Under the pieces are notes generated by a model. That model worked only from the letters and a program-made list of their open reading frames with translations, was not told the DNA's origin and made no database searches. Both the position numbers and the translations under genes were made by a program. From contig JAQMWT010000667.1 in the NCBI GenBank assembly GCA_029834535.1, positions 248,001 to 312,000 on the forward strand: a stretch of DNA of 64,000 nucleotides. Reading direction: 5' to 3'. This DNA comes from Chrysophaeum taylorii (lineage: Eukaryota; Sar; Pelagophyceae; Pelagomonadales; Pelagomonadaceae). Position 1 is the stretch's first letter; every line of letters begins with the position of its first letter. Shown piece after piece: positions 1 through 64,000 of this stretch.

Positions 1-3000
1 CACGATCCGCCGTCTGTTTCGCAGGTCCATGAAAATAAAAGGCCAGCGGCCTCGCCTGCGACACCTCTCGCGTCCTCGTCGTACGACGACGCAGCCGACA
101 CCGTTACGCTCGAAGCGGTCGAGACTGCACGGTCACTGCCGTCAATGAGGGCCACGAGGTCACCTTGAGACACATAGATTGTGGTGAATGCCGAATTTGT
201 CACACCCGTCTTCGAGTCGGTCGCCGTCACCGTCAACACGTATGTTCCTCCCGGCTTCAACGCGAACGAAGGCAGACGGAAGGTTCGCGGGTCGTTGGAC
301 GTCGAGTCATATTTCCCATCGTCCAATCGCCTACGGAAGAGGCTCGTAGTTTCGGCCAAGTCCCAGGCCATGTCGACGCCGCGTTCCTTCAGATCGCGGC
401 CATCGCATGCCGTCGCCGAGCCCTGCGCGTGCACGGCGAGCTCCTCCGACGCCGAGAGTGAATAGGATCCGCCACCGACGACTTCAATTGAAGGCACGTT
501 TTCGCTCGAGAGGAAGACGACGTAGGCGTCCGACGTCGCCGACTGCAACAGCCAGTTTGTGACCGTCACGCGAACGGTCACATTCGTCCAGCCCGCCAGG
601 ACGAGCGCCTCGAGCTCGGTCGAGTTGAACAACATGAGCTGCGAATCGCCACCGACGTTGGTGCGTTCGACGACTGTTGCTGCCACAACGTTGTTTTTTC
701 CCATGTAGTTTGTCACGGCCCACACATAAGTCATGGATTTCCCGCCGCTGCCCGTGGACTGGTAAGCGTCGATTTCGAGATCTTCGCACACCGCCGTTTG
801 GCTGGGGCCGGCGAGCTTGGGAATGGGCACCACGGGATTGGCCGGCGCGGAGACAACGGCCGACGAGTTGCTAGAATACGCGAAGCAGTCACACCGCTGC
901 GTCTCCGCGTCCTCGCACTTGCGCTTGATCGTGCCTTCGACGACCGAGATCTTGTCGTTTGGGCCCACCTCGACGTTATCGTCGACCAGCACAACGAGTT
1001 GCGAATTTTGCCGCCAATAGCACGAAGACGCGTGCGCACCCGCGAAGTCGAGATACAAACCGCAGAGAAACGTCGTGGCATCGCCGATCGGCTCGCCGCC
1101 AGAATCTGTTGCCGCGTCAAAGATAACGTCCACCTCAATGCCCGCGTCGCTGATGACAGCCGAAGCGACTCCCGGCGGTGGATCGAGGAGGTCCGAGAGC
1201 GCATCGCACGGCGTGATGGTTGGCGAGCGCGTCGGCGACGGCGTCGTCGGCTTCGACGTTGGCGTCGACTGTGGCGCGCGCGTCGGGTTTCCGGGAGTCG
1301 CTGACGGCGCCGATGTTGGCACCAATGTTGTCGGTTCCGGCGTGTGGCTTGATGTGGTCTCGCCGATGCTTGGCTGAGCCGTCGTCACATCTACCGTTCG
1401 CGGGACGCTCGGTGTCATCAACGGCGATGTGGGTTGCGAAGACGCTGGTAGTATAATGGGCTTTGAGGTCGGCGAATCAAGCGGCGGTTTGGATGCCAGG
1501 CGAGAGACGGGGAATGGCGCGACAGTCGGCACTTGCGATGGCTTGGTCGTGGGGTGAGTGACAGGAAGCATTGACGGCGAGTTCGAGGGCGCCTCCGAGG
1601 GCCCAGTGATGGGGAGAGTCGAGAGCAACGGCACGGGAGCCGACGTCGGGTCGATTGACGGACCGCTCGACGAGGCCGACGAAGGGGCGCACGTTGGCGC
1701 AGATTTCGGGATGCTCGAAGGCTGCGACGTCGGGTTTGGAGACGGCAAACTCGTGGGAGAGCTCGTCGGGCTCAAACTTGGGACTGGGGACGGGCTGCTC
1801 GACGTCGGCAGGGATGAAGGCACTGCACTCGGCTGTATTGATGGCTGCGACGACGGCGGCAGAGTTCCTCGTACTGGTGCTTCCAAGCTTTGCGTCGTTA
1901 CACTGGCGAAGTCGTAGTTTGAGCCGACAGTATAGGCGGCTTGGACGAGAGCTGTGTCAAAGTCCGTCGTCGAAGTGTTGCCGAGATTCGTTTGGGCCGC
2001 CGCGATCGTCGATGCGGACGCCGTGATTGTGTAGGTCACCGACACGCTGGTCAAATCGTCTAGCCTTCTTCTGGTGAAGTTCGCGATCTTTATACTCACA
2101 GTCGAGGAGTCGACGCGTGCCTGCGACGAAATTGCTTCTATGATCACTGATGCCTGGGATGAGGCTTGGGAGGCGTTAAGCCCGCTCAGCGACATCGATC
2201 CGCTCAAGGTGTGGACGTCCTCTACTGTCGGCCCGGGCGTTGTTGGGCGCGCTGTAGTTGGGTCGCTCGAGGGCATCGGACTCGGTCTCCCAGATGGCGT
2301 TGACGTCGGTACTACCGTTGGTCCCATAGTTGGAGCCTCCTGTGTTATTGCGTGTCGAAGAAGACAAAAAACAAGCAAAACTACTAGATGGTGTGAACGC
2401 ACCGTCGGAAGCAACGTTGGCCCGGGCGTTGGATGCGGAATAGTCGGTACTGCCGACGGCAAGCTTGAGGGTGATATCGTCGGCGTTGCAAATGGGAGGA
2501 GTGTCGGCATTGTTGACGGCAAACTCGAGGGTGACGTCGTCGGTATCGTGGATGGTGGGAGCGTGCCGCGGACAGGCGTATCAAGGGAAAGCGTGACTAC
2601 GTTGGAAAAATCCACCGCGGAATCGTCAGCAGCCTTGGCGAGCGCGGCGTCGAAGTCTTTCGCGACAGTATTCCCCAGATTGGCATCCGCTTTTGCAATC
2701 ACCGTTTCTGACGCGATGATCGTGTAGCTCACCGACACCAAGGTGCTATCTTCCAGCCTCCTGCGGTCGGAGGCAGCGGTGATGTCGACACTGACAGTCG
2801 ACGCATCGATGCCAGCGCTGGTGGAAATAGCATTGACAATAACGCTTCGAGCGTCGGTAGCTTGTGTGGAGGTGAGCCCAGAAAGCCAGATGGTTCCACT
2901 GAGAGTGTACACGTCCGAGATCGTCGGGGATGGCGTTGTCGGCCCTCTCGTAGTCGGTAGCGGCGAGGGAGGCTGGGTTGGTTTCGACGTGGGCATTGCC

Positions 3001-5713
3001 GTGGGCGTCGCCGAGGGCGCTGAATATGGAGTAGGCGTCGGTTCACTGCTCGGTGCACCGGTTGGCAGTGTAGTAATGGTTGGGTGCGTCGTTGGGGTGA
3101 AGGCGGTCATCGTTAATGTGTACATGCCCGAATCGTCATCGTACCCCTCAAGGAGCAGCACGTATTTGCCCACCTCGAGCGTCTGCGTCAGGATCGTCCG
3201 CACACCACAATCGCCGCAGTCATCGCAGCTCACGACGTGGGAAAACCCATACGTGCAGGGATCAACATCAACACCGTCGTGATCATCGTCGTCGGTGATC
3301 GCGCTGCAAGTCGTAGGCGGGACACGCTTGTAGATTCGGAGATACGTGTCAAAGTCGGACCCGCAAGTGTCAAACTCTATTGTCTCGAGCGCATCGATAT
3401 CGAAGGTGTAGTAATGGTCGTTCGCGTAGTTTCCTAGCTCCGTTGGTGCAGGCGTCGTGTCTCCGGTGACAGTGTCGCCGGCGGCGATGTTGCCGACGAT
3501 AGTCCCATTGAACTTATTGAGTATGTCGTTCAACGTGTTCGTCGCCGTCGGGGCGATGGATGGCCTTACACTGATTGTCGGCGAGGGTGTTGTCGGCGCT
3601 GCCGTGGTAGGCAGTGGCAAGGGTTGTTGCGTTGGTGTTGATGATGGTGCCGTTGTCGGCATTGCCGAGGGTGCTGACAAGGGAACTCTTGTCGGCTCTC
3701 CCACCGGTGTCGCGGTTGGCAGGACAGACGGCAACGACGAAGGGGTTTTAGTCGGTTCTTCCGTCGGTGCACCGGTTGGCAGTGGAGTAAGTGTCGGTTG
3801 CGCAGACGGGGTGAAGGTGGTCATCGTCAACGTATAGGTGCCCGTTTCGTCCGAGTACCCTTCGAGGAGCAACACATAGCTACCCGCCTCCAACGTGTGC
3901 GTCAGGATTGTCTCCGTATCACAATCGCCGCAGTCATCGCAGCTCACGACGTGAGAAAACCCGTACATGCAGGGATCAACATCAACGCCGTCATAATCGT
4001 CATCGTCGGTGATCGCGATGCAAGTCGTGGGCGGGACACGTTTGTAGATTCGGAGATACGTGTCGAAGTTGGACCCGCACGTGTCGAACTCGACTGTTGT
4101 CTCAACCGCGTCAACCTGAAAGGTGAAATAGTGGTCGCTCGCAGAGTTTCCGAGCTCGGTTGGTGCAAGTGTCGTGTCCCCGGTGACAGTGTCGCCGGCG
4201 GCGATGCTGCCAATTATGGTCCCATTGAACGAGTCGAGGACGACATTCAACGTGTTTTTCATCGTGGGGTGGACAGACGGCTTTGAGCCGACTGTCGGTG
4301 AGAGCGCAGTCGGTCCCACCGACGGTGCGCCACTCGTAGGCATCGACGAGGGCACAGTTGTTGATATCGTCGCCGAGGGCCAGGCTGTTGTTCGGCCGGT
4401 CGGAGTCTTGGTTGACGGCCAGGTCGTTGGGACTATCGACGGTAGCGGGGATGGCCAGGTCGTTGGGCTATTTGAGGGCCACGTCGATGGGATAGGCGAC
4501 GGACCCGAGGTCGGTGCTGGCGACGGCGTCGCCGATGGCCAGACAGTCGGGTCGGCAGTAGGGGAGGTGGGTAGTCCCGTCGGCTGCGAAGTCGGGCCCA
4601 ACAAAGGCGCGGGCGTCGGCTCCTACGTGGCGACGGTGTGTGTTTCTTCTCACTAAAGGCAATTCGACATACCGACGTGCTTCCCCACGTGGGTTTCTCC
4701 GTCGGCGCGGATGTCGGGCGGTTGGACGGCGTCATCGTCGGCAAAGCCGACGGCGCGGCAAAGGGCTGCGCGCTTGGCGTCGTCGTCGTCGGGCATCTGT
4801 GCGAGAGGGTAAGGCCTTTTGTGGGCAAAACTGAGACGCACGCTGTCGGTGCGGACGATGGCGGCGTGCTTGGCGCGGCGCTCGGATCCCTAAAAAACAA
4901 CCAACCTCGGAAAATAAAAGTCTCGCGGGTTCTTCTTGCTCACCCCGTCGTCGGCAGGTGCGAGGGCTCGGGCTCGGGGGGGTGCGTGGGCGTGCTTGTG
5001 GGCTGCACCGTCGGGAACTCGGTCGGAGTCGCCGTGTATAAATTGTAGATGCTCGTAACGTCCGAGGCTCGGAGCACGACGTCGAAGACGTAGAGCTCGT
5101 CGACGTAACCCGTGAAGTGGTACTGGTTGCCATAGTCTTCCGTCGGCCTGTTGCCCAAACGCAACGGATAGGTCGTCCCGGTGTCGAGCGAAGCAGGTCC
5201 CTCGGACTGAAGGGCACCGTCGAAGTAGAGGTGCCAGTCGACGCCGTCGTAAGTCGTACAATAGTGGTGCCACTCGTCGTCGTCCGAGCCAGAGACCTGG
5301 ATGACCTTGTCGCACGTGCCGTAGCGCGAGAGCAACATGGTCCAGTAGCTTGCCGCGTATTCCTTGAGTTGCAGTGAAAACTCGTTGCAACCCAACGTCT
5401 CGAGGCTCCCAGAAAAGTACAAAACACCCCCGTCGAAGTAATCGCCATGGACGCGTGCCCACACGCACACCGAGCGATTTTCCCCCGCCGTCACCGTTAT
5501 CGCCGCCGGGAACTCCACGAAATCGCTGCCGCCGTCAAAGTACAACGCGTCGCCGCCGTCCATGCCTGTGACATAGGTCGCGCCGTAATTGGTGCCCGTG
5601 TTGCTCTCGCCCGCGCTCGAGGCGAGGCTCTGGCCGTCAAAGGTGTAGTGCGCCAACGGCACCACCGCCGCCGCTCGTTGGGACAACGCAGCGAGGACCA
5701 AGAGCGCCGTCAT
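1..5713 (-). CDS. Large secreted REJ/PPC/LamG protein with Pro-Thr-rich linkers (partial, runs off left edge)
   Basis: The ATG at 5713 opens a hydrophobic signal peptide (MTALLVLAALSQRAAA). In order on the minus strand I see a LamG/concanavalin-like domain (about 5665-5040, with YTFDG, WHHYCTTYDG and GYVDELYVFD), PT-rich linkers of the PTxxPTxxP type, and two PPC-like domains (about 4290-3830 and 3540-3090) sharing FDTCGS.FDTYLRIYKRVPPTTC and an EGY...TYTLTM end. Two copies of a module (about 2915-2575 and 2215-1880) share the LSGL.S.QA....VI..AIS signature. A Cys-containing block follows (about 1225-880), then a REJ/PKD-like region whose last visible residues are FSWTCETDGG. Short introns keep the frame: 4890-4943, 4797-4841, 4623-4672 and probably 2340-2402. 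Family knowledge: REJ modules occur in polycystin-like and adhesion proteins, and PT linkers are common in stramenopile cell-surface proteins. Whether a channel part follows lies outside the window. Protein-protein or carbohydrate binding at the cell surface is inference. Confidence 0.85.
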
Positions 5714-6809
5714 AAAGGTGGTTAACTCGGGGTGTTATAGGAAGCGGTCATGGACCCTAATATTACGGAATATTACGACTTGACAAGAACTAAACGGACG
5801 CCGAACGGCCGCATTTGATGAGTTTCGGGAGGATGATAATATTTGGTAGGATGATAATATATGCGTGTCTCAGCCGGTACGAGGAGACGCAATGCGAGGA
5901 CGATTGGGACTCCCGGAAACTCTCAAAACGTACGTCCCTGAGGCCAGCTACGTCGTGCTGTAAACCAAGCCGCGACTCAACGCGGCGCATCTCGGTGGAT
6001 GCGATGACGACAATAGCGCCAAGCTCGAGATCCCCCCCTCTCCTCAGCGTCAAGCTGAGCACCAAATGGATATTTACCGCACGGGGACTGGTGGGTCTGG
6101 CCGTCGGACTCGAGAGCCGCGAGAACGCCTACGTCGACTGGCCGAGTGAGATTGAGAGCTGTGGCAATCGCGCTCTCGTCGATGGCAACGCTGCGAAGAA
6201 AAACTCGCAAAAAAAATCTGAACTTCCGCTGGCGCCGTCGTGATGTTCGGCTTGTACTGGAGTTTCGAGGATACCACGACGTCGGCAAAATGCATGTCTT
6301 CAATCGCGTTCCATACGGACGCACGACTTCGCAGCAAAAATACTTCGATGGCGGAAGCGTCGCGCAAGGTGTTATTATCGCCTCGCTCGAAGACTACTCG
6401 CCTAGACTTTGGCCGTCGGGGAGTGGCCCTCATTGTGCTGGGTGACGTCGACAAGGACGAGTCCTATTTCACAGACTACACCGTGGAAGACGGCGCACCC
6501 CTTCCCACTCCAAATTGAGGCGTGCTATGATGAAATTGGGAAGGGCCCCAGGAACATCGGGAACGGCGCCGCACTCCGCGTCGACCGTGTCCGGATTTGG
6601 GGCTTGGATGGCCTCACGACCTTCGTGAAAAGCGAGGGGCCCGACCACCTCCTCGACACCGCAGCTCTCCTTGCCACAAGGCATCATCGGACACACTACC
6701 TTCCTCTCGTCGTCCCCGCACGTGTCTTGGCTCTGAGTGAAGCTTCTGAGTTTCTGCAAGGACGGCGACGACGGTACCGTGACAGATGGCCCGGGGATGG
6801 GCGGCGGCG
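5714..6809. other. Stretch upstream of the LamG gene, no supported gene
   Basis: Several overlapping open frames of 60-140 codons occur on both strands (for example 6074-6454 minus and 6240-6518 plus), but none shows a recognisable domain. The strand cannot be decided. The first about 100 bases are AT-rich (repeated gatgataata near 5832-5860) and could hold the promoter of the minus-strand gene starting at 5713. Confidence 0.4.
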
Positions 6810-9800
6810 GCTCATTGAGTGAGTAGAGTCTCTAGTACTGGCAACATCCGGTCAGATGACGACCCCCGGTCCGATGTCTACAGTGAAGACGGAGGGAGGT
6901 CACACTTCACTGGTCTCGAAGATGGTCTTCCCGACCGAACCCGATCAACCATCCGGTCCTTGCGCCATCAGCAATGCCTCTGCCACGTCGCATCCACAGG
7001 GAAACAACAAGCAATCAATGGTCTTGCTGTCGAAACATCCGCGTTAACTCCACGCACCTGGAGATACTAGCTTAGACCCGCCTAGCCTTGATGTCTTGTT
7101 TGGCACCACCCCTTCAGCAGCTACAGACCACCTCCGAACTGGCCCCCTCTCGCAGCCTTCTCCCTTGGAAGACAGGCACGCCCTGATGCTTAGCTGCTAT
7201 GATCGCCGTCCAACTTCCCGGCCGCCGGACGCGCTCGATGGGCACTGTTCAGCAGAATGCACAGACCCACTTGTGATCACCACCTTGCGACCTATTGGAT
7301 GTCGAAAATATGCCACAGTCGAAACACAAGCTCAACCCCTCTCTGACCCTCAGTCAGAGGACGTACCACTTTCGGATGCCAACCCCAGCGTCTCGACGCG
7401 ACCAAGCCCTTGGGATGTCACCACCATAGTCATGGACACAGGTTCCGAGAGTTATTATGAACGCTCCGATCAGCCGCACACCATGAACGCTACTACCGCG
7501 ACCGCTTCGGTCCTTTTCATGTCCGCCTGCGCAGCTCCCTTCTGGACGCCACAAATTTGCGTTTTCCCCGAAAGCTGGAAGTTCATGCCTCGACTCGCTC
7601 TTCTTAAGCCCCTCATGTAAGCATCAAGGGGACATACGACGAATGTCCTACGTCCACTGCCAACCCCACTGCAGACATGCACACTCGCAACGTTCAGGGC
7701 ATTCCACAACAGCGCACTCTCGCTCGGCACATCCCTCCTCATTCGAGGAAGCATATCACAAGTCAGCAACTTAGCGTGCACCGCACACATTTGGGTCAAC
7801 CTCGTCATTTTGGCGTTTACCATTTTGGTCACGGTCTCTCAATCCCGGAGGATACAACCACCACGCCTGGCCATTCCACTTCCACTTCCTTCGCTACACT
7901 GCACTTGAGGATTATGACCTCAGAGAACTCGCACTCTCCATTCGAGACCCCTCTTGCCGCTTTCCCGCACTGGAGGACACCACGCATTCCAGGCTGGACA
8001 CCCTCACCCCTTGTTTCTCAGCTACCTCACCCATCTGCAATCCCTCGCGGCCAATTCAGCGAACCGCCACGCCTCCTTTGGCATCGATTTCGGATTGCTC
8101 GCACTACGTGATCTTGCTCTTTGAGCATGACCCGCTTTTCGCTGCTCTCCATGTCACCGCCCCCAACATCACGGCGCTCGTCATCTCCACGGACGCTCCG
8201 CGTCATCGTACGCCACAAGACCTCCGGGTCATCAAAATAAGCCGCTCACGTCCTCGCCTTGCCGCGAGCGCCTTACGAGAGCGTATTTCACAATTGGTTG
8301 CTTCACAGGTCTCTCAACGCACTTCCTGACGTCTGACTTTGAACTTACGAGTCTCTTCATGGCGATCTCCAACGCCGAGACGACTACCGCAAAGCAACTA
8401 CGTCACAGGAATTTCTCAGCAAAAAAGGAAAGCGCTAGCTCTGTAAGCATTCGTCGACCCAAAAAAAAGACGATTTCTGAAATAAAATATCACGTCTCAT
8501 CCACAGCAACGACTACTATTTTGCAGTCTCCCGTGGACAAAACGACGACAGATAAGACCAGAAAGGCTAGGGACACCGCTCAGTTAATTGGTGTAGAAGA
8601 CAAGATAACGAACACCAGCTGCACTGGACAGCTCCAGCCCAATAAGACGATGCCCAGGTCTAACATTCAGTTACTCGACCTCGCACAGCTGCGGGCACCT
8701 GCCCCTCTCTCTGGGGATGCACCCCATCCGCGTGACCAGCTCATCAGGCATGTCCCGCTCGCAGAAGCAAAACGGCAGGACATACGGGCACATCAGGGAG
8801 TTCCAGGGAAGCCCACCGCGACTACACGCAGTGGTGTATCGCGCCTATCCGATCATGGAGGAAGGACGATAAGCCTACGTCTGCTCCCTTCGGCCCTGAA
8901 AAGCTATAGCGACCTGTCAACGTCCCAGGCAACTGATCCGCCCCTGCTACAGCACACCATGTTAGCGCGGATGATTTCTTCATGTCATCTTTCGGTCGAC
9001 TTCGATCTCGAGCATGCATTCGTCTTAATGACCATGTCACTCCGAGTAGGAATCCCATTTTGGACCAAAAATTTCAGCCGATCCCACAGGAACTTCAAGA
9101 CGCGACCCCCTGATGCGCCGCCTATGCCCGCATTCCCGTTCGGGACACGACACGAGCATTCGTACCTTCATGTCAGATGATAGCGGCGTAAATTATGGAA
9201 CCGCCACATATGGCAATCAAGATAGACGTGGACTGCATTCCACTCTCATCTCTGGGCGTTACCTCCGACATGCTAGTCCCAACACTATTAGCAGGACAGC
9301 CCTCTCTTCTCTTATCTAGCTCAAACCGCTTCGAAAGATGCCGTCAGTAATGTGCCGACTAAAGCCCAGGCACAGCACAGGCTCTTGCACACTCGCGACG
9401 GCACGCCTCTCTCGGTTTCGACTTCCCACCTTCATGGCACGCCCACAGTCAGCTAAGACGCCCGATTGCTCGCGCAGTACGACACCCGAACATCTATTGT
9501 TTCTGATTCGACACGACACTGCCTTCTCGGTCATCGCCTACGCGACCGATCCGACCGCCACTCGGTTCTGCGCTCGTTGCGCAACCACGGTCTCGCCGCT
9601 TCACCGGCAACCCGCAGACATCACCACGTTGGAACTACGAGGGCGCATTCATTTTTCTCAGATCCGACAGATCCTGTTATGTTCAATGACAGGCAAGCTT
9701 TCTACGACCGCTCTGGCTTTCAACCAGGCGGTCCCATACATACCTCATCCGCTCGTGCCCCGTCTTCTTCGGGTTCGAAACTCGGCGATGGGCGCGGCGG

Positions 9801-9900
9801 GTGGTCTCCCGCCTCGCTGGCCGCTGCGACGGTTTCGTCAACGCATTTTAAATTCGAATTGTAATAAAAGCCTTCTCTTTTCTCGAGCTCATAAGGGCTA
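6810..9900. other. C-rich, gene-poor region, probably decayed sequence
   Basis: About 3 kb with lower GC than its neighbours and an obvious excess of C over G on the plus strand (clearest in 7080-8330). Open frames are short, change frame often and match nothing I recognise. One stretch (about 7830-8329) reads in a single plus frame with a protein-like composition but without a start or a motif. A decayed mobile element is the simplest guess; there is no reverse transcriptase or transposase motif I can point to. Confidence 0.4.
8359..9180 (+). CDS. Hypothetical 273-residue open frame
   Basis: ATG-started frame, rich in Ser, Thr, Arg and Pro, with a basic KESASSVSIRRPKKKTISEIK segment near the start. 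No domain, signal peptide or membrane segment is visible. Its codon use is less GC3-biased than that of the neighbouring RecQ gene, and it sits inside a stretch that otherwise looks non-coding, so it may be a chance open frame. It is listed because it is the longest open frame in this gap. Confidence 0.2.
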   Translation: MAISNAETTTAKQLRHRNFSAKKESASSVSIRRPKKKTISEIKYHVSSTATTTILQSPVDKTTTDKTRKARDTAQLIGVEDKITNTSCTGQLQPNKTMPRSNIQLLDLAQLRAPAPLSGDAPHPRDQLIRHVPLAEAKRQDIRAHQGVPGKPTATTRSGVSRLSDHGGRTISLRLLPSALKSYSDLSTSQATDPPLLQHTMLARMISSCHLSVDFDLEHAFVLMTMSLRVGIPFWTKNFSRSHRNFKTRPPDAPPMPAFPFGTRHEHSYLHVR

Positions 9901-10153
9901 ATAAGTTTTCAACCAATGGATGTGATGGATTAAGCCGACGATCGATGATGTGGCTTGTCAAGCAAGCAGCCTCGAAATTTTTTGGTGCAACCGATCCTTC
10001 CTGAATAATTCTCTTCACTGTACCAGCGCGGTGTACGGCGGGCGTCGTCGGAGTAGAGTGCGCCGTAAGAGCACACTTTGCTGCTGCGGTTCGCAAGCGC
10101 AACCGAACCCGGATTTCGAACCCAGCGACTAGACGTAGCCAAGTGACCTGATA

Positions 10154-13048
10154 ATGGCCGAAGCCAAGGAACGGGAGCAAGTGGCCTCGAGTGCTACGCC
10201 GAAGCCAGCGGCGGCAGTGGAAAGCTGGGAGGATGATCCCGAACTTGACCGGATCATGGCCGAGGCGGAAGCCCGAGAAGGACTCGGCGCGGAGACGGCG
10301 GCGCGACGGGCGGCGATCGAGGGCGCGACCGAGGCGGAGTTCGTGGAGGTTCTCGAGGAGGTGTGGGGCCACGAGAGCCTCCGCGAGGGTCAGCTGGCGG
10401 CCCTCGAGGCCGTGGCGGCGGGGCGCGACGGCGGCGTGTACTGGGCGACGGGTTCGGGCAAGTCGCTCGTGTACCAGCTCCCGGCGATGGTGGCGCGGAG
10501 ACGGGGCGAGCGCAAGACGGCGCTGGTGATTTCGCCGCTCATATCGCTCATGCAAGACCAAGTGACGGCGATGAACACGCTGGTGGGCGAGGACGTGGCC
10601 TGCTTCCTCGGCTCGGCCCAGACGGACAACGCCGTCGAGGAGCGCGCGCTTCGGGGCGAGTATCCGCTGGTCTACGCCACGCCGGAGAAGGCGACGAGCG
10701 GCGCGCTCTGCGCCGCGCTCGGCGACCGGCTCCTGCTGGTGGCCATCGACGAAGCGCACTGCGTCTCGGAGTACGGCCACGACTTTCGGCCCGAGTACCG
10801 CTCGCTCGGCCGGCTGCGGGGCGCCCGCGTCTCCGCGCCCTTGTTGGCTCTCACGGCGACCGCGACGCCTCGAATCCGCCGGGACGTCGAGACCAACTTG
10901 GGGCTTCGACCCGGCTTCTTCGTCGCCATCAAGAGCGTCGACCGGCCTAACCTCCGCATCACCTGCCAACGTAAGACCAGCGCGCTCACCAAGGACGCTA
11001 TCCTCAAGAAACTCAGCGTCGCCGTCCAGTCGTCCAAGAACGGCCCGACCATCGTCTACTGCGCCACGCGCCGCGAGGTCGACGACGCCGTCGCCGGGCT
11101 CCGGGCCCGACTGCCGCCCGAGGTCCAGGACCAGGTCGTCGGCTACCACGCCGGCCACTCGGCTCCTCAAAGGGCCGACGCGCACGAGGCCTTCCTGGTC
11201 GGCCGCGCCTCGGTCGTCGTCGCTACCTCCGCCTTCGGCATGGGCATCGACAAGGCCGACGTGCGCCGCGTCGTGCACCTCGGACCGCCGAAAACATTCG
11301 AGGGGTACTACCAGATGATCGGCCGCGCCGGCCGCGACGGCAAGCCTGCCGACTGCGACATGTACTTCGCGTCGAGCGACTTCGACAAGTACGAGTCGGA
11401 CTTCTACCTCGGCGGCCTCCAGCCCGAGGCCAAGGAAGCCGTCCGCGCATCGACCCGCGCACTCCGCTCCTTCGCCGAAGCCGGCGTCGACGCCTGCCGC
11501 CGCGCGCTCGTCGTCGACTACTTCGCCGGCGCTAACGGCGGCGACCGCTGGCGGTGCGGGACCTGCGACCTCTGCGCCGCCGCCGGCGACGCCGCCGGCG
11601 AGTCCGCCTCCCGCGACTTCACGCCGCAGGCCCGTCTCGTCGCGACGGTTGTCGTCAACGTCAGCGGTGGCGCGGCCATGACCGATCTGTCCACCGTGGC
11701 CGCCGGCGGCATGGTCGCGGGCGAAGACTGGAAGGTCCGCCGCTTCCAGAAGGCGGTCGCCGCCGTGGCCCGCCTCCGCGAGGAGGAGGAGGAGCTCGAC
11801 GCCAAGGATCACCCGAAAAAAAAGCATCGCTGCACGAAAGACGACGTCAAGGACTGGCTGGTCCCCGCCATGTTGAAGCGCGGGCTTCTGGTTGCCGAAC
11901 AGCGCCGCAGCAACGCGCACGCCCGCGCTTGGTCGTACAACGTCTACCTGCCGGGCGGCGCGCCGTGCGCCGCGCTGGCCGCCGGCACCTCCACGTTCTT
12001 GGCACCGCCCCCGCTCGCACTCCTCGAGAAAGAGCGCGCCGAAAAGAAAATCGCCGAGGAGCGCGTCTCCGAGCTCGCGCGGAGCGGCGTCGACGTGGCC
12101 AACATCCCGCAGGAAGAGCTCGAAGCCGGCGCCGGCCCCGCCATCCGGGCCGAGCTCAAGTGGATCCGCGCGCTCGCGTCCTGGCGCGCCAACGGCAAGC
12201 AAGACAAGGCCGACAAGTACGAGGCCGTGCTGGCTCGGATTCTGGCGTGGCGCGACGCGCAGGCCCGCCAGCACAAGCTGGCCCCCGTCAACGTCCTCGC
12301 GGACTACGTCGCCAAGCGCGTCGCCTACTCGCTACCCGGGACCGTCGCCGACCTCCGCGCCGTCGGGGTTCGCCACGCCGTCGGCATCGCCGATCTTGCA
12401 GCCGTCATTCAGGACTCGGTCGAGCAGCTCGAACTCCGGACTGCCGTCGCCGCCGGATGCGCGCCGGTCATCGCGCTTCCCCGAGACGCCCGGTGGCGCC
12501 CGCCCAACAAGTGGGCCCTCGCCAAGGCCCCCAACCCAAAGAAAAAGGCCAATTTCGAGATATCCTACGAGCGCTTCCAGGAAAAGGGCCAGTCCATCGC
12601 CGCCATCGCCACCGACCAACTCAACGGCAAACCCATTCTCCAGAACACCGTCGTCGGCCACCTCCTCACCGCCCTCGCGCACGGCCGCCCCCTCGACGTC
12701 CAACGCCTCCAAGAGCAGGCCGCCGCAATTTTGCCAGATCCTTGCGGCGCGCCCACCACCCAAGTCTGGACGAGGCTCGAAGACGCCCTCGCCGCCTGCG
12801 CCGATACGGTCGACGTCGTCGGTGCCGAGCGCTACGACGCCAAAACCCTCGCCCGAGCCTACGGCGGCGACGCCGCCGCCTGCGCTGAAATCGACTACAA
12901 GGAACGAACCCCGCAGCAACAGCAGGTATGCTCGAGCTTCTGGAACGACGTCAGGTGGTTTACGACCCTCAAGCGCGTCGGCTACGACCCGACCTCCGGC
13001 CAGTCCGAGCCGCCCGCGAAGCGCCTCAAGTCGCCCGGCCCGTCCTAG
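10154..13048 (+). CDS. RecQ-family ATP-dependent DNA helicase
   Basis: Intronless 964-residue protein. Helicase motifs are in order: motif I TGSGKS (99-104), motif II DEAH (199-202), the aromatic-rich loop directly after it (CVSEYGHDFRPEYR), motif III LTATATP (233-239), and motifs V/VI FGMGIDKADV and QMIGRAGRDG (387-396). A RecQ zinc site follows (Cys 448, 468, 471, 474), then a winged-helix RQC-like part (about 490-610). Near residues 800-870, YERFQEKGQSIAAIAT and NTVVGHLLTAL resemble the HTH_40 domain found C-terminal in some RecQ/WRN proteins. No exonuclease domain and no clear HRDC domain are seen. Known role of the family: 3'-5' unwinding of recombination and replication intermediates. 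Oddity: the loop has Tyr (SEYGHDF) where most RecQ proteins have Trp (SQWGHDF). The opposite strand also carries a long open frame here, an effect of the GC-rich codons. Confidence 0.96.
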   Translation: MAEAKEREQVASSATPKPAAAVESWEDDPELDRIMAEAEAREGLGAETAARRAAIEGATEAEFVEVLEEVWGHESLREGQLAALEAVAAGRDGGVYWATGSGKSLVYQLPAMVARRRGERKTALVISPLISLMQDQVTAMNTLVGEDVACFLGSAQTDNAVEERALRGEYPLVYATPEKATSGALCAALGDRLLLVAIDEAHCVSEYGHDFRPEYRSLGRLRGARVSAPLLALTATATPRIRRDVETNLGLRPGFFVAIKSVDRPNLRITCQRKTSALTKDAILKKLSVAVQSSKNGPTIVYCATRREVDDAVAGLRARLPPEVQDQVVGYHAGHSAPQRADAHEAFLVGRASVVVATSAFGMGIDKADVRRVVHLGPPKTFEGYYQMIGRAGRDGKPADCDMYFASSDFDKYESDFYLGGLQPEAKEAVRASTRALRSFAEAGVDACRRALVVDYFAGANGGDRWRCGTCDLCAAAGDAAGESASRDFTPQARLVATVVVNVSGGAAMTDLSTVAAGGMVAGEDWKVRRFQKAVAAVARLREEEEELDAKDHPKKKHRCTKDDVKDWLVPAMLKRGLLVAEQRRSNAHARAWSYNVYLPGGAPCAALAAGTSTFLAPPPLALLEKERAEKKIAEERVSELARSGVDVANIPQEELEAGAGPAIRAELKWIRALASWRANGKQDKADKYEAVLARILAWRDAQARQHKLAPVNVLADYVAKRVAYSLPGTVADLRAVGVRHAVGIADLAAVIQDSVEQLELRTAVAAGCAPVIALPRDARWRPPNKWALAKAPNPKKKANFEISYERFQEKGQSIAAIATDQLNGKPILQNTVVGHLLTALAHGRPLDVQRLQEQAAAILPDPCGAPTTQVWTRLEDALAACADTVDVVGAERYDAKTLARAYGGDAAACAEIDYKERTPQQQQVCSSFWNDVRWFTTLKRVGYDPTSGQSEPPAKRLKSPGPS

Positions 13049-13697
13049 CGGACAGACCTTATTTCTGATCAACCTGGCTCACCATAACACCTCCCGGCGC
13101 CCCCCATTTCTTCGTTCTACTACCTCGCCGTCACAAGAACGCGCTTCCTCCGGCACTCACTACCCCCGATTCGTTATTGTCTCCTTCCCGGCACATGCCC
13201 GCGGCGGCAAAAATTCGCGTCGCGAATCCGTTTCTTACCTTCTTTTCTTTTCCCGCAGTCCGTCCGCAGTGGATCGATCGATCGATCCGCAGTGGTGAAT
13301 GGAGTTGAAGCTTATTATTCGACGCTGTCGATCAAGCCTCCCTCCCGCTGCAGCAGCTTTGAGCCGCACTCGCCGCCCTGCCCGCGCGAATAGCGTGAAG
13401 ATGTCCCTTCCGCATCGTACGGAAGTCCTAATCGCCGTGTTGTCAGTCGACGGACGCTTTCTCGTCACTTTTTCGGCGGCGGAATGTGATTCGCGCGAGG
13501 CGCTTTTCGAACGAAGATTCTTCTGCCCGCGAAAAAAAAAAATATCGTGTGGATACGCGACGCTGATTTTCTAAGGACTGTAGTAGACGCAGCTGCAGCT
13601 ACCAGCGAGGCGCTTCAGGCACAGCTTGCGAGCATATATCATCACTCGCCGCTCGCTAAATTTGAACTTCAAATGAGCCTCTGTTCTGTAGAACACG
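13049..13697. other. Gap between RecQ gene and repeat copy A
   Basis: No supported gene. It contains a short gatc repeat (cgatcgatcgatc near 13274) and an A-run near 13531. The RecQ 3' end and polyadenylation signals should lie in the first part, but no canonical AATAAA is evident. Confidence 0.4.
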
Positions 13698-14722
13698 ACA
13701 AGTGCAGGCCAGTAAGTTCACCTAGTCCCAATCTCTAACCCCAGTAAGTTCACCTTGTCCCAGTAAGTTTCGTATAAGTTCACCTGGTCAGTAAGTTCAC
13801 CCAGCTCACACCAATCCTTTGAGCTCGTCGCTCTCGCCTCCGCCAATCTAAGCTGCTTTGATCCGCACGCGCCGCCAACCTTTGAGTTTACTCTAAAAAC
13901 CCTTTACTCTAAAAACCCCAGTATGTTCACCTGGTCCCAGTTTCACCTGGTCACTCAGTTCACCTAGTCCCAATCTCAAACCCCAGTAAGTTCACCTGGT
14001 CCCAGTAAGTTCACCTACCGTGCACGTGTAGACGCCGGGAGGGGGCTTATCGGTATTGCGCAGCACGTGTGGGGTAGGGTGGCGTCGTCGACTCAGAAGA
14101 GGATATCCTCGGGGTTGCCGATCGACAGAGAGCCACGTAGAGCTGGACGTGGCAGAAGACGGGTTTGGGCAAAAGGATGCCGACCTCGCGGGGCGTCTGG
14201 CCCTGGCTCTTGTTGATCGTTTGGCGTAGGCGGGCCTTAAGGGATACAGGTTGGAGGAGCCTCGGTGACAACGACACGATCGATCATGTATCTGGTACCG
14301 TTGCAGTGGCCGTGCGACGGGTCGAGGTTTCGAAGACCTTAAGCTCGCGATCAAAGTCAGCATGCCGTTGGTTGTCAGGGAGTTGAAAACTCTACTGTAA
14401 AGAGCGAGGCGTCGTCTTCCGACCCAGCCTAGTCAGCCGAAAAGAACTCCGACGCCTCGTCTCCGGGAAAAAAAGGCCGCGGTCATGCGCGCGTTGTCAG
14501 CATCGACAACATCGTTTCGACGGGGCGTGAGAATGGCGCGCTGAAAGAGCCGCCGCGGGTCGTGGAAATAGTCTGCGAGGTCGCCGTAGACGGCTTGGAG
14601 GATCACTATCTGGCTCTCGCGTCTACCTGATCCTTACTCTCGCGCCTACCTGATCCTTACCCTAAATCGAGGGACAGACAGACAGACAGACAGACAAACA
14701 TCTGTCGATTAGTAGTTAGGAC
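13698..14722 (-). mobile_element. Repeat copy A: truncated Helitron/PIF1-type helicase unit with satellite
   Basis: Begins with acaagtgcaggcc and ends with gattagtagttagga, the two end sequences shared by copies B-F. From left to right: AGTAAGTTCACC satellite (to about 14030), then on the minus strand the C-terminal part of a helicase gene. Readable pieces are TINKSQGQT and QLYVALCRS near 14270-14120, and the upstream part encoding AILTPRRNDVVDADNAR near 14500-14550. A GACA/AACA microsatellite (about 14675-14702) follows. The helicase frame is broken by frameshifts and by an internal deletion of about 120 bases relative to copy B. Non-coding today. Confidence 0.75.
13704..14028. repeat. Satellite array of AGTAAGTTCACC units with conserved spacer
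   Basis: Imperfect tandem units of about 19-32 bases: agtaagttcacctggtccc alternates with cctagtcccaatctctaacccc. The array is interrupted by a spacer of about 100 bases (13815-13915, containing ccaatctaagctgctttgatc) that recurs in copies C, D, E and F. Spacing is irregular, so this is a degenerate minisatellite rather than a CRISPR-like array. Confidence 0.85.
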
Positions 14723-15037
14723 TTCGGGCTTTTTTTTCGCACCCTCGCAATTATTTTGCCGATTTGGGGCAATGAAACGAATACGCTATTACCGCTCCGC
14801 GTTGATTGGTGGTGGAAAGACCCAGGAGGGAGCGGCGGCGGCCATCCGGCTGTTCGGCGCCTGTGCACGCAAACTGGTGACGCTGTTTCGGCCCGTATAT
14901 TTTCAGAACAGCCCCCCTAACTAAGAAGAAAAACAAACTGGGGAAACAGAAGTGTTATTTATCTATCTCGAGCGAAGGGGATCTCCGTTGACGACCTCGA
15001 CCCCCTCGGACGGAGACAAAAAAAGCCGCCGCTTTTT
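14723..15037. other. Gap between repeat copy A and sulfotransferase gene
   Basis: 315 bases with no supported gene. It contains T- and A-runs (14730, 15018) compatible with the 3' end of the minus-strand sulfotransferase transcript. Confidence 0.4.
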
Positions 15038-16120
15038 TCAGTTGTGGTAAAGTTTGTGATGAGGACGATTTTGACGTCTCGAGGGAGAACGGTGGCGGGC
15101 ACCGGTGTTGTCTGGTGCGATGTCGTCTTGGACATGGTCGACGTCGTCCTGATGACGGGTGGTGGTGTAATCCGTATAGTTCATAAAGGCGCGCATGGGT
15201 TCAACGTTGCGATAGAACCAGCGGGAGGACAAGAGTGTGTGTCGGAGCTGCAGCTTGAGGTCGCTGTCGGCGTTGTTGAAGGTGGTATGGGAGGCAGCCA
15301 TGCGCCGGAGGCGCCCGGCAACGTTGGACGAGTTGCGAATGTCCTGAAGGCGGGCGAGGCGCACGCACTCGTCGACGTTGTCTACACCCAGAAATTGGAA
15401 TATTCGTGTGAATTCCGAGTTGAAATCGGTCTCGGTCCGGCCGAGGTCGGCGGCGAAGACTTTTGTATTTGTGGCGAGGATAGCACGGTACGTAGCGTTC
15501 ATCGTGCGCAGCGTGCCGTAGGCGCGGTTTGCCTCGACAAAAATGGCCTGGCTTGAATTGAGCACCGACAACAAGCCGTGGTATGACACGTCGGGATCGA
15601 TCTGGATGTGATAGAGCGCGGCGCAAGCAGCGGTCGCGGCGGTACGGTCACCCTCGAGCGTCCCGTGGCAGCTTTCGGCAAGGTGCCTGAGGAGGCCAGC
15701 GATGTTGACCGAGTCGCTCTTGACGATCGACTCGTGGAGCCACGTCTCGGTTGAGCTCCTGTGGTAGAAGTAGCCGCTCAGTATGAGATCCAAGGGGTCT
15801 CGGAAAAAGAGCACGCCGCGGCCGTCGTCGCGGATGACGTCCGCGAGCTCGACCGCGTCGGAGAAGTCGAAATGATGCCAGTAGATGATTCTGTAGCCCA
15901 AGGACTTGTACGATTTGACCGCCTTGGCGCTTATGAAGCCCTTGTTAACGAAGTCCAACCCGCCGTGCTGCTTTATCTCGCGCAGCACGCCGCTAATCAG
16001 CTGCGTGCCCGTCTTATGTTTCGACGCCCAGAACCACGTCGTGTTGGCGGCGGGAACGCACGCGCCGAGAGACGGCACCACCAGCAGAGCCAGCAGCAGC
16101 AGCATTCCGGGGCGCAGCAT
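15038..16120 (-). CDS. Secreted/Golgi sulfotransferase-like protein
   Basis: I take the ATG at 16120, because the residues after it (MLRPGMLLLLALLVVPSLGA) form a signal peptide or anchor; an in-frame ATG at 16183 would add 21 residues in front of it. The 360-residue product has a PAPS 5'-phosphosulfate loop-like segment (FWASKHKTGTQLISGVLREI) near the N-terminus and a 3'-phosphate-binding-like segment (GVLFFRDPLDLILSGYFYHR) further on, plus a late FQFLGV...CVRLA stretch, as in PAPS-dependent sulfotransferases. Several NxS/T sites (NSS, NAT, NYT) suit a lumenal enzyme. The tail is Arg/His-rich and low-complexity. Expected activity: sulfation of a carbohydrate or small acceptor in the Golgi; the acceptor is unknown. 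It is divergent from the sulfotransferase at 16271, with about 150 bases between the starts. Confidence 0.78.
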   Translation of the reverse strand: MLRPGMLLLLALLVVPSLGACVPAANTTWFWASKHKTGTQLISGVLREIKQHGGLDFVNKGFISAKAVKSYKSLGYRIIYWHHFDFSDAVELADVIRDDGRGVLFFRDPLDLILSGYFYHRSSTETWLHESIVKSDSVNIAGLLRHLAESCHGTLEGDRTAATAACAALYHIQIDPDVSYHGLLSVLNSSQAIFVEANRAYGTLRTMNATYRAILATNTKVFAADLGRTETDFNSEFTRIFQFLGVDNVDECVRLARLQDIRNSSNVAGRLRRMAASHTTFNNADSDLKLQLRHTLLSSRWFYRNVEPMRAFMNYTDYTTTRHQDDVDHVQDDIAPDNTGARHRSPSRRQNRPHHKLYHN

Positions 16121-16270
16121 AGGATCTCCGCGTTTAGAATTTTTGCAGTAATTGAATACAACGATATCCTTGTATTCATTCATTCGAATGCTATAATGTT
16201 TTTTCTTCTAATAACGTTGTATGTCTGAGGAACAGTGGTGGTGTGCGGCCACAAGCCATTCATCCTCTTG
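16121..16270. promoter_or_regulatory. Shared upstream region of two divergent sulfotransferase genes
   Basis: About 150 bases separate the two start codons, so the promoters of both genes must lie here or overlap the opposite gene. The stretch 16140-16225 is distinctly AT-rich (attcattcattcgaatgctataatgt), unlike the surrounding GC-rich DNA. No defined binding site was identified. Confidence 0.45.
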
Positions 16271-17197
16271 ATGGGGCGCGCAGTGGCGATTGCGTTCGTG
16301 ACGATAGCGGTCGCGGCGGCGACCTCCATGGAGGTGGCGGAGGCACTGCGGGCGACGCGGGACCGAGCGACGGCGCTCGCATCGTTCCTCGCACACGGGA
16401 TTTTGAGCGATGAAACGGCTCTCACGCGCAAGGCCTTTGAAATCTACGTGTGCCTCGACAGGGCGGCGGCCTTCATCCACATCTTTAAGGCCGCCGGTAC
16501 CACGGGGGTCTGGTTCCTCAACGAGGTGTGTCCGCGCAAGCCCGATCGCTTCGTGAGCTGGGGCGAGTATTGCGACAGGTCGCGCGACGACCGGGACGAG
16601 TACCGCTGCCAGCCGCGGACTTTTGATGTCGAAGTCATCTTCCGGGGCGTCAACGTGACCTTGACAATTGTCAGAGATCCTCTCGAACGCTTTCAGAGCG
16701 GGGTATTCGAGCTCGCGCAGCGCGGCAACCACCGTCTTCTAGACGACGTCGCCAAAGCCGAGCGCGGCAACAGCACCGTCGCCGATGTCGTCCTCGACGA
16801 TCTCATCTCGTTGCGACGCCGGCACAAGATCCCAGACGGACACCTGATGCCACAGACCTACTTTCTCGCCCACTTCGCGGCCCCCCTGCCCACTATCAAG
16901 TACGTGGCCAAGGTCGGACCCGACTTTGAGCGCGAGCTGGCCGCAATCGCCTCGGCACTCGGCGCAGCCGACGTCGGCCGCCGCATTCTCGCTCTCGGTC
17001 GCGCCGCCGTCCCCCACCGCCGCGACGCCCACGACCCGGCCTACAGCCACGGCCTCGAGTTCATCCGTGACGAGGTCCTCGGCCCCGCCGCCCGCGCCAA
17101 GGTCTTCCACTACTACCGCGAGGACTATGCCTGGCTTGGGGGCACGCCCTCCTCGGCGGCGGCGGCGGCGGCGGCGAAAGCCAGCACCCTTGGCTAG
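16271..17197 (+). CDS. Sulfotransferase family protein (Sulfotransfer_2-like)
   Basis: The ATG at 16271 gives a 308-residue protein starting with a signal peptide or anchor (MGRAVAIAFVTIAVAAATS). Upstream in-frame codons lack an ATG. It has the PAPS 5'-phosphosulfate loop (FIHIFKAAGTTGVWFLNEVC) and the 3'-phosphate site (LTIVRDPLERFQSGVFEL). Later come a YVAKVGPDFE segment and a YYREDYAWLG end, both typical of Golgi carbohydrate sulfotransferases of the HNK-1/CHST or heparan 2-O type. The C-terminus is an Ala run. It is paired head-to-head with the sulfotransferase ending at 16120, although the two proteins are not close in sequence. The substrate is unknown; sulfated wall or mucilage polysaccharide is a reasonable inference for an alga. 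Confidence 0.88.
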   Translation: MGRAVAIAFVTIAVAAATSMEVAEALRATRDRATALASFLAHGILSDETALTRKAFEIYVCLDRAAAFIHIFKAAGTTGVWFLNEVCPRKPDRFVSWGEYCDRSRDDRDEYRCQPRTFDVEVIFRGVNVTLTIVRDPLERFQSGVFELAQRGNHRLLDDVAKAERGNSTVADVVLDDLISLRRRHKIPDGHLMPQTYFLAHFAAPLPTIKYVAKVGPDFERELAAIASALGAADVGRRILALGRAAVPHRRDAHDPAYSHGLEFIRDEVLGPAARAKVFHYYREDYAWLGGTPSSAAAAAAAKASTLG

Positions 17198-17572
17198 TAA
17201 TATTAAACACGTGGTGTGCGTGTGGCGCTTCGGTGTGCACACCTACCTACCTACCTACCTACCTACCCGCGCGTAAGCAAGCGAGAGGATGATCGAGGCA
17301 CCCCACAAGTATAGTATATAATAAAATTTTTGGCTGCAGCCGGTGATCGAGAAAAGGGGAGACGGTGGTTGTTTGCGAATCAACCTGCGAGATTGTCGCC
17401 GATCGTGACATTGTCGCGCGGCGATAACGGGGGGCGAAATGCTTCTTAAACTCGCGCGGACCGCATTCTCGACCGAGGCTCGTTCTCGCGGCACATCGTT
17501 GTCCTGACTGCTAAAGGCGCAGTAAGTAGTCCTTGTCCTTTTGGAGAGAGACGAACGGCGGCTCCGGACTCC
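17198..17572. other. Intergenic gap with ACCT microsatellite
   Basis: Contains five to six ACCT units (about 17240-17266) and an AT-rich stretch (tatagtatataataaaattttt near 17311-17333). No gene was seen. Confidence 0.6.
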
Positions 17573-19423
17573 TCACGCATCTCCATCGCTGCGGGCCCGC
17601 TTCGGCGGTGGCCCGTCGTCGAGGAGAGTCTCGGGGTCGTCCGCTTTTTCTTCCCCCGGCCGCGCGGGCTGGGCCTCGTCGGTCCTGACGACGAGCTTGG
17701 CGACGAGCACGTCGGTGAGCTGCTGCGCGGCACGACAGCTGGCGAGCGCGGCATCGACCGCCGCAACGCTCTGCTCGTCAGAGGTGCTGCTCGACGCGAT
17801 GCCGATCTTCGCGCTAACTTCGCCCTCGCGCGGCCAATCGCCGAGAGGGACCCACGGGTCAACCAGCACAAACTTCCCCGAGGCGCGCAGCCCCAAGGCC
17901 ATCACGGCCCAGCGCGTCTCGCCCGTCGCGTCGCGCAGGCGGCGTTCTACCTTTGCCCGCACCTCCTCCGTCCTCGCGTCCTCCGTCGCCCGAATCCCGA
18001 GCGTCACGTCGAGCGATTCGACCGCCACCGCGACGAACCGGGTGCGCATCATCGTCTCCAAGGGCATGCACGACGGCACATCACTATCCGAGGGCCTATC
18101 GCCGGCATTATCTGGAGGAGTTGCTTCGGGTCCGTTCGCAACCTCCTTGACGCGCGCGTCGAGAATTTTCAATCTCGCGCGGAGTTCTCTGACCGTAGTT
18201 TCGCAGTCCTCGCCGGCGAGCACGAGAGCGCCTTTTTCGGCCCGCAAATCTTTCCCCTCGGCCCGGAGATCGTCGATTTCGGCTCGTAGTTTTCCGTTTT
18301 CCACCCGTAGTTCCTCATTTTCGGCCCGTAAATCGTCAATTTCGAACCGCGCGCTTCCGCGAGCTCGTCGCTCCGCGTCGAGCCGCGTCTCGAGCTCGAC
18401 GAGACGAGCTTGAACTTGATGCGCCATATTGATGAAAGATGCTTGCAAAGAAGAAGAAGAAGCCGGGGATTGATGATCAGCAGCTATGAATGCGTCGGAA
18501 ACATTACGCGGCGCGTCGGTGCTTTCTACTCCGTTCTCGGCAGACCGTCGAACGTCCTGTTTTTTCGCGAGAGAACCGGACGGTTTTTGTGGGCGCGAAG
18601 GACCAGAGCCCTCGGCCGGCGCAACGCGAGGTCTGGGAGGCATCAGCTCGGCCAAATTCAGCTCCCCTCCATTCTGCATGAATCGAATGGTGCCACAAAG
18701 TATGCAACCAATGGCAAACGACGCGTCGATCACGAACACGCGCTCCCACCGCGAAGCATTTCCGTCCTCCGGTTTGTCGTCGCGGTGCGCCCAGTAATCC
18801 TCGTAGATTCCCTTCACAAACTCGGCAATCACAGCACCGCGAAACCCGCCGCGGAGCTCGTGCTCGTGCACGGAAATCCAATGCTGCGTCATAGACGCGA
18901 GTCGCTTCACGACGAAAGCTCGAGGTTCGCCGGGTCCGGGTTCGCCGTTTACTAATACGGCGGGGACCTCGGCCTCGGACCAAAAGTCGGCTTTCTCGTT
19001 GAGATATGCACACGCCCAATTCGGGATCCCACGAGCACCGTTCAACGACGCGATAGGAACGCCCGGCGACCTCGGCGACGCGGGCCGCGTTCCGTAGCCC
19101 GTCGTCGCTTCCTCGGTCGCGTCTCGTTGCTGCGTAACTGGAGCCTTGACGTGCCAGCGGAAGGCTTCGCTCACTACAGCGCTGATGGCATTGCGGTGGT
19201 CGACGTCCATCGCGTGCGCGCGCCGGAACACCAACGTGCACAGCAAGATCACGCTATCCTTGCTAAAAACTTTCTTCACCACCTCCTCGTCACTGCCGAG
19301 ACCGATGTCAACTCCACTCAGCGCTTCGACCACAGCACTTTCCCACGTCTTCGGTATTTGAATGCTCACCTTGCGGCCTTGGGTTTCCGGACGACGCGGT
19401 TTCGCGAATTTTCGCGTCGCCAT
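17573..19423 (-). CDS. Coiled-coil protein of unknown function
   Basis: The first in-frame ATG is at 19423 (MATRKFAKPRRP), giving about 616 residues without introns. The N-terminal third is mixed alpha/beta without a motif I know. It includes one hydrophobic stretch (FVIDASFAIGCILCGTIRFM, about residues 235-255) that could be a membrane segment or a buried helix. The middle (about 340-440) is a coiled coil with a repeating LRAENEELRVENGKLRAE pattern. The C-terminal third has another folded-looking part (RFVAVAVESLDVTLGIRATED...RWAVMALGLRASGKFVLVDPW) and ends in a basic tail (PPPKRARSDGDA) that could be a nuclear signal. No function is assigned. Confidence 0.75.
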   Translation of the reverse strand: MATRKFAKPRRPETQGRKVSIQIPKTWESAVVEALSGVDIGLGSDEEVVKKVFSKDSVILLCTLVFRRAHAMDVDHRNAISAVVSEAFRWHVKAPVTQQRDATEEATTGYGTRPASPRSPGVPIASLNGARGIPNWACAYLNEKADFWSEAEVPAVLVNGEPGPGEPRAFVVKRLASMTQHWISVHEHELRGGFRGAVIAEFVKGIYEDYWAHRDDKPEDGNASRWERVFVIDASFAIGCILCGTIRFMQNGGELNLAELMPPRPRVAPAEGSGPSRPQKPSGSLAKKQDVRRSAENGVESTDAPRNVSDAFIAADHQSPASSSSLQASFINMAHQVQARLVELETRLDAERRARGSARFEIDDLRAENEELRVENGKLRAEIDDLRAEGKDLRAEKGALVLAGEDCETTVRELRARLKILDARVKEVANGPEATPPDNAGDRPSDSDVPSCMPLETMMRTRFVAVAVESLDVTLGIRATEDARTEEVRAKVERRLRDATGETRWAVMALGLRASGKFVLVDPWVPLGDWPREGEVSAKIGIASSSTSDEQSVAAVDAALASCRAAQQLTDVLVAKLVVRTDEAQPARPGEEKADDPETLLDDGPPPKRARSDGDA

Positions 19424-19712
19424 AGTGTGTCCTCCGCGCCGCACGCCTCTCGACACGACCTGTAAACGGGGGATCAGGTTTTAATCGGGGGTTTGTCACG
19501 ACGCCCGGAATCGCGCTTTCTTTCTTTTTACACCACGCCTCAACGGACGGACGAGAAGTGTTGAAGATGATCACAATGCGAAAGATGTAGACAAGTTCGT
19601 TCAATTGCAGTCGTGCTTCCTACCTACCTATACAAACAATAGCGCCGGACAAATGTACATTACTATTATTATTATTACAGCAAGACCCTAGCCTGCTGTC
19701 GACGAGAAATCC

Positions 19713-19766
19713 TCGAGGGAGGGAGGGAGGGAGGGAGGGAGGGATGGAGGGAGGGAGGGAGGGAGG
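19713..19766. repeat. (GGGA)n microsatellite
   Basis: About thirteen GGGA units with one atgga interruption. A purine-only strand like this can form triplex or quadruplex-like structures. Confidence 0.9.
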
Positions 19767-19829
19767 GAGCCTCTGTCGGTGAAAAAAGAGCCTCTGTCGG
19801 TGAAAAAAGAGCCTCTGTCGGTGAAAAAA
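19767..19829. repeat. 21-base minisatellite, three perfect units
   Basis: The unit gagcctctgtcggtgaaaaaa is repeated three times without a mismatch, directly abutting the GGGA array. Confidence 0.9.
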
Positions 19830-19900
19830 GATATGGGAGCGCGCGCTGAATCAACAGCAGCTCGGAATGGTGTCGAAGGACCAGAGGCAGGCAACACGAA

Positions 19901-19904
19901 GAAG

Positions 19905-19940
<36 letters not shown>
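19901..19940. repeat. (AAG)/(CAG)n microsatellite
   Basis: gaagaag followed by about ten CAG units, between minus-strand genes and not inside a supported reading frame. Confidence 0.9.
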
Positions 19941-20055
19941 TAGTAGACTAAGCCGAGTCGTTCCGCCTCCGAGGGTTCAAGCGACGGCGGTCACAATAAT
20001 GAACAAACAACAACCTCGAGCGCCGGAGCGATGAGAATGTTAATAATCATAATAG

Positions 20056-21108
20056 TTACGCTGCCCGAGGAGTAGTGTCCGTCGGCTTGAAAAGGTCCTT
20101 GGTGACCAAAAATCTCCGTTGGATGTTGTGGACCGCGTGACGTAGGCCGTAGCGGTGGGCGGTGTGCCAGGCGCCGGGGGGATCGGAGTCGAATCGGACG
20201 AAGAGGACGGCGGCGTGCGTGAAGGGGAGGTCGTCGTAGCGTCGTTTCGCGTCCTCGTAGGTCTGGAAGTGGTCGAGTTGCCAGGCACCAAAGTTGTCGG
20301 CGACGACGGCAGCCCGGGCGACGACGGAGGCAGAGTCGACGCGTCGGGGCCCCCAAAAGTTGGATATCGCGCGGCGCGCGATGTCGTCGAACTCGGCCGC
20401 ACCGTCACCGAGACTGTGGATCCACGCCGGAACGTGGTCGACGCCGAGGGCCCCGGCAAAGACGATGCAGAACGAATTACAATTTTTGCGGAGAACGTCG
20501 TAGGAGTCTCCCGACCAGTAGGGTGCGAGCCTCAGAAGCGTATCAAAGACGTCGAGCTCTGACTTGTGCGAGAGGCCGAGGCTGATCGTCTCGCGGTACT
20601 CGTGCGGCCGGCAGCGGCGAGGGGCGCACGAGAATATGCCGCACCCCTCGACGCTCGCGCCGTAGCTCCACTCGCGGTTCCAGATCTCGATGCCCGTGTG
20701 GTACGCGCCCCCCCGCTTCATCAACACGCTGTTGAGGACCTTGGCACCGCGGAAACTAACGTCGTAAACGTGCAGCTTGGCTTCGCTCGGAAGTTCGGTC
20801 TCGTCCTCGGCGTCGCGCTCGTCGAACCCCTCCCGCACTCCTCCGCACGCGGCGAACGCCTCCTCGATCGACATCGACATCGACTCCGACTTGGGGGGAT
20901 TTTCCTCCTGCTCCGAGCTCCCCCTTAGGCGCTCGATCCAATCGCTGAGACGCCACCTCGTTGGATCATCCCACGTCGTCTGACCGCTTGGGTCTTCGTA
21001 GTAGTGACTCTGCGATGACTCGTCGTACCACCGCAGCCAGCCCTCGGGCAGCTCCTTCCCGCGCGCCGACACTCTCGACGGCCGCTGCCGCCTCAAGGAG
21101 GAGGACAT
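20056..21108 (-). CDS. WW domain plus PPPDE (DeSI-type) cysteine peptidase
   Basis: I choose the ATG at 21108 (MSSSLRRQRPS); 350 residues, no intron. A WW domain occupies about residues 20-50 (LPEGWLRWYDESSQSHYYED..GQTTWDDP, with both Trp and the Pro). A PPPDE/DUF862 fold follows at about 112-236: LHVYDVSF, the catalytic His in GGAYHTGIEI (His 137) and the catalytic Cys in LRKNCNSFCIVFAGAL (Cys 210). GCGIFSCAPRRC and a WIHSLG end lie between and after them. Family members are deSUMOylating or deubiquitinating isopeptidases. The WW domain suggests recruitment to Pro-Tyr or phospho-Ser-Pro partners, which is inference. Residues after 236 are a C-terminal extension without known similarity. Confidence 0.93.
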   Translation of the reverse strand: MSSSLRRQRPSRVSARGKELPEGWLRWYDESSQSHYYEDPSGQTTWDDPTRWRLSDWIERLRGSSEQEENPPKSESMSMSIEEAFAACGGVREGFDERDAEDETELPSEAKLHVYDVSFRGAKVLNSVLMKRGGAYHTGIEIWNREWSYGASVEGCGIFSCAPRRCRPHEYRETISLGLSHKSELDVFDTLLRLAPYWSGDSYDVLRKNCNSFCIVFAGALGVDHVPAWIHSLGDGAAEFDDIARRAISNFWGPRRVDSASVVARAAVVADNFGAWQLDHFQTYEDAKRRYDDLPFTHAAVLFVRFDSDPPGAWHTAHRYGLRHAVHNIQRRFLVTKDLFKPTDTTPRAA

Positions 21109-21192
21109 CGGGCTTCCCGAAAAACGTATCAAGTCCGTGAGTGTGTCCAACGGATCTAGGGTACAAATAGGATTCGTGCGTGTTTACGGAAT

Positions 21193-21225
21193 ATTCGAAG
21201 AAGAAGAAGAAGAAGAAGAAGAAGA
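21193..21225. repeat. (GAA)n tract immediately before a start codon
   Basis: About eleven GAA units end directly at the ATG of the NmrA-like gene at 21226, so the tract forms the 5' leader or core promoter end. Confidence 0.9.
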
Positions 21226-22077
21226 ATGGCCACCGTCGCCGTGATGACCGCGAGCTCGAATTCCGGCGCCCAGTGCGTCGAATCCCTCGTCGCGGCTGGT
21301 GCCCCGACGCGCGCCATTTTCCGAAGCGAGGAGAAGGCCGCCGCGTGCCGCGCCAAATACGGCGACGCCGTCCAAGTTGTCTCCGGCGTGAACGCCGTCA
21401 CGCTCGACGCGACCCTCGTGTCGGCCTTCGAGGGCGCCACCTTCGCCGTCATCGTGACTCCGCACTACGATTTCGCCAAGGACGCCGAGCTCACGTGCAA
21501 CATGATCAAAGCCGCTTCTCAGGCGGGGGTTTCGCACGTCGTATTCGTCGGGAGCTGGACGGTCGCCCAACCCGACTGCACCATCGCCAAACGATTCGTG
21601 CCGTCGGAGACCCTCCTCCAGACGCTTCCGATCAAGTGGACTTCGCTCCGCTCGGGCTACTTCTCAGGAAATTACGCGGCTTTGTTCCAAGGACCGCAGG
21701 TCTTCTTCCCGGACGTCGCGGTTCCCCCCGTCGATCCAAAGGACATCGGCCGCGTCGCCGCGGCTATCTGCCTCAATCCTGAGAACCACGACAAGCAGTT
21801 CTACCAGATAAGTGGCCCCGAGCAGCTCACGACTTCCCAAATCGTCGAGAAGGTCTCCAAAGCCACAGGACGCACCTTCGAGTATCACGCCGTTCCCGTT
21901 GCAGCCCTAAAACCCCCGGCCCCGCCTCTCTTCCTCATCGAGCTCCTCCAGTACATCGACGCCCACGGCCTCGTCTGCAGCCCGATCACCAAGGAGCTTA
22001 CGGGCATCCACACCTCCTTCGACGACTACCTCGCCGCCAACCTCCAGGCCTTCATGCCCCCCACCAAGGCCGACTGA
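21226..22077 (+). CDS. NmrA-like NAD(P)-binding atypical SDR
   Basis: Intronless 283-residue protein with a Rossmann beta-alpha start (MATVAVMTASSNSGAQCVESLVAAG). The usual GxxGxxG loop is altered to ASSNSG. Downstream are an arginine at the end of beta 2 (RAIFRSEEKAAA), the ATFAVIVTPH strand, VSHVVFVGSW, and LRSGYFSGNYA. The late VDPKDIGRVAAAICLNPENHDKQFYQISGPE segment is typical of NmrA/HSCARG-type proteins. Such proteins are redox sensors or quinone/isoflavone-type reductases. With a degenerate dinucleotide loop, a binding or sensing role is as likely as catalysis. No targeting sequence is visible, so it is probably cytosolic. Confidence 0.88.
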   Translation: MATVAVMTASSNSGAQCVESLVAAGAPTRAIFRSEEKAAACRAKYGDAVQVVSGVNAVTLDATLVSAFEGATFAVIVTPHYDFAKDAELTCNMIKAASQAGVSHVVFVGSWTVAQPDCTIAKRFVPSETLLQTLPIKWTSLRSGYFSGNYAALFQGPQVFFPDVAVPPVDPKDIGRVAAAICLNPENHDKQFYQISGPEQLTTSQIVEKVSKATGRTFEYHAVPVAALKPPAPPLFLIELLQYIDAHGLVCSPITKELTGIHTSFDDYLAANLQAFMPPTKAD

Positions 22078-22442
22078 GTGAATGAATGAATGAATGAATG
22101 AATGAATGACCAAGGTGTTGCACCCATCCGAGTCCTCCCTCCGCTTTCCATTTCCTTCCTGCGAGGCTTTTTTCTGGAAGCCCAACTCTCTGCCTGCGTT
22201 GTTCTCCCTGACGTGGAAATTCGCAGCTCGCCAAGTTTTGTGCTCGCGTCTTCGTTCAGACGTATGTCACGGCGGGCATCCAGCGTGGTGTGTGGACGCG
22301 CGCGCGACACGCAGCGCGGTCCTTCCTTCCTTCAGTCCTACCCGGTCTCTCTCACATCTCATGGGCTCAGTATTCTCCTTGTTGGTTTCGAGGCGTCGAA
22401 GGGCCTTCTTCTGGGTCTCCTTCGTATATTCGGATTTCCTAC
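22078..22442. other. Gap with (GAAT)n microsatellite after the NmrA-like gene
   Basis: Six to seven GAAT units (22079-22107) start at the stop codon of the upstream gene. The remaining about 330 bases are pyrimidine-rich and contain no supported gene; the 3' end of the giant minus-strand gene lies here. Confidence 0.6.
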
Positions 22443-25400
22443 TTATTCTACTTCGAGCCTCCTGGCTTCGAGGCGAAGGGCCTGCAGGCGGCGGTATGTG
22501 GCTCGAGCGTGCTTGAGGCGTAGGACGGGCGGAAAGTTAGCCTGAAAGTGGTGGGCATCGTCGAGGAGGTCCGCGTCCTGGTACTCGAGAAAGTCCTTGA
22601 GCGCAGCCTCGGGGCTGTATCGGCCGTCGACGTCGCTCAAGCATCCCACGAGGAGGTCGTGGAGGGCCTCGAGGAGCCGCGAGGGCGCCCGGGGGTCGAG
22701 GAGCTGGGGCGCGGCGCGATCGAGAACTTCTCGGAGCCCCGCAGACAGGTCGCAGGTAAAGCTGTCGAGAACGCGAGAGAGCGCGTCGGCCCCGGTGCCA
22801 GAGAGCAAGCCCTCGGCGAGCAGGACAACGCCGGCCACATCGCACAGGCTGGCGTCGCCGAGGCCGAGCTCGTCGACGTCCTCCGCGCCGAAGACGTCGA
22901 TCGCGAACTCGGCGAGAGAAGAATCGGCCGCGCGATCGAGCGTCGCGAGGACTCGGACGACGTTCTCCACGAGTCGGACCAGAGCGACAAGTCGGTCCCT
23001 GCGTCCAGCGCAGCGCTCGACGATCGCGTCCCGCAGCGTCGCCGAGAGGTGGCGGCGCTGCGGGACGGCGGCCTGGAGGCGCGCGAGGACCCCCCGCGAG
23101 TGCGCAGCGCCGAGAAAGTTGTACGACGGCAGGCAGATCTGGACCGGCTTTGCGGTGCGCAGCAGCCTTCGGCGAAGTTCGCTCTCGAGGCGCGGAAGAT
23201 CGAGGTCGGCATTTTCGAGCGCGCGCGAACGGTTGCATTCGAACAAGGCGTTTGTTAGAGGATCATCCTCCTCGGCGGCGTTTGTCACGAGAACGCGCTC
23301 CAGTATCCCGCGGGGTTCGCCGCCGCCAATCACGATCGACGTCGGCTCGCCGTCCCCCGCTACCGAGTTGTGAAGCCGCTCGAGGTGCCTGACGATGGCA
23401 ACGACGCACAGACACGGTGCGTCGATCGGTTCGCCGAAGGATGGGGGGGCTGGGAGCGAGAAAATGACGGGCGCATCCTTCGACATTGGGCGCCGCGCGG
23501 CGTAGTCCCCCCCGGCGTCGAGATCGACGCGTCGAACGTTGGTAGTTGGATCGCGCACGATAAACGGATTCGCGGAGCATTCGAACAGACGGTCGATTTG
23601 CGGCAACACGGCGTTAAACACGTCGCAATACCGCTCGAGAACGAGCTCGCCAGCCCTGCGCTCGTCCCCGTCTTTCAAGAACTGCAACGCTCGACCGTTC
23701 GAGAGATCGGATGCCTCCTCGCGGCTCAGCGGCTCGTTGTTACTCCTCCGAAGCAACAGCGCGCGCCGCAGAACGTCGAGCCAATCGATCACGGCGAGCA
23801 GGTTTGATCCCACCGTGCGCACCAGGCTGTCGTCTTCTAGGAGCATGAACGTAAGAGGATACTTTGCCTCGAAGCCACTCGTTAAGAGAGCGAGCGACCG
23901 AAGCGTCGTCTTATCCGGGCGACTGCGTCTGGGCCGCCACACTATCGACGGCGATCGCTGGTCTGGCGATACTATGTGGTCTTCGTATCGTCGCTCGCCG
24001 AGAGCGTCCAGAACAACCTGTGCGAGTTTCGCCTCGGAGGCTTGCGAGGCGCTCGCGAGCGCCGCTTTGATGGTCGCGCCCGCGTCGTTTTCGCCGAACG
24101 CCACGCATTGCGCCATGCGCTCGGCAACCTCATCTCGCGCGCTAATGCTCGGCACCCACTGAAATGCGTGAGAATGCCGACGATCGACCAACATCTCCGC
24201 GACGCGGTCCAGACTGGCGTGGCAGCGTACCGCCACTTGCTGCGCAACGTCCGTCGTCTGCGGGAAATAAGCGCATAACGCGGCGAAATCTTGAGCACTT
24301 CGCGTGAACGCGTCGATTTCGCGTCCTTTGCTTCTGCTGCTGCTGCTGCTGCTGATTTTCGTCGTCGCCCGATCGCTCAATACCGCCCGAGCGTCAGGGG
24401 ATACTGAGAGCGCCAAATGAAGCACCAGTCGAATAAAACGAACTCCGATGGGATGAAGCGCCGACGCTTTCCTTGTGGACACTAATGAGTAGTGACTGGC
24501 ATTTTCAGAGAAATAACCAGGCGCATCTGTGGAGGGCGCCGAGCCGCGCGTTTGAATCTTAGAAGGACGAGCCAACGTCTTAGCTGCGGCTGCATCGGAC
24601 ACCGGCTTATTGCCGCTTCGAGGCTCATGGGACTCCCCACCGATGGATTCCCCGCACGGACACCGACTGGCCTGCATAGGGCGGCCACACCTGCGTCGGG
24701 ACCTTTTAATAATAACTCTACGAGAGAACAAGTTCGCGCGTGCGAACGCGAATTATTATTTGTAGTAAAAGCAAGCAGCAGAGGGAAGAAAAAATAATCC
24801 CAGACTCTGGGCCGCCATACTCTCCCACAGTGTAGAGATGGCCCCTCGGACACGTATACCATTGGACGTATTGCGTTGCCATTACGTCGACGACCTGCGC
24901 AACGTCCACTGCCTCCATTGTCGGGAGATGCGAGCGCCGCTGGACAAATTCGCGAGGCGAAAATATCAAGTTGTAAAGCCAAGTGCTCCGAGAACGCAAA
25001 GAAATTGCCAGCACGTGCGTTGCTAGAGCGGGGAGATGTTTTGACGCGGCCAGTTCATCATCTTTTTCCTTTTTCGCGAGCCTCTTGCTCCGAGATGGCG
25101 TACTTTTGAGCGCTGATTCTCGCTTCTCTGGTGATGCAGGTTTCCAGGCGCTGGACACTGTTGCAATCCACTCAAGAGCCACACCAGAAATATCGCGATT
25201 GATGAACTGCTGTTGGAACCAAGCAGTCAAGTGTGTGTTCTTACAAAAGTTTGACTCGCGCAATTCTTGTCGGGTAACGGCCGACAAGACGACACTCGTT
25301 CGATCCGCTTCCGACTCGTGCGACAGTGTCTTGGCAGCGCTCGCAAGTATTTTCGAAGATGCTGCAGCACTCGATGCGTCGCACGCCCTTCTTACGAACT

Positions 25401-28400
25401 GGAGCAAAATGCCATACGTTGCGACATTGCTCGCGCACAGCGAAAACCCGTCGGCCTTATCGAGCGCTGATCGCGCCATCTCGCGTTCGTATTCGACGAG
25501 GGCTTCAACCAAACAATCGTGATCCACGCCTCTAAGCTTCATGGCAACGATGGCGAGGGCAACGGCGTACACACCACTGAACGCATAAGTAGTATGCAAC
25601 AGCTCGTTCTTGGCATCAGCACTCGGCAGCCGACTTACGGTGTTGTCGAGTCGCGACGCGAGATTTGTGAGTCGGACGTGGATATCCTCGTATATCTCTT
25701 CGTTTCTCGCAGTCTCGCAAATAAGATCGGACGCTCGCGCAATATCTCTTCGTATGGATACAACCTCAGCCAGCCTCGCAGCCAGCGCTGAGACTTCGGC
25801 ACCTTTCTCAGACAGTCGAACCATATAGGTGCCCTGGTCTTCCAAAAACTCAAGAACCCAACGAAAAAGAGGCGTGTGCTGTCGTTCAGGCGGTAACGCG
25901 CGAGGCGCACACCACGCCCACGCTACTTCGCCTATCTTGCCATCGGTACGAAGGAGATGCCCAAAGACGGAACGCCGCGCACGGCGGAACGACGCGTCGT
26001 CTGGTAGACAAGACTTCTCATCTAACACAACAGCGCATACAAGCGCAACGTGCACTTTGCCTTTGGCAAGCAAGAGCCTACACATCTGTGCAAACAACCC
26101 ACCGCCTGCGTTGATCGTTGGCGCGACACATGCCGCGACAACGCGCTCCATGATTTCGCCGCCGTCAAGTTCGCAGCAAATCAGAAAGCGAAGCGTTGTG
26201 AGAGCACCTTGAACCCACGATGGCATAAGTTCAGGTTCGCTTGCGACGACTTCATCAACAACCACTATGTCAACATCCAGCGAACGCCCGAGCGCTTCTT
26301 CGTCTTGTTGTCGCGATGTTTGCAGGACATTTTGCTGAACATTCACTAACACGCGACCCCAAGTTTGAAACTCTCCCCTCGAGCATGTCGTGCTACGCGC
26401 GAGACGACCCGTCTCCTCGAGGCACCATTCAACAACACTTTTGGTGGCCGAATGAGCTATAACGTCAATCAATTCCTGCTCTTCTAGCGGCTGGCCAGAT
26501 ACGGCCTCGATGATTGCCTCTAGTGAATTTTCTGCCGCACCTGGACACACACTCCATAAGAAGCGAACTTCTTTCAACGTTGGCTCTGCAGTCCACGCGG
26601 CGACAATGAGATTCACGACTGTCATATCCAGTTGCCTTGAGCGACAAAGGCTCGTACATGCGACTTCGTTCAAGCGTACTATCAAGTGACTCTGATCATG
26701 CGCAACGCCAAAAAGTTGCCTGAACACCACGTAATCTCTAAGCAGACGCAAATTAGCTTCATCGACTGCTCGCAACAGGCACCATTGTACTGGTTCGGTG
26801 AAGATGCTTCGCACGAGACCCTCACACATTGCTGCATTGGGAGTTCGCTGGCCGTGTGCCGATGTCATGTCGGGAGTGCTCAACGCATTCCGGGCTTGAT
26901 CGAAATTTGCCAGAATGCGCGTCGAGAAGGGATAATGACACAAATACGCACCGCGTTGCGGCGCGCAGCAAAGTTCGTCGCCACGAAGCGCGCGCTCGGC
27001 CATCAGAGTTAAGTTTTCCTGATCATACACCGCTCGATCATCCACAAAATAGCGCCAAAGCGTGCATAAGTCGAGCGATTCTGCGGTTTCTTCTCCTTTG
27101 GATTCGGCGTGCGGCCTATGAGAGCCCAGCAGAAGTGATAGATTGCCGAAAGAATCCAGAGAAGTAAGGACAGCTGCGAAGGCCCGACTCGTGAGCGTCT
27201 CTAGCGCGAGTGCCACTGAATGACGAGTAGATCCTGCCTGGAGCCTGAGCGCGAGGTCGATATGGAGCCCCACCGGCGCAGCGCGTACTATTCTAGAAAT
27301 CCCCCGACGAATCAACTCGGTCAGTCGTGTGTCGCGTAAGAGAGTCCTCGCGCCCGCCAATCTCGAACCAAAATCGTCCATATCATTGGCGCCTTGAGGA
27401 GATAGACCAAACGTAAGAGCTACTGCAGATGTGAGCGAGTGCTCGAGCTGCCGATCGAAAGCCTGCATATCGACAACCAATGCGTCGTGAAGATCTTGGC
27501 TAATCCACGTCGACGACAATGATGGGTCAGACAGCGGGCGCACGTCATCGATAAATAAAGAGCGCCAAGGCAACGACCGGAAGGTAAGGGTCCATTTGTG
27601 TCCTGCTTGATGCAACAGTAAGGCAGGAAGATGTGCAAGCACACAAATCTGCTTCAAGCCGTCATGTTTGTACGAGGTCAAAGCTTCGTCGACAACGTAG
27701 CAAATCTGCTGAACCATTCCTGGACCTACGACATCTGCAGCAAGCTGGAGAACGAGGACACCGTCGCTGCCATCAAGCAAAAACTCGGCTAGCACGCGCC
27801 GAAAAGCTTGCTCATTCATGACAAGACGACTAACTGGCACAATTCTGATGCATTCGCTACTTGTTGTCAAATGTCGAGCAGGCGATAGCGTCATCACAAG
27901 CAGCAAGGGCGCATCGGAATGCAATGATAAGAGAGCATCCAAGCTGGATCTGTCAGAAAAGTAGTCACCTGCTGTATAGGCTTCGAGCAAAAGCGTAGAG
28001 CACGACATGGCTACCGGAGTCGAGATTTCGGCCAGAAAGCTCTTTGCGCGTGATTCCAGGGTTTCGTCAATATTCCCTGCATCGTACGAGGCAAGGGCCA
28101 GGACGAGCGATGCGATGGACACATCGCTGATCGCCGCAAAACAATATTCACCTGTGTGCAGTCAACTCAAGTCGAATATACAACATTTTGTATGCCAGCC
28201 ACTCTGGAGTGAGGGCGTGAACCATGGACACTGGTGTGCACGGTCTAGCCGCGCCTGCGTCGCAACGTCATTGCTCCACGTGATGACTCGGTCTACCGCG
28301 AGCTTGAACCGAGTCTCAGAAGCTGCGATCACCGCCGGATGCAGGACAATCTTCTCGAACCGATTCAAAAGTGGCAAATCTAGCGATTTCAAAGCGCGCT

Positions 28401-31400
28401 CCTCTTCGGTGACGACCACCAGACGAAAAGTCTTGGCGACGGTGCACAGCTGGGACTTTGCCCCAAGGGCAAGTCGACTCATGCGAACCGTCTCCCCGCC
28501 TGGGAGGGTTCTCGTCACATACCGCTGGTTCATAAGATCGTAGAGTGCCTCATAAATGGTGTCGCATTCTACGAGGATCAATGTCTGACCCCTTGCCATG
28601 GCGTTTTTCACACGGTTCACACTTTCTGTGGTCTCAAACTCAGACGTATCACTTCCGACAACGTTTTGAACGTGCATCGATCCGAACAAAACTTCTGTCT
28701 GTTCCGCCCGTGCGTCCACCAAGCCAGAAGAACGCAAAATCGACAAGGCTGTGGAATCACGTGAAAGTAGCATTACGTGTCTGGCGCCGTTAATATCGTT
28801 TAAAGACGCTCGAACAAGCTCGAGCGCGCTCGGTGGAGTCGACGGCATACATCCCATGTGGGTGGTGGACTTGGCATCTCCGGATCCGTAAACATGAGCA
28901 AAAAATAAAGCGCGGATTTCCTCGAATACAGCCGAGTTCCCACCAAAGCTCCTGCCAACGGCGTGATCCAGAACACGGGGATCAAGTTGCGAAGTGCCTC
29001 GAGCTGCGCGCGCGAGGAGGTGAACAAGGCCATAAAAGTCACGCATCCCATAAAAGTAACGCCCACCAAGCTGGAGATGGTAGAGTTGGTGATAAGCTGC
29101 CGCTACGCGCGGCAGCCACTGAGCCTTCATCGTCGAGCTGCTCGTGCGTCGCAGCAGTGGCGGCGGAGGTGGGGGCTGTGGCTGCTCGGGAGATGGCGCT
29201 TTGCCGGTCGTGAAGCCAACGTCTGTTGCTGACCCTGAGATCGAGACGATGGCATTTCCCGTGGCCGCAATGTCTGACTCTGTCGGGTCCGGGCGCCTCA
29301 ACACTACAGCACGATTCATCTTGGCAGCGTCGAGGCTCCAGTTCGAGATGCCAACAATCGCCACTGGCGGCTTGGTCAAAATACCATGAAGGCACTTCAG
29401 CGGTTTATGTGGCGAAAACTCCGCAAGACCCACTTCGTCAAGCAAGAGAACCTGCGGGAATGATGAGCAATTCGTCGAGCTGTTGTGTCTATCTGCGCTG
29501 GACGTGCACTGTGCGCGTCTTTGGCGAACGTGCTTGATAGCTGCACGCAGATTTGTATTGCTGCCTACGAAACAAGGTGTTGCTCACAGTTGTGGCAGTC
29601 AGTACGGGGCTCGTGCAAACACATACACGAGAGCATAAAGAGAGCGAGCGTTTGAGGGAATGGGTTAACTTGGATGAGGGGTAAGTCGCAAGACACCGTG
29701 ACTCGTACATGATACCGTCAGATGAGCTCAGCGGGCTGCACTGATACGAGAATATTGTGACGCTAGGTAGCCCGCGCCAAAACGGGCGAGCGCTGTTTTT
29801 CCCGTTTAAGTTCGAGGAGATGATTGACAACGTAAGCGATTTCGATGTGCCAGGTCGACCAACGATGAACACTGGTACTCTAGTGAGCAAACAGACGGTT
29901 ACTGCGTACAAATTCTCTGCGAGTGCAAAATTCAAACCGATACCATCTCCAAGGTCGAATCGCCTGCATAATCGGCGCTTGGCAGTGTCGATCAGAGTCT
30001 CAATCACCCCGTCCCGCGCGAGCCTACCAAAGCCGACTTCGGAGCCCACTAGGCTTGATGTGCTATCGCGGCCTCGTGCGATCCGAATAGCCCCTCGTAT
30101 CGTTGCGAGCAGGGAAAAGCGCGCGCTTTCTGTTGGCAAACGAAAAAAGTACACCTATTGATCGATGAATCTGATGAGACGGCCTACACCTTATTGTTGA
30201 CCCTGGATTGCATACATGCACCACTCCAAGCATCGCCGTGTCGTAGAGGTCAAAGGCAGCGTCGAACGTTTTCCGCTGCTTTGTCGGAGGCTTTGTTTTG
30301 GCAAAACACACGGCGGCGAACCTATAATTGGTGGAGCTGATGAGATAGCCCACGACGACGTCCTCACTGGACTCTGGTCAGCTACCAAACCCCCAGGTCC
30401 AGAGCACGCCGGACATCTCGGAGCGAAACGGCGCTCTCATCTCCTTCGACCTCCCGCACGAGGCTTTGCGCAGCAGTGATGCACGCAGCGAGGCTTCGCT
30501 TCTCAAGCCGGGAGATGGATGAAGAACTGTGTCTATCTTCGACCATTGCGCGGATGTACGATTCCTCTTGATGCAATGCCAACGAACCGAACGAGAAAAC
30601 CTTGCGTCGAGATTTTGAACGCGGGGAAGCCACATGCACAGACACATAAGTCTCCCTTCAAGGAGATATGCAGCCGGCTACAATCAAGGCGCTCTGAAAA
30701 CAGGCAGATCGGACAACGCGCGAACAAACAGAAAACCAAGAACTCCGTAAGGATACGAAGTCCAGTAATGACGGAGCTAGTGGGTTCACGCGATACACAA
30801 GATCAACTAAATCGCGCCGCGCATCTGAACGATACGCAAAGCCGGGCATCGTCTCAGCTTCATCAGCGAGCGGGGCTCGACGTCGCCTTACAGGGTTGAT
30901 CGCGGCAATTACATGCACTCGAGGCGAGATTGGCTTCCCGTTGTTGATGCGGCGATTCGTCATCAGTTCGGCAATCAATCCCATGTGGTCGCAGCTGTTG
31001 GCTTCGTCCAAAAAGACGACAGCACTTACCAGCCCCTCTTCCCCGCCGCGCTCTTCATTACCCAAAGAAGAATAGGTCGTGTTCTGCGTCGTATCTAGGA
31101 AGGAGTGCGCCTCGGCGACGACTTGCAGAATATCCTCGGATTGCGTGCCACCGTTGCAGTCGAGTACAGACAGGCGAAATCCGACCCATTTACACAGGAC
31201 GTTGAGCAAGAATGTTTTCCCGACGCCAGCTTCGCCGACTAGAATGACGGGTAACCGAGCGCGAAGCCTGGTATAGATGTTGTGAATTTTCAACAAATTA
31301 TCCGGGGTTAGGACATATCGTCGTAGCAATCGTCTTGCGTTAACTTGGTCTCGGTGGACCCCTGTCACAAGCGCCATAGCCGCGTGAGCGTCAATCTCAG

Positions 31401-34400
31401 TGCTCAGATCGAAGGGGGCGCCCACTTCGACGCTGTTCGCCTCGAGCGCTCGACGAAGAAAAGGATGAAGAGATAGCATCGTGCGTCGCGGCTCTAAGCC
31501 CAACACTGAGATTGCCGGTCTCGTTCCGTCGTCGCTTAAGCCGTTGTTCTCTTCTCGTGCCGGGCACTCTTCGTTAATGCATACGCACTGGTAGTTGCTG
31601 CGCTCCCATCGTTCGACTCGTTCGAGCCGAGACATTGCATCGTCGGGCGTCGATGATTCCGCCACGTCGCTTGAATCGTAGCGCTCGATTCTGACATTGG
31701 GTTCGGGGCGAGACGCTTCCGGAACCAACCACTCTCCATCGAGACGTGTAGTCGCAGACTGATAAAAAACACTCTCGCTTTCGTCCGAGCACGACGCTAA
31801 GACCCATCGCATACGTTCGAGGCTGTAAAAGCAATGCAAGCGATCATGCTTGTCAAAGGCGAGCGACACGTATCGTGGACGGCCGGCGATCGTCGCGTGA
31901 GGTGCATTTGGCTCAACTTGAGTCATGCACAGCACACCATCCGTGCTCGTGGCTTTGGAGGGGACGCCTCGAAATTCGAGACGACGAGTCCCGACCCATA
32001 CTTGGATGAAACTCGCCGGAGACCACTCGAAAGAACTCGTCCACTGTGCAGAGCTGGTAGGATCCTCGCTCAATCGAGCCTGGTGGGAGCTACGCGAGAT
32101 ACCCGCGTCGGCATTTTTGTCAGCATCGGGCAATGACAGTCTCTTATCGATTATCCAGCGAACTTTTTCGCATTTAACTTGCGCGAAAAGGTAATAGTCG
32201 CCCATCTGAAAAGCGCAGAGACCGTCAACGCAAAACGGCTGTCGCTTCCACACGCCGTTTAGCGCGGCACAGGAGTGCCCCGTCAAGCGAACATCGAACG
32301 CAGACCACCGCGTCGGCCGTACAGGCGGAGTGACACCTCCGCCGATTGCAGTTGCCACCGTGGTTGCAACGTATTCCACCAGCGCCGTTCGGAGCGTCTT
32401 GGTGGCTTCTGGACTGTCGAACGACGTTCCCTCGTGATCCTCGACGACGAAAAGTGCCGCGGCTGGTGCCGACGTCATCGCGAGCACAATGAAGCTGCGC
32501 CAGAGCTGGTCGACGAATCCCCAGAGTTTGCGGTATGATGTCACGCATTGATTCCCCCGAGAAGCCCACTCCAGCAGGTCGAACACAGTTCGACTGTCGT
32601 CAAAGTCAATCTCGTCAATCCCCCGGCCAAAAGGATGGTTCCGAGCAGCCGCGAGGACTGTGCAAACAAAGCGAAGTCGCGAAAAAGGCTCGTCGGCAAC
32701 CTTGGGGAATCGACGTCTCTCAGCATCCGTGAGGCATACGTGCGACGCGTAAGAGTCACCAAAGCCTCGCTCGAGATCTTTCCTCGTCACGACCAAGCCG
32801 TCGACAGGATGAGCAGAGTCCCACTGGGGCAAAACCTTCAAAAAACTATCTCTGTCGCAGTGAGTCTCAATAGCAATTCGATATCCATTTCTCCACGACC
32901 ACGCGAACTGGCCGTCTTCTAGCTCGCGCAAAAACAATAGGGAGAAGAGAATAGAATCAGAGAGCTCGGAAAGGTTCGCAGCCAAGTCTAAATGCAAAAC
33001 ACAGTCCGTGCTTGCGTGTGGCACTCGGCGAAGTGCGTCGATAACGTCCGCAACCGAGAGCGGATCTTGAAACCACCCGAGTTTTTTTCGTTCGAGGTTC
33101 TTCTCCGCACTCATGCTGCAGATTGCAAATGACTTTCCCGCGCCAGCGTCGCGCGATGCGTACACGCGCACGTTGTCTTCGTCGTCCACTATTAATCGGG
33201 AAAACTTCGAAAGGCTCGCGATCGTTAGCACGGGAATATTTGCGCTTCGGACGCAAGGTAGCGATCGAAGCGGCGACAACGACATAGTCGTGCGAGAAAT
33301 GATAACTAGCGGCGGGCGATTCGTGGTAGCAGCACCGGGGGCGAGCTCGTCGAGCAACGACGCAAGAAGCCGCCAATCTACAGGGCTTAGAGACTCTGAA
33401 GCTGGCAACACGAGCGCGTACATCTCGAACTTCACGCAGCAGTCCAGAGCCCAGCGTAACAATAAGTGCTCGAGCGCTGAGCGGTAATGGCGCTGGAGAC
33501 GCGGGTCGAGGACTAAAACGTTGTGCTTGGTCAAACGAGGAGTCGCCGAGTGACGAGCCAACCTAAACGCACGGCGTTAGTCTTATTGCCTCGCACGTTG
33601 TGATTTCAGCACATTTCAGAGAAATAATATTCAAACTCTGAACCAAACGCAGAAAGCAGCGTGAGATAGATGTCGTTGTCGTGGCTTGTCAGCCAATAAG
33701 CAGCACCCGAGTCGAACGGCGATGTAACCGTGGTCTGCGCCTGTTGATGGACATCACCAAGCGCAGCGTCGAGCTCATTGCCGAGTAACGCGAGCCGCGA
33801 GAATTCGAGATCAGGTTGCCACGCCGCAGTCAGCCGGCGTGCGACGCCATCCAGCGCTCCAAGTGCGAAAACCGTGCCTGGCAGGACCTCTGCGAGGCAG
33901 CCTACCACGTCTGACCTGTCTTCCACGCTGCGCGAGATACTATTGAGCTGCGCCGTTGTAAGGAAGTTCAGGCTCGGGTGCAATCTGCGCGCCGATCGCA
34001 GCGCGGTGCGCCACTTGGAAAGCCGCGTCCGCGTCGCATCGACCAGCCAAGCAAGCTTGTCTTCACCTCCGTCCTCAGTGGTGACAGGGACGACCAGGGT
34101 CTGCGCATCGGCGCAGCCTTCAGTCGCCAAATCTACTCGAAGCGCCGCGAGTTCTTGCACCCAGCGCATCTGCTTGACGAAACTTTCTACTGCCGCTTTG
34201 ACGGCGGGGGCGCGAGTGGCGCCTGCCAAGGCAACGCTCGTCGCGAAATCGCGCAGCTCGACCAGATTCGCCGATTTGTGCACGATTGTCTTCTTTCGCG
34301 GCATTTCCCATTCCAGTCGAACGACGGCATCCGAAAGGTCGTCCCCGCACCCCACCTTCCACCGCGCCCGCCAGTCTTCGCGAAAGAGGCCTAACAAACG

Positions 34401-37400
34401 ATTTGGCGCTGTGCTGTCCTCGGATTCGTCCGACATGAGCTCTACCAATGGGAGTGCAACCTCCAAACATTCTTCAAAAGCCATGCAAAAATTAGACGGG
34501 GCCCCGCCAAGATCGCCGTAGAATTGTTGGAGCACCTCTTCAAAACTGGCGCGAGGAACCACGCCGCCGTCTCCGAGAACGGGACGGATGTACTGCCGCA
34601 CAGATGAAAGGGAAGACAGGATTGCCTCGTCGACGCGACCGGACTCGAGCCAAAGCTCGGGCGGGCACTCGAGTTCGCTCTTTCCCAACGCGATTTCGAC
34701 CGCGGACGCGAAGTCGGAGTCCTCGCGAGGCAGCGACGAAATAAACGCACAAAAGTCTGGATTTCGCGCGATGAGATGAACGACGCGAGGGTTCAGATCC
34801 AGAAGTCGATCGTCGACCTTCTGAGCTGCCAGAGCGATGGGCGTTGTCCCTTTGGCGTCAATGTCTGCCAGAGTGAGTCCACTCCATCCGTCAGACAGTT
34901 GGTTTGCGAGCTCTTCGAGAGCCGCTCGGCTCGCGCTCTCCTTAGAGCTGTGTTCCTCGCGAGACGAGCGAACGAGAAGCGCGAGATCATCGATGAGTCT
35001 TAAGAGATCCGATAGGTGCTGGCGAACGCGATCGAGACGTCGAAAATTTGCAAGTTTCTTGCGTATTTTTGTCCGCCAAATCACGCCAGTCGCCCCCAAT
35101 TCAAGCACTTTGAACGGTTCGCGCGTTCGAAACAAAAGCTCTAGTTGCGAATCTGCGAAGTCAAAGGCGGCAAGGTCGTCGTCTACCTTGATGGTTCCCT
35201 TGTCCAAGTCAGCGAATAGGCTCGCCCACGACTCTGACGTCTTTTCGATGGCAGTGTCGACTTCGGCGTTCGTCATCGACGTTGGCCAGACTCGACGGAA
35301 GATCGAAGATTCGCAAAGGGTATCAAGCCACTCGATCGCCTCGAGCAAACCGGATGGCAAGCCCTGACCTCGGTCCACAACATCGAGCGCTTGATTGACA
35401 GTCATATCGCCCGCATTCCATCTCGACGAAACATCGCCCACGTGACACGCAGCGTCCGATTTTTCGGCCAAGCACCCTAAGACTCGACGAAAGCGGCCTA
35501 ACTCCGCCGACACGAAATTCGTGTCTTGGACGCGTCGAGCGAGATATGTCGCGTCCACGACGCTATTGAGTTGCTTCGCATTGAGGGCGTGACAAGCGTC
35601 GACGAGCAAGCGCGTGCAAGATCCGGTCGCAAGATCGCTGGAGGCTGCGGCGAATGCCTTTATCGCGCGTTCAGCGATCGGTCCGACGGTGCGTTCCCAC
35701 GCGTCACTCTTCTTCTTCGCGTGATCTTCACGACTGGCCCACTGGACCAACGCGATCCAGACGCGGGGATTACTCACCGAGAGAAAATCAAGAGCATTCT
35801 CGGGAGGCTTTCGCGAAGGAGCGATCGACGGAGCTTCCAACGTCGACGCCGCGAGCTCGTAAACAAGCTCGTGACGGGTAGTAGGTGGACATTGAGATAC
35901 GAGCGTATGAAATGCCCTTCCAGGCGCGAGCGATGCCACCGCATGCCTGGCAGCATCGGCGATGGCAGCGTCGACGACGACGACGTCGCCGCAATCCCCG
36001 TCCGGCGCAGCACAAGTGGTGAGCCAGTGCAAAAAACGTTGCGGGTCTTCGTCGCAAAGCTCGTCGAGCGCGGCTCGCAGGATGAAGCCGAGCGCATCGA
36101 GACGCCGGCTACTTTCGGGGCGTTCAGCTGCTGCTGCTGCTGCCATGGGAACGAAATAAGAGCAAAGAGCATCGAGCGACTGGTGTCCAGCTCGCTTGAC
36201 AACAACAGCAACAATGTCGCGCGCACCACTGACTCGCAGCGCCAGGGCACCGCACGCGTCCCGAAGCGGACCGGCCGCGTAGCGCGGTGATACCCAGACG
36301 CCGACGTCATCCTTTGTGCGACGATCTAGCATGGTGGCGATCAAGTCGACGACGTCGAGAACGTCAACCTCGAGTGCGGGGTTTCGGAGTAGCGCCGCTA
36401 TCGCAGAGTCATCGACGCAGCCACCGGGCAGAAAACCGGCGAGTCGTGCCAACGCGCGGACGTCTTCGGCCAGTACTGGGCAGTAGCTTACGGCACACCG
36501 ATCCCGTAGTGCGGCGGCGACGCTTTCACAGTTTTTTGTAATCACAGCACCAGCGATGGTGCACACGAAAGACAGATCCTTCAGACGCGGGCTGCATCGG
36601 ATCATGGCGGCGAGATAGGACGCGTCGTCGAGGCGCTTTGATTCTTCTTCGAGAAGGCTTAGTAGCTCTCGTTTCCACGCGTCGCCGAGGACCTCGATAA
36701 CTGCGTTGTGGAGGGCAGTCCGAGCCTCCTCCACCAAGCTGGCGGCCTGAGTCGCAGCAAAGTCCGATTCGCGGGCACTCTCGAGGAGATCTTCGATCGC
36801 GCGGTCGAAGGGGCCGCCGAAAGCATCGTATCGACGGGCCGCCCGGAGCCTCGCGGAGGGCGGCGCTAGTCGTACGATCCGCGATTCTGATTTTGTCTTG
36901 TTGCCGGCTTGCTGGCCGTATATCCGAGACACTCCGTCGAGAAAGGCGATGCACCCGTCACTCAGGGATGTCGCGCCACTCGGCGCGACCACCGCCGCTT
37001 CGCTCCACGGGCCGTCGATCTGCTTTTGCCGCATCGGATGAACGACGGTGGTGACCATCCCGTCTTCCCTAACTTGCGCGGGCGACGGCGCTGCAGTCCA
37101 CTCGGGGAGCTCGGGCGCCGGCGGAGGATCGAGACGCAACGCTCTGGCGACCGCGACGGCGGCGGCGCGAGCATCGAGCGCGTTCTCGACGCGGTCGTCG
37201 AAATCGCCGGCATCTTCTTCGTTTATCGCGCAAATTCGATCGTTGCCAGTGTCAAAAACTAGCAGCGTGTGGGCTCTTCGGTGTCGCGTTCCCTCGTCTA
37301 GCCACGCGAGCCCCGCAGGTGCGTCGAAGCGAGCGACTTGGTGCCGTTTCGTGTTTCCGCGCGGCGGCGCGCAGTGGCCGTCGCTGTTCCCTCGGCGCTT

Positions 37401-37886
37401 GGGGTCCCCGGCGAGAGTCGTCACGACGCCGTCCGGAATGGTCGCGTGCCGCACGCTGTGGCCATCTACGAAGACAACGCCCTCGACGCGATTCTTTGGC
37501 ACGCCTGCTGTCCTCTCTTTCAGGCGTCGTCGCGTACCAAAGCCGCGGCTGGCTACGAGGGCGCCGGGGGAGACGAGCGTGGCTTTTTCGACGTGTTCGA
37601 CCACCTCTTTGCCACCTCTGGAGCCATCGTTCCAAACGCGCAACACGGTGTCGACAGGCTCGGGCGCGGAGAGGACACTCGAAGAAGAAGCGCCCCCGGC
37701 GAGGGTAGTTACCGACGCCGCCGCGGTCGAGAATTCGTTCGACGCCAGCGCCACGACGCGAAGCGCGGCGTTTCCCGTGTCGCTGACTACGAGACGATCG
37801 GGCGGGACAAGCGTCACCGACGACGGTTGCGCGAAGAGTGGTTGGGTCGCGGCGTCGTCTTGGTTCATCATCTTCTTCTTCTTCTT

Positions 37887-37919
<33 letters not shown>

Positions 37920-39692
37920 CGTCGAATCGGTCGAGCCGCGCTCGCCGAGGACGCCGGCGAGCGTCGTGATCCTTCGCGAGTCGGCAGAGAGGAGCCGAAG
38001 CGCGTGACTATGCGTGTCGCAGATCACGATTTCCCCCGAGGGAAGCGCGCAAAGTCCACGGGGGGATCGCAGGATTGCGAGCCGCGGCCTTGGAGCGCGG
38101 ATTCTGCGACGAACGGCGTCGAGAGGCGAGACGCGGCCGTTCCTTTCGAACGGGCGATCGCAGTCCAAGAATAAGAGTTGTCGCTTGTCGTCGCACTGCA
38201 CCGTAAGACCTCGACGGACTCCCGGAAGATCCCGTAGTTCGCGTTCGACAACGGTCGCCGGCTGCCACTTGCTCGAGCCTTGCGGCAAAATCTCGACGCG
38301 ATCGCCCGGATCGCACGCGAGCGGCGACGCGTCGAGCGCTTCGACCTCTCTCGCGCGGCCCTCGATCGTAAAGCCGTCGACGGCTTGGCGCGCGACGCGT
38401 CGAGATCGACCGTCAACCAGCACGCCAACGACCTCGCCGGTCGCAGCGTCGAGCTGGTAGAGCGAGTTTTCATCGCTTGCCACGAGCCACCGGCGCTGTT
38501 GGCGCGCGACTTGGACCACCGCGCAAAAGTTCAACGCTCGATCCTCCTTTTCTCCCGCGATACGGCCCCTCGCCAGCGTCGACAACGTCGCTCCTCCTCC
38601 TCCTCCGGCATCGAGCATCGCCGACAGGTCTGGCCCAAAGGTGCGCTGCAAATCGGCGGCCGCGCGGCGTAGGTCTTTGCCTCGGCGCCTGAGGCGACCC
38701 TCTCGAGCTCGGAGCGGCGCCGCGCGACTCGCCAACGCCTCGAGCTCGCGTAGCACAGCCAGGCACGCGTCCGGGACGCCATCGTCGTCCAGCCGGCGAT
38801 CCCCCGAGAGCAACAACTCTCTTGCGACGAGTCCGGCCGTCCGTCTCTCGGCGGTCGCTGCGGCCGCCGCCCGCTCGCACCGCCAGAGCGCCGCGTCGCA
38901 CGCCGCGAGCGCGCGACGCCATCTCTCTTCGCGTTTCGCGAGAGACGCGGAGCGAGCGAACGACGGAACTTTTGGGGGTTTGTCCTCGGGTGCGGCGGCG
39001 AACTCCTGCCTCGGTTCTCGAGAGAGCTGTATCAGGCGTGGGGGCGGGCCGAGTCTTGCGAGATCGTCGTCGCCGCAAAACGACGCGAGCCTCGCGAACG
39101 CGTATCCGTCGGGTCCGCGCGGCGCGGCCCAGAGAGCGGCAAGCGCCGCGCGCGCGGCCGTGGCCACGGCTCGCCGCGCGCTCGCGGACATCGCGATTCG
39201 GCGACCAGCCGGCGGGGCCGCCGCCTCGATGAGGCGCCGCCATTCGCGCGCCGACGCCACGCTCGCGAACACGGCAGCGAACGCCCACGCGGCGAGCGGC
39301 GACGCGTCCGACTCGGCGAGCGCGAGGACGGCCTCGTCGGCGCGGCGCCCGCGAGCGAGCTGCGCGTGAGCTGCGAGCAACGTCGCGCTCGCTCGCTCGT
39401 CGGTCAGCCACGGCCCTCCGAACGCGTCGATAACGCCGCAGCATCGCTCGTAGTCGTCGCTGTCGGCGACCACCGTCGTCGTTTCCGCAACATCGACGAC
39501 CTTTGAGCACCCGTCGTCGTCGTTGAATACGACGCGCCGAACGCGGCCGCGCGCGTCGGGCAGGACCGCACATCGGGTGCCGCGGTCCACCTCCACCTGA
39601 TTGCCGCCGTCGTCGTCGTCGACGTATTCGACGGAGACCACGCGCGCGGCGTCGAGGCACACGATGAGCAGGTCATCCTGCGACCACCCCAT
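22443..39692 (-). CDS. RNF213-like: RNF213 (mysterin)-like giant AAA+ protein with NHL-like repeats and RZ finger
   Basis: One minus-strand gene of about 17 kb; the first in-frame ATG is at 39692 (MGWSQDDLL), with open frame further upstream to 39827. Open segments join through short introns that I could place: 33563-33612 (50 nt), 30601-30756, one near 30180-30240, two between 29430 and 29720, one near 28120-28180, and 24691-24820. In order: NHL-like repeats (ITTLAGVLG, VSDTGNAALRVV, VTTLAGD, LLVFDTGNDRICAI); a long helical region; a first nucleotide-loop-like site (SRDAGAGKSF). A full AAA core follows near 31240 (VGEAGVGKTFLL, then VVFLDEANSC), then LLDFVFSFGSL..., and a second AAA core near 29845 (VGRPGTSKSLTL, SYQCSPLSSSDG, VLLLDEVGLAEFSP, VGISNWSLDAAKMNR). 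Then come SLDLPLLNRFEK and the RZ finger at 24627-24862, followed by about 700 residues. These blocks are the RNF213 signature. No RING (CxxC...CxxC) is visible between the AAA part and the RZ finger. Known relatives are ATPase-coupled ubiquitin ligases acting on lipid droplets and intracellular pathogens; a role here is inference. Confidence 0.9.
24627..24862 (-). other. RZ-type zinc finger, split by a 130-nt intron
   Basis: Exonic parts join as WYTCPRGHLYTVGE plus CGRPMQASRCPCGESIGG, followed by ESHEP. The intron runs from donor GTATGG (24820) to acceptor ACGCAG (24691), and the split codon restores Glu-Cys. The ligand set CxxxH...C...CxC plus a late His matches the RZ finger of RNF213/ZNFX1, except that the last pair is CxC rather than the usual CxxC. 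In RNF213 this finger carries the ubiquitin-transfer cysteine/zinc site. Confidence 0.85.
37877..37921. repeat. (GAC)n/(CTT)n tract inside the giant gene
   Basis: ttcttcttcttcttt followed by about twelve GAC units. On the minus strand this codes for a Ser run and then a Lys run between NHL-like blocks, an expanded in-frame insertion. Confidence 0.85.
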
Positions 39693-39973
39693 CAGCAGGA
39701 CTTGTTCTTGCTGCTGCTGCTGCTTCGAGGGCGCGAATCGCGGTTCAACAACGCGGGTCGCCGGAGCCGATTGATGACACGCTCTCGGCACCTTCCGCCG
39801 GGCTTTTCGGACGGGGTTTAGGGACAAGAAAAAAAAATCCTGTCATGGTTGTTGTTGTTGTTGCTGTTGTTGTTGAATCTGCTGCGTCACTCCGAAGGTT
39901 TTCATTAATAATAATACGAAAACGCAGCGCGGTTATTTTTCGACGTCGAAGATCGACCGTTCCTAACAACAAT
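39693..39973. other. Region between the giant gene and a divergent membrane-protein gene
   Basis: About 280 bases upstream of both genes. It contains (GTT)n near 39846-39873, an A-run at 39830, AT-rich DNA near 39903-39916 and a (GCT/TGC)n tract near 39708-39723. It probably holds both promoters, unless the giant protein starts upstream of 39692. Confidence 0.4.
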
Positions 39974-41650
39974 ATGCTCGACGCGGTGCCCCCGGCGCTC
40001 GTGCAGACGTTGGTCTCGGCCATCCAGGCCATGACGTTCGGGTCGCTCGTGTTTCCAAGGGACGTCGCTGCGCTATGTGGGAGTGGTGCTCGCTTCTCGA
40101 CTCTTGTGCGCCGTCGCTGGCGGTGCGATCGAGCTCGTGCCGTTGTTGATGCACGACCTCGCCTCGAGCGTCACGACCTCGTTCGAAGATGAAGAGCCCC
40201 GCGAAGTCGTCGCGCGGGGGGTTGGATCATCGCGGCGCGCGTGGTACGCGGTCGTCGTAATCCAACGGTTCCTGCGGCTCGTGAACGAGAGCGCGCGCTC
40301 AAAGGCGCGCTCGCAGGGGTTGGCGTCTACTATCTACTCGAAATGTGGACCTACACGAATCGCGACCCCGCGCAGCCGCGTCGGCGCTCGCCGCGGGACT
40401 CGTCGCCGGCGAATGCGTCTTTACCTCGACGCGGTTCGCGCCGTAGTTCGTCGCAATCTATCTGGCGATTGCCTCCGTCGTTGTCGGGGTTTTGTTGAAA
40501 GGTGACGACACCGAGTGGTTGCTCTTTCCCAGAGAGGAGGAAAGCTCGGCGCCCCTCGGGGCGATTTCGTTCAAGAGCGTCCGCTGGCGGGTCGTTCTGC
40601 TGAACTCCAAGACCTGGATGGCCGCGGCGATCTTCGTGCACCAGCTTAGCACCGTGGTGGACTTCGTCAATCTCCAGTCTCTCGGCTGTCGCGTCCGCCA
40701 CGGTCGCGGCGATTATTTTTGTCTAGCGCTGCGGAAAAGTGGAGAGCGGGAGACGTTGCTGCTGGCACGGTCTGCGTCGTCTCTCCGGTGGGAAGATGAG
40801 GCGTTGTCGCGGCGGCAGGCCGCAACGTGTCGCAGCGGTGGTGAAGCCGTGCAGCATTTTCGCGCCGAGGAGGGCACGGTCCGAGAATACGGCGGGAGCG
40901 TGTCGTCGCGCGGGAACGGTGTTTGCGTTGCGGCGGCGAGGCCGCGTCGTCCGAGCCCAAGAGCGATACCGTGATCGAAGCCCTGGACGCTCTGCGTGGA
41001 GAACGTAGTTTTTCGCCCTCGGACGCCCCACCTACCTTCCATTTTCGGCGTGCTACGCGGCGCGTACGCGGCGTCGAGGCGACGACCGGTGGTGGTCGAG
41101 CCGCTGGCCGTCACAAACCTCGTCGTCGGCACTGTACCTCGACGTTTTCGCCTCTCACGCCTCGCGGCCTGCGGTCGCCTCGTACTTCCCTTTCCTCGCC
41201 TGGATCTTCGTCGAAGAAGAGACGCTCGCGAGGACGGACGGCGCTCGTCGAGCGCCCGCATCCCATCGACGCGCTCACAATCTACGCGACGCCATTCGTC
41301 GTGATCTACGTTGGCTTTGTCGAGGGCTTGCTCCTGCTCGGTTTAGGCGTCTCGAGCATCGGTCTCGCCGTGCGATTGGGTGGTGCGACCAAGTCGGCGT
41401 CGGTCGTCCGCGCCCTGCAGACCGGCCTCCTCAGCGGGGACGTTCCAGCTCCGTCGCGATCGTCCCCACTCGACGACCCCCGCCGTCGTCGAGGTCGCCA
41501 CCGCTCTGGCGCTCCTCGGGCACGTCACCTTCTTCGCAAACAACGCCTCTCGCCAAAAACAACGCCTCGGTCCTCGCGTCCGCCGCACTCGGCCGCGCCT
41601 ACGACGAGTACGAGCACTACCTCGCGCAGCCGCCGTCCACTCGTGATTGA
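39974..41650 (+). pseudogene. Multi-pass membrane protein gene broken by frameshifts
   Basis: From the ATG at 39974 (MLDAVPPALVQTLVSAIQAM) protein-like, hydrophobic segments follow each other in changing frames: VGVVLASRLLCAVAGGAIEL, LAGVGVYYLLEMWTYTNRD, FVAIYLAIASVVVGVLL, TWMAAAIFVHQL, SYFPFLAWIFVEEE, IYATPFVVIYVGFVEGLLLL and VEVATALALLGHVTFFANN. The frame changes near 40075, 40285, 40365, 41115, 41245 and 41450. There is no intron-like gap at the positions I checked, and a TAG interrupts one frame near 40452. The ending YDEYEHYLAQPPSTRD stops at about 41648. This is either a decayed gene or a locus with sequencing indels. The family is not recognised. Confidence 0.55.
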
Positions 41651-41667
41651 TTGCTTTATAATTTTCA

Positions 41668-42516
41668 CTATGTTGACGCGCGGCCCCAGAACATGCGCTG
41701 GACTTGGGGGGTGTTGACGAAGCCGGGCCGGTCGCTAAAGCAGTAGACCGCGACGAGGCGGGTCTCGTTCCCCAGGACGGTCGTGACGCGGTGGAGCGAC
41801 GAACGGCCGTTGAAGATCTGGAGGGTGCCGGGATCGAAGGGCGCGACGCGAACGTCGGGCTGCCCTCCTTGCGAACCGCACGCCGCTGGCCGCACCGCGT
41901 AGTCCGAGTGGGCATTGATGACGTCGGCCGTAGCCTGAAAGGCCGGGTCGTCGTCCTCTTCCCCCCGGAGCGGCGGCGTGTACTCGAAGTCGCCGCCCTC
42001 GCCGCGTCGAAGCGCGAGCGTCACCGTGAACCTAGCCTCGTCGTAGTGCCACGCGTGGTCCCAGCCGGGGCGAAAGACGTTGATGGTCGCCGCCCCGAGG
42101 GGATCCGCGAGCTGGTGGACCGGGCGCCCGACGACGGCCGAGACGAGGGGGGCAAGCGAGTCGTAGACGTCCCTCGACGGTCCAGTCAGCTCGTCGTACG
42201 CGATGCTCGCGACGCGCGTTCGCATCCGAGCGTTGCGGACGTGATCCACCGCGAAGCTCGCGTTCGGTTCGAGCTGGTACGCGTTGTGCGCATCGTCCGT
42301 CGCCCACGCCTTGGACTCGTCGATCGCCGCGACGGCCGCATTCACGGCCGCCGGCCTCAGAAACCCAGGAAACGACGCGAGACCCCGTTCCCGGAAGTCG
42401 CGCCGTTTACTCAACACCCACCCGCTCTCCAGAGAATCGATCGGATATCGTTCGACGTCCACCAGAGACCCCACGCCGCTCCCGCTGGCCACCGCGGCCA
42501 ACACGAAGCACAACAT
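41668..42516 (-). CDS. Secreted 2-oxoglutarate/Fe(II) dioxygenase
   Basis: 282-residue protein with a short N-terminal signal sequence (MLCFVLAAVASGSG). The double-stranded beta-helix iron site is complete: His157-x-Asp159 (AWHYDEARFTVTLAL) and His242 (SSLHRVT). Arg253 (NETRLVAVYCF) can bind the 2-oxoglutarate carboxylate. GTLQIFNGRSSLHRVT resembles the HalD/ArpA-type fungal and bacterial proteins. Expected reaction: hydroxylation of a small molecule or peptide with decarboxylation of 2-oxoglutarate. The substrate is unknown. Its 3' end lies only about 18 bases from the end of the broken membrane-protein gene, convergently. Confidence 0.9.
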   Translation of the reverse strand: MLCFVLAAVASGSGVGSLVDVERYPIDSLESGWVLSKRRDFRERGLASFPGFLRPAAVNAAVAAIDESKAWATDDAHNAYQLEPNASFAVDHVRNARMRTRVASIAYDELTGPSRDVYDSLAPLVSAVVGRPVHQLADPLGAATINVFRPGWDHAWHYDEARFTVTLALRRGEGGDFEYTPPLRGEEDDDPAFQATADVINAHSDYAVRPAACGSQGGQPDVRVAPFDPGTLQIFNGRSSLHRVTTVLGNETRLVAVYCFSDRPGFVNTPQVQRMFWGRAST

Positions 42517-42529
42517 GAGACGCCCCTAA

Positions 42530-45323
42530 TCAGTAGGGGGGGTTAAGGAACCAGGTGGTTCTGTACACAATAGGCCGTCCCCAGGTTTGTTTTCCCTCGA
42601 GCTCCCACAACACCTCGACTGGCTGGCCAACAAGAGAGTCGACAATCGAAGGCAGCAGCTGGTCTCGCTTCGCCACTCGCTTGCGCTTTGCTCGCTGTGT
42701 GGCCAGAGCAGCCCCGGCTTTTTCCTTGAACTCAGCGTCGCTCACAAGGCGCCGAGCGTCCATGGCCCTGCGCTCCTGTGTTGCCGTACCAAGCACCGGC
42801 GGCGGCCGTCGCTGCGGAACAACAGCCTCATCCGTCAACGCCCGCCTCTCCATTTTGATCTTGCGGTAGATCTGCTTGAGATGCTTGGTTAAAAGGGCAA
42901 CATTTGCTTCTGAACCAGACTGGCTGTCAAGTGCGTCCTTTGTCGAAGTGAAGAACTTGGGCTTGAGGTCACCCATGCCCGTTCCGTGGGTGTAGCGATC
43001 AATGTTGCTGACGAGCATCTTGCATCGACCACTGTTGCTACGGAGCTTGGCGAGTTCGGCGTCGAGCTATCTTTCCAACTCTGCGAGCGTGGTTTGTCCC
43101 TCCAGCTCCTGGTTGCTGACAAGGGGCACCTTCTCAATGGCACCCATGGCCCTCGTCAAATCGTTTACGCATCGATCGAGCGCCGCCGCGATCGTTTCGG
43201 CATTTCGCGCACGGTGCCGATCGATCGCTGCTTGGCGACGAGCGGCGGCTTTCGCCTTGTAGTCCAACCGCCCCATTCGCGCTGCTTCAATCACAGCCGT
43301 CACAGTTTTTTTGTCATTGTGCTGGTCGATGGTCGAGACGACCGGGGGCGGATTTCCTTCCACCACTACCACCTCTGTCTGTTCCTTCGGCAGCGATGGT
43401 GGCTCGGCGCTGACGCTTGACGACATGCGCATCGGCCCGCTCTCGGACGCTTGCCAAGGCCGCCGCTGCGTTGTCGGTCGTCCCGACAGCACCTGTAAGA
43501 CTGCGAACGCCGACGTCACCAATCGCTGAAATTCCGTCCGCCGAACCATGAAGCTTCGCGTACACCCCAAGGAACTGATCGAGGGCGCTCTGGATGTCGC
43601 TGAAGCGGGCTGCAATAGCCTGGGATTCGCCGTGAGCGGTCTGGTCGGCGAGCTCGGTGGCGCCCATGGTCCAGTCTCGAACTTTATGGTCGCCGTCGAT
43701 TCGGAGTTGCGTACCGATGAGCTCCTTGCCGTCGAGCGGCGACGCGTCCGATTGGAACGCGCGCACCTCGCCCTCGCTGAGGTCGAGGGCTAAGAGGAGC
43801 TCCTGGAGACGTCCCATCTCGCTTCGCAGGTTGCGGACGAAACACAAGGACGGGAGCTCCATCTCGGCGGCGCGCTCTTTTCGATGACCGCGATGGCGAT
43901 CGATGCGATGACTTCAGAGACCTCGGACGGCGGGACGCGCAACGCCAGCAGACGTATACAGAGGTGTCGCACCCACGGAGGCCAGGCCTGGCCCTTGCCA
44001 GCACCGTGTCGGCCGGCATGGAACTCGAATAGTGGCGTCTCGCTTCTCGAGCTCGGCGACGCGCGCCCGTAGACGATCGATCTCATCGTCCCGCGCTCTA
44101 AGCTCGGTCTCGGCCTTGTCGAGCTCAAAGGCCAGCTGCTTCGCATCCCTGTTGACGTCGGCGTAGCTGCGCTGGAGCTGGCGCATCTTCGCCGGGTCGC
44201 ACTTTTTAGCCAGCTGCGCCTTGGTCCGCTCCGTCGCCGCTGCCGCCGCCTCGGTCACTGCTCGCTTCACTTCGGCGCGGGCGTCGGCCGCTGCCTGCTT
44301 CTCTTCAGCCACCGCCTGTAGAGCGCGCTTCCGCTTCAACGCCGCAGCCTCCTCGTTCCGCTGACGCTGGACCTTGAGCTGTTGCTCTCGACGGGCCGCC
44401 TCCCGGGTTTCGGCATTAGTTCGGGCAGCGACAGCTGCCGCAGCCTCGATGGCCTCGGCCTTCTCGACCTCGGCCTCGAAGACCTCTTGGTTTGCCACCA
44501 TAACGGCACGCTCGGCCGCGGCGGCACGGTGTTGCTGGGACGCCCTTGCTGCCTCGAGCTGCAGGACCTTGAGCCATTCCGCTACCAACTGCCTCCGCAA
44601 CTCAGGCGACTGCGACTGCGATTGTGCTGGCTGCAGCGCAGGCGGCCGCCAGAGCGAATGAGCGCGACAGGTGATGGCGTCTGACGCTGCGCGGACGCCG
44701 CTCAAGCCCACCTTGATGGTGCCGTTGGAGACGCCCTTGACCGTGGGAGTGACCGAGCTCGTTGCTGCGTCATAGTGGAGCCTCAGGACGGTAACCGCCT
44801 CAGCGTAGACTCTGACGCCCGCCGAAAGATTGCCTATCGCCTCGACTCGATCGCCGGGCCGGATGTCCGTCTTCAAGCACGTCGTCAACGCCACCGAGAT
44901 GCGTTTAATGATCTCGAGCACAGGCCGAAAGTCGGCGTACATCGGGGTAAAGTCGTTGCAGCAGCGCCTACTGCAGACGAAGAATTGAAGGGGCAGCTCG
45001 CCCTCGATACCGAGCACTCGTTCCAGGTCAATCGCCTTGCCCGGATCCTCCTCCGGTAGTACACAGCGACGGAGCAGCAACACTCTCCTTCGCGGAGGTT
45101 GGACCGGCGTACGCGTCGCTCGGCCGATTTCATTCACCGATTCTGCGAGCCCACTGCCTCGGGGAGCTCGGTGACCCGTATCAGGCAAGATCTGAACGGC
45201 CGGCCGGGGCCCCAGCCATCGTCCAAGACCGCCACGGCTTTTTGAGCTCGCCCCAAGGGCTAGAAAACGACTAAAAATGCTCGAGTGTTGGAATGAGCGT
45301 TTTGCGCTTTTCGATTTTAGCAA
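42530..45323 (-). pseudogene. Broken coiled-coil, transposon-like protein gene
   Basis: Read right to left. A long first part ends in an Ala/Glu/Arg-rich coiled coil (about 44640-44050). After a one-base shift near 44040 comes LFEFHAGRHGAGKGQAWPPWVRHLCIRLLALRVPPSEVSEVI. After another shift near 43880 comes ELPSLCFVRNLRSEMGRLQELLLALDL followed by FQSDASPLDGKELIGTQLRIDGD. A third shift near 43440 leads to a basic helical tail, and a TAG in frame near 43065 (LAELER-stop-LDAELAKL) precedes the last 160 residues. The helical R.GxG..W.p.vR block followed by an Asp-containing DxSxxxGK strand recalls uncharacterised eukaryotic mobile-element proteins with an RNase-H-like core. That assignment is inference from pattern memory. 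No terminal repeats were found. Confidence 0.45.
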
Positions 45324-45439
45324 GGGTTTCGCGCTTGATGAGTGTCAGAAAATAATTCACGCAATCAAATTTATGGTTCCTTACTAACCTCCCCTACTTC
45401 AAGGCGCCTTCAAGTCCTATCCTAAACAAAAAACAGCCT

Positions 45440-46252
45440 ATGGGTGGTCTTTCGGCCGTGGGGTGGGGTTCGCTCCCGTCGTCGTCTCCCGTGGTGATCG
45501 CGTTCGGGTGGGTCGGCGCCCTCACCGCGTGGGCTCTGTTCTCGTCGCCGATGGGGACATTCGTCAAGATCGCGCGCGACGGCAAGGTGCGCGGGTTTGA
45601 TCACCTGCCGTACGTGGTTTCCGTCGCGAACTGCGGGTTGTGGGTGAGCTACGGGCTCATCACGCCGAACCGGCTGCAGCCCCTCGTGACGAATGCGGTG
45701 GGAGCCGTTCTAGAGCTCGCGTACTGCGTCGTGTTCGTACGGTGCTCGCCGACGCGGAAGTGTCTGCGAGATCTCGTGCTCGCACTCTCGTGCATCGCGG
45801 CGGTCGATCTCCTCGCCGTTCTCGGGGCCGGGGAGTTTTTCCCGCGCGTCGGTGGCGACGCGCCGGCCTCCAGCCTCGTCGGCCTCGCCGCGGCTGCGCT
45901 CAATACGGCCATGTACGCCGCGCCTCTGAACGTCGTGCGCCGCGTCGTGCGCAGCAAGTCCGTCGAGTTCATGCCTCTCGGCCTCGCCTTCGGTGGATTC
46001 TTCTGTTCGGCGACCTGGACGGTCTACGCGATCGCCGTCGGCGATCTCGCCATCTTCATCCCTAACATCTGCGGGGACGTCCTCGCCATCATCCAATTCG
46101 TCGTCTACGCGGCCTACAACGACGCCGACGACGCCGTGACCCGCCGGTGCCCCTGCGTTGTCGCAAAGACGAGGTCGAGCTCGAGCCCGCGCATCGACGC
46201 GGCGCCTCTCCTCGTCGGAGACCCCCCCCCTCCCGACGCAACGACGGTCTAG
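45440..46252 (+). CDS. SWEET sugar transporter (two MtN3/saliva repeats)
   Basis: 270 residues, intronless. Seven hydrophobic segments fall into two MtN3 repeats joined by a linker helix. Repeat 1 includes SSPMGTFVKIARDGKVRGFDHLPYVVSVANCGLWVSYGLI; repeat 2 includes LNVVRRVVRSKSVEFMPLGLAFGGFFCSATWTVYAIAVGD.AIFIPNICGDVLAIIQFVVY. These carry the conserved Pro, Asn and Trp positions of SWEETs (SPM, VAN.GLW, SATWTVYA, IPN). The C-terminal tail is cytosolic, Ser/Pro-rich and short. Known function: uniporter for mono- or disaccharides at plasma or organelle membranes. It heads a close co-directional run, with the next start 62 bases after its stop. Confidence 0.95.
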   Translation: MGGLSAVGWGSLPSSSPVVIAFGWVGALTAWALFSSPMGTFVKIARDGKVRGFDHLPYVVSVANCGLWVSYGLITPNRLQPLVTNAVGAVLELAYCVVFVRCSPTRKCLRDLVLALSCIAAVDLLAVLGAGEFFPRVGGDAPASSLVGLAAAALNTAMYAAPLNVVRRVVRSKSVEFMPLGLAFGGFFCSATWTVYAIAVGDLAIFIPNICGDVLAIIQFVVYAAYNDADDAVTRRCPCVVAKTRSSSSPRIDAAPLLVGDPPPPDATTV

Positions 46253-46313
46253 CCAACCAACCTCGCCTCGCGTTTGCGGGCGACCTTTAATAAAAACCCT
46301 CCCTCATCATCAG

Positions 46314-48128
46314 ATGTTGTGGTGGCGGTGGTTTTTCGTCGTTGTTGTTGGTGGTGCGAGCCTCCAAGGCGTCGTCGAGGTGGGGCCGGACGGTACCCTC
46401 GAGGAGAGGACGCAGACGACCGTGCTCGACGACGAGATCATTCCCCCGGACCACAACAACAACGAAGCGAGGTCGACGGAGTCGGTGCTGGCGCGGTTGA
46501 TGGACGAGGAGGTCGCCACGCTGGAGAAGTCGATCGCGTACCAGCAGAAGAAGCTGGAGATCCTGGCAGCGCTCCGCGGGGCGGTGGTCGCGGAGGCGAC
46601 GGCGAGCGACGACGAGCGGCTGAGCACCAAATACTGCGTCGCGCTTTCGCGCGCGGCCGAGCGCCTCGACTGCGGCGGCGGCGGCGCGGTCGTTAAGGGG
46701 GCGAGCCCGCGGCGCGTCGAGAAGGCGCGTCACGAGGAGGGCGTCGTCGAGAAGGCGCGGGTGGCCGCGGCGTCGGTGGTCGCGGTCGAGCTGCTATCGT
46801 TCCGCGCGCGCGGCGCCGCGCACCGGTCCGCGCGCGGCCAGAGGCAACGCCCGTCTTACGGGCTCGTACATCTCGTCGCCATCGGATTCGCGAACGGAAC
46901 CGTCGCCGTGCTGGACGGCGTGGGGGAGCCGGTCGCGCGGTTCGAGGCGCGCGCGGCCGTCGCGGAATTCGCTTTCGACGGCGCCGACAGCATCGAGCCG
47001 GCGTTGGCGACGGGCCTCGTCGACGGCTCGATCGCTCTCTACGACCTCGCGCTCTGGCGGGACGACGTCGTCGTCGCCGGGCGCCGGCCCCGCGGCACTA
47101 ACTTGACCACCACGCACAGCGCGCTCACGAGCCTGCGGCTCTCTGTCCGCGAGGGGTTTTCGTTCGGCTTTGGCGGCGACATAGCTGCGCTAGGCGTTTT
47201 GTCGCGCCGCGCCCCCTCCGGCCGCGAGGTCAAATTTCTGAGCGTTGCGACGGGCCCGCGGCTCGACCTCTTGCACGCGAACGGCACGCGCCGCGCCTCG
47301 ACGACATTTGACGCGCAGATTACCTCCGTCGAGCGGTCGGGCGGCACCCTCGCGGTCGCGCACGGCTCGACCGTCTCGCTTTTGGCCGCCTCGAAATGGC
47401 ACGTCGTTGGCGCCTGTCGCGGCGCCGACCGGGCGACGGCGATCGCCTTCGATGCCGCGACCCCCACCTCCCTGCACGTCGCCTACGCTTCGGGGGACAT
47501 GTTGGTCTTCAACACGCGCGCCCGCGCCCCCGGCTCGGACAAGCCCGTCTGCAAGCTCCAGCACAACCTCGGCCGGCCGCATCCGGGCCCAGTTTTGGGC
47601 TTGTCGGTCAGCCGCGGCTTCCTCGCGTCCTTTTCGAGAACCCTTCTGGTTCACAACACGACCCACCTCGCCTCGCGCTCCCCCCGCCTCGTCTGGCAAC
47701 AACAGCCCAAGTTGGCGGCGGCGGCGGCGGAAAACGTCTCTGTCGTACGGTTCGCGGGGGCGGCCGCCGCCCCCCCCTACGCCGTCTCCTCCGCGTCGGA
47801 GGTCGTCTTCGCCTTCCACGCCGACGACACCCTCGTCCTCCTCGAGTCCCTCTTCCGCTTCGAACCCCCCCTCGACCAGGACATCTCCTGGATGCGCATG
47901 CCCATCCTCTTCATCGGCCTCGTCGTCGTCTTCGGCTACCAGATCATGCGCAAGCAAAAGTCCATCGGACCCTCCGCCTATGGTGGTGGTGGTCCTGCTG
48001 CGGACCACCGCGGCCTCGACCCCGCCTTCCTCCGCGACCTCGACCAAGTCACCGCGGGCGGCTCATTAAGTCACCGCCGCCGCCGCCGCAGCCGCCGCTT
48101 GGACGACGACGACGACGACGACGATTGA
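46314..48128 (+). CDS. Type I membrane protein with lumenal beta-propeller-like domain
   Basis: The ATG at 46314 opens a signal peptide (MLWWRWFFVVVVGGASLQG); earlier in-frame codons overlap the SWEET gene and lack that feature. 604 residues. After an acidic stretch comes a short coiled coil (about 55-100, EEVATLEKSIAYQQKKLEIL). About 380 residues follow with WD/PQQ-like strand patterns (GLVHLVAIGFANGTVAVLDG, ALATGLVDGSIALYDLALW, GGTLAVAHGSTVSLLAAS). NxT/S sites support a lumenal location. A single transmembrane segment (MPILFIGLVVVFGYQIM, about 535-552) is followed by a cytosolic tail ending in Arg and Asp runs encoded by (GAC)n. The layout resembles conserved plant proteins with a lumenal quinoprotein-like propeller. 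Function is unassigned. Confidence 0.85.
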   Translation: MLWWRWFFVVVVGGASLQGVVEVGPDGTLEERTQTTVLDDEIIPPDHNNNEARSTESVLARLMDEEVATLEKSIAYQQKKLEILAALRGAVVAEATASDDERLSTKYCVALSRAAERLDCGGGGAVVKGASPRRVEKARHEEGVVEKARVAAASVVAVELLSFRARGAAHRSARGQRQRPSYGLVHLVAIGFANGTVAVLDGVGEPVARFEARAAVAEFAFDGADSIEPALATGLVDGSIALYDLALWRDDVVVAGRRPRGTNLTTTHSALTSLRLSVREGFSFGFGGDIAALGVLSRRAPSGREVKFLSVATGPRLDLLHANGTRRASTTFDAQITSVERSGGTLAVAHGSTVSLLAASKWHVVGACRGADRATAIAFDAATPTSLHVAYASGDMLVFNTRARAPGSDKPVCKLQHNLGRPHPGPVLGLSVSRGFLASFSRTLLVHNTTHLASRSPRLVWQQQPKLAAAAAENVSVVRFAGAAAAPPYAVSSASEVVFAFHADDTLVLLESLFRFEPPLDQDISWMRMPILFIGLVVVFGYQIMRKQKSIGPSAYGGGGPAADHRGLDPAFLRDLDQVTAGGSLSHRRRRRSRRLDDDDDDDD

Positions 48129-48197
48129 TTATTGACTTTCGAGTCTATGCTTATATCAAGTAGGTTAGAGGTGGTGGTGTTCGGAATCTTCATCAGG

Positions 48198-49175
48198 ATG
48201 GCAGCCACCGGGGCCATCAACGAGAACCGGAAGAGCGCCAAAGATGGCGAGATGAGCCACCTGATGCACGCCGTCTGGGGCCTCTACCACTACCCCAACT
48301 ACCTCCAGCGGTGGCGCGACGCCGAGATCGAGGACCTCGAGGGCACCCTCGAGGCGCTGCTCTCAAAGGTGCGCGAGCAGCGCGCGACGGGGCGCGCTGC
48401 GCGAGAGGCGCTGTCGGAGGCGGGGGGGAGCAAGGCGCAGCGGATGCGATCGGCTGATCGGTGGACCGTCGGCGACGTGTTCGCGGCTCCGTTCGCCGCG
48501 GCCCTCGGCTGGGCGCCGAGTGCCCCCGTCTCGGCGGCGCTCGGCGTGACCACCACCGGAGTCGTAGAACTCGATGGCGACGGCATCTACGACCTCGAAC
48601 TCTTCACCCCCGACTTCTGCGCGGCGCTCGCCGACGCGATCGACGACGCGATCGGCCGGGACGCCTCTCGCACCTTTCCGCGCGCCAACCTCGACCACCT
48701 CGGCTTTTCCTGGGTTGCGGACGCGATGCTCCTCGCGGCGCGGGCCGTGGCCCGAATTGCATTTCCCGACCAAGTCCCCGCGTGGCGCCACGCCTACGTG
48801 CTCGATTACGCCAGAGAGGGCCCGCGCACTTCCCTCGTCCCCCACACCGACGATGCCGAGATCACGCTCAACGTGCCCCTCACCGACGGCTTCCGAGGCG
48901 GCGACCTCCTCTTCGGGGCCTGCCGCGGCGACGAGGACGAGCTTACGTCGCCGATGTCTCCCGTCCCCCGCCGCCCCGTCGGCACCGCGACCTGCCACAT
49001 CGGCCGCCACCTCCACGCGGTCGCCCCCGTTACGGCGGGCCACCGCAAAGTCCTCATATGCTGGACCCGAGCCCCTCCCCTCCGCGCCCGCGTCTGCCCC
49101 TGCTGCTGGATGAACCGAAGATTCGGCGACGTCGATCCGGGCAACTGCATCTCCGGCCCCGTATGGACCGACTAG
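48198..49175 (+). CDS. OGFOD2-like 2-oxoglutarate/Fe(II) oxygenase
   Basis: I use the ATG at 48198 (MAATGAINENRK, preceded by GG); an in-frame ATG at 48132 is possible, only 4 bases past the upstream stop. 325 residues from this start. An N-terminal helical part (HLMHAVWGLYHYPNYLQRW) leads to the oxygenase core. His216-x-Asp218 lies in LVPHTDDAEITLNVPL, followed by FRGGDLLFG, His273 in HIGRHLHAV, and Arg283 in TAGHRKVLICWTR. The HTDDAEITLNV...GGDLLFG combination is the OGFOD2 signature. A late CPCC pair could bind metal. Known relatives are prolyl-hydroxylase-fold enzymes of undefined substrate. It shares a palindromic CTAG stop with the small minus-strand gene downstream. Confidence 0.9.
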   Translation: MAATGAINENRKSAKDGEMSHLMHAVWGLYHYPNYLQRWRDAEIEDLEGTLEALLSKVREQRATGRAAREALSEAGGSKAQRMRSADRWTVGDVFAAPFAAALGWAPSAPVSAALGVTTTGVVELDGDGIYDLELFTPDFCAALADAIDDAIGRDASRTFPRANLDHLGFSWVADAMLLAARAVARIAFPDQVPAWRHAYVLDYAREGPRTSLVPHTDDAEITLNVPLTDGFRGGDLLFGACRGDEDELTSPMSPVPRRPVGTATCHIGRHLHAVAPVTAGHRKVLICWTRAPPLRARVCPCCWMNRRFGDVDPGNCISGPVWTD

Positions 49176-49423
49176 TCTTTCATCGCGTGGGGCAGGGGCC
49201 ACGTCGCCGCGATGCCAACGAGGATGATCGCCCACGCGAGCATGTTGAACGCGACCAACACGCCCACGAGACACCTCCCGGGAAACGACGACGACGCTCT
49301 CCGTCGTGATGCCAGCAGGGCACGCTTCAAGTCGATCTCGTCGATCACCTCGGACGCGAGCGCCTGGTGATCTGGCGACAGCGCGGCGACTCGCCGCCGC
49401 AGCGCTGCGAGTTGTGACTCCAT
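49172..49423 (-). CDS. Small single-span membrane protein, 83 residues
   Basis: The ATG at 49423 gives MESQLAALRRRVAALSPDHQALASEVIDEIDLKRALL, then a basic stretch (ASRRRASSSFPGR) and one hydrophobic helix (CLVGVLVAFNMLAWAIILVGIAATW, about 50-75), ending HAMKD. An amphipathic or coiled-coil N-terminus followed by a tail anchor suggests a small organelle-membrane protein. Its stop overlaps the stop of the oxygenase gene. No family was recognised; gene status rests on composition and the membrane helix. Confidence 0.5.
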   Translation of the reverse strand: MESQLAALRRRVAALSPDHQALASEVIDEIDLKRALLASRRRASSSFPGRCLVGVLVAFNMLAWAIILVGIAATWPLPHAMKD

Positions 49424-50283
49424 CAGTACTCCTACTATAGATAATAACCCTTACCCTTACGGGGTCCAGGATCGGTATCTCTCGCTCTTGCAACAATTCT
49501 CATCCCCCGAACATGATGTTGACGCCCAGGAATTATTAATGACCAGAAAGTCCAAAAGTTGGCAAAACAAGAAAAGTTGACGGGGTCGAGTCGATGATTT
49601 TCCTGACTCCCGTTTCCCGGACCGTGTCTATCGTGTTCTTAATTTGTCCGACTCGGAGGCGGAGCTATTTAAGCGTTTGTGGTGTGACGTTTCTCGCGCT
49701 GTCGGTCAACGCGCCGGCCAAATTGCGCTCGTCGAATTATTTTTGGAACTCTCCAGCGTACTGGGGTTGATGATCTTGAATCCTTCCTCAACAAGAAGAT
49801 TACGAAATGCGTCCCGACCACGCTATGTCATCATCGCCAACTTAGCACCGAATTGGCTTTTCTCTTTCTCAAGTCAAAGATTCCCGACAGCGTCATCTCG
49901 CGCTTTGTTTTGTTGTGCCTTCAAACGCACGATGGCTTTCTTGCTCGCCTCGAGTCAAAGGTGGTGTCCGAGCGCGCTCGACTCTCGGCAGCTCTGGTCA
50001 ATGCCACCGGCGTCGTTTGGGGATGATGCTCCGAACGGCAGTACGCCCAAAAAATGCCAAATATGTGGCCTTCAGAATCACACCACGGCCAGGTACTGGC
50101 ATCCCGCGGCCGCCAATACGCCTCCTTCAAAAAACGACATCGGCGTCGTCAGCAGGGTCGCCCTTATCACGCTATGCGCCCCGCTCGCTTCATCATCAAA
50201 TGCCGTTTTTGCGGCCGTCAAGCAGCATGTTCCTTGCTCACCAACACCCCCTGCAGTAACTGAGAGTACGTTCGTACCTCCGG
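49424..50283. other. AT-richer gap before hisC containing a gag-like remnant
   Basis: 860 bases with lower GC than either side. The central part is annotated as a possible retroelement remnant. The remainder shows only AT-rich sequence and no supported gene. Confidence 0.5.
49640..50240 (+). pseudogene. Decayed retroelement gag-like fragment
   Basis: Protein-like pieces alternate between frames: SDSEAELFKRLWCDVSRAVGQRAGQIALVELF, then (frame shifted, about 49740-49990) LQRTGVDDLESFLNKKITK...LFLKSKIPDSVISRFVLLCLQTHDGFLARLESKV, then DDAPNGSTPKKCQICGLQNHTTARYWHP. The last piece resembles a Ty1/copia-type gag zinc knuckle (CxxCxxxxHxxxxC) whose final Cys position reads Tyr-Trp. No polymerase part is nearby. 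Low-confidence reading of a degraded element. Confidence 0.35.
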
Positions 50284-51486
50284 ATGCGCGGCGACGATAA
50301 AAGCTTGGGTTTTGTCGCCGCGGCCGCGTGCGCCGCCGGCGCCGCAGCGTGGGTGGTGTGGTCCCGGCGTCGGTCCGAGGATGAGGAGGACGAGATCGGG
50401 CGGCTGGTGCGGCCGAATATCCGGCGGCTCGCGCCATACCGGTGCGCGCGTGACGACTACGAGGAGGGTGTCCTGCTGGACGCGAACGAGAACGCTTTCG
50501 GGCCCGCCGCCGCGGCCCCGGGGCTCGAGGGGATCCACCGGTACCCCGACCCCGGGGCGCGGCAGGTGAAGGCGCGGATCGCCGCGCTCCGGGGCGTTCG
50601 ACCAGAACAAATATTCGTCGGCGTCGGAAGCGACGAGGCTATCGACCTTTTGTTTCGCGTCTTTTGCGAGCCGCGCCAGTCGACGGTGCTCATCATGCCC
50701 CCCACCTACGGCATGTACAAAGTCTGCGCCGCGGCCAACGACGTCGGCGTCCTGAGCGCGCCTCTGGACGAGTCCTTCGACGTCGACGTGCCGACTTCCG
50801 TTCGCGTCGCCCGGGGGTCGACTCGTCTCGTGTTTGTGACGAGCCCCGGGAACCCGACGGCGCGGATCGTGTCGCGAGACCGCGTCGTCGCGCTCCACCG
50901 GCTCCTTCCGCGCGCGATTATCGTTGTCGACGAGGCCTACGTCGACTTCCGCGAGGACGCGACGCTGGCCAAACTCGTCGACGACTTTCCGCGCCTCGTT
51001 GTCCTCCAGACTTTGTCCAAGGCCTTTGGCCTCGCGGGGGCGCGGGTCGGCACCGCGATTGCCTCGGAACGAGTCGTCGGATTCCTCAATAACCTCAAGG
51101 CGCCCTACAACGTCAACAAGATGACCGCCGCCCTCGCCGCCGCCGCCCTCGACGCCAAGGGCGTCCAAGCGATGCGCGCTAATGTCGTAAAGCTCAACGC
51201 CGAGAAAGCGATCTTGAGGAAGGGCTTGCTCGAAAAACCTTACGTCACCAAGATCTTTCCCTCGGACGCTAACTTCCTCCTCGTCCAGATTACCCCCCCC
51301 CAAGCCGCAAAGCCCCTCTACAAGACCCTCGCCGAAAACGGCGTCGTCGTCAGGTACCGCGGCGACCAGCTCAACTGTGCGGGTTGCCTCCGCGTCACCG
51401 TCGGCACGCCCCCGGAGAATAAGGCCCTGCTCGATCTCCTCGACACGCTCGCCCCCGCGCTCATCGCTTCTCATCAAAATAATTAA
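50284..51486 (+). CDS. hisC: Histidinol-phosphate aminotransferase
   Basis: 400 residues, intronless, fold-type I PLP enzyme: LDANENAFGP near the N-terminus, IHRYPDP, GVGSDEAIDLLFRVFC, the MPPTYGMYKV segment, SPGNPT (Asn190), VVDEAYVDF (Asp216) and the PLP lysine in TLSKAFGLAG (Lys246). Arg255-type residues follow in ARVGTAIA. Reaction: transfer of the amino group of glutamate to imidazole-acetol phosphate in histidine synthesis. The first 40 residues are an extension with a hydrophobic stretch (FVAAAACAAGAAAWVVW) and basic residues, probably a plastid or organelle targeting sequence or anchor; which one is not decided. The AYV/EAY and ANEN motifs favour HisC over other class I/II aminotransferases. 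Confidence 0.95.
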   Translation: MRGDDKSLGFVAAAACAAGAAAWVVWSRRRSEDEEDEIGRLVRPNIRRLAPYRCARDDYEEGVLLDANENAFGPAAAAPGLEGIHRYPDPGARQVKARIAALRGVRPEQIFVGVGSDEAIDLLFRVFCEPRQSTVLIMPPTYGMYKVCAAANDVGVLSAPLDESFDVDVPTSVRVARGSTRLVFVTSPGNPTARIVSRDRVVALHRLLPRAIIVVDEAYVDFREDATLAKLVDDFPRLVVLQTLSKAFGLAGARVGTAIASERVVGFLNNLKAPYNVNKMTAALAAAALDAKGVQAMRANVVKLNAEKAILRKGLLEKPYVTKIFPSDANFLLVQITPPQAAKPLYKTLAENGVVVRYRGDQLNCAGCLRVTVGTPPENKALLDLLDTLAPALIASHQNN

Positions 51487-51653
51487 GTCCACGACGACCA
51501 GCCTCCTTCCTAATTCAGGTTGCCACCATCTTTCTATTTGTTTCCAGGTCCTTTGGTCTGTCAGTCAGTCAGTCAGTCAGTCAGTCAATCAGTCAGTCAA
51601 CGCTGCGTTAGTGATACCCGCCGACAACGTCGTCGTCGTCGTCGTCGTCGTCG
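51487..51653. repeat. (CAGT)n and (GTC)n microsatellites
   Basis: About ten CAGT units with one CAAT variant (51558-51600), then about ten GTC units (51629-51653) ending at the stop codon of the minus-strand FAM136A-like gene. No gene. Confidence 0.9.
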
Positions 51654-52101
51654 TCAGATGGTCTGTAGGATGCGCTTCTTGAGCGTGGGGACCATCGAGA
51701 TGTGCTTCTGGACGACGCCCGCGAGGCACTTATCCATGGCGGCGGAGGCCTGGTCGGGATCAGTCACCCCGCTGTCCTTGACGGCGTCCTGGCACGACAT
51801 CGCCGCTCGCCTGCGTGCAGTGTTCCCTCCCCTGGTGTTGACGTTGTTGTCCTCCTCACCGCAGTCTGTCCTGGAACTCGTTGAGCTCGTACTGGACGAC
51901 CTGGTTGGCCTTCTCCTCGGGGATCCCCGCCCTTTGCACGCACTGATGAAAGGCCTCCCGCGAGCCTCCGCCATCGCAGCACTTGGCCATCGCCAAGAAA
52001 GCCTTCTTGCGCAGCGGGCGGAGGTGCTTCTTGTCGATCTCCTCGACCACCTCGTTGACCGCGTGCTCGAGCTTTGGCTGCAGTTGGTCGTAGCTGCTCA
52101 T
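51654..52101 (-). CDS. FAM136A-like mitochondrial protein
   Basis: Two exons (52101-51860 and 51810-51654) joined across a 49-nt GT-AG intron (51811-51859, donor GTGAGG, acceptor CGCAG). The product is about 131 residues: MSSYDQLQPKLEHAVNEVVEEIDKKHLRPLRKKAFLAMAKCCDGGGSREAFHQCVQRAGIPEEKANQVVQYELNEFQDRL, then a second helical half with AAMSCQDAV, MDKCLAGVVQKHISMVPTLKKRI. The pattern of paired cysteines, ELNEFQDRL and KHISMVPT matches FAM136A (DUF842), a small protein of the mitochondrial intermembrane space. Molecular function is unsettled. Confidence 0.88.
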
Positions 52102-52184
52102 CGCCGCTCGCTGCTGCTTGGCGAGGGTTTTTGTTTAGGGACCAACCGACAAGTTGTGTAGTGTGAAGGAATATCGTATTAACG

Positions 52185-54179
52185 ATGCGACGAAGAGCAG
52201 CCTTCCTCCGACGATGGAGGACGACGACGGGACCGCCCGAGCTGCCGCCGGGGTCGTACTTGCCGCAGCACGTGAGGTCCCAGATAAATCGCAAGACGGT
52301 CGAGGCCTACATCGTGCAGCGGCTCGGGCCCGCCTCGGCGCCACGGCCGCTGTGGCGGCGGGCGGGCGACGACTTGCTAGAAGTCAAGGAGTGTCCATCT
52401 GCGACCTTTTGCGCCATCGACGGCAAGTTCGACCGGCGCGCGGCTCCCGGGAACCAATGGAAGCTGACGATCTGGGACTCCGGGTCGTTCTTTTGCCACC
52501 GGTGCCGGGGCAAGGGCTCGTGGCTCGACCTCAAGCTCAAGTGGACGGGCGTCACGGTGGCCAAGAAAACGGCGGCGCGCGAGGCGCTCGTCGAGGAGGA
52601 GGGAATGGACCAATCCACTGCAACGAGGTACGTCGCGGCCTTGATGGAGCCCGAGGGCGAGGGCGCGCGGAAGATGCTCGAGGAGCGAGGGTTGCGCCTG
52701 GAGGTCGCCGCCGAGTACGGCGTCGGCTTCGCGAGAGCAGTGTTCCGCGACGACGACGACGTCACAACCTATCGCAAGCACGAGTGCGTGACGTTTCCTT
52801 GGGTCGATCCCAAAACCAACGCGACGACGCGCGTCAAGCTGCGGTCCCTGTCGGAAAAACGGTGCATGCGGCTCGAGCCCAAGGGGGGCGGCTGGGGGCT
52901 TTTTGGCCGCCACGTCGTCCCCCCCGACGCGACGGAAATCGTCTTGACCGAAGGTGAGTTCGATGCGCTCGCAGTCCGGCAGGCGACGGGAAGGCCCGCC
53001 TTGAGCCTTCCGAACGGGGCGGCGTCTCTGCCACCCCAAGTCCTGGCGCTGCTCGAACCCTTTTCCAAAGTCTACTTGTGGATGGACAACGACGCGGCGG
53101 GCGACGCCGGGGCGCGCAAATTCGCCGAGAAGCTCGGATTGCACCGGTGCAGGCTCGTGCGACCCCCGGCGTCGTGGGGAAACGATCCGCCGAAAGACGC
53201 GAACGACGCGCTCGAGCGCGGTCTTCGGTTGGACGACGCAATCGACGAGGCGGCGCCGCCCGCGCACGAGCACCTCGCGCGCTTCGCTGACCTCAGGGAG
53301 GACGTGCTCCACGAGCTCCGGAATCCCGATCTCTACAAGGGAGTCGAGCTCGCGAGCCTCCCGGGCTTGACCAAGCTGCTGCTCGGCGCTCGCACTGGCG
53401 AGTTCACCCTCCTCAGCGGCCCGACGGGTTCCGGCAAGACGACGCTCGCCGCGCAGCTCGCCGTCGATCTCGTCAAGCAAAACACGCCCGCTCTCTGGGG
53501 CTCGTTCGAGATCCGCAATACGCACCTCGCGATTAAAATGCTCAAACAGTTCGCGAGGCGCCAAGACCCCGAGCTCACCCAAATGCGCCCAGACCATCTC
53601 TACAGATTATGCGACGACTTCGAGCGACTCCCGCTCTACTTCATGAGGTTCCACGGAGCGACGCTCGTCGACGACATCATCGACGCCATGACCTACGCCA
53701 AGTACGTGTACGACGTCGAACACGTCATCCTCGACACGCTCCAATTCATGCTCGCCCACGATCCCTCGCGGGCCGCGGTCGGCTCGCGCTTCGACACGCA
53801 GGACCACGTCGTCGCTAAGTTCAGGCATTTTGCAACCAGTCAAAACGTCCACGTCCTCCTCGTCGTCCACCCCCGCAAGGAGGACCCCGCCGCCCCCCTC
53901 ACAATCATGTCCATTTATGGCGGCGCCAAGGCCATCCAGGAGGCCGACAATGTCCTGCTCCTCCAGGCTCCGTCGCCCAAGCCCGCCGCCGACAAGCCTG
54001 CTACATCATCCTCCTTGCCGACGGCGGCCTCGGCAAACAATAAGCCCATCAAGGCTCTAGACCTCGTCAAAAACCGATTTGGGGGCAAGACGGGTTCCAT
54101 CAAGCTCGCCTTCGAGGACAAACGCCAGCGCTTCTTCGAGCTCGCCACCCGGCCCCCGACGTCAGCGTCCTCTTCCTAA
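52185..54179 (+). CDS. Twinkle-type organellar primase-helicase
   Basis: 664 residues, intronless. The first about 20 residues are Arg-rich without acids (MRRRAAFLRRWRTTTG), an organelle transit-like start. The primase zinc site has Cys70, Cys76, Cys104 and Cys107 (FFCHRCRGKGSW). The Toprim domain is at about 251-320 (IVLTEGEFDALAV; VYLWMDNDAAGDAGA). The RecA-like helicase begins near 385: SLPGLTKLLLGARTGEFTLLSGPTGSGKTTL (Walker A 412-419), WGSFEIRN, VILDTLQFM (Walker B), VLLVVHPRKE and AIQEADNVLLLQ. Both primase and helicase elements look intact, as in plant and protist Twinkle rather than animal Twinkle, where the zinc site is lost. Known role: replicative helicase and primer synthesis for mitochondrial and/or plastid DNA. 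It is divergent from FAM136A, with 83 bases between starts. Confidence 0.95.
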   Translation: MRRRAAFLRRWRTTTGPPELPPGSYLPQHVRSQINRKTVEAYIVQRLGPASAPRPLWRRAGDDLLEVKECPSATFCAIDGKFDRRAAPGNQWKLTIWDSGSFFCHRCRGKGSWLDLKLKWTGVTVAKKTAAREALVEEEGMDQSTATRYVAALMEPEGEGARKMLEERGLRLEVAAEYGVGFARAVFRDDDDVTTYRKHECVTFPWVDPKTNATTRVKLRSLSEKRCMRLEPKGGGWGLFGRHVVPPDATEIVLTEGEFDALAVRQATGRPALSLPNGAASLPPQVLALLEPFSKVYLWMDNDAAGDAGARKFAEKLGLHRCRLVRPPASWGNDPPKDANDALERGLRLDDAIDEAAPPAHEHLARFADLREDVLHELRNPDLYKGVELASLPGLTKLLLGARTGEFTLLSGPTGSGKTTLAAQLAVDLVKQNTPALWGSFEIRNTHLAIKMLKQFARRQDPELTQMRPDHLYRLCDDFERLPLYFMRFHGATLVDDIIDAMTYAKYVYDVEHVILDTLQFMLAHDPSRAAVGSRFDTQDHVVAKFRHFATSQNVHVLLVVHPRKEDPAAPLTIMSIYGGAKAIQEADNVLLLQAPSPKPAADKPATSSSLPTAASANNKPIKALDLVKNRFGGKTGSIKLAFEDKRQRFFELATRPPTSASSS

Positions 54180-54209
54180 TATTATTACAGCAACGGACGG
54201 ACCTCTTTT

Positions 54210-55233
54210 GTCCTAACTACTAATCGACAGATGTTTGTCTGTTTGTTTGTCTGTTTGTCTGTTTGTTTGTCTGTCACTCGATTTAGGGTAAGGATCAGGT
54301 AGGCGCGAGAGTAAGGATCAGGTAGGCGCGAGAGCCAGACAGTGATCCTCCAAGCCGTCTACGGCGACCTCGCAGACTATTTCCACGACCCGCGGCGGCT
54401 CTTTCAGCGCGCCATTCTCACGCCCCGTCGAAACGATGTTGTCGATGCTGACAACGCGCGCGTGACCGCGGCCTTTTTTTCCCGGAGACGAGGCGTCGGA
54501 GTTCTTTTCGGCCGACTAGGTTGGCTCGGAAGACGACGCCTCGCTCTTTACAGTCGAGTTTTCAACTCCCTGACAACCAACGGCATGCTGACTTTAATCG
54601 CGAGCTTAAAGTCTTCGCAACCTCGACCCGTCGCACGGCCACTGCAACGGTACCAGATACATGATCGATCGCGTCGTTGTCACCGAGGCTTCTCCAACTC
54701 GCCCATTGGGTGGACGGCGAGAAAAAAACCCTCATGGTCCCGCGCATCACCCTCACCACGAAGCACGGCGACCTCCCCTTCGAGCTGCGCCGACGCCAGT
54801 TTCCGTTAAGGCCGGCGTTCGCCATGACGATCAACAAGAGCCAGGGCCAGACGCTTCGCAAGGTCGGCGTCCTCTTGCCCAAGCCCGTCTTCGGCCACGG
54901 CCAGCTCTACGTGGCTCTCAGCCGAGTTGGCAAGCCCGAGGACATCGTCTTCTGGGTCGACGACTCCACCCGACCCAACGTAGCGCAATACCGACAACGC
55001 CACCCTGGCGTCTACACGCGCAACGTGGTTTACCACGAGGTCCTCCGGTAGCCGCACTACCCTTATTAGGACGAGTGTTGTTCGCGAGGGACCGGGTCGA
55101 AGTCAGCGCAGCAGCGCAGCACGAAACTTTGTGGGGTTTGAGAACCAAGTGAATGTGGGGTAAACTCAAAGGTGAATGTGGGGTTAGAAATCTGAGCAAA
55201 CTTACTGGCCTGCACTTACTGGCCTGCACTTGT
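54210..55233 (+). mobile_element. Repeat copy B: longest Helitron/PIF1-type helicase unit
   Basis: Same family as copy A but in plus orientation. It starts gtcctaactactaatcgacag, then a TGTC/TGTT microsatellite (54233-54273), a doubled gtaaggatcaggtaggcgcgaga, the helicase remnant, and a shrunken satellite (two aacttactggcctgcact units) ending ggcctgcacttgt. It keeps about 120 bases (about 54695-54815, coding for HWVDGEKKTLMVPRITLTTKHGDLPFELRRRQFPL) that copies A, C, D and E all lack, so it is the best template of the family in this window. Confidence 0.75.
54341..55051 (+). pseudogene. Helitron/PIF1-like helicase, C-terminal part only
   Basis: Readable segments in changing frames: VILQAVYGDLADYFHDPRRLFQRAILTPR with NDVVD (the block before motif IV of Helitron helicases), PGDEASEFFSAD, FNSLTTNGM, HCNGTRYMIDRVVVTEA-like sequence, and then in one frame from 54677 MVPRITLTTKHGDLPFELRR, FPLRPAFAMTINKSQGQTLRKVGV and FGHGQLYVALSRVGKPEDI (SF1B motifs V and VI). 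Frameshifts near 54510 and 54690 and missing Walker motifs show it is a fragment. No Rep/HUH domain was found. Confidence 0.75.
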
Positions 55234-55270
55234 GTTTGTTTTAACGCCCAAAAATTCATTTTTTTCGTCT

Positions 55271-56212
55271 ATGTCCGACGACCTCAGCTTCGACGAGTTT
55301 CGTGCCATCCAGCGCCAGCGGCAGCAGGACGAGGAGGACGAAAAGCCGGCGCCGGCGCCGCTGTCTCGGCGCGCCGGCGTCTTCGCCGAGATGGTCGAGG
55401 TGCAGCTGCTGATGGCGTTGCTCATCGTCGTCGACGTAGCGGCGTCGGCGGTCGCGTCGGCGTGCAACTTGGGCGTGCCGGCGTGGGGCGCGCGCCTCAT
55501 CGAGGCTTTCACCGGATTCACGGTCTTCGTCTTCCTCTTCGAGCTCGCCGCACTCGTCGCTGCGTTTGGTCCAATCGAGTTTGCGAGACACCCGGGCTAC
55601 GCCCTCGACGCGATCGTCGTCGGACTCTCTTTGTGCGCCGAAATGCAGCAGGGCGGCCGTGACGTCCGGCTCCTCGGTTTTCTGCGCCTCTGGCGCCTCG
55701 CGAGACTCAACGACGCCTACGTGGGGGCGGCCAAGCTCGACGCCGACGCCGCGAGAGCCCAAGCCGCCGACCACCGCGAGGCCGCGCTCAAGCTCCAGCT
55801 CGACCTCTCGCAATTCCAGGCCTCGCTCCACGAAGCCGCGGCCTCGCGGAAGCGCCTGGAAACTATGTGCAGGGCCTACAAGGACGAGATCGACACGCTC
55901 AACGAGGCCCTCGCCATCGCAGCCATGGACATCGCGGAGGCTGCCGACGACCAGCTCCTCCAGGAGGAGGACGAGGAGGACCACCACCATAAACAACAAC
56001 AACAAAAACAACATGATGGGGACGACGAACCCGCTCTCCCTATCGCGACGAAACCCCCTCCCAGACCCACCAAATTCGTCGTCGACGAGTCCGGCGCCTA
56101 TTATCAACGCAAAGATGATGATGATGATGATGATGATGAGGTTGCTGATGGTGGCGAACAACAACTCCAGCAACCCCCTCCCAGACAAAGCAACGGACCC
56201 CAAAAAGAATAG
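55271..56212 (+). CDS. Voltage-sensor protein, Hv1-type proton channel candidate
   Basis: The ATG at 55271 (MSDDLSFDEF) gives 313 residues. Four hydrophobic helices form a voltage-sensor domain. S1 is VQLLMALLIVVDVAASAV, with an Asp in the middle (the position of the proton-selectivity Asp of Hv1). S2 is FTVFVFLFELAALVAAFG with Glu, S3 is GYALDAIVVGLSLCAEM with Asp, and S4 is VRLLGFLRLWRLARLND with Arg every third residue and the Hv1-like RLWR. No pore helices follow. Instead a coiled coil (about 135-210, LKLQLDLSQFQASLHEAAASRKRLETM) could dimerise the protein as in Hv1. The tail is low-complexity (Gln, His and an Asp run). Known role of Hv1: voltage- and pH-gated proton exit; expected location plasma membrane or vacuole. 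Confidence 0.82.
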   Translation: MSDDLSFDEFRAIQRQRQQDEEDEKPAPAPLSRRAGVFAEMVEVQLLMALLIVVDVAASAVASACNLGVPAWGARLIEAFTGFTVFVFLFELAALVAAFGPIEFARHPGYALDAIVVGLSLCAEMQQGGRDVRLLGFLRLWRLARLNDAYVGAAKLDADAARAQAADHREAALKLQLDLSQFQASLHEAAASRKRLETMCRAYKDEIDTLNEALAIAAMDIAEAADDQLLQEEDEEDHHHKQQQQKQHDGDDEPALPIATKPPPRPTKFVVDESGAYYQRKDDDDDDDDEVADGGEQQLQQPPPRQSNGPQKE

Positions 56213-56369
56213 TTGAAGTCTGACGCCTCCTTGCCGCGAGATTTCATAAATTGCAGGCAATTCCTGTTTGTGTTTCTGTGTGAGCTTTTGTGACCTGGAA
56301 GTTCACACGAATAAACAAGAAAACATTATTTTCTGTTTGAACACCTGGAGTCTCCACCAACCTAAGACA

Positions 56370-57251
56370 ATGGACTGCGTGGTCGAGGACAGCCTGCAAG
56401 CCCGCGTGGAGGCGATGAAGCAGAGACTCCGTCTACCCGAAGAGCACATCAAAGATTTGCTCTCGATTTCGGGGGGGACCGACATCGTCGTCATCGCCGA
56501 CGACTCGAGCAGCATGAACATGGTGGCCGACACGGAGGGGCTTCGAACGCGGTGGATAGAGCTGCAGGAGACGCTCCGAAGTCTCGTCACCATGCTCCTC
56601 GTCATCGAGCACGTCGACGGCTTTTGGCTCAAATTTTTGAACGATCCCAGCTGGTACATCGTGACGTCCGAGCAGCAACTCGTCGACATCTACCTCGCAA
56701 AGCCCCGCGCCCGCGGCAAGACCCCGCTCAAGGCCTCGCTCGCCCCGGTGATGCAAGGGTACGGCGACATCGAAAAAGAAACCCTCGTCCTCACCGATGG
56801 CCAGCCGACCGACTGCTCGTTCCCCGAGCTCGTCGAGCTCGTCCGTTCCAAACGCAGCGACGTTTACCTGTCCTTTGCCATGTGCACCGACCAGCTCGAC
56901 GTGGTCGACGCGTACAACAAGCTGGTCGATCCGATCCCGGGCTGCGACATCACCGACGACTACGTCACCGAGCGCGCGGAGGCAAAGCTCGTGGGCAGAG
57001 ACCTCACCCCCTACCAGTGGCTCGTAAAACTTCTCCTCGTCAAGCACGACCACTATGACAAGCTCGACGAGCACCACAATCCCCCATGAGAAAACTACAC
57101 TGCCCCCAACATCAACGAGCCCCCGCCACCATACGAACAACACGCCGCTCAGGCCCCCCCACCTTACGTCGCCAAGAACCTCGACGCTGAGAAGCACCAG
57201 GCCGCCCGCCCTCGCCGCGGTGGTGGTGGTGTCTGCTGCACTCTTTCCTAG
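56370..57251 (+). CDS. von Willebrand A domain protein with in-frame TGA before a CaaX tail
   Basis: The ATG at 56370 (MDCVVEDSLQ) starts 239 residues. A vWA fold is visible: the MIDAS DxSxS in VVIADDSSSMN (about 44-48), then LRTRWIELQETLRSLVTMLL, GKTPLKASLAPVM, LVLTDGQPTD and VYLSFAMCTDQLDVVDAYNKL. A TGA at 57087-57089 ends the frame. The same frame then stays open for 53 more codons, encoding ENYTAPNINEPPPPYEQHAA, QAPPPYVAKN and a Gly-rich end finishing VCCTLS before a TAG at 57249. PPPY motifs and a C-terminal CTLS (a CaaX-type prenylation signal) look like a genuine protein tail. So either the TGA is read through or recoded, or it is a recent mutation or sequence error. Copine-like membrane recruitment by prenylation is inference. 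Confidence 0.82.
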
Positions 57252-57346
57252 GGTGCTTGTTCTTGTCTCTTTTCGCGCGCGCGAGCGCGAGCGTTCACTA
57301 CACACAAAAACCCCCCGCGTTTATTTATTATGACCCTTACACCACC

Positions 57347-58246
57347 TTACTCGACGCCGCCGCCACATCGAACGCCCGTCTTGTGGGACGCGTTATTGAC
57401 AGTAAAGACGCAGTTGCACTTGGATTCGTCGTCGCCGAGAATATTCGTACACGTCCTTGCGTGCGCGCTTAAACTCGAGTAGAATAAATCAATCTCTATC
57501 GCGCAATACTTGATGAGGTTGCGGCGCGAGCCGTCGTCGAGCGCGTCGACGACATCCGACGTCGCGTACGAGCCAGTGCTGTTGTTCTTGCGCATTCCAC
57601 CATACCACGCTTTTGAGACTCGGTTCGGGTCGACGAAACTCTGGAACATGCGGAGCGTAATCTTCCAGTTGTCGACGAGGCCCACGACATCGAGCTTGGT
57701 CGCGAGGGTGCGCTTCGCGTCGTCGTAAGATGCCGCCTTCGACAGGTAATTGGCCGTTCCCTTGTATTTTTCGCCGCTCCCCGCGCGCTTTATGACCTCC
57801 TCAACCACGCGCGAAAATTTCCAAGACGAATGCGAGTAGCGGATTCCAGAGATCATCCTGGCGACGGGCTCGCGGACCGTAGTCGTAAAGTATACCTTGT
57901 ATTCGCTCCCGTAGAGAGCAGAAATTCCGGGGTGTATGTGCCCACTCAAAACATCAAACGAACGCGCTTGCTGAAGCGTCGGTCGCTGGTTGTGTAATGG
58001 ATGCGTCGCCACGCGGCACTGGACACGCTGACGCACTAATAAGTGTTTCTTGTCGCAGCGATTAAGACTGGCGTATTTTAGACCGCATGCCTGCGCAAAC
58101 TTGTTCAAGAGCGCGCTCATCGTAGACCCCGCCGCTTTGAAGACATGAAGGTACACCACACGAGTGCGTTGCGTCTTGTTGCACACAAACAACGATGTCG
58201 TAGCACTCCTGACAAAAAAGAATAGCAGCGACTTCGCGCAGTGCAT
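57347..58246 (-). CDS. Sulfotransferase family protein (third in window)
   Basis: The ATG at 58246 (MHCAKSLLFFFVRSATTSLFVC) gives about 299 residues beginning with a hydrophobic anchor, as expected for a type II Golgi enzyme. PAPS-binding motifs: VVYLHVFKAAGSTMSALLN (5'-phosphosulfate loop) and VYFTTTVREPVARMISGIRY (3'-phosphate site). GHIHPGISALYG lies between them, and DVVGLVDNWKITLRMF later. Two NxS/T sites and a Cys-rich end (CTNILG..CNCVF...GVRCGGG) fit a lumenal fold with disulfides. It is closest in motif pattern to the Sulfotransfer_2-like gene at 16271. The acceptor is unknown. It is convergent with the vWA gene, 95 bases apart. Confidence 0.88.
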   Translation of the reverse strand: MHCAKSLLFFFVRSATTSLFVCNKTQRTRVVYLHVFKAAGSTMSALLNKFAQACGLKYASLNRCDKKHLLVRQRVQCRVATHPLHNQRPTLQQARSFDVLSGHIHPGISALYGSEYKVYFTTTVREPVARMISGIRYSHSSWKFSRVVEEVIKRAGSGEKYKGTANYLSKAASYDDAKRTLATKLDVVGLVDNWKITLRMFQSFVDPNRVSKAWYGGMRKNNSTGSYATSDVVDALDDGSRRNLIKYCAIEIDLFYSSLSAHARTCTNILGDDESKCNCVFTVNNASHKTGVRCGGGVE

Positions 58247-60035
58247 ACAAGCTTCGTACAAGCGGGTTTGAGCCTAAAACAACCGATTCAAAAGTTAAAA
58301 GTTTGTGTAAAACGCGAACCCCGGACCTGGTCGGACAAGACGGGGTGTCTTGGGCGGCCCGCGAAGATTCGAATGGGTCTCGGCGGACCGGGTGAGTTGG
58401 TGATATCGTTTTTTTCGTCCGGGGCAGCGACGATTGTGCGACTTCGGGAGGTTTTTCGCAGACACAACTCCAACATACCGTCCGATTTCGAAGCGGATTC
58501 CCGTGCGCGGGACAGCCAATGCGCCCTCTCGAGCACCTTCGAGAAACTGGCATCATAAAACGCGGCAGATGTGTATCAAAGTCGTGGTGTGCTCATGTTT
58601 CCACCTCGTCGAGGCGAGTAAGCTCACTTTGCGGGATAGAGCGATGCGTGTGGTGTTCCCGGCGGAGTTTCTGGGTCTGCTTGGCGGCCTCGATGGCGGT
58701 GTAGTGCATTTCGGCGTCTTCTCGCTGGCGTACGCGAGCTTGTACTCGCGCGCCTTCCGCGAGTAGCGCATGAGGCGCGAGCGACAGGCGGGTTGGGAGC
58801 ATCAATGGACTCGAAGATGAGGGTTAGTTGGTTGGCAGTCATCTGCGCCGCAGTGCCGACGCTGTGGCGACGGTAGTACTGCTTGGACTTGCCCCACGCG
58901 TACTAGACACCATTGCCGGCGAGCTCGGGATGGCACTTCGGGGATGAGAGAAGGAGGTGGCCGCGGTCCTCGACGAGTCGTTGGAGGAGGTTCTTTTCAT
59001 CCTTGAAGTCGGTGCAGTTCGCCAGGATCCGTCGTGATTCTGCTTGGACTGGTGCGGTCGAGAGAACTGCAAGCTACTAAAGCTGCGGCGAAGCCCCGGT
59101 GGGAGCTCCGAGTGAAACCGCCGCGGCCGCGCGCGTCTTCTTCGCTGGCGAACCGGAACCGGGGCCCGCCTCGGCCACTTTCGTTTTCTTCTTGCGACCG
59201 GCAGCGTTGGCCTTGAGCTCACGTGCGAGGCGACGCTTGTTGACGAGCAGGACGGCTTCCGCGACAGTGTCGTAGGCACCCACCTTGACGATCTCGGTTC
59301 TTCCTCGCTCCAGCCCTCGTTCGTGGTAGTCAAAGCACACTAAACACTTCCCCGCGTGCTTGTGCGACTTCGAGTACTGCCGCACGCCCTGCGGGAGTTG
59401 GTCCAAAAAGTCCTCCCGTGCTTATGGAAGCCAGAGCACGGTTCTGGTGTACTCCGTCTCTTCAGCTCCGACTGCAGCCATGATGACGAGAGCCACCAGG
59501 CTGCGTGGATGCATCGAAACTGTCCGGACGCGCTCGGACGGCGCGTCAGGCGTCAGACGCGCCGAAACACTTCTCCATTTCGGTGAAATGAGGTAGAATC
59601 GGTCCGTTGCGTGCGTGTTCTTTGGCGTCCAAAAAAAAATGGACCAAAACAGAAGGGCGGGAATGCCGGTGCTGGTGTGTGCGAGAGCCCGGGCCTATAT
59701 ATAGCGCTGTGGAAAAAGCTTCCCGCCACTGAGGATCGCCATCCTACGTGCTCTGAAGAAGCAAGCCCTCCCAGAGTCGACTTAGGGATATCGATCGGCA
59801 CATGGAGACTGTGGCGTAAGGGGAATTTAGGGGCTACGTGGCGTGCCTTCGAATCCTGGCTCGCCGCTCGCGCCCGTGCCCTTGGTGGAGTCACGGGACG
59901 AGGATGGCCGTTCTCCCGCCACACAACCACAAACTACTTCCGTGTCTGGTCATCACAACCTTGAGGATCGGCTGTTGCTTTATGATTAAGAACACTTGAA
60001 TCACAGAAATCAGGGAAGATTATGTCATAGAGAAA
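58247..60035. other. Gap before the repeat cluster, mostly unexplained
   Basis: 1.8 kb without a confidently supported gene. Minus-strand frames at 58593-58805 (coiled-coil-like) and 59077-59406 might be exons of one gene. The part 59600-60035 shows nothing beyond an A-run near 59630 and tatatata near 59696. Confidence 0.4.
59077..59406 (-). CDS. Possible exon of a basic DNA-binding-like protein
   Basis: After a plausible acceptor (ACCAACTCCCGCAG) the frame reads GVRQYSKSHKHAGKCLVCFD, then RGRTEIVKVGAYDTVAEAVLLVNKRRLARE, then a Lys-rich segment and a low-complexity end. The GVRQY...KVGAYDTVAEAV pattern is faintly like an AP2/ERF fold (GVR...G.FDT.EEAA), but the core Trp and the WxAxI strand are missing, so I do not assign it. 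The rest of the gene could not be traced. Confidence 0.3.
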   Translation of the reverse strand: MDQLPQGVRQYSKSHKHAGKCLVCFDYHERGLERGRTEIVKVGAYDTVAEAVLLVNKRRLARELKANAAGRKKKTKVAEAGPGSGSPAKKTRAAAAVSLGAPTGASPQL

Positions 60036-61114
60036 ACAAGGGCAGGCCAGTAAGTTCGCCAGTAAGTTCACCTAGTCCCAATCTCTAACCCCAGTAAGTT
60101 CACCTGGTCCCAGTAAGTTCACCTAGTCCCAATCTCTAACCTCAGTAAGTTCGGCGTAAGCCCACTCGTGCTCGCTCACATCCACTCACCCCTCTCCTTT
60201 GAACTCGTCCCTCTCACCCTCGCCAATCTAAGCTGCTTTGATCCGCACACGCCGCTAACCTTTGAGTTTACTCCAAAAAAAATAGTAAGTTCACTTGGTC
60301 CCAGTAAGTTCGCCTGGTCACTAATTTCACCTAGTCCCAATCTCTAACCTCCGTAAGTTCACCTGGTTCCAGTAAGTTCACCTGGCCCCAGTAAGTTCAC
60401 TTACAGTGCGCGTGTAGACGCCGGGAGGGGGCTTATCGGTATTGCGCAGCACGTGTGGGGTAGGGTGGAGTCGTCGACTCAGAAGAGGATATCCTCGGGG
60501 TTGCCGATCGACAGAGAGCCACGTAGAGCTGGACGTGGCAGAAGACGGGCTTCGCCAAGAGGACGCCGACCTCGCGGGGCGTCTGGCCCTAGCTCTTGGT
60601 GATCGTTTCGCGTCGGCGGGCCTTACGGGATACAGGTTGGAGGAGCCTCGGTGACAACGACACGATCGATCATGTATCTGGTACCGATGCAGTGGCCGTG
60701 CGACGGGTCGAGGTTGCGAAGACTTAAAGCTCGCGATCAAAGTCAGCATGCCGTTGGTTGTCAGGGAGTTGAAAACTCTACTCTTGAGAGCGAGGCGTCG
60801 TCTTCCGACCCAACCTAGTCGGCCGAAAAGAACTCCGACGCCTCGTCTCCGGGAAAAAAAGGCCGCGGTCATGCGCGCGTTGTCAGCATCGACAACATCG
60901 TTTCGACGGGGCGTGAGAATGGCGCGCTGAAAGCGCCGCCGCGGGTCGTGGAAATAGTCTGCGAGGTAGACGGCTTGGAGGATCACTGTCTGGCTCTCGC
61001 GTCTACCTGATGCTTACTCTCGCGCCTACATGATCCTTACCCTAAATCGAGGGACAAACAGACAAACAAACAAACAGACAGACAGACAAACATCTGTCGA
61101 TTAGTAGTTAGGAC
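60036..61114 (-). mobile_element. Repeat copy C: truncated helicase unit with satellite
   Basis: Starts acaagggcaggcc and ends ttagtagttaggac. It has satellite units (60049-60400) with the conserved ccaatctaagctgctttgatc spacer, then the minus-strand helicase remnant with the same internal deletion as copies A, D and E, and a GACA/AACA microsatellite (about 61055-61092). It shares with copy D the variant gatcaccaagagcaagg (on the coding strand), where A and E have gatcaacaagagccagg. Confidence 0.75.
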
Positions 61115-61206
61115 AAGGGCAGGCCAGTAAGTTCACCTAGTCCCAATCTCTAACCCCAGTAAGTTCACCTGGTCCCAGTAAGTTTCATATAAGTTCACCT
61201 GGTCAG
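61113..61206. repeat. Isolated satellite fragment between copies C and D
   Basis: Begins with the family end sequence acaagggcaggcc and carries about four AGTAAGTTCACC units. It is cut off abruptly by the start of copy D (gtcctaactac at 61206). It looks like the left end of another unit into which, or next to which, copy D was placed. Confidence 0.7.
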
Positions 61207-62369
61207 TCCTAACTACTAATCGACAGATGTTTGTCTGTCTGTTTGTTTGTTTGTTTGTCCCTCGATTTAGGGTAAGGATCAGGTAGGCGCAAGAGTAAGG
61301 ATCTGGTAGGCGCGAGAGCCAGACAGTGATCCTCCAAGCCGTCTACGGCGACCTCGCAGACTATTTCCACGACCCGCGGCGGCTCTTTCAGCGCGCCATT
61401 CTCACGCCCCGTCGAAACGATGTTGTCGATGCTGACAACGCGCGCACGGCGACCTCGCAGACTATTTCCACGACCCGCGGCGGCTCTTTCAGCGCGCCAT
61501 TCTCACGCCCCGTCGAAACGATGTTGTCGATGCTGACAACGCGCGCATGACCGCGGCCTTTTTTTCCCGGAGACGAGGCGTCGGAGTTCTTTTAGGCAGA
61601 CTAGGCTGGGTCGGAAGACGACGCCTCGCTCTCAAGAGTCGAGTTTTGAACTCCCTGACAACCAACGGCATGCTGACTTTGATCGCGAGCTTAAAGTCTT
61701 CGCAACCTCGACCCGTCGCACGGCCACTGCAACGGTACCAGATACATGATCGATCGTGTCGTTGTCACCGAGGCTCCTCCAACCTGTATCCCGTAAGGCC
61801 CGCCGACGCGAAACGATCACCAAGAGCAAGGGCCAGACGCCCCGCGAGGTCGGCGTCCTCTTGGCGAAGCCCGTCTTCTGCCACGTCCAGCTCTACGTGG
61901 CTCTCTGTCGATCGGCAACCCCGAGGATATCCTCTTCTGAATCGACGACTCCACCCTACCCCACACGTGCTGCGCAATACCGATAAGCCCCCTCCCGGCG
62001 TCTACACGCGCACGGTAGGTGAACTTACTGGGACCAGGTGAACTTACTGGGGTTTGAGATTGGGACTAGGTGAACTAAGTGACCAGGTGAACTTACTGGG
62101 ACCAAGTGAACTTACAGGGGTTTTTAGAGTGAACGCAAAGGCTAGCGGCGTGTACGGATGAAAGCGGCTTAGATTGGCGGAGGTGAGAGCGACGAGCTCG
62201 AAGGAGAGTGGGGTGAGTGGGTGTGAGCACGAGTGGGTTTTATGCCGAACTTACTGGGGTTAGAGATTGGGACTAGGTGAACTTACTGACCAGGTGAACT
62301 TACTGGGACCAGGTGAACTTACTGGGGTTAGAGATTGGGACTAGGTGAACTTAACTGGCCTGCACTTGT
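61206..62369 (+). mobile_element. Repeat copy D, plus orientation, with internal tandem duplication
   Basis: Starts gtcctaactactaatcgacag and ends ggcctgcacttgt. The helicase remnant (about 61326-62010) carries a tandem duplication of about 100 bases: 61347-61446 is repeated at 61447-61546 (cggcgacctcgcagactatttcc...gacaacgcgcg). The long satellite (62016-62369) is on the opposite strand to that of copies A, C, E and F, as expected for an inverted unit. Confidence 0.75.
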
Positions 62370-62380
62370 ATTATTATTGA

Positions 62381-63303
62381 CAGTAAGTTCACCTAGCTCA
62401 CACCAACTCCTTTGAGCTCGTCGCTCTCGCCTCCGCCAATCTAAGCTGCTTTGATCCGCACGCGCCGCCAACCTTTGAGTTTACTCTAAAAACCCTTTAC
62501 TCTAAAAACCCCAGTATGTTCACCTGGTCCCAGTTTCACCTGGTCACTCAGCTCACCTAGTCCCAATCTCCAACCCCAGTAAGTTCACTTGGTCCCAGTA
62601 AGTTCACCTACAGTGCGCGTGTAGACGCCGTGAGGGGGCTTATCGGTATTGCGCAGCACGTGTGGGGTAGGGTGGAGTCGTCGACCCAGATGAGTATATC
62701 CTCGGGGATGCCGATCGACAGAGAGCCACGTAGAGCTGGACGTGGCAGAAGACGGGCTTGGGAAAGAGGACGCCGACCTCGCGGGGGGTCTGGCCCTGGC
62801 TCTTGTTGATCGTTTGGCGTAGGCGGGCCTTAAGCGATACAGGTTGGAGGAGCCTCGGTGACAACGACACGATCGATCATGTATCTGGTACCGTTGCAGT
62901 GGCCGTGCGACGGGTCGAGGTTGCGAAGACATTAAGCTCGCGATCAAAGTCAGCATGCCGTTGGTTGTCAGGGAGTTCAAAACTCTACAGTAAAGAGCGA
63001 GGCGTCGTCTTCCGACCCAGCCTAGTCAGCCGAAAAGAACTCCGGCGCCTCGTCTCCGGGAAAATAAAGGCCGCGGTCATGCGCGCGTTGTCAGCATCGA
63101 CAACATCGTTTCGACGGGGCGTGAGAATGGCGCGCTGAAAGAGCCGCCGCGGGTCGTGGAAATAGTCTGCGAGGTCGCCGTAGACGGCTTGGAGGATCAC
63201 TGTCTGGCTCTCGCGCCTACCTGATCCTTACTCTCGTGCCTACCTGATCCTTACCCTAAATCGAGGGACAAACAGACAGACAAACAGACAGACAAACATC
63301 TGG
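62381..63303 (-). mobile_element. Repeat copy E, inverted relative to copy D
   Basis: Satellite 62381-62610 (cagtaagttcacc units and the conserved spacer), then the minus-strand helicase remnant (NKSQGQT and QLYVALCRS readable at about 62810-62720), a microsatellite and an incomplete end at catctg (63303). It faces copy D across 11 bases. Confidence 0.75.
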
Positions 63304-63536
63304 CGTTGTCAGCATCGACAACATCGTTTCGACGGGGCGTGAGAATGTCGCGCTGAAAGAGCCGCCGCGGGTCGTGGAAATAGTCTGCGAGGTCGCCGTA
63401 GACGGCTTGGAGGATCACTGTCTGGCTCTCGCGCCTACCTGATCCTTACTCTCGTGCCTACCTGATCCTTACCCTAAATCGAGGGACAAACAGACAGACA
63501 AACAGACAGACAAACATCTGTCGATTAGTAGTTAAG
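63304..63536 (-). repeat. Direct duplication of the distal end of copy E
   Basis: gcgttgtcagcatcgacaacatcg through gattagtagttaa repeats the segment that starts near 63088 in copy E almost exactly (gagaatgtcgcg against gagaatggcgcg), then adds the family end that copy E lacks. It is a local duplication or the remainder of a unit with its satellite removed. Confidence 0.75.
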
Positions 63537-64000
63537 ACAAGTGCAGGCCAGTAAGTTCGCCAGTAAGTTCACCTAGTCCCAATCTCTAACCCCAGTAAGT
63601 TCACCTGGTCCCAGTAAGTTCACCTGGTCAGTAAGTTCACCTAGTCCAAATCTCCAACCCCAGTAAGTTCGGCGCAAACCCACTCGTGCTCACACCACTC
63701 CTTCGAGCTCGTCGCTGTCGCCTCAGCCAATCTAAGCTGCTTCGATCCGCACGCGCCGCCAACCTTTGAGTTTACTCTAAAAACCCTTTACTCTAAAAAC
63801 CCCAGTATGTTCACCTGGTCCCAGTTTCACCTGGTCACTCAGTTCACCTAGTCCCAATCTCAAACCCCAGTAAGTTCACGTGGTCCCAGTAAGTTCACCT
63901 ACAGTGCGCGTGTAGACGCAGGGAGGGGGCTTATCGGTATGGCGCAGCACGTGTGGGGTAGGGCGGAGTCGTCGACTCAGAAGAGTATATTCTCGGGGTT
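63537..64000 (-). mobile_element. Repeat copy F, continues past the right edge
   Basis: Starts acaagtgcaggcc, then satellite with the conserved spacer (63660-63780), then the 3' end of the helicase remnant (ggcttatcggtatggcgcagcacg). It is cut by the end of the window. Confidence 0.75.

Follow-up and report, generated by a model that had tools for sequence, protein, structure and literature searches.

An RNF213-type gene whose sequence carries no RING lies at positions 22443..39692 on the minus strand of the window, the 64,000-nt stretch of algal DNA analysed here. We consider it probable that the gene encodes a AAA+ ubiquitin ligase of the RNF213 family in which the RING was either never needed or has been lost, with ubiquitin transferred by an ATP-gated RZ finger and targets recognised by an NHL region. 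The architecture of the gene, the conservation of its motifs and the absence of the RING are observations on the gene itself, and the last of these sets it apart from human and mouse RNF213, in which a RING is present.

Gene structure and family identity

The assembly that holds the window is eukaryotic and amounts to 70.8 Mb in 697 contigs; PF00504, a light-harvesting family, has 84 matches in it, which makes ‘alga’ a fair label. Six long open reading frames (ORFs), A to F, follow one another on the minus strand, from the first Met of ORF A at 39692 (protein start MGWSQDDL) to the C-terminal ORF end at 22443, so that the single-strand gene proposed by the first-pass annotation holds in its frames and in both its ends. 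All splicing is predicted from the genomic sequence. Parts of ORFs B to D are collinear, in tblastn, with a paralog on contig C391 (see below).

22443..39692, minus strand: whole RNF213-type gene, about 5,500 codons and at least 7 exons (predicted)
33606-39842, minus strand: ORF A, 2,078 codons long without a stop when measured from 39842
33606..39692, minus strand: exon A, with start Met, NHL region, helical arm and linker motif
30658-33576, minus strand: ORF B, with the AAA2-position P-loop and AAA3
30385..30640, minus strand: short exon(s) between AAA3 and AAA4 (tblastn with paralog C391; frame approximate)
29489-30154, minus strand: ORF C, with the AAA4 Walker A
28162-29583, minus strand: ORF D, AAA4 region
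28152..28202, minus strand: predicted GT-AG intron, 51 nt
24718-28161, minus strand: ORF E, ending with the first half of the RZ finger
24821..28151, minus strand: E3-module exon without RING, ending in the first RZ half
22443-24752, minus strand: ORF F, with the second half of the RZ finger
22443..24690, minus strand: C-terminal exon, second RZ half and C-terminal region

The identity of the AAA part is carried by the searches against PDB, in which all nine matches of ORF D at E <= 1 are RNF213 (best E 5.2e-36), and the best matches of ORF B are Midasin and RNF213. The two AAA cores with RNF213-type sequence noticed in the first reading are thereby borne out. Walker A and Walker B are complete both in AAA3 (GEAGVGKT/FLDEAN) and in AAA4 (GRPGTSKS/LDEVGL), and three AAA units are recognisable by sequence, those at the AAA2 position, AAA3 and AAA4, out of the six of RNF213. 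A linker-motif profile derived from five relatives, with this gene excluded, placed ORF A at the top of 607 ORFs of the window (E 1.3e-4, the next being 0.46), and the profile that includes this gene gave weak matches to RNF213 chains in PDB (E 0.012-0.033).

33945..34022, minus strand: RNF213 linker motif LSKWRTALRSARRLHPSLNFLTTAQL (profile search)
33130..33162, minus strand: AAA2-position P-loop YASRDAGAGKS (alignment with paralogs)
31213..31245, minus strand: AAA3 Walker A ILVGEAGVGKT
30991..31020, minus strand: AAA3 Walker B VVFLDEANSC
29837..29863, minus strand: AAA4 Walker A VGRPGTSKS
29410..29445, minus strand: AAA4 Walker B LLDEVGLAEFSP
28351..28386, minus strand: AAA4 conserved motif SLDLPLLNRFEK

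The gene thus shares with human and mouse RNF213 the linker motif, the Walker motifs of AAA3 and AAA4, the AAA4 motifs SYQCSP, LDEVGLAE and LLNRFEK, and an RZ finger that has the nucleophile Cys and the general-base His and lies between NLxFSP and LPTM flanks; it differs from the human protein in the distance from AAA4 to the RZ finger (about 1,150 residues as opposed to 1,334), and in phmmer its E3 module gave no RNF213 alignment beyond the RZ neighbourhood. Its AAA3 region also matches several AAA units of Midasin/Rea1, but Midasin has no RZ or E3 part, and the AAA4 region matches RNF213 only. ZNFX1 combines a helicase domain with an RZ finger. Unlike it, the algal gene has no helicase Pfam domain in any of its six ORFs at E <= 1.

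The RZ finger

The RZ finger reported in the first reading is confirmed by PF20173, which matches its two half-exons (in ORFs E and F) separately, and by the alignment with RNF213; the intron that interrupts it had been missed.

24820..24861, minus strand: RZ finger, first half, WYTCPRGHLYTVGE; the intron falls within its last codon
24691..24820, minus strand: predicted 130-nt phase-2 GT-AG intron inside the RZ finger
24627..24689, minus strand: second half of the RZ finger, CGRPMQASRCPCGESIGGESH, with nucleophile Cys and general-base His

The predicted splice joins ...GGAGA to GTGTGGC and gives the finger WYTCPRGHLYTVGECGRPMQASRCPCGESIGGESHEP, which matches the Pfam family at E 6.7e-22 (77.3 bits) and finds RNF213 as its best PDB match (E 3.5e-14). 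A finger inactivated by a Cys-to-Tyr change was considered and rejected, since GEYG(GP) is a read-through into the intron and the predicted splicing gives VGECGRPM. When the finger is aligned with human RNF213 by phmmer, the ligands C, H, C and C, the nucleophile C and the general-base H all fall into register (residue roles as given in the available text of PMC11549300), as do the flanking motifs NLIFSP and LPTM. The sole deviation is in the second zinc knuckle, C-P-C where C-x-x-C is expected. This could weaken zinc binding, and yet such spacing may be tolerated, because the paralog on C391 has C-x-C in its first knuckle.

Searches for a RING

No CxxC pair occurs in the coding frame from AAA4 to the RZ finger (ORFs 28162-29583, 24718-28161 and 22443-24752), whilst the positive control for the count, an IBR-like protein on contig C198, has eight. 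A regular expression for the full RING spacing, run without a positive control, found no match on the minus strand, and the Pfam search of the gene's ORFs gave no RING. Genome-wide, zf-RING_2 scored 116 candidates and matched 68, none of them in this gene or in the spans of its three paralogs. The first-pass annotation had seen no RING-spaced cysteine pairs between the AAA part and the RZ finger, and the cysteine count, the genome-wide profile and Pfam all agree with it. It had also looked to structure prediction for a cryptic RING; run from the single sequence on the E3 piece at 25882-26724, the prediction reached a pLDDT of 43.0, too low to inform, and Foldseek on that model returned 0 matches at E <= 0.001.

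A RING could in principle be hidden in an overlooked exon or be degenerate, given that some exon junctions are not pinned to one site, that eight CxxC pairs do occur between 24820 and 30700 in the two minus-strand frames that are not coding, and that the low-scoring structure prediction could not rule against it. We regard this as extremely unlikely: the D and E frames are open across the whole E3 part without a single CxxC, the eight off-frame pairs are isolated or broken by stops, with none in RING spacing, and the profile that recognised 68 RINGs elsewhere in the genome recognised none here. At the level of sequence, then, the algal gene carries no RING.

The N-terminal part

Where human RNF213 has a CBM20 domain in its N-terminal part (according to the available text of PMC11549300), the algal protein has an NHL region, and ORF 33606-39842 gave no carbohydrate-binding (CBM20) match in Pfam at E <= 1.

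36915..38492, minus strand: NHL-type region (PF01436), six repeat-like units by eye, two stretches by Pfam

The PF01436 match in ORF A stands at E 1.2e-8 (35 bits against a cut-off of 20); the single-sequence structure prediction of the region has a pLDDT of 33.5. The NHL and AAA-RZ parts could be two adjacent genes, the model being a prediction from the genomic sequence and the intron between ORFs A and B being loosely placed, with 15 possible frame-keeping donor/acceptor pairs, GC donors included. This seems to us very unlikely, as ORF A has, besides the NHL match, the RNF213 linker motif close to its 3′ end, which puts both in one open frame, the AAA2-position P-loop stands at the start of the following ORF, and ORFs A and B are separated by 29 nt. 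The earlier idea that the NHL part is a lineage-specific addition stands in so far as, among the four genes of this genome, this one alone has an NHL Pfam match, and in the frame of the linker motif.

Relatives in the genome and beyond

Three parts of the family were each used as query against the own genome, and all of them recovered the following additional loci.

C391:322707-337213: paralog with AAA3, AAA4 and an RZ finger with GECG; no RING
C238:15389-30076 and C200:107825-122824: paralogs with a vWA domain and a RING2-like finger

Rows on C60, C344 and C555 (E 0.001-1) were taken as chance, none having recurred in the later family search. The paralog on C391 shares AAA3, AAA4, the GECG of the RZ finger and the absence of a RING with the algal gene; it differs in having no NHL match, a C-x-C first RZ knuckle, Tyr at the His position and an RZ finger free of introns. 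The other two, 72% identical to each other over the AAA4-to-end ORF, also lack a RING and have an RNF213-like AAA4 (profile match to RNF213, E 4.7e-24), but they combine it with a vWA domain and, in place of the RZ finger, with one that is RBR RING2-like (CPxC...GC..M.CG). This finger is 46% identical to the finger of the IBR-like protein on C198 (43%, E 8e-16, in the genome search), a protein whose own IBR match, at 23.4 bits, falls short of the cut-off of 24.3. In PDB the finger of the two paralogs comes closest to the RING2 domains of parkin and Ariadne, with the GC cysteine aligned and a marginal best E of 0.023; nine of the 13 rows are parkin or Ariadne/ARIH1, three are eL30 ribosomal proteins and one is SD01679p. 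For its assignment the match to C198 carries more weight than the marginal PDB result. The succession RING1-IBR-RING2 that defines RBR ligases is absent from both paralogs, which have the RING2-like finger only, IBR_2 standing below the cut-off (E 0.027 and 0.031).

The C-terminal part of this pair showed no homology to C391 or to the algal gene, and its E3/C-terminal part none to RNF213 in PDB, so that the ‘same position’ of RZ and RING2-like fingers rests on their spacing after LNRFEK (about 1,150 residues in the algal gene, 1,261 in C391, 1,137 in C238, 1,166 in C200 and 1,334 in human).

Three scans of viral contigs found no relatives. The scan of genome contigs found three loci, L046-L048, all in one pond metagenome-assembled genome (MAG) labelled Verrucomicrobiaceae. 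Frame breaks within the AAA3 Walker A of L046 and L048 are intron-like, for which reason the three are treated as probable eukaryotic contamination of a MAG labelled bacterial. None of them has an RZ or IBR match in Pfam, which suggests that members of the wider family can lose it.

Discussion

The first-pass annotation had proposed a RING-less form, ancestral or reduced, and its place in an RNF213 tree. In the AAA4 tree, which has eight rows, is unrooted and drew long-branch warnings, with some rows joined by hand and L047 partial, this gene and C391 group with human RNF213 against C238, C200 and L046-L048 (support 100/100), apart, that is, from the group with the RING2-type finger. This grouping, together with the absence of the RING from all three paralogs, favours its gain on the animal side. 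Among the few eukaryotes sampled the lack of a RING looks like the older state, and the RING that gives human RNF213 its name may be a later addition; the choice between ancestral and reduced leans towards the former, within an unrooted tree of long branches. A loss in the algal lineage would fit a comparison that spans one alga and one pond organism, and the same features of the tree leave room for it. We hold it to be rather unlikely, since neither RNF213 subgroup of this genome shows a RING, and the loss would have had to precede their split or to occur more than once.

RNF213 could tentatively be read as a branch of an ancient family of eukaryotes whose AAA+ ring drives a catalytic zinc finger that can be exchanged (RZ, an RBR RING2-type finger (Rcat) without RING1 or IBR, or none recognisable), the RING being an animal-side insertion and the NHL, vWA and CBM20 modules of the N-terminal and middle parts being swapped as sensors. 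We offer this joint reading as a possibility to which we give less than even weight.

As to mechanism, the available portions of the mouse papers describe a protein activated by ATP binding at AAA3 and AAA4, with RZ Cys4462 as active-site cysteine, in which loss of the RZ finger or mutation of Cys4462 abolished auto-ubiquitination whilst the Ser mutant stayed active (PMC12075652). The RING is described there as an insertion in the E3-back, between its last helices, and replacement of residues 3941-3999 left auto-ubiquitination wild-type-like (both PMC7311170). The algal protein, therefore, resembles a natural version of that published deletion. All testable sequence elements of the mouse ATP/RZ scheme are present in it, and by analogy with RING-deleted mouse RNF213 it is most likely an ATP-gated RZ transthiolation ligase. 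ATP at AAA3 and AAA4 would bring the E3 module into a ubiquitin-accepting state; a cysteine-reactive E2 would hand ubiquitin to the RZ-finger cysteine (human Cys4516, mouse Cys4462), which would pass it to the target, aided by the conserved His (human His4537); and the NHL region, standing in place of the animal N-terminus, would be the part recognising that target. Ligase activity, gating by ATP and target recognition by the NHL region are thus expected from the mammalian protein, by analogy with which the algal one may also have a role in defence against intracellular invaders.

Several points count against this explanation. The C-P-C knuckle may bind zinc less well, and the E3 module beyond the RZ neighbourhood gave no phmmer alignment with RNF213. 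In mammals, deletion of the RING partly lowers ubiquitylation of the T. gondii vacuole (PMC11549300), and some function of the RING has been argued from its conservation (PMC12440826). A AAA machine with a non-working RZ finger would be a further way to read the gene, compatible with the C-P-C knuckle and with the lack of RZ or IBR matches in L046-L048. It is improbable, though, that a decaying domain would have kept the nucleophile, the general base, the first knuckle and the flanks as they are in human RNF213.

We found no account of algal RNF213 relatives or of a naturally RING-less RNF213 in the literature covered, in which few subscription journals and preprints are represented; comparable sequences may well be present among unreviewed database entries. 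In the accessible part of the bivalve literature RNF213 appears beside gene family expansion.

Our preferred reading, a working ligase without a RING, bears on a domain whose function was still described as elusive in 2025 (PMC12440826, available text). A natural RNF213-type protein with the catalytic RZ residues and no RING offers a way to ask what the RING contributes, and if animals gained it, regulation specific to animals, and not catalysis, is where its function should be looked for. The paralogs with the RING2-like finger, if confirmed, would mean that the AAA core of this family can drive different cysteine-bearing zinc fingers.

RNF213-like genes outside the window

Two paralogs of the giant RNF213-type gene, on other contigs of the same genome, encode RNF213-like AAA proteins that carry both a vWA domain and an RBR RING2-like finger:

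C238:15389-22498, locus L041
C200:107825-115138, locus L040

In both, the vWA domain precedes AAA3, and the finger, of the pattern CPxC...GC..M.CG...H, lies about 1,140-1,170 residues C-terminal of the conserved AAA4 motif LNRFEK, which is the place expected for the RZ finger. The nearest in-genome relative of the C238 finger is that of an IBR-like protein on a third contig (C198:63280-63510).

Three RNF213-like pond loci (L046, L047 and L048) are on contigs of a MAG labelled Verrucomicrobiaceae, and their genes look eukaryotic and broken by introns. None of the three gave an RZ or IBR match, and all share a KDCGY motif close to the expected finger place.

Further features of the window

window ~31750-32450, minus strand: W- and Y-rich stretch of ORF B of the giant gene, after the AAA2-position P-loop and before AAA3
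window 20056-21183, minus strand: PPPDE putative peptidase (Peptidase_C97, E 3.9e-26)
window 52167-54179, plus strand: protein with Toprim and DnaB/AAA_25 domains

The W- and Y-rich stretch matches no Pfam family and has a repeat-like wording, GVW/FYSLERMRWVLAS. The peptidase gene is immediately downstream of the giant gene. The Toprim protein may be a Twinkle-like organelle primase-helicase.
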